Shown piece by piece: positions 1 to 32,879 of a stretch of DNA of 32,879 nucleotides. Location of the stretch: the NCBI GenBank assembly GCA_900316115.1, contig ONBN01000024.1:1-32879 (forward strand), read 5' to 3'. Source of the DNA: an uncultured Eubacteriales bacterium. Its GTDB lineage: Bacteria > Bacillota > Clostridia > Lachnospirales > Lachnospiraceae. Under the pieces are notes generated by a model, which was given only the letters and a program-made list of their open reading frames with translations, did no database searches and was not told where the DNA came from. The number at the start of each line of letters is the position of its first letter. The first letter of the stretch is position 1. The position numbers and the translations under genes were made by a program.

Positions 1-30
1 TTTTAATCATTACGGAAGATGATTTGAGTC

Positions 31-55
31 AAAAAATGCCCTGCATTCACAGGGC
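31..55 (-). terminator. Rho-independent terminator downstream of truA
   Basis: Read on the minus strand, a 6-bp GC-rich stem (GCCCTG / CAGGGC, plus positions 50-55 and 38-43) with a 6-nt loop is followed by ATTTTTT. It lies about 95 nt after the truA stop and would end the tig-to-truA transcript or attenuate whatever gene lies beyond the left edge. Confidence 0.8.
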
Positions 56-108
56 AAATCTTTTGATTATTTCGGGACATTTTCATTTTTGCTTGACACT
101 ACTTTTTC

Positions 109-146
109 GCCCTGTAATCACAAAATTATGCATAAAATTTACAGGG
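109..146. repeat. Inverted repeat between truA and the terminator
   Basis: The arms CCCTGTAA (110-117) and TTACAGGG (139-146) are perfectly complementary and enclose a second palindrome, TTATGCATAA (126-135). On the minus-strand transcript the 3' arm (ACAGGGC) could also pair with the 5' arm of the terminator at 31-55 (GCCCUGU), so the two hairpins could be mutually exclusive. The function is unproven. Confidence 0.5.
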
Positions 147-150
147 AAAA

Positions 151-891
151 TCAGTCAAAAAACTGTATGCTCATAAGGGTCAGACCTTTTGCCGGTGCTG
201 TAGGGCCAGCTGCCTCCCTGTCACAGGCATCCAGGATATCCTTGATCTTTTCCGGCGGATACTGTCCATTACCGATCTGGATCAATGTCCCGGAAATGAT
301 CCTTACCATATTATAAAGAAATCCGGTCCCTGTGACCTGGATCGTCACCATATCCCCGTCGCGCCATACATCCATTCCAGTAATGGTACGGATGGTGGTC
401 TTTACCTGAGCCTTTGCCCCACAGAAGCTGGCAAAATCATGACGTCCAATGAGAAAAGATGTAGCTTCCCTCATCTTATCTACATCCAGCTTATAGTGGT
501 AAAAATAAGAATACAGCCGCTCTGTAGGTACAGGAAACTTCCTGTTAAGGATCCTGTACTGATAGGTCTTTTCACTGTCACAATATCTGGGATGAAAATC
601 CGGATCCACTTCTTCAGACAGCTGAATGCGGATATCCTCCGGCAGCCGCTGATTCAACGCATAAGAAATCTTTTCCCCTGGGATCCGTGTCTCTGTATCA
701 AACACAGCCACATTTCCCATAGCATGCACTCCCGCATCTGTACGGCTTGCCCCGATCGTCTCGATCTGTTCTCCAAGAAGCTGGGACAGGGTTTCATTCA
801 AAACACTTTGAACTGTGATGCCATTTGGCTGCACCTGCCATCCACTGTAATTTGTTCCGTCGTAAGCTACTACAAGTCCGATTCTTTTCAT
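151..891 (-). CDS. truA: tRNA pseudouridine(38-40) synthase TruA
   Basis: This enzyme isomerises uridines 38-40 in the anticodon arm of tRNAs to pseudouridine in the cytoplasm. The protein is 246 aa, normal for TruA. It opens with the family's YDGTNYSGWQ segment (about residues 10-19) and has the catalytic aspartate in ASRTDAGVHA (Asp52). The C-terminal part carries the GTGFLYNMVR motif typical of the family. It starts 2 nt after the ecfT stop and is preceded by GGGGA, so it is probably co-translated with ecfT. In many Bacillota truA also follows the ECF transporter genes. It is the last gene of the long minus-strand run before a terminator. Confidence 0.97.
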   Translation of the reverse strand: MKRIGLVVAYDGTNYSGWQVQPNGITVQSVLNETLSQLLGEQIETIGASRTDAGVHAMGNVAVFDTETRIPGEKISYALNQRLPEDIRIQLSEEVDPDFHPRYCDSEKTYQYRILNRKFPVPTERLYSYFYHYKLDVDKMREATSFLIGRHDFASFCGAKAQVKTTIRTITGMDVWRDGDMVTIQVTGTGFLYNMVRIISGTLIQIGNGQYPPEKIKDILDACDREAAGPTAPAKGLTLMSIQFFD

Positions 892-893
892 AT

Positions 894-1697
894 TTATATC
901 CCCACTACACGAAACAGGATCGCAATTGCCAGATACACCACCAGGATCCCATACGCTGCATAATCTCTGCCAGCATATTGTAAAGGTTTCATCTGTGTTC
1001 TGTCATCTCCTCCATGATAGCACCGTGCTTCCATAGCCATTGCCAGATCATTGGCACGGCGGAAAGCAGAAATAAACAGCGGCACCAGAAGGGGAACCAT
1101 ATTCTTTGCTTTCTGTATCAGATTTCCATTTTCAAAATCTGCCCCTCTTGCGATCTGCGCTTTCATGATCTTATCTGTCTCCTCCAGCAAAATAGGGATA
1201 AAACGCAGTGCAATGGACATCATCATTGCGATCTCGTGAACAGGCACATGAACCTTATTCAAAGGACGAAGCTGGCGTTCCAGACCATCTGTCAGCTGAT
1301 TAGGGGTCGTGGTAAGGGTCATGATAGAAGAACCGATCACCAGGTAGATCAGACGTATAGCCATTCTCCCTGCAAGAACCAGGCCTTCTTTTGTTACCTT
1401 AAGAAATCCCCAGCGCCATAACACTTCCCCCGGAGTAAGGATAATGTTAAAAACAATGGTAAACAGCAAAAGCACGAAAATCGCTTTCAGGCCTTTAAAA
1501 ATAAATTTTACAGGTACCTTGGAGATCAGGATCACACTGCCAAGAAATAATGTGGCAACCAGGTATCCCCAGAATGTATGAAATACAAACACAGACACAA
1601 TAAACATCAGCGTGCCTAAAAGCTTGGTCCTTGGATCCAGCTTATGGATCAGGGAATCGGCAGGATAATACTGGCCAATGGTAATGTCTCTAATCAT
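894..1697 (-). CDS. ecfT: Energy-coupling factor transporter transmembrane protein EcfT
   Basis: EcfT is the membrane scaffold of group II ECF transporters. It couples the EcfA1/EcfA2 ATPases to interchangeable vitamin-binding S components. The 267-aa protein has four to five hydrophobic segments (about 28-65, 70-90, 110-130 and 240-262). It has a cytoplasmic region with conserved short motifs containing ARG (IARGAD near 183) and a second charged segment (MAMEARCYHGG) near 220, both characteristic coupling-helix signatures. Its start overlaps the ecfA2 stop by 8 bp, with GGAGGGAAGG just upstream. No S-component gene lies in the window, so the module probably serves S components encoded elsewhere. 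Confidence 0.95.
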   Translation of the reverse strand: MIRDITIGQYYPADSLIHKLDPRTKLLGTLMFIVSVFVFHTFWGYLVATLFLGSVILISKVPVKFIFKGLKAIFVLLLFTIVFNIILTPGEVLWRWGFLKVTKEGLVLAGRMAIRLIYLVIGSSIMTLTTTPNQLTDGLERQLRPLNKVHVPVHEIAMMMSIALRFIPILLEETDKIMKAQIARGADFENGNLIQKAKNMVPLLVPLFISAFRRANDLAMAMEARCYHGGDDRTQMKPLQYAGRDYAAYGILVVYLAIAILFRVVGI

Positions 1698-2556
1698 CTG
1701 CCTTTCCTCCCTTCTTCAGTGCTGTCAGGATACTTTCTTTGGCTTCTTCTACAGTGATGGCATTTACATCCACATCCAGCCCCTTTTCCTTCAGTGCATG
1801 CATAATGTAAGTGATCTGTGGTGCTGCCAGTCCCATCTTTTCCAGTTCCTGATAATGGGAAAATACTTTTCTTGGTGTATCATCAAACACGGCTTCTCCA
1901 TGGTTCATAACCACCAGCCGCTCCACATACTTTGCAATGTCTTCCATGCTGTGGGATACAAGGATAATCGTGATCCCACGCATCTTATGAAGAAGGGCGA
2001 TCTGATCCAGGATATCATCCCGGCCTTTTGGATCCAGTCCTGCAGTAGGCTCATCAAGGATCAGGATCTTGGGATTCATTGCCAGCACGCCTGCAATGGC
2101 AACTCTTTTCTTCTGTCCTCCGGAAAGCTCAAAAGGCGATTTACTGAAATTCTCTTCTTTAAAGCCAACATGGGCAAGAGCCTTTTTGGCCTCTTTCTCC
2201 GCATCCTCTCTGCTAAGTCCCTGATTCATAGGTCCAAAGCATACATCAGATAAAACATCACTTTCAAAAAGCTGGTGCTCCGGATACTGGAATACCAGTC
2301 CCACCTCGCTACGCAGCTTCCTGCGGTCATATTTTTCTTCCCAGATGTCCTCCCCATTATAAAGGATCGTACCAGAAGTAGGACGGATCAGAGCATTAAA
2401 ATGCTGGATCAAAGTGGACTTTCCGCTTCCTGTATGGCCGATGATCCCCATAAACTGTCCATCCGGGATCACAAGATTAATATCTTTTAATGCATGTATT
2501 TCATAGGCCGTTTCCGGACTGTACGTATAGGTAACATTCTTAAGTTCTATTGACAT
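1690..2556 (-). CDS. ecfA2: ECF transporter ATPase EcfA2
   Basis: This is the second ATPase of the energy-coupling factor module, forming a heterodimer with EcfA1 that hydrolyses ATP to drive vitamin or metal-cofactor uptake through EcfT. The 288-aa protein has a Walker A motif GHTGSGKST (about 40-48), a Q-loop FQYPEHQ, an ABC signature LSGGQKKR, a Walker B motif ending in [10 protein letters not shown], and the switch histidine in LVSHSMED. The Q-loop with PE(H/N)QLF is typical of the EcfA2 subgroup. Its start lies 10 bp inside the end of ecfA1, and its own end overlaps ecfT, consistent with tight translational coupling in stoichiometric amounts. Confidence 0.96.
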
Positions 2557-3392
2557 AATGCACTCACCAATTCCTCTGTTGTAAGTATTCCCTCCGGGAT
2601 ATCCACACCGGCCTCATGAAGCTCATGAGCCAGCAAAGTTACCTGAGGAACATCCAGTCTGTATTCTTTCAGTCTTTCTACCTGTGAAAAGATCTCTCTT
2701 GGAGTTCCCTGCATAACAACCTTACCGCTGTCCATTACATAAACCTTGTCCGCATGGATTACTTCTTCCATATAGTGAGTGATCAGGATCACTGTCACAT
2801 TTTCTTTTTTGTTAAGTTCGGAAACTGCTTCCAGAACCTCTTTCCTGCCGTTTGGATCCAGCATGGCTGTAGGCTCGTCCAGAACAATACACTGGGGACG
2901 CATAGCCATTACACCTGCAATGGCAACTCTCTGTTTCTGTCCTCCGGAAAGCTTGTTTGGAGAATGGTGGCGGTATGCTGTCATTCCTGTTTTTTTCAGA
3001 CTGTCATCCACACGTTTCCAGATATCCTCTGTAGGTACGCCCATATTTTCAGGTCCAAACCCTACGTCCTCCTCAACAACCGTTCCAATGATCTGATTGT
3101 CCGGATTCTGAAAAACCATTCCTGCCTTCTGACGGATCTTCCATAATTCCTGCTCCTTGGATGTATCCATATCATCCACCCAGATCGTCCCCTCCGATGG
3201 AAGGAGCAGTGCATTTAAATGCTTTGCCAGTGTGGATTTCCCGGAACCGTTATGTCCCAGGATCGCCACAAAGCTCCCGGCTTCAATGTCCAGGTTCACA
3301 TCATCGACAGCTCTCTGCGTTTCCTGCACATTGCCGTCTTCGTCATACTTGAAATAGTCAAATCCCAGCTTGAATGCCTTAATTATTCCCAT
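2547..3392 (-). CDS. ecfA1: ECF transporter ATPase EcfA1
   Basis: This is the first ATPase subunit of the energy-coupling factor module. The 281-aa protein carries a Walker A motif GHNGSGKST (about 46-54), a Q-loop [20 protein letters not shown] that is diagnostic of EcfA1, a signature LSGGQKQR and a Walker B motif ending [10 protein letters not shown]. The start is supported by AGGAGAAATAAT directly before the ATG and lies 1 nt after the engB stop. EcfA1, EcfA2 and EcfT overlap end to end, so they form one translation unit. It is distinguished from EcfA2 by the Q-loop and by gene order. Confidence 0.96.
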
Positions 3393-3393
3393 A

Positions 3394-4020
3394 TTATTTC
3401 TCCTGTAAGTTGGTCTGCTCAGTAACTGCCGGAACCTGTCCGGTCAATTCATCGATCAACGCCCAGATCTCTTCTCTTCCCTGCTTTGTCTCAGCGGAGA
3501 ACGGGATCACAATACTCCCAGGCCGGAGATTCAGCCCGGTTTTGATCGCCTTAAGATTTTTCTGTATCTGGCTGCGCTTTAATTTATCCATTTTAGTTGC
3601 AATGATGATAGGATTGTAGCCATTATGTACCACCCAGTCATACATCATCTTATCATTTGCAGAAGGATCATGCCTGATATCTACCAGCAGAAAAACTGCT
3701 TTCAAAACCTTTGAAGTATGAAGATATCTTTCGATCATCTTTCCCCATTTTTCCTTTTCAGACTGGGGAACCTTGGCATATCCATACCCTGGAAGATCCA
3801 CAAGATAAATGCTTTCATTTATATTGTAAAAATTTATAGTCTGGGTCTTTCCCGGCTGTGCACTTGTCCTTGCAAGAGCCTTTCGGTTCATCAGACTGTT
3901 GATCAGTGATGACTTTCCTACATTTGATTTTCCTGCAAATGCCACTTCCGGTCTTCCTGTATCCGGAAGCTTACTGGTGATTCCGCACACAATATCAAGT
4001 GAAACATTCTTAATTACCAT
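3394..4020 (-). CDS. engB: Ribosome biogenesis GTP-binding protein EngB/YsxC
   Basis: EngB is a TrmE-Era-type GTPase needed for late assembly of the 50S subunit, and is usually essential. Starting at the ATG at 4020 (preceded by AAAGGAG with an 8-nt spacer) the product is 208 aa. An upstream in-frame ATG at 4062 would add 14 residues but has no comparable ribosome site. The G1 motif is GKSNVGKSS (30-38), G3 is [11 protein letters not shown]4 is ATKMDK and G5 is PFSA. The switch I threonine lies in [10 protein letters not shown]. It sits between lon and ecfA1; lon-engB adjacency is common in Bacillota. Confidence 0.95.
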
Positions 4021-4067
4021 GTAATAATCTCCTTTACTGCCATGGAACCGCCTTTTATGCAAAGCCT

Positions 4068-6392
4068 TTATTTTTTCCTGGAAGAAAGGGCATGCTCCAG
4101 AACCTGTCCCATTGTTTCCACATAACAGATCTTCAGATCCTTTGTGATCTCTTTATCCATTTCCTGGATGTCCCTTTTGTTTTCCTTTGGAACCAGAACT
4201 TCTTTGATCCCGGCATACTTGGCTGCCAGAAGTTTTTCTTTCAGGCCGCCGATGGGAAGGACTCTTCCCCGCAGAGTGATCTCTCCTGTCATAGCTACTT
4301 CTGCACGTACAGGAACCTGGATCACAGCTGACAAAATAGCCGTTGCCATAGTGATACCGGCTGACGGTCCGTCCTTTGGAACTGCCCCCTCCGGTATATG
4401 TACATGAATGTCGTTTTCCCTGAAAAATTCAGGAAGGATCCCGTATTTCCCGGCTACGGAGCGGATATAACTGATGCCTGCCTGGGCAGACTCTTTCATC
4501 ACATCTCCCAGCTGTCCGGTAAGAAGAAGTTCTCCTTTTCCTGGCATTACATTTACCTCGATCTGCAGGGTATCACCGCCAACCTGGGTCCATGCCAGTC
4601 CACGTGCAATACCGATCTCATCTTTTTTGTTTGCCATCAGGTAATCGTATCTCTCTTTTCCAAGATACTCAGAAAGGTTCTTTCCGGTTACATGAACCTT
4701 GTCCTTTCCCTGCTCCATAATGGCTCTGGCAGTCTTTCTGCAGATCCTTCCGATGCACCGCTCCAGAGAACGTACACCTGCTTCTTTTGTATAATTATTG
4801 ATCATCTTGCGGACAGCGCCCCCCTGTATGGTCAGCATGTCCTTACTGATGCCATTGATCTCCATCTGCTTTGGGATCAGATGTTCTTTTGCAATATGCT
4901 CTTTTTCATTTTCTGTATAACCGGAAATCTCCAGGATCTCCATACGGTCAAGAAGCGGCCTTGGGATCCCCTGCAGATCATTGGCGGTTGCAATAAACAG
5001 AACCTCTGAAAGATCCTGTGGGATCTCTACGTAATGGTCATTAAATCTGCTGTTCTGCTCTGGATCAAGCACCTCCAGAAGAGCTGAAGATGTATCTCCC
5101 TTGTAATCACTGCTGGTCTTGTCGATCTCATCCAGCAGGATCAGCGGATTGCTTACACCTGCCTGTACAAGAGCTGCTGTCACCTTTCCCGGCATTGCCC
5201 CAACATAAGTCTTCCTGTGTCCACGGATCTCGGCTTCGTCACGGACACCGCCCAGACAGATCCGCACATATTTCTTGTTCAGTGCCTCTGCTACAGACCT
5301 GGCAATGGAAGTTTTTCCTGTTCCAGGAGGTCCTACCAGGCACAGGATCGGGCTTTTCCCTTTATGGGTCAGGCTTCTTACAGAAAGAAACTCCATGATC
5401 CTTTCTTTTACTTCTTTAAGGCCATAATGTCCTTTCTGCAAGATCTTCCATGCCTTTTCAAGATCCTCTGAATCCTGGGAACGCTTATCCCATGGCAGTG
5501 AAAGCAGTGTCTCTATATAGCTGCGCTCAACTGTGCTTTCTGCACTGTTTCCATTAATGCTTTTAAAGCGGTCAATCTCTTTATTGATCTTATCCTTTAC
5601 TTCTTTTGATGCCTGCAGTTCTTTTACTCTTTTCCTGTATTCTTCTGCATCATCCAGGATATTATTCTCACCCAGTTCCTCCCGGATCACTTTTAACTGC
5701 TCCCTGAGGATATACTCTCTCTGGTTCTTGTCTACCCTGGCTTTCAGCTTCTGCTGAAGCTCCTTGGTAATATTCAGCAGATCGATCTCATTTGTAAGAA
5801 GTGCACCAAGCACTTCGTACTGTTCTTCCATACCTGCTGCTTCCAGGAAACGCTGCCTGTTCTGATAGGTAAGAGGCAGGTTTACAGAAACCTGCTGGAT
5901 CAGTTCTTCCACATCCTGGATATCCAGGATGCGTACTGCCATCTCTTTACTGATCTTCCCGCTGTCCTGGCAGTATTGCTGGAAAAGGTCATGAATGCTG
6001 CGATGCATGGCAGCCTTTACCGGCACCTGCAGTTCTTCTTCCTCAGGCTGGATCAGGGAAATCTCCGCCTTAAGATAAGGATCTTCCTGATCCAGAGCCA
6101 GTAAATCTGCTCTTTGGGTTCCTTCTACCAGAACCCTTAAAAGATTCTGGGGAAGCTTCACTACCTGTTTTACATAGGCGATCGTTCCGGTCTGATATAA
6201 ATCCCGGATCTCTGGTGTTTCCTGCTGGGAATTTCTCTGTGTCACCAGGAAAATCTTCTGGTCCTGGACCATTGCCGCCTCAATTGCCTTTATGGAACGC
6301 TTACGGCTCACATCAAAATGGACAACCATCCCAGGAAGGATGGTGGTTCCCCTAAGAGCAATGGCAGGCATTATAATGACTGGTTCACTCAT
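4068..6392 (-). CDS. lon: ATP-dependent Lon protease
   Basis: Lon is a cytosolic hexameric AAA+ serine protease that degrades misfolded and regulatory proteins. The 774-aa protein has the usual layout. An N-terminal substrate-binding domain (about 1-200) is followed by a coiled-coil linker, then the AAA+ module with Walker A GPPGTGKT (354-361) and Walker B ILLDEID. The protease domain has the catalytic serine in DGPSAGIT (Ser677) and the lysine in GGLKEKLLAA (Lys720), spaced 43 residues apart as in other Lon proteins. No membrane anchor is seen, so this is LonA rather than LonB. It starts 18 nt after the clpX stop with GAAGGGA upstream, and is probably co-transcribed with clpX and engB. Confidence 0.97.
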   Translation of the reverse strand: MSEPVIIMPAIALRGTTILPGMVVHFDVSRKRSIKAIEAAMVQDQKIFLVTQRNSQQETPEIRDLYQTGTIAYVKQVVKLPQNLLRVLVEGTQRADLLALDQEDPYLKAEISLIQPEEEELQVPVKAAMHRSIHDLFQQYCQDSGKISKEMAVRILDIQDVEELIQQVSVNLPLTYQNRQRFLEAAGMEEQYEVLGALLTNEIDLLNITKELQQKLKARVDKNQREYILREQLKVIREELGENNILDDAEEYRKRVKELQASKEVKDKINKEIDRFKSINGNSAESTVERSYIETLLSLPWDKRSQDSEDLEKAWKILQKGHYGLKEVKERIMEFLSVRSLTHKGKSPILCLVGPPGTGKTSIARSVAEALNKKYVRICLGGVRDEAEIRGHRKTYVGAMPGKVTAALVQAGVSNPLILLDEIDKTSSDYKGDTSSALLEVLDPEQNSRFNDHYVEIPQDLSEVLFIATANDLQGIPRPLLDRMEILEISGYTENEKEHIAKEHLIPKQMEINGISKDMLTIQGGAVRKMINNYTKEAGVRSLERCIGRICRKTARAIMEQGKDKVHVTGKNLSEYLGKERYDYLMANKKDEIGIARGLAWTQVGGDTLQIEVNVMPGKGELLLTGQLGDVMKESAQAGISYIRSVAGKYGILPEFFRENDIHVHIPEGAVPKDGPSAGITMATAILSAVIQVPVRAEVAMTGEITLRGRVLPIGGLKEKLLAAKYAGIKEVLVPKENKRDIQEMDKEITKDLKICYVETMGQVLEHALSSRKK

Positions 6393-6410
6393 CTGCTGTC
6401 TGTCCCTTCA

Positions 6411-7715
6411 TCAGGCTGTTTCCGGTGTTCCGCTTTTCTTGATCCTTGGATTTTTACGGCCTGCCGGATGTGCCGGTGCTTCTCCCCGGACAATCTCCGG
6501 TTTGCCGGTTCCCTCTACAACCTCTTTTGTAATAATACATTTACGGATGGTATCGTCTGAAGGAGCCTGATACATCAGATCCATCAGTGTACTCTCCATA
6601 ATGGCACGCAGACCTCTTGCGCCTGTCCTGCGCTCCATAGATCTTCTTGCCATCATCTCCAGTGCTTCCTCCTTGAAATCAAGTTCCACGCCATCTAATT
6701 CAAATAATTTATGGTACTGCTTTGTCAGTGAGTTCTTAGGCTCACGGAGAATACGGATCAAAGCCTTCTCATCCAGGCTGTCCAGGGTAACAACTACCGG
6801 CAGACGTCCTACAAACTCCGGGATCAGACCATATTTGATCAGATCCTCAGGCATAACCTCTTTCAGTACCTCACCTACATTACGTTCTTCTTTGGATGCC
6901 ACTTCTGCACCAAAACCAATGGCTTTGGTATCCTGTCTGGACTCAATGATCTTCTCCAAACCGTCAAATGCACCACCGCAGATGAAAAGGATATTGGTAG
7001 TATCGATCTGCAGGAACTCCTGATGAGGATGCTTTCTTCCACCCTGCGGTGGAACACTTGCCACTGTACCCTCCAGGATCTTCAAAAGGGCCTGCTGTAC
7101 ACCCTCGCCTGAAACATCTCTGGTAATGGAAACATTCTCGGATTTCCTTGTGATCTTGTCGATCTCATCAATATAAATAATACCGTACTGAGCGCGCTCA
7201 ATATCATAATCTGCTGCCTGGATGATCTTAAGAAGGATATTCTCCACATCCTCACCTACGTATCCGGCTTCTGTAAGAGTTGTGGCATCAGCAATGGCAA
7301 AAGGTACATTTAAAAGCCGTGCCAGTGTCTGTGCCAGAAGTGTCTTACCGGATCCTGTAGGACCAAGCATAAGAATATTACTCTTCTGCAGCTCCACATC
7401 CAGATTCCTGGATGCAGTCACCCTCTTATAATGGTTATATACCGCCACGGAAAGAACCTTTTTCGCTTCATCCTGTCCGATCACATAATCATCCAGGATC
7501 GCATGGATCTCCTCCGGTTTAAGCAGATTGATCTCAGATCCCAGTTCTTCCTGGTCGTATCCTCCAAATTCCTCCTCCATGATTTCTGCACAGATACCTA
7601 CACATTCATCACAGATATATGCGCCGTCAGGCCCTGCGATCAGCTTCTTTACCTGATCCTCAGTTTTGCGGCAAAAGGAACATCTTATTTTTCCCTCTCT
7701 TATCTTCTCTGCCAT
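6411..7715 (-). CDS. clpX: ClpXP protease ATPase subunit ClpX
   Basis: ClpX is an AAA+ unfoldase that recognises tagged substrates and threads them into ClpP. The 434-aa protein begins with the zinc-binding domain, cysteines CxxC at 12/15 and 35/38. It carries Walker A GPTGSGKT (118-125) and Walker [10 protein letters not shown], and has sensor and pore regions of normal layout. An IGFG tetrapeptide around residue 270 (AIGFGAEV) is the IGF-type loop that docks on ClpP. The best ribosome site (AAAGGA) is about 14 nt before the start, rather far, and no better in-frame start is visible. It lies between clpP and lon. Confidence 0.97.
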
Positions 7716-7769
7716 GGATCAATTACATTTCCTTTCTATTTACATGTCCGTTTCCTTTTTAAGCAAGAT

Positions 7770-7794
7770 AAGACTCCTGATGTTCAGGAGTCTT
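7770..7794. terminator. 11-bp hairpin in the clpP-clpX gap
   Basis: AAGACTCCTGA and TCAGGAGTCTT form a perfect 11-bp stem with a 3-nt loop, placed between the clpP stop (7853) and the clpX start (7715). On the minus strand it is followed by ATCTTGCTT, a poor T-tract; on the plus strand it is followed by TTCTTA. It could be a leaky terminator or an RNA processing or stability element that separates clpP from clpX expression. Confidence 0.55.
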
Positions 7795-7852
7795 TTCTTA
7801 ATCATTACATACAAAAGAAAGCTCCTTTTTGAGTTCTCTTTTGTTTATGCTG

Positions 7853-8434
7853 TTACTTGTGCATGACAACACCATCGATCAGGCCATAAGCTTTCGCCTC
7901 TTCTGCAGACATATAATTATCTCTGTCAGTGTCCTTCTCTACAACCTCCAGTGGCTGTCCGGTATTGGCAGCAAGAATCTCATTCAAGGTTCTCTTTGTT
8001 TTTGCGATATGATCAGCTACGATCTGGATCTCTGTAGCCTGTCCCTGGGCACCGCCTGAAGGCTGGTGGATCATGATCGTTGAGTTTGGAAGGGCAAATC
8101 TCTTGCCTTTCGTACCTCCGGCCAGAAGAAATGCTCCCATGCTGGCAGCCATTCCAAGACATATTGTAGATACATCACATTTGATATACTGCATTGTATC
8201 ATAAATAGCCATACCGGCTGTCACGGAACCTCCCGGGCTGTTAATATAAAGCTGAATATCCTTTCCAGGGTCTTCTGCTTCCAGGAAAAGCAGCTCAGCC
8301 ACTACAAGGCTTGCGCTTACATCATTCACTTCTTCTCCCAGGAAAATGATCCTGTCTTTTAAAAGTCTTGAATAAATATCGTAACTTCTTTCCCCTCTGC
8401 TTGTCTGTTCAATGACATATGGCACTAAACTCAT
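7853..8434 (-). CDS. clpP: ATP-dependent Clp protease proteolytic subunit ClpP
   Basis: ClpP is the tetradecameric serine peptidase chamber that partners with ClpX (and ClpC where present). The 193-aa protein is standard length for Bacillota ClpP and has little or no propeptide. The catalytic triad is visible: Ser98 in GMAASMGAF, His123 in MIHQPSGG and Asp172 in [10 protein letters not shown]. The glycine-rich stretch SPGGSVTAG forms the oxyanion region. The start has AGAGGAAATT directly upstream. It lies 77 nt after trigger factor, so both may be made from the promoter upstream of tig. No CtsR heptad repeats were recognised upstream. Confidence 0.98.
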
Positions 8435-8511
8435 AATTTCCTCTTTTCTATTCTCTGATCAGGTGTACCTGTCCAGCACACCCACAGTTACTTCTTACTG
8501 AAAAGTTATAA

Positions 8512-9798
8512 TTAAGCTTCTTTTGCAGCATCAACTAACAGAGTAACTGCTTTCTGTACTGCCAGGTCTTCTTTCATCTGTTTAAGACCCTGCTCACCAA
8601 GAAGCTCTCTGACTTTGTCAGCTTCCATCTTATACATCTCAGCCATCTTGCCGATCTCTTCATTGATCTCGTCCTCAGATGCCTCGATCTTCTCTGCCTC
8701 AACAACTTTCTCAAGAACCAGTCTTGTCTGGATTCTCTTAAGAGCCTGTGGCTTCATATCTTCCATCATCTTGTCCATGCTCTGGCCTGTGAACTGGAAG
8801 TACTGCTCCATGGAAAGACCCTGGGACTGCATTCTTCTTCCGAAGTCATCCATCATCTGACGGCACTGTGTATCGATCATTGCTTCCGGAATATCCATCT
8901 GTGCATTCTCGATCACTTTATCGATCACTGCGTTCTCTTTTGCAGTTTTTGCTTCTGATTCTTTTTTCTCTGTCAGCTCTTTCTTAACATTCTCTTTGTA
9001 CTCAGCAAGAGTATCGAACTCGGAAACATCCTTTGCAAAATCATCATCCAGCTCTGGAAGCTCTTTTGCTTCGATCTTCTTAACATCACACTGGAATACA
9101 GCTTCTTTGCCAGCAAGATCTTTTGCCTGATATTCCTCTGGAAATGTAACCTTAACTTCTACATGATCACCTGTATTTGCACCGATCAGCTGATCCTCAA
9201 ATCCAGGGATGAATGTATTGGAACCGATAGTCAGCGGATAATCGCTGCCCTTGCCGCCTTCAAATGCAACACCGTCTGTGAATCCTTCAAAGTCGATAGT
9301 AACAATATCGTCCTTCTGTGCAGCACGATCCTCTACAGTAATTGTTCTGGAGTTCTTCTCCTGCTCTTTCATAACTTCAGCATCAATCTCTTCGTCTGTT
9401 ACGCTGATCTCAGTCTTCGGAACTTCCAGTCCTTTATACTCACCAAGAGTAACCTCTGGTTTAACAGCTACTTCTGCAGTAAAGATAAAATCTTTTCCTG
9501 GCTCCATCTGTACAACGTCGATCTTAGGCTGGGAAACGATCTCAAGATCACACTCCTCAACTGCTTTGCCATAATGCTCCGGTAACAGTGCATTTACAGC
9601 GTCCTCAAGGAATACTCCCTTTCCGTACATCTTCTCGATCATCTTTCTTGGAGCTTTTCCTTTACGGAATCCAGGAATGGAAATTCTGTTTTTCGCTTTT
9701 TTGTAAGCACCTTCCATTGCCTTGTCTAAATCCTCAGCAGAAACTTCAATAGTAAGCTTCGCCATGTTTTTTTCCATTTTCTCAACCTGTAAACTCAT
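8512..9798 (-). CDS. tig: Trigger factor (ribosome-associated chaperone/PPIase)
   Basis: Trigger factor binds at the ribosomal exit tunnel and helps nascent chains fold. The 428-aa protein has an N-terminal ribosome-binding domain with the GFRKGKAPR signature (about 43-51). A central FKBP-type peptidyl-prolyl isomerase domain (about 150-245, with DIVTIDFEGFTDG) follows, and then a helical C-terminal chaperone domain rich in Glu and Lys. It is preceded by AAGGAGG at ideal spacing. It is the first gene of the minus-strand proteostasis cluster, followed by clpP, clpX and lon, an order widely conserved in Clostridia. Confidence 0.97.
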   Translation of the reverse strand: MSLQVEKMEKNMAKLTIEVSAEDLDKAMEGAYKKAKNRISIPGFRKGKAPRKMIEKMYGKGVFLEDAVNALLPEHYGKAVEECDLEIVSQPKIDVVQMEPGKDFIFTAEVAVKPEVTLGEYKGLEVPKTEISVTDEEIDAEVMKEQEKNSRTITVEDRAAQKDDIVTIDFEGFTDGVAFEGGKGSDYPLTIGSNTFIPGFEDQLIGANTGDHVEVKVTFPEEYQAKDLAGKEAVFQCDVKKIEAKELPELDDDFAKDVSEFDTLAEYKENVKKELTEKKESEAKTAKENAVIDKVIENAQMDIPEAMIDTQCRQMMDDFGRRMQSQGLSMEQYFQFTGQSMDKMMEDMKPQALKRIQTRLVLEKVVEAEKIEASEDEINEEIGKMAEMYKMEADKVRELLGEQGLKQMKEDLAVQKAVTLLVDAAKEA

Positions 9799-9900
9799 TT
9801 TCGTGTTCCTCCTTAAAATTCAGGTAAAATAATTCCTTGCCATCCGGTCTGTCAAATATCCATGCAGGCAGTCACTGTCTCAGACTTCTGGCATTTAATT

Positions 9901-9928
9901 TTTATAACGCTCATGAATAACGCTACAA
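9901..9928 (-). promoter_or_regulatory. Probable sigma-A promoter for tig
   Basis: On the minus strand TTGTAG (plus 9923-9928) and TATAAA (plus 9901-9906) are separated by 16 nt, about 100 nt upstream of the tig start. A TTGACA at about plus 9858-9863 with a poorer -10 is an alternative nearer the gene. The -35 hexamer is part of a 7-bp inverted repeat (CTACAAT 9923-9929, ATTGTAG 9947-9953) that might bind a regulator. Confidence 0.5.
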
Positions 9929-10014
9929 TTCTTTACAATTACAGTCATTGTAGTAGTATATCACAGGAGTTTCAAAAACGCCAGTGTTTTTTCAAAGGAA
10001 AGCCCCTGTTTTGC

Positions 10015-10038
10015 AAGGTTTTTCCGGTAAAAAACCTT
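10015..10038. terminator. Hairpin downstream of the DJ-1/PfpI gene
   Basis: A 9-bp stem, AAGGTTTTT (10015-10023) with AAAAACCTT (10030-10038), lies immediately after the PfpI gene stop. Its T-rich arm and trailing TT give the best terminator shape on the plus strand, but it sits where a terminator for the minus-strand PfpI gene is expected, so it may act in both directions. Confidence 0.5.
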
Positions 10039-10039
10039 T

Positions 10040-10594
10040 TTATCGGGTGTAAACTACGGATTCTGCGATTTCGTCTGCTTTTTCTTTTCCAAGAAGCTGT
10101 TCGATCAGGGAAAGTGCAAAGTCAACAGCTGTGCCCAGCCCTCTGCTGGTAGTGATATTCCCATCTGTTACAACTTTTTCCAGGGATTTTTCTGCACCCT
10201 TTAATCCGTCCATACAGGATGGATAAGCAGTCGCTTTCTTTCCCTCCAGCAGGCCCAGGGAAGCCAGTACTGTAGGCGCTGCACAGATGGCTCCGATCTT
10301 TCCGCCTTTCTTGTTATATTCTGTAAGAAGTCTTGTTAATGGTTCATACTCTCCCAGGTATTTTGTTCCAGGCATTCCTCCCGGAAGCACCAGCATATCT
10401 GCATCCGTAAAGTCAGTCTCAGCAAATACAGCATCTGTCAGAAGCGGAATATGATGGGAAGTAACCACTTCTTTTTTGTCTGTAATAGAAACTGTGGTGA
10501 TCTGGATCCCTGCTCTTCGCATCAGATCCACTACTGTAAGTCCTTCAATATCCTCAAATCCGTCTGCCAGAAAAATATATACATTTTTTGCCAT
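10040..10594 (-). CDS. DJ-1/PfpI family protein
   Basis: This belongs to the DJ-1/ThiJ/PfpI superfamily (class I glutamine amidotransferase fold), whose members include deglycase/glyoxalase-like proteins and stress-response proteins. The start at 10594 is chosen because AGAGGAG lies 5-8 nt upstream; a longer frame would begin at 10636. The resulting 184-aa protein has the opening DGFEDIEGLT with the acidic residue expected near the active site (Glu17) and the nucleophile elbow GAICAAP (Cys104). The LPGGMPG segment (70-76) is typical of the YajL/DJ-1 branch. It is likely a single-gene unit, divergent from the CYTH gene. The precise substrate is not predictable. Confidence 0.88.
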   Translation of the reverse strand: MAKNVYIFLADGFEDIEGLTVVDLMRRAGIQITTVSITDKKEVVTSHHIPLLTDAVFAETDFTDADMLVLPGGMPGTKYLGEYEPLTRLLTEYNKKGGKIGAICAAPTVLASLGLLEGKKATAYPSCMDGLKGAEKSLEKVVTDGNITTSRGLGTAVDFALSLIEQLLGKEKADEIAESVVYTR

Positions 10595-10690
10595 TTTTAT
10601 CTCCTCTTTCTTCCTATTAAATAATTCCATGAGCAATCATTTTTCTACTGCTCAGCCTAAATACTTATTTTAAATTTTCTCTGTTCCATG

Positions 10691-10696
10691 TATAAT
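10691..10696 (+). promoter_or_regulatory. -10 element upstream of the CYTH gene
   Basis: A perfect TATAAT lies 41 nt before the start codon. The matching -35 position holds TTTTAA, which is weak. The 5' leader contains GGGGTTCCCC (10703-10712), a short palindrome, just before the strong AAAGGAGG ribosome site. Confidence 0.5.
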
Positions 10697-10736
10697 GACG
10701 TTGGGGTTCCCCATACTATAAAGGAGGTTTTTCATT

Positions 10737-11198
10737 ATGGAAATCGAGCGTAAATTCCTGATCCCTCAGGAAAATCTGCCAAAAGACCTGGAATCTTATC
10801 CTTCAAAAAAGATCCAGCAGGGCTATCTGTGCACAGAGCCAGTCGTCCGTATCCGCAGATCCAATGACTCTTATTATCTTACCTACAAATCCAAGGGACT
10901 GATGTGCCGTGAAGAATACAACCTGCCCCTCACCCAGGAGGCTTATGAGCACCTGAAGCCTAAAGCAGATGGTGTGATCATATCCAAAACCCGCTATGTG
11001 ATCCCTGAAAAAAATGGTCTGTCCATTGAATTGGACATCTTTGATGTCCCATATAAAGGACTTTTCCTTGCAGAGGTAGAATTTTCTTCTGAAGAAGAAG
11101 CTTTATCTTATATTCCTCCTGCATGGTTCGGTGAAGAAGTGACCAATTCTTCCAAATATCACAACAGCACCTTAAGTAAAGGAGATTGCCAGCTTTAA
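10737..11198 (+). CDS. CYTH domain-containing protein (YjbK/ThTPase-like)
   Basis: CYTH proteins fold into a triphosphate tunnel and act on polyphosphates, thiamine triphosphate or nucleotides with divalent metal. The 153-aa protein opens with the defining MEIERKFL motif (ExExK, Glu2/Glu4/Lys6). Inside it are further conserved basic and acidic strands: VVRIRRSNDSYYLTYKSKG, a second cluster around KTRYVIPE, and SIELDIFD/LAEVEFSSEEEA carrying the paired glutamates of the tunnel. It is short and single-domain, with no CHAD domain. The start is fixed by AAAGGAGG 9 nt upstream. The real substrate cannot be told; inorganic triphosphate is a reasonable family-level guess. Confidence 0.88.
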   Translation: MEIERKFLIPQENLPKDLESYPSKKIQQGYLCTEPVVRIRRSNDSYYLTYKSKGLMCREEYNLPLTQEAYEHLKPKADGVIISKTRYVIPEKNGLSIELDIFDVPYKGLFLAEVEFSSEEEALSYIPPAWFGEEVTNSSKYHNSTLSKGDCQL

Positions 11199-11255
11199 GC
11201 ATTTCCAGTTATCCAGTTATTTATATCCTTGTCTGTATTTTTATTTGCATCTTAT

Positions 11256-12050
11256 TTACATCTTTTTACCTTTATCTGCACAGGCCTGAAGCGCTTCAAA
11301 AACAGCGCTTCTGAAGCCTGCCTTTTCCAGTGTACGTACACCTTCAATAGTCGTTCCTGCCGGAGAGCATACCATATCTTTTAATTCTCCCGGATGCATC
11401 CCTGTCTCCAGTACCATCTTCGCACTGCCCAGCACAGACTGCGCTGCAAACTGGTATGCCTGTTTTCTTGGCATTCCCTGTGCTACCGCTGCATCTGCCA
11501 TTGCTTCGATAAATATAAATACATAAGCCGGGGAGCATCCACTGACTGCTCCTACTGCATCCATCAGCCTTTCCGGCACTACCTGTGTTTTGCCAAAGCT
11601 GTCCGTGATCTTCAGTACCTGCTCCAGATCTTCGTCTGTTACCAGATCATTTCTGCAGACACCGGTCATACCCTCGCCAACCTGGGCCGGCGTATTGGGC
11701 ATAAGACGTACCACTTTCAGGGATAACCCACACATTTCACGGATCCAGTCCAGGCTTTTCCCTGGTGCAATGCCGATCACCATATGCTCCGGTGTAAGCT
11801 CTTCACGTACTTCTTCGATCACTTCCTGATAAAACTGCGGCTTTACAGCCAGGATAATGGTCTTTGCGCTTTTCACTACCTGGCGGTTGTCCATAGTAGT
11901 GACAACGCCCAGTTTTTCCCTGCTCCTTTTACTGCCTTCTTCTGTAAGATTTGACACAATGATCTCGTCCTTCTGAAAAACTCCTTTTTTCAGGATCCCG
12001 CTGATCATGGCAGATCCCATGTTCCCACATCCGATAAATCCAATTTTCAT
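11256..12050 (-). CDS. proC: Pyrroline-5-carboxylate reductase
   Basis: ProC reduces 1-pyrroline-5-carboxylate to L-proline with NAD(P)H, the last step of proline synthesis. Starting at 12050 (AAGGAG 9 nt upstream) the protein is 264 aa, normal for the family. The open frame continues upstream through the tRNA gene, but that extension is not coding. The Rossmann motif GCGNMG is at 7-12. The C-terminal region has the ProC signature from HPGELKDMVCSPAGTTIEGV to the end. proB and proA are not in the window, so the biosynthetic genes are scattered. Transcription may read through the weak terminator after the tRNA or begin in the short gap. Confidence 0.96.
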   Translation of the reverse strand: MKIGFIGCGNMGSAMISGILKKGVFQKDEIIVSNLTEEGSKRSREKLGVVTTMDNRQVVKSAKTIILAVKPQFYQEVIEEVREELTPEHMVIGIAPGKSLDWIREMCGLSLKVVRLMPNTPAQVGEGMTGVCRNDLVTDEDLEQVLKITDSFGKTQVVPERLMDAVGAVSGCSPAYVFIFIEAMADAAVAQGMPRKQAYQFAAQSVLGSAKMVLETGMHPGELKDMVCSPAGTTIEGVRTLEKAGFRSAVFEALQACADKGKKM

Positions 12051-12085
12051 TTTTTTCGTCTCCTTGTATACATATACATCCTTAA

Positions 12086-12128
12086 CAAAACACCCCTGAA
12101 AGCCTGCTGTTACAAGCCTCCAGGGGTT
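12086..12128 (-). terminator. Probable terminator after tRNA-Gly
   Basis: Read on the minus strand, ACCCCTG (plus 12121-12127) pairs with CAGGGGT (plus 12092-12098) across a 22-nt loop, followed by GTTTTG. The stem starts 7 nt after the tRNA 3' end. The long loop and interrupted T-run suggest partial termination. Confidence 0.5.
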
Positions 12129-12134
12129 CGGGCA

Positions 12135-12205
<71 letters not shown>

Positions 12206-12215
12206 GAACGTGCAT

Positions 12216-12244
12216 ATTATAGCACCATCCATGGATTTTGGCAA
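12216..12244 (-). promoter_or_regulatory. Sigma-A promoter of tRNA-Gly
   Basis: On the minus strand TTGCCA (plus 12239-12244) and TATAAT (plus 12216-12221) are separated by exactly 17 nt. The -10 ends 10 nt before the tRNA 5' end, ideal for a stable-RNA gene. Confidence 0.85.
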
Positions 12245-12267
12245 GTAGTGACCTTTATTTCTTTCTA

Positions 12268-12276
12268 TGCTATAAT
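12268..12276 (+). promoter_or_regulatory. Extended -10 promoter for the acyltransferase gene
   Basis: TGCTATAAT fits an extended -10 element, which can work without a good -35. It is about 77 nt upstream of the acyltransferase start and is divergent from, and almost back to back with, the tRNA promoter. The leader contains a small hairpin AACCTG-TTTT-CAGGTT (12309-12324). Confidence 0.65.
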
Positions 12277-12352
12277 CCAGTTGCTGTGGCTGTAATCAGC
12301 GGCAGCATAACCTGTTTTCAGGTTTATGAAAACTTATATATTGGAGGTTTTT

Positions 12353-13429
12353 ATGTCTTCTTCAAAAAGTCAATCCATCCCAGAGCATCCTGTTTTTTTT
12401 AGCAAAAATGTAACCAACATCTTAAAAGGAACAGGGATCATCCTGATGCTGTTCCATCACCTTTTCAGCTGCTCCTCTGACCTTGTAGAAAAATATCAGG
12501 TTTCTTCCAGGCTGATCCCTATGGACAAGATCATGACCATAAGTGCACTGAGCAAAATATGCGTAGCAGTCTTTGTTTTTGTGTCAGCATGTGGGATCAC
12601 CATTTCCCTCAGCCAGAAATCCCAAAGCCAGCAGGCAGGCTACATCTGGCATCGTTATAAAAAGCTTGCTTCCGGCTTCCTGCTGGTCTACCTTATCAGT
12701 ATCCTTACATTTTTCTTAAGAACAGACCGACTTGGGGTTTACTTTAAAGAGGGCCCCTTAAAGGGTATTTTTTATATGCTGATCGATGCTTCCGGACTTG
12801 CCAGCTTCTTTGGAACTCCATCCTATAATGAAACCTGGTGGTACATGTCCGTAGCCATCCTGATGATCTTTGCCATGCCTTTGCTGATTTCCCTGTATGA
12901 CCGTTTTGGCATATCTGCTGTGGTTGTGGCTGCTATGCTTACATATGTGGGGATTCCTCTCACAGCCTTTACCACTTATCTTTTCACAATGCTCCTTGGG
13001 ATCATGGCTGTGAAAGAAGGCTTTTATGGACGATTGCTTTCCCTTAAGGAAAAGTACGTGTCCATTAAATCGGACACTGTATTTTATGCCTTGTTGTTGG
13101 CTTTTTTTGCTTTTCTGTTTCTTATAATCCTTACATTCCGTTTTAAATGCGGTCATGAGGATCTTACAGACGGATTTCTGGCACTGATTCTTTCCGGGAT
13201 TTTCTTTATTCTCACAGACCTGAAAGGATTTTGCTTTCCGTTTTTATCATTACTTGGAAAGCATTCCATGAATATGTTTCTTCTGCACACACTGATTTTT
13301 GAGTACTATTTTACGGACTTTATTTATTCCTTCCATAACTGGCTGCTGATCACTCTTGTACTGATCTGTACATCCCTTGCTGTATCTGCAGTCATTGATC
13401 TTGTAAAAGAAAAACTACCTGTTTTCTAA
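12353..13429 (+). CDS. Membrane acyltransferase (acyltransferase 3 family)
   Basis: Members of this family (OafA/WecH-like) transfer acetyl or other acyl groups to cell-envelope sugars or lipids across the membrane. With the start at 12353 (TTGGAGG 5 nt upstream) the protein is 358 aa; an ATG at 12326 without a ribosome site would add nine residues. About ten hydrophobic helices span the protein. The conserved histidine pair sits in the first helix (LMLFHHLF, His35/His36), and an FVSACGITISL segment at about 80-90 is typical of the family. It is a lone plus-strand gene ending at a strong bidirectional terminator. The acceptor substrate is unknown. Confidence 0.85.
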   Translation: MSSSKSQSIPEHPVFFSKNVTNILKGTGIILMLFHHLFSCSSDLVEKYQVSSRLIPMDKIMTISALSKICVAVFVFVSACGITISLSQKSQSQQAGYIWHRYKKLASGFLLVYLISILTFFLRTDRLGVYFKEGPLKGIFYMLIDASGLASFFGTPSYNETWWYMSVAILMIFAMPLLISLYDRFGISAVVVAAMLTYVGIPLTAFTTYLFTMLLGIMAVKEGFYGRLLSLKEKYVSIKSDTVFYALLLAFFAFLFLIILTFRFKCGHEDLTDGFLALILSGIFFILTDLKGFCFPFLSLLGKHSMNMFLLHTLIFEYYFTDFIYSFHNWLLITLVLICTSLAVSAVIDLVKEKLPVF

Positions 13430-13501
13430 GCAAAAGGCAGCCTGCCTTTCAATAAATCACTTTTTCAAATACACTTTACTTTTTTAAGACTGATCTGCTT
13501 A

Positions 13502-13546
13502 AAAGGGCTGATGCACAAAACACAATGCATCAGCCCTTTCTTTTTT
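13502..13546. terminator. Strong bidirectional terminator
   Basis: AAAGGGCTGATGCA (13502-13515) and TGCATCAGCCCTTT (13526-13539) form a perfect 14-bp stem with a 10-nt loop, followed on the plus strand by CTTTTTT. It ends the acyltransferase gene and, on the other strand, lies 5 nt after the malQ stop with a shorter T-run. Confidence 0.92.
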
Positions 13547-15098
13547 ATTTCTTATTCTTTTTCTCTTCTTCTAATAACTCTTCTTCTGTCTTTGTCCAGT
13601 TTCTTCTTCCGTATCTGGTAGCCAGTTCCAGCATCTCTTTCTGCAGTTTCTTTGTAAACTGGCCTTTTTTCATACGCCATCTCCAGTTTTTGCCTAAGGT
13701 AGACGGCTGATTGATCCTGGCGCTGTTATCCAGTCCCAGATAATCCTGCATAGGAATAATGCAAAGATTTGCCACACTTCTCATAACCAGTGTGATCAGA
13801 TCCTCACAAATACCCTCATCTGTATCCTGGAAGTTCCTCAGATACTGACGAACCAGCTTTCTCTCTTCCGGTGTAATATCACGGAACCAGCCTCTCAGGG
13901 TTTCGTTATCATGGGTTCCTGTATAAACCACACAGTTCCTCGGATAATTGTGCGGAAGATAATCGCTGGCATTTCCTGTATCTCTTTCATCAAATGCAAA
14001 CTCAATAACTTTCATGTTCGGATATCCGCTGTCTTCTACCAGCTGTTTTACAGTATCTGTCATAAAGCCCAGATCCTCTGCAATAATATCCCTGTCACCA
14101 AGCCTGTAGGAAATCGTGCGGAAAAGGTCCATTCCAGGTCCTTTTTCCCACCATCCGTTCTCTGCGGTCTTATCCCCAAACGGAATAGCATAATATTCAT
14201 CAAAACCACGGAAATGGTCGATTCGTACAATATCATACATATTGAAACAATGAGCAAGGCGTTTTACCCACCAGTCAAATCCAGACTGTCTGTGAACATC
14301 CCAGTTGTACAGAGGATTTCCCCATAACTGACCGGTAGCGGAAAAACCATCCGGCGGACAGCCTGCTACCTGGGTAGGCTGATTTTCTTCATCCAGCTTA
14401 AACAGCCACGGGCTTGCCCATGTATCTGCACTGTCCAGTGCAACATAAATCGGGATATCTCCGATAATACGGATCCCCTTGCTGTTTGCATATGCTTTTA
14501 ATCTGCCCCACTGCTCATAGAACTTGAACTGCATATACTCCTGAAACTCAATTTCATAATACAGTTCTTCTCTGTAATAATCCAGAGCATTCTGCCAGCG
14601 CAGACGGATATCCTGTGCCCACTCACTCCATGGTGCACCTTCAAATCTGTCCTTTACAGCCATAAACAGGGCATAATCCTTTAACCAGTATTCCTGCTCT
14701 CTCTGGAATTTCAGGAAATCCGGATTCTTGGTAATATCACTGCGGCCATATGCCTTACGGAGAAGCTGATAACGTCCCTTATACAGCTTTTCATAATCAA
14801 TATCATCTGCGTTGTTTCCAAAATCAACACTGTCGCATTCTTTTTCTGTAAGCACGCCTTCTTCGATCAGATCTTCCAGACTGATAAAATAAGGATTGCC
14901 TGCAAAAGTGGAAAAAGACTGATAGGGAGAATCCCCGTAGCTGGTCGGGCCAAGGGGCAAAATCTGCCAGCAGCACTGTCCTGCTGCCTTCAGCTCATCT
15001 ACAAAATCATACGCACTTTTTGAAAAACATCCGATCCCGTACTTTGACGGCAGACTGCTGATTGGAAGCAGCACACCGCACTCTCGTTTATTTATCAT
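13545..15098 (-). CDS. malQ: 4-alpha-glucanotransferase (amylomaltase)
   Basis: MalQ is a cytoplasmic GH77 enzyme that disproportionates maltodextrins, releasing glucose and making longer chains for phosphorylase. The start at 15098 (GGGAGG 5-8 nt upstream) gives 517 aa, the usual length; an in-frame extension to 15218 is unlikely to be translated. Catalytic residues are visible: the nucleophile Asp294 in VRIDHFRGFD, the acid Glu341 in IIAEDLG and the transition-state Asp397 in THDNET. The opening GVLLPISSLPS is a family hallmark. The nearby secreted amylase makes a maltodextrin-use role likely. A GGGTAT/ATACCC inverted repeat in its leader may be an operator. Confidence 0.96.
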   Translation of the reverse strand: MINKRECGVLLPISSLPSKYGIGCFSKSAYDFVDELKAAGQCCWQILPLGPTSYGDSPYQSFSTFAGNPYFISLEDLIEEGVLTEKECDSVDFGNNADDIDYEKLYKGRYQLLRKAYGRSDITKNPDFLKFQREQEYWLKDYALFMAVKDRFEGAPWSEWAQDIRLRWQNALDYYREELYYEIEFQEYMQFKFYEQWGRLKAYANSKGIRIIGDIPIYVALDSADTWASPWLFKLDEENQPTQVAGCPPDGFSATGQLWGNPLYNWDVHRQSGFDWWVKRLAHCFNMYDIVRIDHFRGFDEYYAIPFGDKTAENGWWEKGPGMDLFRTISYRLGDRDIIAEDLGFMTDTVKQLVEDSGYPNMKVIEFAFDERDTGNASDYLPHNYPRNCVVYTGTHDNETLRGWFRDITPEERKLVRQYLRNFQDTDEGICEDLITLVMRSVANLCIIPMQDYLGLDNSARINQPSTLGKNWRWRMKKGQFTKKLQKEMLELATRYGRRNWTKTEEELLEEEKKNKK

Positions 15099-15146
15099 GA
15101 TTACCTCCCTCGAAAATTCTGTAAGACTGCTACTCTTTCCCAGGCG

Positions 15147-15163
15147 GGGTATCCCGAATACCC
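15147..15163. promoter_or_regulatory. Inverted repeat in the malQ leader
   Basis: GGGTAT-CCCGA-ATACCC is a perfect 6-bp inverted repeat about 50 nt upstream of the malQ start, and a further GGTATC copy follows at 15164-15169. It may be an operator for a sugar-responsive regulator or a leader hairpin. The promoter itself is unclear; TTGATG-17-TTTTAT on the minus strand is the best I can see. Confidence 0.4.
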
Positions 15164-15272
15164 GGTATCTCCAAATAAAATAAGTGCAGTCCCTATACAT
15201 CAATGATAATATTGGCATACAGGATACTGCACCGTCAATAATAAACTTTTTAGAAATATGTTATTTTTTCAC

Positions 15273-16313
15273 TCATGCAGAATATCTGGCATTCTCATAA
15301 TGTCTTAAGCTTTCTTCATATGCCTGCAACTTTGCCTTTGATTCCATGCTCAGATTACGTGGAACCTGGATCTGCACTTCTGCGTACTGGTCGCCACGTA
15401 CAGACGGATCTTTCATAGATACAATGCCTTTTCCTCTAAGACGGATCTTGGTACCGGACTGTGTACCTTCTTTGATCCGGCACATCACATCGCCGTACAA
15501 AGTATGCACAACAGCTTCGCCACCTAAAACAGCCGTTGAAAATGGAATATCCAGCACTGTATATACATCCTGGCCTTTTCTCTCAAAGCCAGCCTTAGGC
15601 ATCACATGGATCTTCAGTATCAGATCTCCTGGCTGGCCACCGCCTGTACCAGGATGTCCCTTTCCACGAAGCCGGATGCTTTTGCCGGTATCGATCCCTG
15701 CAGGAATCTTCACCTGTAATGTCTGTGTTTTTCCTGAACCATGGGCATCGGACAGGGAAATCCGCTTCTCACAGCCGAATGCAGCCTCGTCAAAGCTTAC
15801 GGTTACATCCGCATTCAGATCAGCGCCGTTCCGGCTGCCTCCGAAACCTCCGAAGCCGCCTCTGCCTGTGCCAAAGCCCTGATGAAATCCATCTGATGAA
15901 CCGCCAAAGCTGCTGCCAAATCCGCCAAATCCATGGGTACTTCTGCTTCCAAAACCACCGAACATGTTTTTCAGGATATCATCCATGTCGCCACCTTCAA
16001 AATGATACTCCTGATAACCTCCGTTCCCGCCGTAGCTTCCGCCAAATCCGCCGAAACCTCCGGCATTTGCACTGCCTGCACCTTCGTCAAATGCAGCATG
16101 GCCAAACTGATCATACATTTTCCTTTTCTCTGGATCACTTAACACGGAATATGCCTCTGTGATCTCTTTAAACTTCTGTTCAGCCTGCGGATCTCCCACA
16201 TTTGAATCCGGATGATATTTCTTTGCCAGTTTTCTGTATGCTTTCTTAATGGTACTTTCCTCAGCATCTCTGCTGATGCCAAGCACCTCATAATAATCTC
16301 TTTTTGTTGCCAT
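15273..16313 (-). CDS. DnaJ-like co-chaperone without zinc-finger domain
   Basis: This is a J-domain protein that stimulates DnaK ATPase activity and presents unfolded substrates. With the start at 16313 (AGGAAG upstream) it is 346 aa. The J domain (about 5-70) has the HPD tripeptide at 34-36. It is followed by a long Gly/Phe-rich linker (about 77-165) and directly by the two C-terminal beta domains. The four CxxCxGxG repeats of canonical DnaJ are absent, placing it with type II (CbpA-like) proteins. It is not beside dnaK or grpE and has its own promoter. It ends 174 nt before malQ on the same strand. Confidence 0.93.
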
Positions 16314-16338
16314 AATCTTCACTTCCTGTTCTATATGT

Positions 16339-16367
16339 AATATAACATCCAATTTTAAATGCGTCAA
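16339..16367 (-). promoter_or_regulatory. Sigma-A promoter for the dnaJ-like gene
   Basis: On the minus strand TTGACG (plus 16362-16367) and TATATT (plus 16339-16344) are separated by 17 nt, 25 nt before the start codon. No CIRCE element (HrcA operator) is present, so it is probably not under HrcA control. Confidence 0.8.
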
Positions 16368-16428
16368 GCACCTTTCGTTATTTTCACATAATCTTCACAG
16401 GGACATATTAATCTCGAAATATTAATCT

Positions 16429-18042
16429 TCACATGGAAGTATTTAGCACAGTAATGGAATATGCAGGCATCTGAAGGATTCCATCTTCCAGTACCGGTGC
16501 ACTGTCTTCCCCTACCAGGGTATCTGCCAGGGAAATCTCTCCCTGTCCTTTCTGGTTCAGGCTGACACCTGTAAGATCCACGGACTCCTGTTCTCCTGAA
16601 ATATTGTATACCAGTAATATCTCAGAATCCTCCAGGCTTTTTCGGATGGTACAAATATTTTCCCCGGAAAGGCTTTCCTCAAAAGTCACTTTCCCGCTTT
16701 GGATCTCCGGATATTTTTCTCTTAAATGGATCACATTCTTTACATATTGATACACGGATGATTCATCCTTTTCCTGTTCCTCCAGGCTGCCATATTTCAT
16801 CTTCACTGTATCCATGGCTTCCGGTCCATTACACATACCTTCTGCATTTTTGTCTGTGCTCCAGTACATGGGAGCACGGAAATTCTCATCTTTTCCTGCT
16901 CCCTTCATCCCAAGCTCTTCTCCATAGTACAAAAATGCCTGTCCAGACATGGTAAGATTCATAGCCTGTGCGATCTTTGTCTGACTTTCACTGTCTTCTC
17001 CAGAATAATATCCTGCACCTCTTGCCATATCATGATTGGTATAAAACGGTGCGTCCACCGGATTGTCTCCGTATTTTTCAAGGGTATTCTGCAAAGTAAC
17101 CAGTGCTTTTCCATAGGAAGAGGCATTGTAAGAGCTCATCTTCTTTACAGTATCCGCAATGATCCCTTCATTACCTGCAAATGCAAAATCAAAACAGCTG
17201 TCGATCCCACTGGCATAATATTTTCCATAGGTATCCATATCTGACCAAACCTCTGCCACGATATATGAGTCCGGTTTATTGGACTTTACCATTGTGTTAA
17301 ACCAGGATAAAACTTCCACGTTTTTATCTGTCATGTCACTGTAGTATTCTTTGGCAGCATCCAGTCGGAATCCATCTACACCCAGTTCCTGCCAGAACTT
17401 AACGATTTCTTCAAATTCCTGTCGTACCTGCGGATTCCCCAGATTCAGATCCGGCATCTCACTCCAGAATCTGGATTCATAATACCAGGAGGTTCCCTCT
17501 AACTGATTGTATCCTGCCTGATTTTCCCTGGAAAAATTATAGTAATCCACATATGGGCATTCTTCGCTGTCCGGTTCCTGGCCTTCCGGAAGTGACCGCA
17601 GATATTCAGCAGCCTTCAAAAACCAGGGATGCTGGGATGAGGAGTGGTTCATAGGCAGATCCATGATCACCCTGATGCCTCTTTCATGGCACTGGGAAAT
17701 CAGGTTCTTGAAATCATCCAGGGTTCCGTATTCCGGATCGATATCCATATAATCTGTTACATCATATTTATGATATGTAGTAGATGGCATCACAGGCATA
17801 AGCCAGATCATATCACATCCCAGATCCTCCTGTGTGCTTTCATCTCCATCATTTATATAGTCCAGTTTATTGGACACTCCATTCAGATCACCAATACCAT
17901 CACCATTGCTGTCATTGAAGCTATACACAAAAATCTCATAGCCGGTATTGCTTGTTCCTTCTGCTGCCTGTACGGCATTTCCCATAAGCATGGTCTGCAT
18001 GCAAAGCGCCGCCAGAAGACCTTTGATCCATTTCCTTTTCAT
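16429..18042 (-). CDS. Secreted GH13 alpha-amylase family glycosidase
   Basis: This is an extracellular alpha-glucan hydrolase. The 537-aa protein starts with a Sec signal peptide (basic MKRKWIK, a hydrophobic core 8-21, probable cleavage after AVQA at 26). A calcium-loop-like segment DSNGDGIGDLNGV follows, then the (beta/alpha)8 barrel. GH13 motifs are MNHSSSQHPW, the nucleophile Asp228 in GFRLDAAK, the acid Glu264 in VAEVWS and Asp338 in FYTNHD. A beta-sandwich C domain ends the protein. There is no carbohydrate-binding module, lipobox or LPXTG signal, so it is probably released. The motifs resemble oligo-1,6-glucosidase/neopullulanase-like clades, so the exact linkage specificity is uncertain. 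malQ lies nearby on the same strand. Confidence 0.92.
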   Translation of the reverse strand: MKRKWIKGLLAALCMQTMLMGNAVQAAEGTSNTGYEIFVYSFNDSNGDGIGDLNGVSNKLDYINDGDESTQEDLGCDMIWLMPVMPSTTYHKYDVTDYMDIDPEYGTLDDFKNLISQCHERGIRVIMDLPMNHSSSQHPWFLKAAEYLRSLPEGQEPDSEECPYVDYYNFSRENQAGYNQLEGTSWYYESRFWSEMPDLNLGNPQVRQEFEEIVKFWQELGVDGFRLDAAKEYYSDMTDKNVEVLSWFNTMVKSNKPDSYIVAEVWSDMDTYGKYYASGIDSCFDFAFAGNEGIIADTVKKMSSYNASSYGKALVTLQNTLEKYGDNPVDAPFYTNHDMARGAGYYSGEDSESQTKIAQAMNLTMSGQAFLYYGEELGMKGAGKDENFRAPMYWSTDKNAEGMCNGPEAMDTVKMKYGSLEEQEKDESSVYQYVKNVIHLREKYPEIQSGKVTFEESLSGENICTIRKSLEDSEILLVYNISGEQESVDLTGVSLNQKGQGEISLADTLVGEDSAPVLEDGILQMPAYSITVLNTSM

Positions 18043-18089
18043 TTATTTTCTCCTTCCATTTTCTTCTACTGTTTTCACTTTTATAGTGG

Positions 18090-18095
18090 TATAAT
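18090..18095 (+). promoter_or_regulatory. -10 element upstream of the MFS gene
   Basis: TATAAT lies 28 nt before the MFS start codon, with TACTGT at the -35 position 17 nt upstream. The 81-nt gap is shared with the divergent amylase, so both promoters overlap here and could be co-regulated. Confidence 0.5.
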
Positions 18096-18123
18096 CGTAT
18101 CATAATCATAGGAGGTTGACAAC

Positions 18124-19095
18124 ATGATCCATTTATTACTGGCTGTTATTTACCTGTCCTTTATCAGCCTTGGCCTTCCAGACTCTCTTCTTGGAGCTGC
18201 ATGGCCTAAAATGTACCTTGAATTTGGAGTTCCGGTTTCCTTTGCCGGTATTATTTCCATGATCATTTCCATGGGAACCATTATTTCCAGCCTTCAAAGT
18301 GACCGGCTTACCAAAAAGCTTGGAACAGGAAAGGTTACTGCCATCAGCGTAGGCATCACGGCAGCTGCACTGTTTGGCTTTTCCATCAGCGGTTCCTTCT
18401 GGATGCTTTGTCTCTGGGCCATCCCATATGGACTTGGTGCCGGAAGCGTAGATGCATCCTTAAATAACTATGTTGCTCTTCATTATGCCGGCCGCCATAT
18501 GAGCTGGCTGCACTGTATGTGGGGCGTAGGCACATCTCTTGGCCCTTACATTATGGAATATGCACTTACAGGCGGGCAGAACTGGAACATGGGATACCGC
18601 TACATTTCCTATCTGCAGATTATCTTAACAGCAGTCCTTCTGTGCAGCCTTCCCTTATGGAAAAAAGCCGGCGGACTTGCAGCACTGTTCTTTATCGGCA
18701 TTACTGCAGGCCGTGCTCTCAGTGGTTTTATTACTATGAAACTGTCAGACCCACAGATGATCCGTATGGGACAGATCATCATCCTTGCAGGTATCCTGTT
18801 CATGCTCCTGCCATTTGGCTTCGGCTCCCAGGCTGGACTACTTATGGTAGGTCTGGGCTGTGCCCCCATTTATCCATGTATTATCCATTCCACCCCTGAT
18901 CATTTTGGAGCAGATAAATCCCAGGCAGTGATCGGTGTACAGATGGCAAGTGCTTATATGGGAAGCCTTCTCATGCCTCCTGTATTCGGACTGCTCGCCC
19001 AGAATATAAGCGCCTCCCTGTTTCCTGTATTTCTTCTGCTTTTATTGATCCTTATGGTTTTCATGCATGAAAAACTTCTGAAAAAAACAGCCTGA
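18124..19095 (+). CDS. MFS transporter, probably internally deleted
   Basis: This belongs to the major facilitator superfamily, fucose permease/FucP-like branch; the substrate is unknown. The first 180 residues cover six helices and contain the usual SDRLTKKLG loop between helices 2 and 3. After LPLWKK (178-181) the sequence jumps straight to LAALFFIGITAGRALSG, which normally belongs to helix 8. The central cytoplasmic loop and helix 7 (roughly 60-75 residues) therefore seem to be missing in frame. At 323 aa it is well below the 380-410 aa usual for the family. It may be a non-functional transporter. The start has a good GGAGGT site. It is divergent from the amylase, so an oligosaccharide link is possible but unproven. 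Confidence 0.75.
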   Translation: MIHLLLAVIYLSFISLGLPDSLLGAAWPKMYLEFGVPVSFAGIISMIISMGTIISSLQSDRLTKKLGTGKVTAISVGITAAALFGFSISGSFWMLCLWAIPYGLGAGSVDASLNNYVALHYAGRHMSWLHCMWGVGTSLGPYIMEYALTGGQNWNMGYRYISYLQIILTAVLLCSLPLWKKAGGLAALFFIGITAGRALSGFITMKLSDPQMIRMGQIIILAGILFMLLPFGFGSQAGLLMVGLGCAPIYPCIIHSTPDHFGADKSQAVIGVQMASAYMGSLLMPPVFGLLAQNISASLFPVFLLLLLILMVFMHEKLLKKTA

Positions 19096-19152
19096 TAGCT
19101 CACACGATACCAGGCAAAGGTTCTCCAACTATAACAGCTACAGACAGGAAAA

Positions 19153-19187
19153 GCTCCTGGTGCTGACCAAGTCAGTCCAGGAGCCAT
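19153..19187. terminator. Bidirectional terminator overlapping the HAD gene stop
   Basis: GCTCCTGG (19153-19160) pairs with CCAGGAGC (19177-19184), and the inner arms CTGAC (19163-19167) and GTCAG (19171-19175) continue the stem around a CAA loop. TTTT tracts follow in both directions. The stop codon of the minus-strand HAD gene (19172-19174) lies in the inner part of the hairpin. Confidence 0.85.
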
Positions 19188-19981
19188 TTTCTGATCGCAT
19201 AAGCAATCCCGTCTTCATTATTGGAAAGAGTAATTTTGTCAGCCTTATCTTTTACAGCCTTTTCTGCATTCTCCATTGCTATTCCCCATCCAGCAGCTTC
19301 CAGCATGGGAATATCATTTTCTGAATCTCCAAATGCAGCTGCATCCTGTATGGAAATCCCCAGAACCTTGCAGATATCCTTAAGTCCTTTTCCTTTATCG
19401 ATCTGTTTTGGAATGATCTCCAGATAAAAAGCCGCTGTCCTTACAACCGTCAGGTCATCATCCAGATGAGCTGCGATCTGTTCCTGTATCTGAAGGATCT
19501 GCTCCGGATCAACTGCCAGAAGAAGCTTTACAGGCGCAAAGTCCAAAAAATCGGACAGGTTTTCCACCTGTGTACAGCTCATCCGGTTATTCCTGCATTC
19601 AAATTCCACTTTATATCCCTTTTCATCTGTAACATAAAACTGTTTTCCATCATCCAGGATCACTGTCACAGGCAGGGTTTCCAGATAACGAAGAAACGCT
19701 TTTGTCTTTTCTTTGTCCATGCTTGTCTCTGACAGAACGCTTCCGTCCGATGCCTGGATGATCCTGCCACCATTGTAAGCCATCAGGATTCCCTGATGAG
19801 TATACAGTTCCAGTTCTTCTGCCATTTCATAAAGTCCTGGAACCGGCCTGGCAGAAGCCAGCATAAGTCTTACCCCTTTTTCCTGCATCTGTAAAAGTGT
19901 GTTTTTCGTATCTGCAGTGATCTTTTTCTCATCATTTGTCAATGTGCCATCAATATCAAGTGCTAACAGTTTTACTTTCAT
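19172..19981 (-). CDS. Cof-type HAD-IIB family sugar-phosphatase
   Basis: HAD type IIB hydrolases dephosphorylate sugar phosphates, flavin or pyridoxal phosphate, with broad overlapping specificities. The 269-aa protein has motif I DIDGTLTND (nucleophile Asp9, Asp11), motif II LASAR (41-45), motif III lysine in PKQIDKGKGL (Lys197 region) and motif IV FGDSENDIPML (Asp219, Asp223). A C2 cap occupies about 85-185. The start is supported by AGGTAAGGG. It is the last gene of a possible YitT-Gfo-cupin-HAD run and its stop is embedded in the terminator hairpin. The substrate cannot be predicted. Confidence 0.93.
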   Translation of the reverse strand: MKVKLLALDIDGTLTNDEKKITADTKNTLLQMQEKGVRLMLASARPVPGLYEMAEELELYTHQGILMAYNGGRIIQASDGSVLSETSMDKEKTKAFLRYLETLPVTVILDDGKQFYVTDEKGYKVEFECRNNRMSCTQVENLSDFLDFAPVKLLLAVDPEQILQIQEQIAAHLDDDLTVVRTAAFYLEIIPKQIDKGKGLKDICKVLGISIQDAAAFGDSENDIPMLEAAGWGIAMENAEKAVKDKADKITLSNNEDGIAYAIRKWLLD

Positions 19982-20043
19982 GTCCCTTACCTTTCTATAC
20001 TGATCTGCAATATTTTGTCCTTTTCATAAGCTTCTGATATTCT

Positions 20044-20529
20044 TTAAAAATCCTTTACTTCTCCGGTCAGCTTCTGGATATACGTTGCTGCATTCGGATA
20101 CTTTTCAAGCAATTCTTCCCGATTGCCATGTTCATATTCTTCCTCTGAATATCCAGGACACATAGTGGTTCCAAGCAGTGCCCATTTTCCCCCGTCTTTC
20201 AATCTGGAACCCTGCCAGACTCCTCCTTCAACCACATGCTGGGGTATCTGTCCATCCAGAAGATCCGTTCCAAGAACAGTAATCCTTGTGCTTCCATCCG
20301 GCATCAGTTCGCACATTTCCACTGGATCCCCCATATAAAAATGATACACTTCTTCACCTGTAAGACGGTGTAAATGAGAAAATGAATCCTCAGTCAGCAG
20401 ATAGTAAATAGCACTTCCTTCTGAAATCCCATGATCTTTTTTCTTGCTTTTCCAGGTTTCTTTTACCATGCCGCCTTCCTGTCCTAAAGGCACCATGTCC
20501 AATAGCCTGATCACATCCTGTGCTGTCAT
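20044..20529 (-). CDS. Cupin domain protein, DUF985 family
   Basis: DUF985 proteins are small cupins with a beta-barrel resembling sugar epimerase-like or metal-binding cupins; no firm function is known. The start at 20529 has AAAAGGAG 5-8 nt upstream and gives 161 aa. Family signatures visible are an early EGGMVKETW and SAIYYLLTEDSFSHLHRLTGEEVYHFYMGDP with the barrel histidines. A VVEGGVWQGSRL strand and a terminal GTTMCPGYSEEEYEHG are also present. It lies 57 nt after the Gfo/Idh/MocA oxidoreductase and 62 nt before the HAD phosphatase, so a shared role in sugar or small-molecule metabolism is possible. Confidence 0.88.
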   Translation of the reverse strand: MTAQDVIRLLDMVPLGQEGGMVKETWKSKKKDHGISEGSAIYYLLTEDSFSHLHRLTGEEVYHFYMGDPVEMCELMPDGSTRITVLGTDLLDGQIPQHVVEGGVWQGSRLKDGGKWALLGTTMCPGYSEEEYEHGNREELLEKYPNAATYIQKLTGEVKDF

Positions 20530-20586
20530 ATGCTCTCCTTTTGTTTTATCCGGCTCCAACTGCCGTCACATTTCATACTTTCCTGT

Positions 20587-21702
20587 TTATTCCACACTCG
20601 TCCACTCGCCGTGATTTCCGGCACTTTTCAATACACCAGCGCAGATTTTTGCGATCCTTGCTCCACATTCAAAGCCAGGATACGTTTCTGCAGGTTTTCC
20701 CTCCTGAACAGCCTGATAAAAAGCCTCAAACATCTGCGTAAAGGTTTCTGAAAATCCGTTTCCAAAAGCAAACACTTCTTTTTGGATCCCTTCGCCTTTC
20801 TTTGCTGCAAACAACTGATTATTTTCTTCCTCATTCCACCAGATATTTCCATCCGTTCCTGTGATCTCCAGGGAAAGATGGTTGCCCCTTCCTGGAGATA
20901 CTTCTGAAAGCACCACGCTTCCCACAGCCTGATTTTCAAATTTCATCTGAATGATTGCTGCGTCTTCTGAGATTACTTCGATCTTTTCTCCATCCCCAGA
21001 ATCTGATGCCTGTATTTTTCTTCCAGTCACATCCCTTTTTTCAGAATCTTCCAAAGGATACATCATGCCATTTTTCAAAATCCGGTGAGGCGTATAGCAT
21101 GCAAATAAAGCAGACACTTCCTTTATCCTCTGTCCGGATACATATTCTGCAATATCAAACCAGTGGGTTCCAATCTCGGAAACTGCCCGCATCTCCCCTC
21201 CGGTTTCCGGATGATATCTCCAGTCATACGCCGTGGGAAGCGCTCCGAATTCCTGCAAGTATGTACCATGGATCAGAATGGGACGTCCGATGGAACCATT
21301 TTCCACCAGTTCCTTTGCTCGCTGACAAGCCATATGATACCGGACATTTAACACCATTCCGCAGATTTTACCGCTCTTTGCAGCCTGATCCGCAAGATCT
21401 TTTGCCTCTGTCTCTGACAGGCTCAAAGGCTTTTCACACAGTACATGCTTCCCTGCATCTAAAGCTGCTTTTACAAAAGCACCATGTGTGGCCGGTGGAG
21501 TACAGATATGGATCACATCTGCCTCTGATTCCATTATCGCCTCCACGGAAGTCACCCACTTTGGAATGCCCCACTTTTTTGCAAATGCTTTTGCATGTTC
21601 TTCTCTCTGGCTCATTACCACATCTACAGACACATTGCAGGCACGAAGTGCTTTCATATGTACCTCTGCTGCAAATCCTGTTCCAATGATCCCTGCTTTC
21701 AT
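20587..21702 (-). CDS. Gfo/Idh/MocA family oxidoreductase
   Basis: This is an NAD(P)-dependent dehydrogenase family acting on sugars, cyclitols and related compounds. The 371-aa protein has the N-terminal Rossmann motif GTGFAAEVH (7-15), the conserved CEKPLSLSETEA segment with Glu90-Lys91-Pro92, and the C-terminal alpha/beta domain with EIGTHWFDIAEYVSG (catalytic-type histidine). GGAAGGG lies 8 nt before the start. It follows the YitT-like gene by 63 nt on the same strand. The specific substrate is not evident from sequence; inositol or a hexose derivative would be ordinary for the family. Confidence 0.93.
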   Translation of the reverse strand: MKAGIIGTGFAAEVHMKALRACNVSVDVVMSQREEHAKAFAKKWGIPKWVTSVEAIMESEADVIHICTPPATHGAFVKAALDAGKHVLCEKPLSLSETEAKDLADQAAKSGKICGMVLNVRYHMACQRAKELVENGSIGRPILIHGTYLQEFGALPTAYDWRYHPETGGEMRAVSEIGTHWFDIAEYVSGQRIKEVSALFACYTPHRILKNGMMYPLEDSEKRDVTGRKIQASDSGDGEKIEVISEDAAIIQMKFENQAVGSVVLSEVSPGRGNHLSLEITGTDGNIWWNEEENNQLFAAKKGEGIQKEVFAFGNGFSETFTQMFEAFYQAVQEGKPAETYPGFECGARIAKICAGVLKSAGNHGEWTSVE

Positions 21703-21765
21703 GTTCTACACCCTTCCTATACTTTCCCAACTTTTAAAGTGCATCTGTCACTATCCCTGTTTCTC

Positions 21766-22620
21766 TTATTTTTTCGGCTGATAACGCATATCCGAAACAT
21801 TATAAACCGTAACAAAAGCTTTCGGATCCTGATGGTTGATAAAATTCATCAGTTTCTGATATTCTGTCTTGTCCACAATGGTTATGATCTCATTTCTTTT
21901 CTGCATATTGTAGGCACCTATGGATTCGTAAATGGTCGCTCCACTGTGCAGTTCGTCAATAATAAACCTGCGGAGTTCTTCTTCCTTCTTTGTGATAATG
22001 CATACCCTGCGCTTAATATTGTGATCAAAAATAAAATGATCCAGCACAAGACCGTTAAAATAGGTTCCGATAATGCTCAGTACAACTGTTTTTTTATCAT
22101 ATACCAGTGCTGCGGAAAGAGCCACGCACATCCCGGACAGGGACATTGCTTTCCCCAGTTCCATATGAAGGTACTTATTCATGATCTTTGCCACAATATC
22201 CAGCCCGCCGGAAGATGCATTTCTGTTAAAAAGAATACTAAGCCCTACACTGACCACCAGGATATAAGAAAGTACATCCAGTTCCTGGCTGCCGGTCATT
22301 GAACCCATATCCGGAAATATCCTTTCAAAAAGGCCAATAAATACAGGCAGCATAATGCTTGTGTAAACCGTCTTTATTCCGAACTCTCTTCCGCAGGTGA
22401 AAAAGCCTATGATCAGAAGCACCACATTCAGGATCATTGTGATCGCTGACAGGGGAAGTGGCACAAAATTGGACAGCACAATACCAAGACCTGAAATACT
22501 GCTGACTGAAGTGTGGCTTGGCACTAAAAAGAAATAAACAGCAGCTGCAATAATGGCTACCGCCCCAGTAAGAATCACTGTCTCCTTTATCACATCTGCA
22601 AAATTCAATTGTTTTTTCAT
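21766..22620 (-). CDS. YitT family membrane protein (DUF161/DUF2179)
   Basis: YitT proteins have five to six transmembrane helices followed by a soluble DUF2179 domain; their physiological role is not established. The 284-aa protein shows hydrophobic segments at about 12-32, 45-75, 80-105, 115-135 and 155-185. The signature NASSGGLDIVAKI (about 133-145) is typical of the first domain. The C-terminal 80 residues (GATIYESIGAYNMQKRNEI onward) match the DUF2179 layout, a PII-like fold. It is probably transcribed from an extended -10 promoter just upstream. Confidence 0.9.
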   Translation of the reverse strand: MKKQLNFADVIKETVILTGAVAIIAAAVYFFLVPSHTSVSSISGLGIVLSNFVPLPLSAITMILNVVLLIIGFFTCGREFGIKTVYTSIMLPVFIGLFERIFPDMGSMTGSQELDVLSYILVVSVGLSILFNRNASSGGLDIVAKIMNKYLHMELGKAMSLSGMCVALSAALVYDKKTVVLSIIGTYFNGLVLDHFIFDHNIKRRVCIITKKEEELRRFIIDELHSGATIYESIGAYNMQKRNEIITIVDKTEYQKLMNFINHQDPKAFVTVYNVSDMRYQPKK

Positions 22621-22658
22621 AATCAGATTCCTGTCTTTCCTCTATTATTCACCCATGA

Positions 22659-22667
22659 ATTGTATCA
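22659..22667 (-). promoter_or_regulatory. Extended -10 promoter for the YitT gene
   Basis: On the minus strand TGATACAAT (plus 22659-22667) is an extended -10 element about 40 nt before the YitT start; the -35 position is T-rich (TTTCTT). Confidence 0.55.
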
Positions 22668-22799
22668 TATCCACGCATAAAAAGAAAACGTATATTCATA
22701 ACATTTGTATATTTGAAGCTTGCAAAAATCGATTTCACTGTCTGCTTATTTTCATGAAATCAGATGTTTTATTGCTTGAAAGTGTCTGCGCTTTATGGT

Positions 22800-22815
22800 A
22801 AGTTATAACTAACTT
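22800..22815. promoter_or_regulatory. Palindromic operator-like site upstream of a GNAT gene
   Basis: AAGTTA-TAAC-TAACTT is a perfect 6-bp inverted repeat, with an overlapping 10-bp palindrome AGTTATAACT. It lies 30 nt before the GNAT start and overlaps the expected promoter (TTGAAA about 17 nt upstream of TAAGTT, or TATAAC as -10). The layout is like that of a MarR-type repressor site. Confidence 0.45.
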
Positions 22816-22844
22816 GTGTTTTAATTTATTTTTGTGGAGGAGAT

Positions 22845-23444
22845 ATGATTAAGATTACTGAATTATCCGAAAAAGATCTGCGGGAAATCGGCCTTACTTT
22901 TGCCAACTATGTGTATCCTGCTGATGACAGGGGCATGTTCCCTTTTGATGACAAAGAAATGCTGACACGTTACATTATGGGATTTGCAAAATCCTGTATG
23001 CAGGCAGGGATGCTTTATGCAACCTCTGAAAAACACGAAGGCTACATTGCCATCACTACACCTGATTCCAAATACCCCTTCAAAGCCATCCGCACATTTA
23101 TCCGTGAGGTGATCGGTTCTCTTGGATGGAAGCGATACATCAGATTCGTAAAATTCATTTCCAAAGGCGGTCAGAATCTTGAATCTATCCTGCGGAAGCA
23201 GAAGCAGAAATATGTGGTAGTCCAGCTTCTGGCAGTCCCTGAAAAATACCAGCATCAGGGATATATGCGGCAGATGATGGAATTTGCTTTACAAACAGCC
23301 GGTAAATACCAGCTGCCCCTGGTGATTGAAACAGATGAACAGCTTAAATGCGATAAATACTGTCATCTTGGTGTAAAACTTGTTAATAAACGTGACTTTG
23401 GAGATCACAGATATGGTTACGGGATGATATGTGATAATGCATAA
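22845..23444 (+). CDS. GNAT family N-acetyltransferase
   Basis: This is a single-domain acetyl-CoA-dependent acyltransferase of 199 aa. The acetyl-CoA binding motif A is LAVPEKYQHQGYMRQMM (about 128-144), with QHQGYM in place of the more common (Q/R)xxGxG/A. A C-terminal strand YCHLGVKLVNKRDFG fits motif B. The N-terminal segment LSEKDLREIGLTFANYVYP resembles a small group of uncharacterised Clostridia acetyltransferases. A strong GGAGGAG site precedes the start. The gene converges on the ABC exporter genes with only 24 nt between stops. The acceptor is unknown. Confidence 0.83.
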   Translation: MIKITELSEKDLREIGLTFANYVYPADDRGMFPFDDKEMLTRYIMGFAKSCMQAGMLYATSEKHEGYIAITTPDSKYPFKAIRTFIREVIGSLGWKRYIRFVKFISKGGQNLESILRKQKQKYVVVQLLAVPEKYQHQGYMRQMMEFALQTAGKYQLPLVIETDEQLKCDKYCHLGVKLVNKRDFGDHRYGYGMICDNA

Positions 23445-23468
23445 CCCCATAGAAAGCCTAAGCCCTTT

Positions 23469-25139
23469 TCAGGGCTGTGGGCTTACATTCAGGATCCGGC
23501 TGCATCCTGTAAGGGTGCTTCCCCTGTGGGAGATCAGCATCAGCGTTTTTCCTGCATATGCTGTCTGTAAGGTATGAAGCAGTTCTTTTTCATGAAGTGC
23601 ATCAAGGGCACTGGACGGCTCATCCATCAGACAGATATCAGGATCCCGCAAAAGCACTCTTGCAATCCCGATCCTCTGACGTTCTCCGCCGGAAAGTCTG
23701 GCACTCATCTGCCCCATATCCGTATCATATCCATCCGGCAATGTTTCAATAAAATCTGCAATTCCTGCCCTTTTCGCAGCATCCCTCACCTGATCCATTG
23801 TTGCCTCCGGTTTTCCGATCCTGATATTTTCTGCAATGGTTGCGTCAAATAAATAAGTATCCTGTTCCAGAAAAGCAATTCTTTTATGCAATTCTTCAAA
23901 ACTGATCTGTTCTAGCGGAATGCCATTGATAAAAATGTTCCCCTCAGAAGGTGCATAAAACCGCAGCAACAGCCTTAAAATCGTAGATTTCCCGGCACCG
24001 GATTCCCCGGCAATCCCGATCCTGTCTCCTTTTTTTATCACATAATTAAAATGCTCCAAAATATTTTTATCTGTATTGGGATAAGCAAAGGTTACATCTT
24101 TGAACTCTATGGTTTCTATTTCACCACAGCTCACCGGATGCTCCGGTTCTTTTGTTTCCGGAACTGCATCCTCGATCTGAAACATCCTTTCTGCAGCACC
24201 ATAGGTTTCCAGAAGACTTGTAACCACAAATGTCAGGCTGAATGTGGAGGACAAGGACGCAGTTGCTGCAAAAGAAATGGCAATGGTCCCCACCGGATGA
24301 TTGATTCCACGGGACGCCAGCACTCCTGCACATACAAGGATCAGTATTCTTGCAAGATACACAAAAAAGTTTGGAAATGAAGCAATGGTCTGACGATGGA
24401 TGGTAAGTCCCAGGGAAGCCTTATTTACCTGCTGGTTTGCATCTGACACTTCCTCCATTCTCCGTGCTCCTGCGCCAAATATCTGAATATCCCGAATGCT
24501 GTAAACACTTTCCAGGATTTTGGATTTTAGTATTCCCAGCCGTTCTCTGTATTTCATACCGATTCCACGACCTGCTTTTAAAGCCACCAATGGCAGGATC
24601 ACACTGATCATAATATAAATAGGGATCAACACACCGGCATATAAAGGATTCACACACCAGGCAAGGATCACGGTGGTCACAGGAAGCAGTACCACAGTAA
24701 ACATAGGACCAATGGTGTGTGCAAAGAAAAATTCCAGTGTTTCAATATCCGCTACAGCAATATTCATTATGTCACCGGTTTCTTTCCCGATCATATATGC
24801 CGGCGAAATCCTGTCAATGGCATCGAATAAATGTACCCGCATTTTTGCCAGTATTCCATAAGCCCCCAGATGTGAAAACACACCTTCCAGATAACGGCAT
24901 CCTGCGATCAGCACTGCACAAAGTCCTGTCAGTACCCCGTACCTTATCAGCCCGTCACAAAGCCCTGCAGCAGCAAGAAGCCATAGTGTGCCAAAACCCA
25001 TCAGTCCCATATGAGCCAGTGCCCCTACAATACTTGCAGCCGTTGAAATAGCAATGTATTTCCGGATAGGCCTTCCCATTTCCAGAAGCCTGATGTTCAT
25101 TTCCTTCATTGAATAACTGAATTTGCGCTTCATCCTCAC
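23469..25139 (-). CDS. ABC transporter ATP-binding/permease protein, CydC-like
   Basis: This is one half of a heterodimeric type IV ABC exporter. The 556-aa protein has six membrane helices in the first about 320 residues and a nucleotide-binding domain with Walker A GESGAGKST, signature LSGGERQR and Walker B ICLMDEPSSALD. The motifs resemble CydC, which with CydD exports glutathione or cysteine in other bacteria. No cydAB oxidase genes are present here, so the real cargo is open. Its start overlaps the upstream gene by 4 bp (ATGA), so both subunits are translationally coupled. The gene ends facing the GNAT gene, with an AGCCCT/AGGGCT hairpin around the stop. Confidence 0.9.
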   Translation of the reverse strand: MRMKRKFSYSMKEMNIRLLEMGRPIRKYIAISTAASIVGALAHMGLMGFGTLWLLAAAGLCDGLIRYGVLTGLCAVLIAGCRYLEGVFSHLGAYGILAKMRVHLFDAIDRISPAYMIGKETGDIMNIAVADIETLEFFFAHTIGPMFTVVLLPVTTVILAWCVNPLYAGVLIPIYIMISVILPLVALKAGRGIGMKYRERLGILKSKILESVYSIRDIQIFGAGARRMEEVSDANQQVNKASLGLTIHRQTIASFPNFFVYLARILILVCAGVLASRGINHPVGTIAISFAATASLSSTFSLTFVVTSLLETYGAAERMFQIEDAVPETKEPEHPVSCGEIETIEFKDVTFAYPNTDKNILEHFNYVIKKGDRIGIAGESGAGKSTILRLLLRFYAPSEGNIFINGIPLEQISFEELHKRIAFLEQDTYLFDATIAENIRIGKPEATMDQVRDAAKRAGIADFIETLPDGYDTDMGQMSARLSGGERQRIGIARVLLRDPDICLMDEPSSALDALHEKELLHTLQTAYAGKTLMLISHRGSTLTGCSRILNVSPQP

Positions 25140-26869
25140 ACCTCCATTGCCTGCTGCCTGGTCACTAACTCATGATATAAACCATCCTGCTCCATCAGCT
25201 CTGCATGCGTGCCCCGCTGTATGATCCTGCCTTCTTTCAGTACATAAATACAGTCTGCATTTCTTACAGATGACATTCTGTGTGAGATGATCACCAGGGT
25301 TCTGGTATGAGCCAGATGACTGATGGTTTCCCATATTTCTTTCTCGCTTTCCGGATCCACGCTGGATGTGGCTTCATCAAAGATCATATATTCAGCCTTT
25401 GACATAAGTGCCCTGGCAATTCCCATTTTCTGTCTCTGACCTCCGGACAGGGATGCACCTGCATTTCCCACCTGAGAATCCAATCCTTTTTCCAGGGACT
25501 GAACGAATTTCAAAAGCCCGGCTTCCTTCACCGCTTCCATCAGGGTTTTATCGTCTGCATCTGGATCCGCAAGCAGCAGATTTTCACGGATAGTACCGGA
25601 AAACAGATTTACCTGCTGCGGCACCATTGCAATATGTTTTCGCAGTTCTTCCGGTCTCATGCTGCAATAATCCTTTCCATCCATATACAGCTTTCCTGCG
25701 GATGCATCGCAAAACCTCATTAAAAGAGAGGCTGTGGTAGATTTCCCGCAGCCGGATAACCCAACAAGTGCTGCCACAGAGCCTTTGGGGATTTCCAGAG
25801 ATATATCCTGCAGCGCCTGTCCTCTTCCTTCATATCCATAAGAAACATGCTCCATGCGGATCCCTGCAAAATTCTTTGGATCAGCCGGCAGTGAAGCGTC
25901 ATAGGGACGGGCTGTATCTGTTTCCAGGATTTCTTCTACTTTTCCTGCTGCTGAAATGGCGGTGAGCGCACCATGGGTAGCGCTCATAAGCTGCTGTGCT
26001 GAAGAAAAGTAGCTGTATGCCAGCATCAGAACGATCAATGCCTGCGAAATCGTAATACTGCCTCTGGAAATACGGATAGCAGAATCTATCAGCGCAATCA
26101 CAATAGCTGCATAGATCATCGCCTCTGTTACAAGAAAAGACGTAAAATTAATTTTCATAAAACAGTTAATATTTTTGTTTAATATCTCTGCCTTTTCCCC
26201 AAGGATCCGGGAGTGTTCCCTGTCCCTGTCAAACAGCTTTAACGTGGTAAGACCACGCAGGCTGTCCATGTAATAGCCTGTCATATCATCCAGAGAACGC
26301 CAGTATATTTTTCTTATATCTTCAATCCTGCTTCGGAAAAGATTATTTACCGGAAGCAGGGATAAGGATGTTACAAGCATTAATACTGCAACCGGCATGG
26401 AAATGTTTTTCAGGTGGAAAAAAAGATATATAGGCGCAGCCACACTGTAGATCAGGCTTGGAAGATAAGAACTGAAATACACCTGCATCTGTTCTACTGC
26501 ATCTACAGAAGCTGTAATCGCTGAAACAGGCCCGATTTTCTCAATCCCGCCTGCATCCAGCTCCATTACTTTGGAAAAGATCATTTTTCGCATGCTTTCC
26601 CTCGCTTTTGCTGCTGTCTTATATTCCAGAAGTCCTTTCAGCAACTGTGCCAGGAAAGTAAACACAGCTGCCAGTAATGCTGCACGGATGGCGCTCCATG
26701 CAGTCCCTAAAATTTCCTGCGGCCAAAACAAATTTCCAAGAAAACCTCCGATGATCTCGGCAAGCGCAGTTGTACCCATCAGTGTGAGAAAACTTACTCC
26801 TGCAATTGCTATGATCCAAAGCCATAGCCCCCGAGTAAGTTTTAAAAGTGTTTTATTCATCAGAAGCAT
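25136..26869 (-). CDS. ABC transporter ATP-binding/permease protein, CydD-like
   Basis: This is the partner half-exporter. The 577-aa protein opens with MLLMNKTLLKL, whose ATG has GGGAGG 7 nt upstream. Six helices occupy about 15-310. The nucleotide-binding domain has Walker A GLSGCGKST, signature LSGGQRQK, Walker B YMIFDEATSSVDPES and the switch histidine in IISHRMSS. All catalytic residues needed for ATP hydrolysis appear intact, as in its partner, so neither site looks degenerate. Transcription likely starts at a TATAAT (plus 26906-26911, minus strand) about 40 nt upstream. Confidence 0.9.
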   Translation of the reverse strand: MLLMNKTLLKLTRGLWLWIIAIAGVSFLTLMGTTALAEIIGGFLGNLFWPQEILGTAWSAIRAALLAAVFTFLAQLLKGLLEYKTAAKARESMRKMIFSKVMELDAGGIEKIGPVSAITASVDAVEQMQVYFSSYLPSLIYSVAAPIYLFFHLKNISMPVAVLMLVTSLSLLPVNNLFRSRIEDIRKIYWRSLDDMTGYYMDSLRGLTTLKLFDRDREHSRILGEKAEILNKNINCFMKINFTSFLVTEAMIYAAIVIALIDSAIRISRGSITISQALIVLMLAYSYFSSAQQLMSATHGALTAISAAGKVEEILETDTARPYDASLPADPKNFAGIRMEHVSYGYEGRGQALQDISLEIPKGSVAALVGLSGCGKSTTASLLMRFCDASAGKLYMDGKDYCSMRPEELRKHIAMVPQQVNLFSGTIRENLLLADPDADDKTLMEAVKEAGLLKFVQSLEKGLDSQVGNAGASLSGGQRQKMGIARALMSKAEYMIFDEATSSVDPESEKEIWETISHLAHTRTLVIISHRMSSVRNADCIYVLKEGRIIQRGTHAELMEQDGLYHELVTRQQAMEV

Positions 26870-26905
26870 TTTCGTTCCTCCCTGATATCGTTACAATTTA
26901 TGGTC

Positions 26906-26911
26906 ATTATA
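26906..26911 (-). promoter_or_regulatory. -10 element for the CydD/CydC-like operon
   Basis: TATAAT on the minus strand, preceded by TG, sits 36 nt before the start. The -35 (TGTTAT at 17 nt) is poor. Confidence 0.5.
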
Positions 26912-26944
26912 CATCATTCTCATCCCTGATAACACATTATTGCA

Positions 26945-26975
26945 AAAAATAGCCATGTTTCAAATGGCTATTTTT
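26945..26975 (-). terminator. Terminator of the small membrane protein gene
   Basis: AAAAATAGCCAT (26945-26956) and ATGGCTATTTTT (26964-26975) form a perfect 12-bp stem with a 7-nt loop and a T-run on the minus strand. It lies 32 nt after the stop of the 163-aa gene and insulates it from the ABC operon. The symmetric A/T arms make it potentially bidirectional. Confidence 0.9.
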
Positions 26976-27007
26976 CATGTATACAAACATATTCAATTGT
27001 ATTTTTC

Positions 27008-27499
27008 TTAATGCATTACAAGGGCAGCAATGCCTGCCAGAACTGCTGAAATCACAGCCATGCCAATTGTTCCCATGATCCACTTTTTGCGCTTGTCTTC
27101 ACCAGTGATATATGGTCTAAATTCTTCTGTTCCCGGAATGATCCACGCTTTTGTATGTCCTACCCACCAGCCGTCAACCAGAAAACGATCCATCAGGTTC
27201 ATCACAGACAGGATGACAAACAATTGCCAGAACCCCTCCTGAAAACCTTTTGCCCCATTCACACCGTAAACGCATATAAGCACATACAGCACGTATCCAG
27301 GAACACAGATTGTTTTAAAAAGCTTGCTGTTTTTGCTGATTTTTTCATGGGTCGTCAGTCCCAGTTCCACGCACCGGTCTTTCACATCCTGATGATAGAG
27401 ATGTACCATTCCTACTGCGCCGTTCCTGATCCCGAATGCACAGATTCCCATCAATAAAAGTCCAAGGATCAAGCCTTCTACAAGTACTTGTGCGATCAT
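27008..27499 (-). CDS. Uncharacterised membrane protein (four helices)
   Basis: The 163-aa product is not recognised. Hydrophobic segments lie at about 3-24, 66-82, 89-105 and 140-161. A polar loop between the first two has the pattern HQDVKDRCVELGLTTHEKI. Between helices 3 and 4 there is a conspicuous segment DRFLVDGWWVGHTKAWIIPG rich in Trp and His, which could form a functional site. GGGGGAG precedes the ATG. It stands as a monocistronic unit between a promoter at 27568 and the terminator at 26945. No function is proposed. Confidence 0.8.
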   Translation of the reverse strand: MIAQVLVEGLILGLLLMGICAFGIRNGAVGMVHLYHQDVKDRCVELGLTTHEKISKNSKLFKTICVPGYVLYVLICVYGVNGAKGFQEGFWQLFVILSVMNLMDRFLVDGWWVGHTKAWIIPGTEEFRPYITGEDKRKKWIMGTIGMAVISAVLAGIAALVMH

Positions 27500-27567
27500 A
27501 TTTCTTCTCCCCCTTTTGCCGGATGATTCTTTCGCTTATTCATCCTGTTAGTCTAAACTTACTTTTT

Positions 27568-27597
27568 ATTCTATCACACTTATACCTGTTGTTGCAA
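27568..27597 (-). promoter_or_regulatory. Promoter for the 163-aa membrane protein
   Basis: On the minus strand TTGCAA (plus 27592-27597) and TAGAAT (plus 27568-27573) are 18 nt apart, with TG one base before the -10. The rest of the 312-nt divergent gap (27500-27811) holds the other gene's promoter and operator and no further coding signal. Confidence 0.65.
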
Positions 27598-27707
27598 ATA
27601 GGATTTTCTCAAGGATTTATGTATAGATAACAATAAGGCTCTGCCCCTGCCAGCAGCAAGTTCTCTGTATAAGTAAATAATATGGAGTATTTATTGTAAC
27701 ATTGATA

Positions 27708-27736
27708 TTGTAAGTCAAAAAGAAGATTGTTATACT
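27708..27736 (+). promoter_or_regulatory. Sigma-A promoter for the second GNAT gene
   Basis: TTGTAA (27708-27713) and TATACT (27731-27736) are separated by exactly 17 nt, about 75 nt upstream of the start codon. Confidence 0.7.
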
Positions 27737-27742
27737 TGTAAT

Positions 27743-27761
27743 GGATAATCAGTGATTATCC
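27743..27761. promoter_or_regulatory. Perfect palindromic operator at the transcription start
   Basis: GGATAATC-AGT-GATTATCC is an 8-bp perfect inverted repeat with a 3-nt centre, beginning 7 bp after the -10 element, hence covering the expected +1. That position suits a dimeric repressor blocking the GNAT promoter. No regulator gene lies beside it. Confidence 0.65.
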
Positions 27762-27811
27762 GAAAAACAGGATGGCGAACCTGGAAATTTTTTTTATTTT
27801 GGGAGGAGAAT

Positions 27812-28264
27812 ATGGAAAACTATACTTACATCAAATTAAGAGAGCGTCCGGAACTGAAGGATACTGCAGCTGACTGGTTTCACAGTAAATGGGGCGTTCC
27901 TACTGAGGCGTATCTGGACTGTATGAATGCATATCTTAGTGGAGAAACGGAATATGGCTGGTATCTTTGCCTGGACAAAGATAAGATCATAGGCGGTATG
28001 GGTGTTATTGAAAATGACTTTCATGACCGGAAAGATCTTACGCCTAATGTGTGTGCAGTCTATACGGAAGAAGACTACCGGTGCAAAGGAATTGCAGGTC
28101 ATTTGCTGAATATGGTTGTTGAAGATATGAAATCCAAAGGCATCACACCACTTTATCTGATCACGGATCATACCGGATTTTACGAACAATATGGCTGGGA
28201 GTTCCTTTGTATGGTACAGGGCAATGGGGAACCTGATATGACCAGAATGTATATCCATCGCTAG
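27812..28264 (+). CDS. GNAT family N-acetyltransferase
   Basis: With the start at 27812, directly preceded by GGGAGGAGAAT, the protein is 150 aa. The motif A acetyl-CoA loop is YRCKGIAGHLLN (89-100), with the arginine and glycines that contact pyrophosphate. The C-terminal TDHTGFYEQYGWEFLCMVQGNGEPDMTRMYI matches the standard GNAT end (motif B, FYEQYGW). An upstream in-frame start at 27752 would read through the leader and is not favoured. Acceptor specificity is unknown. The gene is followed at once by an orphan membrane-protein tail. Confidence 0.88.
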   Translation: MENYTYIKLRERPELKDTAADWFHSKWGVPTEAYLDCMNAYLSGETEYGWYLCLDKDKIIGGMGVIENDFHDRKDLTPNVCAVYTEEDYRCKGIAGHLLNMVVEDMKSKGITPLYLITDHTGFYEQYGWEFLCMVQGNGEPDMTRMYIHR

Positions 28265-28383
28265 TTGTTCCTTATATCAAATCATGGAAGACTGTTCTGG
28301 CAAAAAGAGGTTTGGCTACAGTATTATATCTTATCATAGCATTGGTGGTAGCCGGGATAGTGGTGCTGCTGGGTAAAATCTGA
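28264..28383 (+). pseudogene. Orphan C-terminal fragment of a membrane protein
   Basis: The frame reads VVPYIKSWKTVLAKRG, then a fully hydrophobic helix (LATVLYLIIALVVAGIVVL) ending LGKI and a TGA at 28381. There is no ATG; only a weak internal TTG could start it. It looks like the tail of a larger membrane protein whose front has been deleted, fused to the end of the GNAT gene. A very small membrane protein from the TTG is the alternative. Confidence 0.5.
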
Positions 28384-28424
28384 AATATGTAATATGTTGC
28401 GAAGATGCAACGGAAGGTGGAAAA

Positions 28425-29696
28425 GTGCGAAACAGAAAAGGAAAAATAAAAACAATTTTAGCATTTGGAATTGTATTGCTGCTGGTGATCGCAGGACTGG
28501 TTTTGGATAAAACAGATCAGACCACAGATGTATTTCCAAATGAAAATACTATGATCCGTCTGTACGGAGAAGCCCATGGATATGAAAAGTGTTATGATAC
28601 TGAACTTGAAGAGTGGAGTAAATATTATAATGAAGGATATCGTAATCTTTTTGTGGAACTTCCCTATTACAGTGCAGAGTTTTTAAATGAGTGGATGAAA
28701 GCAGATTCAGATGAACTGATAGATTCATTTTTTGAAGACATTCAAGGAACCATGTCTGGAAATGATTACTATTATAAATTCTTTCACCAGATCAAGGAAC
28801 AGTGTCCTGAAACAATTTTTTACGGTACTGATGTGGGACACCAGTATGATACTACAGGGGCAAGATATTTGAAATATTTAGAGGATAAGGGCCTTGAAGA
28901 TTCTGAGAAATATAAGCTTGCACAGGAGTGTATCAGGCAGGGACAGGAATATCAGAATGAAGATACAGAACATAACGGGATATCATCACTAAGAGAAGCC
29001 TATATGGTTTCAAATTTTACAGATGCGTATACACGTTGTGGCGGTGGTAAGATAATGGGGATTTACGGAAGTTATCACACAAATCTGGATAATCCGAACC
29101 TGATGGCAGGAAAGCTTAAGGAAAAATATGGAGATATCATAAGTAGCGTTAAAGTAAGTACCATTGCTTTTGATCAGATCAGTAAACATCCATATAAGCT
29201 TGGATTTTGTGTTACAGGATTTCTGTTTCTTGTGATGCTGTTCGTTCCTAATATTATTTGGGTCCGTAAAGGACAGCCTGCGGGATACGATGAAAGCGTT
29301 CAAAACGAGAATAAGATATTGCTGATGTTTGAACGTATTGGCCAGGTTCTGGTAACTACAGCATTTTTGATTTTTCCTGCAATTAATCCAAAAATAATGG
29401 TGCTTGACGGATTTTTCTTTGAATGGAAGATCATCATCTGGATCACTGCAGTTGTGCTGATGGTTTTATATGAAGGTTTCTGGATCAGATATTTCAAAAG
29501 CGCCAAAACAATGCAGGATTATTATACATCTTTTGCAGGATTTCCATTAGCCGGGGCAACCCTTCCGGTTATCGCAAGCCTGCTACTGGGGATTTATTCA
29601 GGAAATGTAATCGTGATCTGTGCATCGATCATTCTTGGGATTGGGCATATTGGAATACATTTTATGCATGCAATGGAATGCGTATCAGAAAAATAG
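28425..29696 (+). CDS. EreA/ChaN-like domain fused to a multi-helix membrane domain
   Basis: The 423-aa product starts at a GTG with GGAAGGTGG 4 nt upstream. Helix 1 (about 9-27) is a signal anchor. The outside domain, about 40-240, has LYGEAHG (46-52), NLFVELPYY (74-82), FYGTDVGHQYD and GIYGSYHTNL. This pattern of a GE-H-G motif, a second glutamate and a late G-x-Y-G-x-x-H is that of the erythromycin esterase/ChaN/TraB-Tiki superfamily of metal-dependent or esterase-like hydrolases. Four to five helices follow (about 258-278, 310-328, 334-352, 368-415). Substrate and membrane role are unknown. A separate small membrane gene starts 15 nt later, so the two are likely an operon. Confidence 0.65.
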   Translation: MRNRKGKIKTILAFGIVLLLVIAGLVLDKTDQTTDVFPNENTMIRLYGEAHGYEKCYDTELEEWSKYYNEGYRNLFVELPYYSAEFLNEWMKADSDELIDSFFEDIQGTMSGNDYYYKFFHQIKEQCPETIFYGTDVGHQYDTTGARYLKYLEDKGLEDSEKYKLAQECIRQGQEYQNEDTEHNGISSLREAYMVSNFTDAYTRCGGGKIMGIYGSYHTNLDNPNLMAGKLKEKYGDIISSVKVSTIAFDQISKHPYKLGFCVTGFLFLVMLFVPNIIWVRKGQPAGYDESVQNENKILLMFERIGQVLVTTAFLIFPAINPKIMVLDGFFFEWKIIIWITAVVLMVLYEGFWIRYFKSAKTMQDYYTSFAGFPLAGATLPVIASLLLGIYSGNVIVICASIILGIGHIGIHFMHAMECVSEK

Positions 29697-29711
29697 GACT
29701 GGAGTTAAATA

Positions 29712-30161
29712 ATGATAGCTATGAAGAAGAAAAGATTTGCCATTATAGCGAATATTATTTTGCTGGTATGGTATTTGCTGGCTATGTTTGGAGTCAAAAT
29801 CGGGGATAAATATCTTGTGGAAGGATCATTTAAAGAGGAATGGATGTTTATGCTGATCCCGGTTATAACATTTTTGCTATACATTTTTACCAAGAATATC
29901 GGAAAATATATTCATTTGGTGTGGTTATGCATGTGGTTTATAACGCAATTTTTAAGTCATGAATGGTATACTATATTTGGAAGCGGATTTATGGGAACGC
30001 CAGAAGGGAAGATCCAGTATTTCCAAAACTGTATCCAGGTTGTAAATATCCAGGGAGTGTATGTACCTGATTTTTATCATATTATTCTGCATGTATTGAT
30101 CCTACTGGCCTTTGTCAGTATAATTCTTGGATCTGATAAAGCAAAGAAAAAGCAGAGATAA
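29712..30161 (+). CDS. Small membrane protein, partner of the EreA-like gene
   Basis: The 149-aa product has four likely helices (about 8-27, 43-60, 64-82, 124-142) with short loops, a basic N-terminus (MIAMKKKRF) and a lysine-rich C-terminus (KAKKKQR). No family is recognised. It begins 15 nt after the EreA-like gene, with TGGAG upstream, so it is probably co-translated and may form a membrane complex with it. Codons are AT-rich compared with the housekeeping genes, which may reflect horizontal acquisition. Confidence 0.72.
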   Translation: MIAMKKKRFAIIANIILLVWYLLAMFGVKIGDKYLVEGSFKEEWMFMLIPVITFLLYIFTKNIGKYIHLVWLCMWFITQFLSHEWYTIFGSGFMGTPEGKIQYFQNCIQVVNIQGVYVPDFYHIILHVLILLAFVSIILGSDKAKKKQR

Positions 30162-30299
30162 AATTGTCGGGTAAAGCTTTTATAACTGAAACAATTGGAA
30201 ACTCTCAAATAATCAGAAGTAAAGCATTCTGGTGATATGTCAAGAGAAATTTAAAATAGTTTTTGATATGTTTTTCTAAAAAAGGGCGCACTTCACCAT

Positions 30300-30331
30300 C
30301 GCTCATCAATCATCTTTTTGAAAAATGAGCG
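30300..30331. repeat. Inverted repeat at the transposase 3' end
   Basis: CGCTCAT (30300-30306) and ATGAGCG (30325-30331) are perfect complements, the latter abutting the transposase stop codon. It may be a weak terminator for the transposase or a structural part of the IS right end. Confidence 0.5.
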
Positions 30332-31633
30332 TTATTCAAACTCAGTATTTAATTCGGCGTCCAGTTTTTCGCCGGTGTACAGTTGGTTTTTGACCAGCAA
30401 ACCAAAAACGAGTCGTACGAATTTACGAGATGTAAGTGCGAGTGCTCTCTTGTGCTGATGTTTAGTTACTTCAGCATATTTTCTGGAATAAAATTCAGCA
30501 TATTCAGGAACATGTCTCCTGACACTGTTGGCAGCTTCTCCAAGGTAATAACGCAGATAAGTATTTCCAGCTTTTGAAACACGGTTATCTTCGGAAACAA
30601 AGTCACCGGAATCATTTTTCAGCCATGTTAAACCTGCATATTTAGCAAGTGCATCCGATGAGTGAAATGCTGTTATATCGCCTATTTCTGATAAGATTCC
30701 AGCAGCCCATACAGGTCCAATTCCTGGGATAGACTTAAGGATGATAAAGGCATTTGGGTTCATTCCGTTGATGCATTTTTCAATCGCCTGATCGATCAGT
30801 TTGATTTCTTTCTGATAGGTCTGAATACAGTTAAATGAACTTGCCAAAGACACATTTAAAGGTTCATACATGCATTTATCTAACCGATAGGAATCTCTGG
30901 CAGCTTTTTTCAGAAGTTCAGAAGTCCTGGATATATCTGCAATACGATTCCGGCTTTTGGAAGCCAGAAACTGGAGCAGTTCTTCTTCCGGGGAATCAAT
31001 GATCTCTTGAAGGGACATAAACTCTGTAAGAACTGCGGATGATGTTGCACCGTAAATGTTACTGAACGGCTGGCTGTCATTATCCAGGAGCTGGAGTTCG
31101 CTGAATTTTAGGTAGAGATTGGATACCATGTAGGTTTTCTCTCTGGTAATACATTCAGCAAGATGTAGGCGGTGCCTTGTAAGTCTTTTTAAGGCAAGAT
31201 ACTGGCAGCCCCGCCATGGTTCACATTTTTTAGTGCGTCCGACCCTTGCAAAATCCGAAATAAGGAAAGCGTCCATGTGATCTGTCTTATCCATGCCAAC
31301 ATAGGTTTTCCGGTAGTTGGCAGTCATCTTTGGATTTAAGCAGTACACATAGGGCCTGTAAGGCATCAGGAGTTCACAGGAAGCCAAAAAATTGGCTATG
31401 TGGATACTGTAAACAGATGTGGATTCCAGAGCCACAATAATGGTATTGATATGCGGATGCTTTTGCATGCAGTCAGCAATCTTTCCGGCAAGTTCATCAG
31501 CACCAGGCTGGTTGTTGCCGAAGGAAACATCAATATATTTGTTTTCATCAAAATCCATGGCATAAACCACATTGGATTTTGAGCTTACATCAATACCAAC
31601 GAACAAAGTGGACATATAGTTGATCTTGATCAT
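30332..31633 (-). CDS. IS110-family transposase (bridge-RNA-guided recombinase type)
   Basis: The intact 433-aa protein has an N-terminal RuvC-like DEDD domain: Asp15 in FVGIDVSSKS, Glu70 in VALESTSVYS and the aspartates of KTDHMDAFLISD (Asp118, Asp121). The C-terminal Transposase_20 domain has a helix-hairpin-helix-like SIPGIGPVWAAGIL (301-314) and the conserved serine in NRVSKAGNTYLRYYL (Ser353). Related IS621 forms a complex with a bridge RNA pairing donor and target DNA. The start at 31633 has AAAGGAG upstream. No stop or frameshift is seen, so the element is likely active. Confidence 0.95.
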   Translation of the reverse strand: MIKINYMSTLFVGIDVSSKSNVVYAMDFDENKYIDVSFGNNQPGADELAGKIADCMQKHPHINTIIVALESTSVYSIHIANFLASCELLMPYRPYVYCLNPKMTANYRKTYVGMDKTDHMDAFLISDFARVGRTKKCEPWRGCQYLALKRLTRHRLHLAECITREKTYMVSNLYLKFSELQLLDNDSQPFSNIYGATSSAVLTEFMSLQEIIDSPEEELLQFLASKSRNRIADISRTSELLKKAARDSYRLDKCMYEPLNVSLASSFNCIQTYQKEIKLIDQAIEKCINGMNPNAFIILKSIPGIGPVWAAGILSEIGDITAFHSSDALAKYAGLTWLKNDSGDFVSEDNRVSKAGNTYLRYYLGEAANSVRRHVPEYAEFYSRKYAEVTKHQHKRALALTSRKFVRLVFGLLVKNQLYTGEKLDAELNTEFE

Positions 31634-31689
31634 GATATCACGCTCCTTTCCGATCTGGATTTGTGAAGCCTAAAGCAGAAGGTTTATCC

Positions 31690-31890
31690 GGGATATCATA
31701 TGATGACCGCAGCCTCGCGTAATGAGCATTCATCCAGTCAGCATTTTTCGCTGGTGCTAATGGCTGGAGATGCAACTTCTGTGTAAGCGGAATATGTCAT
31801 ATGAGCCAGGCTGCATGCTTTTTGAGCAGTCTCGGACAAAGCCGGCTGAAAGGAATGAAAGCAGTGCCTTCGGACATCAGACTCTGCAGA
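31690..31890 (-). ncRNA. Candidate bridge RNA of the IS110 element
   Basis: Upstream of the transposase the minus strand folds into two domains. The 5' domain is closed by GCAG-AG-TCT (plus 31879-31887) with AGACTGC (31826-31832), around a large loop. The 3' domain is closed by CAGCCT (31808-31813) with AGGCTG (31710-31715). It encloses a hairpin: GCAT/ATGC (31770-31773, 31726-31729), TCCAG/CTGGA (31764-31768, 31733-31737) and AGCA/TGCT. This order (target loop, then donor loop) is that of IS110-group bridge RNAs. It is an inference by hand folding; guides were not assigned. A weak -10 (TAAGAT, minus) lies near plus 31892-31897. Confidence 0.4.
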
Positions 31891-31999
31891 TATCTTACCA
31901 CAGGATAAACAGTATGAAAATATAACTATTAATTGTATAGATGGGAATAGGATGAGGGGAATGCCTCTTAGATGTCCTTACCTCTAAACCATAAAAAGA
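31891..31999. other. Non-coding stretch between the IS left end and the acetyltransferase leader
   Basis: This stretch is AT-rich with no open frame. It holds a possible weak minus-strand promoter for the bridge RNA and a small GAGG/CCTC hairpin (about 31953-31967). The true left boundary of the IS probably lies in or near it. I see no clear promoter for the plus-strand acetyltransferase. Confidence 0.4.
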
Positions 32000-32039
32000 A
32001 ATAAGTCTGTAAGTGATTTCTCTTGCTTACAAACTTATT
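32000..32039 (+). promoter_or_regulatory. Leader hairpin before the O-acetyltransferase gene
   Basis: AATAAGT-c-TGTAAG (32000-32013) pairs with CTTACA-a-ACTTATT (32026-32039), a 13-bp stem with one mismatch and a 12-nt loop, ending 17 nt before the start codon and just before ACGAGG. It could hinder or protect the ribosome site or be an operator. Confidence 0.5.
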
Positions 32040-32056
32040 ATACGAGGAATATAGAT

Positions 32057-32650
32057 ATGAATCCACTTGAAATTATGAAACGCCGGGCAGCCTATGCCAG
32101 TGGCTATGAAAATACGCCGGTTGAGGCGCAGAAGCGTGCAAAACAGCTTTGTTGGGAATATAACCGTACTGCACCAAGTGAGCAGGACAAACGCCATTCT
32201 ATTTTGATGGAACTTCTGGGAACCTGTTCACCTATGACAGGTATAGAACCGGATTTCCACTGTGACTATGGATTTAATATTCACACCAATGGTCTGGTTG
32301 TTATAAATTATAATTGTGTTATTTTGGACACATCTCCGGTAAATATTGGTGCTGGTGCATTTATTGCTCCTGGTGTGTGCCTTGCCTGCTCAGGACATGC
32401 CATTGATCCAGTACAGCGCAGCCAGGGAATTGGTACGTCTGCTCCCATCACACTTGAGGAAAATGTATGGATTGGAGCAAATGCTACGGTTTGCGGTGGT
32501 GTGACGATTGGTGCTGGTTCGGTTATCGGTGCCGGGAGTGTAGTAACGCATGATATTCCATCAGGGGTTATTGCTGCAGGGGTTCCCTGCAAAGTCATCC
32601 GCCCCATCACAGAAAGAGATAAGCTGGCACCAGAGGAAATTTTATTCTAA
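32057..32650 (+). CDS. Maltose/galactoside-type O-acetyltransferase
   Basis: This is a trimeric left-handed beta-helix acetyltransferase that acetylates sugar hydroxyls with acetyl-CoA. The 197-aa protein has the N-terminal Mac domain (MKRRAAYASGYENTPVEAQK), imperfect hexapeptide repeats (IGAGAFIAPG; then IGANATVCGGVTIGAGSVIG), the catalytic histidine in CSGHAIDP (His114) and the usual end GVPCKVIRPIT. Compared with Maa/LacA the length and motifs are normal. The loop SGHAIDPVQRSQG matches maltose acetyltransferase-like members, so the symbol maa is possible but specificity is uncertain. ACGAGGAA lies before the ATG. Confidence 0.92.
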   Translation: MNPLEIMKRRAAYASGYENTPVEAQKRAKQLCWEYNRTAPSEQDKRHSILMELLGTCSPMTGIEPDFHCDYGFNIHTNGLVVINYNCVILDTSPVNIGAGAFIAPGVCLACSGHAIDPVQRSQGIGTSAPITLEENVWIGANATVCGGVTIGAGSVIGAGSVVTHDIPSGVIAAGVPCKVIRPITERDKLAPEEILF

Positions 32651-32790
32651 GCAATTTATGGATATTTTTGGACAACAACTGGCGAAAATCCCATTTTCAG
32701 CAAGTAGAGTATCTGGTTCAGTCCTGGATAACTAAGTTGTATAGTATAATCATATATGGAAGTGACAAACAAATAATAAGCCTGAATTAT

Positions 32791-32877
32791 TCATGAGTAC
32801 TCGTCCTTAACAATCAGATCGGAAATGTACAGGTAAAAAACTGTTGTTCTTACAGATCTAGGTGTCATCCCTGAAAA
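32791..32877 (-). CDS. Possible partial gene entering from the right edge
   Basis: On the minus strand an open frame runs from the window edge to a TGA at 32791-32793, ending PRSVRTTVFYLYISDLIVKDEYS. It is only 28 codons and not recognised. An internal ATG could also start a tiny peptide. It may be the tail of a gene beyond the edge, a remnant, or chance. The rest of 32651-32790 holds no gene I can support. Confidence 0.2.
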   Translation of the reverse strand, partial: FSGMTPRSVRTTVFYLYISDLIVKDEYS

Positions 32878-32879
32878 AT

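Follow-up and report, generated by a model that had tools for sequence, protein, structure and literature searches.

The window, that is the whole stretch of 32,879 nucleotides that was analysed, contains a complete IS110-group element of 1824 bp (30223..32046, minus strand, both CT cores counted), which was delimited by the ends common to its relatives and by their differing flanks. Its transposase is an open frame of 433 amino acids (30332..31633, minus strand) that scores over the cut-offs of the Pfam families DEDD_Tnp_IS110 and Transposase_20 and over that of the NCBIfam IS110 equivalog transpos_IS110. Among solved sequences it has three matches at E <= 0.001, the best being the transposases of IS621 and ISCro4. 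A first-pass annotation of the locus, made from the letters and their reading frames, had described this transposase as intact, with its DEDD residues and serine kept, and comparison with relatives confirmed the description. In the relatives' aligned segments D15 was present in 83 of 83, E70 in 83 of 85, D118 and D121 each in 87 of 87 and S342 in 86 of 86, these counts being made after the removal of 16 rows (15 loci repeating the same copy and the window itself). The protein has the DEDD RuvC-like domain and the C-terminal domain with conserved serine of the IS110 group.

Relatives of the element were collected from a scan of genome contigs, of which the best 80 of 115 were kept, from 397 genomes of the family (38 matched the left-end region, the window's own included and some weakly), from 98 close genomes (14 matched the element, again including its own and some weak matches) and from viral contigs, which yielded three loci. 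The 15 repeated loci were also removed before the ends and guides were counted, and the 84 left-end matches include weak ones (L094 on the minus strand, L131 and L134). Two loci, L028 and L029, carry elements 95% identical to that of the window, and the same genome as the window contains four other IS110-type matches (L001, L002, L004 and L005, the last weak). In most of the long matches the alignment ended at, or a few bases from, two positions shared by the copies, and in more distant relatives it covered the gene only. The left end begins CTCGTATAATAAG and the right end finishes ...TTGACATATCACCAGAATGCT; the ends themselves are conserved while the DNA outside them varies from copy to copy. 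There are 413 nt between the left core and the start codon and 109 nt between the stop codon and the right core, so that, as is characteristic of the IS110 group, the left end is the longer and the RNA described below lies upstream of the transposase. In one relative, L055, the start of the left end (CTCGTATAATA) occurs twice in tandem at a distance of 19 nt (L055:2637-2656).

The cores are the dinucleotide CT, as in IS621, at 32045..32046 (left) and 30223..30224 (right), both on the minus strand. They were located by comparison of the ends and by one relative, L113, in which the interrupted site has tandem paralogues that lack an insertion and have a single CT, which fixes the position of the join. 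No target duplication beyond the short core was seen, an observation that comes from L113 and not from the window copy. No unoccupied counterpart of the window's own insertion site was found among 64 genomes of the genus, nine of which match the DNA of the neighbouring gene (one is the window's own genome and eight match in short, distant stretches), nor was an empty site found for L116 in the single other genome of that genus examined. 

The predicted bridge RNA, as spanned by a covariance model, occupies 31670..31895 on the minus strand, the outermost predicted pair joining 31880 with 31670; this is much the same stretch as the 31690..31890 at which a candidate RNA had first been placed. The two loop-bearing domains originally proposed on the basis of folding require more care. 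Folding of the single sequence provides no evidence for them because shuffled sequences fold equally well, 62 of 200 doing so for the RNA (z -0.35) and 18 of 100 for a longer stretch (z -0.75). The domains are instead supported by covariation. A consensus structure predicted from an alignment of 33 RNA stretches has 40 pairs, 24 of them with changes on both sides, and 96.2% of cells are paired compared with 29.2-43.4% when the partners are slid by one to three columns, a control against which the structure is favoured since it was derived from this same alignment. The covariation score was reached by none of 500 shuffles and the number of further pair types by six of 500. All seven pairs of the stem closing the donor loop (31803-31797 with 31703-31697) have changed on both sides, as have both pairs of a hairpin inside the target domain and six of nine in the two outer stems. 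Two loops closed by covarying stems are therefore present, the stem of the donor domain being the stronger.

The covariance search recommended in the first-pass annotation was carried out with a model, R1, against 45 sources, comprising the window (a training row) and 44 loci outside the training set, some of which are close kin of training rows. R1 matched 36 of the 44 at E <= 1e-4, although L042, L070 and L099 were matched only partly, and the matches included Bacilli relatives with transposases 44-50% identical. The same RNA is thus found beside related transposases. Eight loci gave no match at that threshold (L001, L002, L004, L005, L091, L105, L106 and L107), L106 and L107 reaching E 0.0098; the first four of these are the other IS110-type matches of the window's genome, in which, incomplete as it is, the R1 RNA occurs once. 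A search of Rfam at gathering scores found a tRNA at 12135-12205 as its sole match.

Within the first loop two short boxes vary where their surroundings do not, with mean pairwise identities of 0.63 and 0.56 against 0.85 elsewhere (first 27 of the 33 alignment rows). The 5' box resembles the left flank followed by CT and the 3' box resembles the reverse complement of CT and the right flank, the same arrangement as in the published bridge RNA. In the window these boxes are the left target guide UUUCAUUCCU (31851..31860, minus strand) and the right target guide UCAAAAAG (31818..31825, minus strand), the latter being the reverse complement of the core and right flank. Each box covaries with the corresponding flank of its own copy. 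Guides were extracted with patterns fixed on their surroundings, and L001, a chance match to the pattern, was removed before pairs were shuffled. On the left, 57 guide-target pairs from 60 guide records matched at 286 letters compared with 232.0 after shuffling (sd 6.2, z 8.7); on the right, 45 pairs matched at 123 letters compared with 81.8 (sd 6.1, z 6.8). Neither total was reached in 20,000 shuffled pairings. These shuffles take no account of relatedness. When each distinct guide was represented by a single pair, the observed agreement was reached in none of 20,000 shuffles on the left (30 guides) and in two of 20,000 on the right (25 guides).

The agreement is strongest at left positions -2 to -4 and at right positions +1 and +2, and weaker at -5, +3 and +4; in the right-hand set with one pair per guide only +1 stands out alone. 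Position -1 of the left guide is always C and so carries no information. At left position -4 the letters match in 47 of 56 pairs, the nine mismatches being in L035, L063, L069, L072, L074, L102, L117, L121 and L138. The window itself has a rare AUUC guide at an ATTC target, and L028 and L029 have UUCUC guides at TTCTC targets. The window's left guide agrees with the target at four bases in a row, the first of them constant in the family, and its right guide matches only two bases beyond the core. Copies that share a guide are informative here. Guide TTTTTCACC occurs in three elements, each at a site ending TCAC, and guide TTATTCTCC at two sites in one genome, both ending ATTCTC; an exception is TGTTTCTCC, found at sites ending CACTC and TCCTC. 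The presence of copies with one guide at several sites sharing the guide-matching letters argues that the guide chooses the site. The first loop of this predicted bridge RNA matches both sides of the target, and the 30 distinct left guides, taken with the sites at which they are found, form a natural series that should help to establish which guide positions matter in bridge recombinases. In one relative (L036:2394-2589) the junction between a partial and a complete left end falls exactly within the target guide, the DNA of which is itself a left target; insertion of the element into its own guide, with one of the copies subsequently lost, would leave such a fusion, as would an assembly collapse.

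The same first loop could be read in another way, as part of a mainly cis-acting leader that controls translation of the transposase, with UCCUUUC (31854-31848) pairing with the transposase Shine-Dalgarno sequence GAAAGGAG (31650-31643). In the window 7 nt of the two can pair, and inspection by eye suggests the same for many relatives. That the variable guide letters track the insertion site of each copy is not, however, expected under leader control, and the transposase Shine-Dalgarno differs among copies without matching changes in the guide (by eye, uncounted). We regard this explanation as very improbable, and guidance by a bridge RNA as the better account of the first loop.

The sites that the guides match have a common character. 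The core is preceded by CTC in 61 of 84 left flanks, and CAT stands 8-13 nt outside it in 68 of the 84. An outward reading frame of at least 60 codons starting 4-16 nt away was found at 62 of 79 left ends but at only two of 58 right ends; the same criterion applied at random flank positions was satisfied at 870 of 7412. ATG is the start codon in 57 of the 62 frames, and 31 of them begin at exactly 10 nt. Read on the opposite strand, CTC-CT-T is AAGGAG. The element therefore targets the Shine-Dalgarno sequences of genes and enters them in a single orientation; the start codon is usually 10-11 nt away, and a qualifying gene was absent at 17 of the 79 left ends.

It might be argued from the near constancy of CTC ahead of the core that a preference for Shine-Dalgarno-like sites resides in DNA binding by the transposase itself and that the likeness of the RNA loop reflects shared ancestry or chance. 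Rare guide letters (TTC, CAC, CCC) nevertheless accompany the same rare letters in the target, and one guide is found at several unrelated sites, so that a protein-only preference seems slightly less probable again than leader control. Rewriting of the guide from each new target after insertion, which would suit the greater variability of the boxes than of the remaining RNA in the 27 rows compared, is scarcely credible given two pairs of copies, L061 with L062 and L056 with L057, each within a single genome, in which an identical guide occurs at different sites and these sites have mainly the guide-matching letters beside the core in common.

At the window's own insertion the retained AGGA of the target Shine-Dalgarno, a spacer and the ATG (32057) of an acetyltransferase-like gene, recognised from its reading frame and Pfam, lie at 32045..32059 on the plus strand. 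Before insertion the site would have read TAAAGGAATATAGATATG ahead of this gene; after it the left end supplies CGAG, giving CGAGGAATATAGATATG, and the ribosome-binding site may still be functional. The targets have the form CAT, spacer, TCTCCTT known from IS900. Guides end CTCC in 51 of 60 records and CCTCC in 27 of 60, followed by TT. The 16S rRNA ends in CCUCCUUUC. The pattern GGATCACCTCCTTTC was found in two of five genomes searched and was absent from the other three, these being the window's own, which is incomplete, and two other hosts of the element; none of the 84 left flanks ends GGATCACCTC, as insertion into the rRNA tail would leave it. On balance we favour the view that, in this mostly Firmicute IS110 lineage, a guide with the letters of the 16S anti-Shine-Dalgarno sequence addresses translation starts in any genome, that the ends preserve the ribosome-binding site while the outer guide letters drift freely, and that the same principle would explain targets of the IS900 type.

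Guides for the element's own ends were sought in the second loop. The left donor guide, ACACAGAAGUU (31774..31784, minus strand), resembles the right end ACCAGAATG and tracks the right-end variants of relatives: the segment ACACAGA(A/T) on the 5' side of the loop agrees with the right end in all 46 guide records that have one. Three kinds of pair occur, CAGAA with CAGAATG (31), CAGAT with CAGATTG (14) and CAGGA with CAGGAAG (one), within a search pattern that admitted only CAG(A/G)(A/T), so that other core letters could not have appeared, and the three kinds largely follow relatedness. In the more distant Bacilli elements L078, L082 and L099, as judged by eye, CAGATG in the RNA is accompanied by CAGATGTCT at the right end. 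The putative right donor guide, AUUACGCGAG (31714..31723, minus strand), is complementary to the left end CTCGTATAAT at eight of 10 positions; the left end hardly varies among copies, and this assignment is made from the sequence alone. A segment beside it, GAAUGCUC, was also considered as the left donor guide and was dropped because it is unchanged with the right end, whereas ACACAGA(A/T) changes. An 8-nt match initially noted between the donor loop and the right end, TGACATAT at 31799-31792 and 30242-30235, is present in the window, and we attribute it to chance: 32 of the 33 aligned RNAs lack it, it overlaps the closing stem 31803-31797, and the donor guide that covaries lies elsewhere, at 31784-31774. 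With target and donor guides identified that covary with the target and with the right end, the original proposal of a bridge RNA gains support, and we estimate at about 0.92 the probability that a bridge RNA belonging to an intact IS110-group element is encoded here.

Several conserved features suggest how the RNA may be expressed. Just upstream of it is an extended -10 promoter-like sequence, TGG-TAAGAT (31892..31900, minus strand), identified from column conservation among 37 left ends: in TGN-TA(T/A)(G/A)AT the T, G, T, A and T are identical in 37 of 37 and the first A in 36 of 37. The right end contains TTGACA (30238..30243, minus strand) and the left end TATAAT (32037..32042, minus strand), which in a predicted circle would lie 17 nt apart as the -35 and -10 of a consensus promoter, about 150 nt from the structured RNA. 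Overlapping this -10 is a terminator-like hairpin of 13 bp followed by a T-rich run (32001..32038, minus strand), in which 99.0% of cells are paired among 30 sequences and five of 13 pairs have changed on both sides. Scans with consensus promoters and terminators, which listed four promoter-like sites (5.4 expected) and three terminator-like sites (1.4 expected), included neither the internal -10 nor the hairpin, and these two are accordingly put forward from conservation and covariation. No outward promoter was listed in the left end on the plus strand between 31637 and 32150. The RNA probably has its own promoter in the internal extended -10. Our reading of the hairpin is that it may stop transcripts entering from outside, and a transcript begun at the junction -10 would be missing the first letters of the hairpin and would pass. 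A second inverted repeat, GGTTTAGAGG...CCATCTATAC, lies at 31935-31990 between the terminal hairpin and the bridge RNA and is seen in relatives too; four loci (L038, L040, L049 and L053) have some 80 nt extra just past it. UCCUUUC (31848-31854) and the complementary transposase Shine-Dalgarno GAAAGGA (31643-31650) lie on the same possible transcript, an arrangement that might influence translation or expose the leader to self-targeting.

Taken together these features are consistent with the following sequence of events. Excision would produce a circle in which the -35 of the right end and the -10 of the left end are joined into a consensus promoter, and the internal extended -10 would probably also transcribe the bridge RNA, which would then bind the transposase. 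The first loop would pair with a target reading ...CTC-CT-T..., which is a Shine-Dalgarno sequence seen on the opposite strand, and the second with the joined ends of the element, the right donor pairing being the more conjectural. Strand exchange at the CT core would place the element just upstream of the ribosome-binding site of a gene, with the transposase facing away, and would leave the AGGA part of that site beside the gene. The element may still be active.

Comparison with known systems shows what is shared and what is not. IS621, as described in the sections consulted of Durrant 2024 (PMC11208160), likewise has a DEDD-serine transposase with the RNA in a longer left end upstream of it, and a two-loop RNA in which the guide for the bottom strand lies 5' and that for the top strand lies 3'. 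According to the same sections a promoter is formed at the circle junction of IS621, whereas for the window's element this is only predicted. The targets differ, those of IS621 being REP elements and those of the window's element Shine-Dalgarno sequences. The IS621 RNA, in that account, starts at the junction promoter, whereas the structured RNA of the window begins about 150 nt further in, behind the conserved extended -10, and a covarying terminator-like hairpin separates the two, unlike in IS621. The seekRNA of ISEc21 and IS1111 elements, in the portions consulted of PMC11187229, is a non-coding RNA that binds the transposase, as is predicted here, and, like the window's RNA, it matches both strands of the target and shows natural reprogramming between relatives; its targets are different, and it is processed to 70-100 nt, a form not known for the window's element. 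Guidance by an RNA, the arrangement in two loops and natural reprogramming have already been published (PMC11208160, PMC11187229).

A search for literature joining IS110 bridge RNA with Shine-Dalgarno targets found none in a coverage that mostly leaves out subscription papers and preprints, and the parts consulted of PMC7823733 and PMC3196728 have no bearing on the link. The closest parallel is IS900 of Mycobacterium avium subsp. paratuberculosis, for which the consulted part of PMC8141618 prints the target motif CATGNNNNNNTCTCCTT. This has the layout of the window's targets, CAT, a spacer and CTC-CT-T; it is given there as a motif without a guide RNA, the likeness noted here being one of motif. 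The guides described here would offer an RNA-based explanation for insertion at ribosome-binding sites, a target that for IS900 was printed as a bare motif. The part that specialists may not expect is an anti-Shine-Dalgarno guide kept over a deep lineage.
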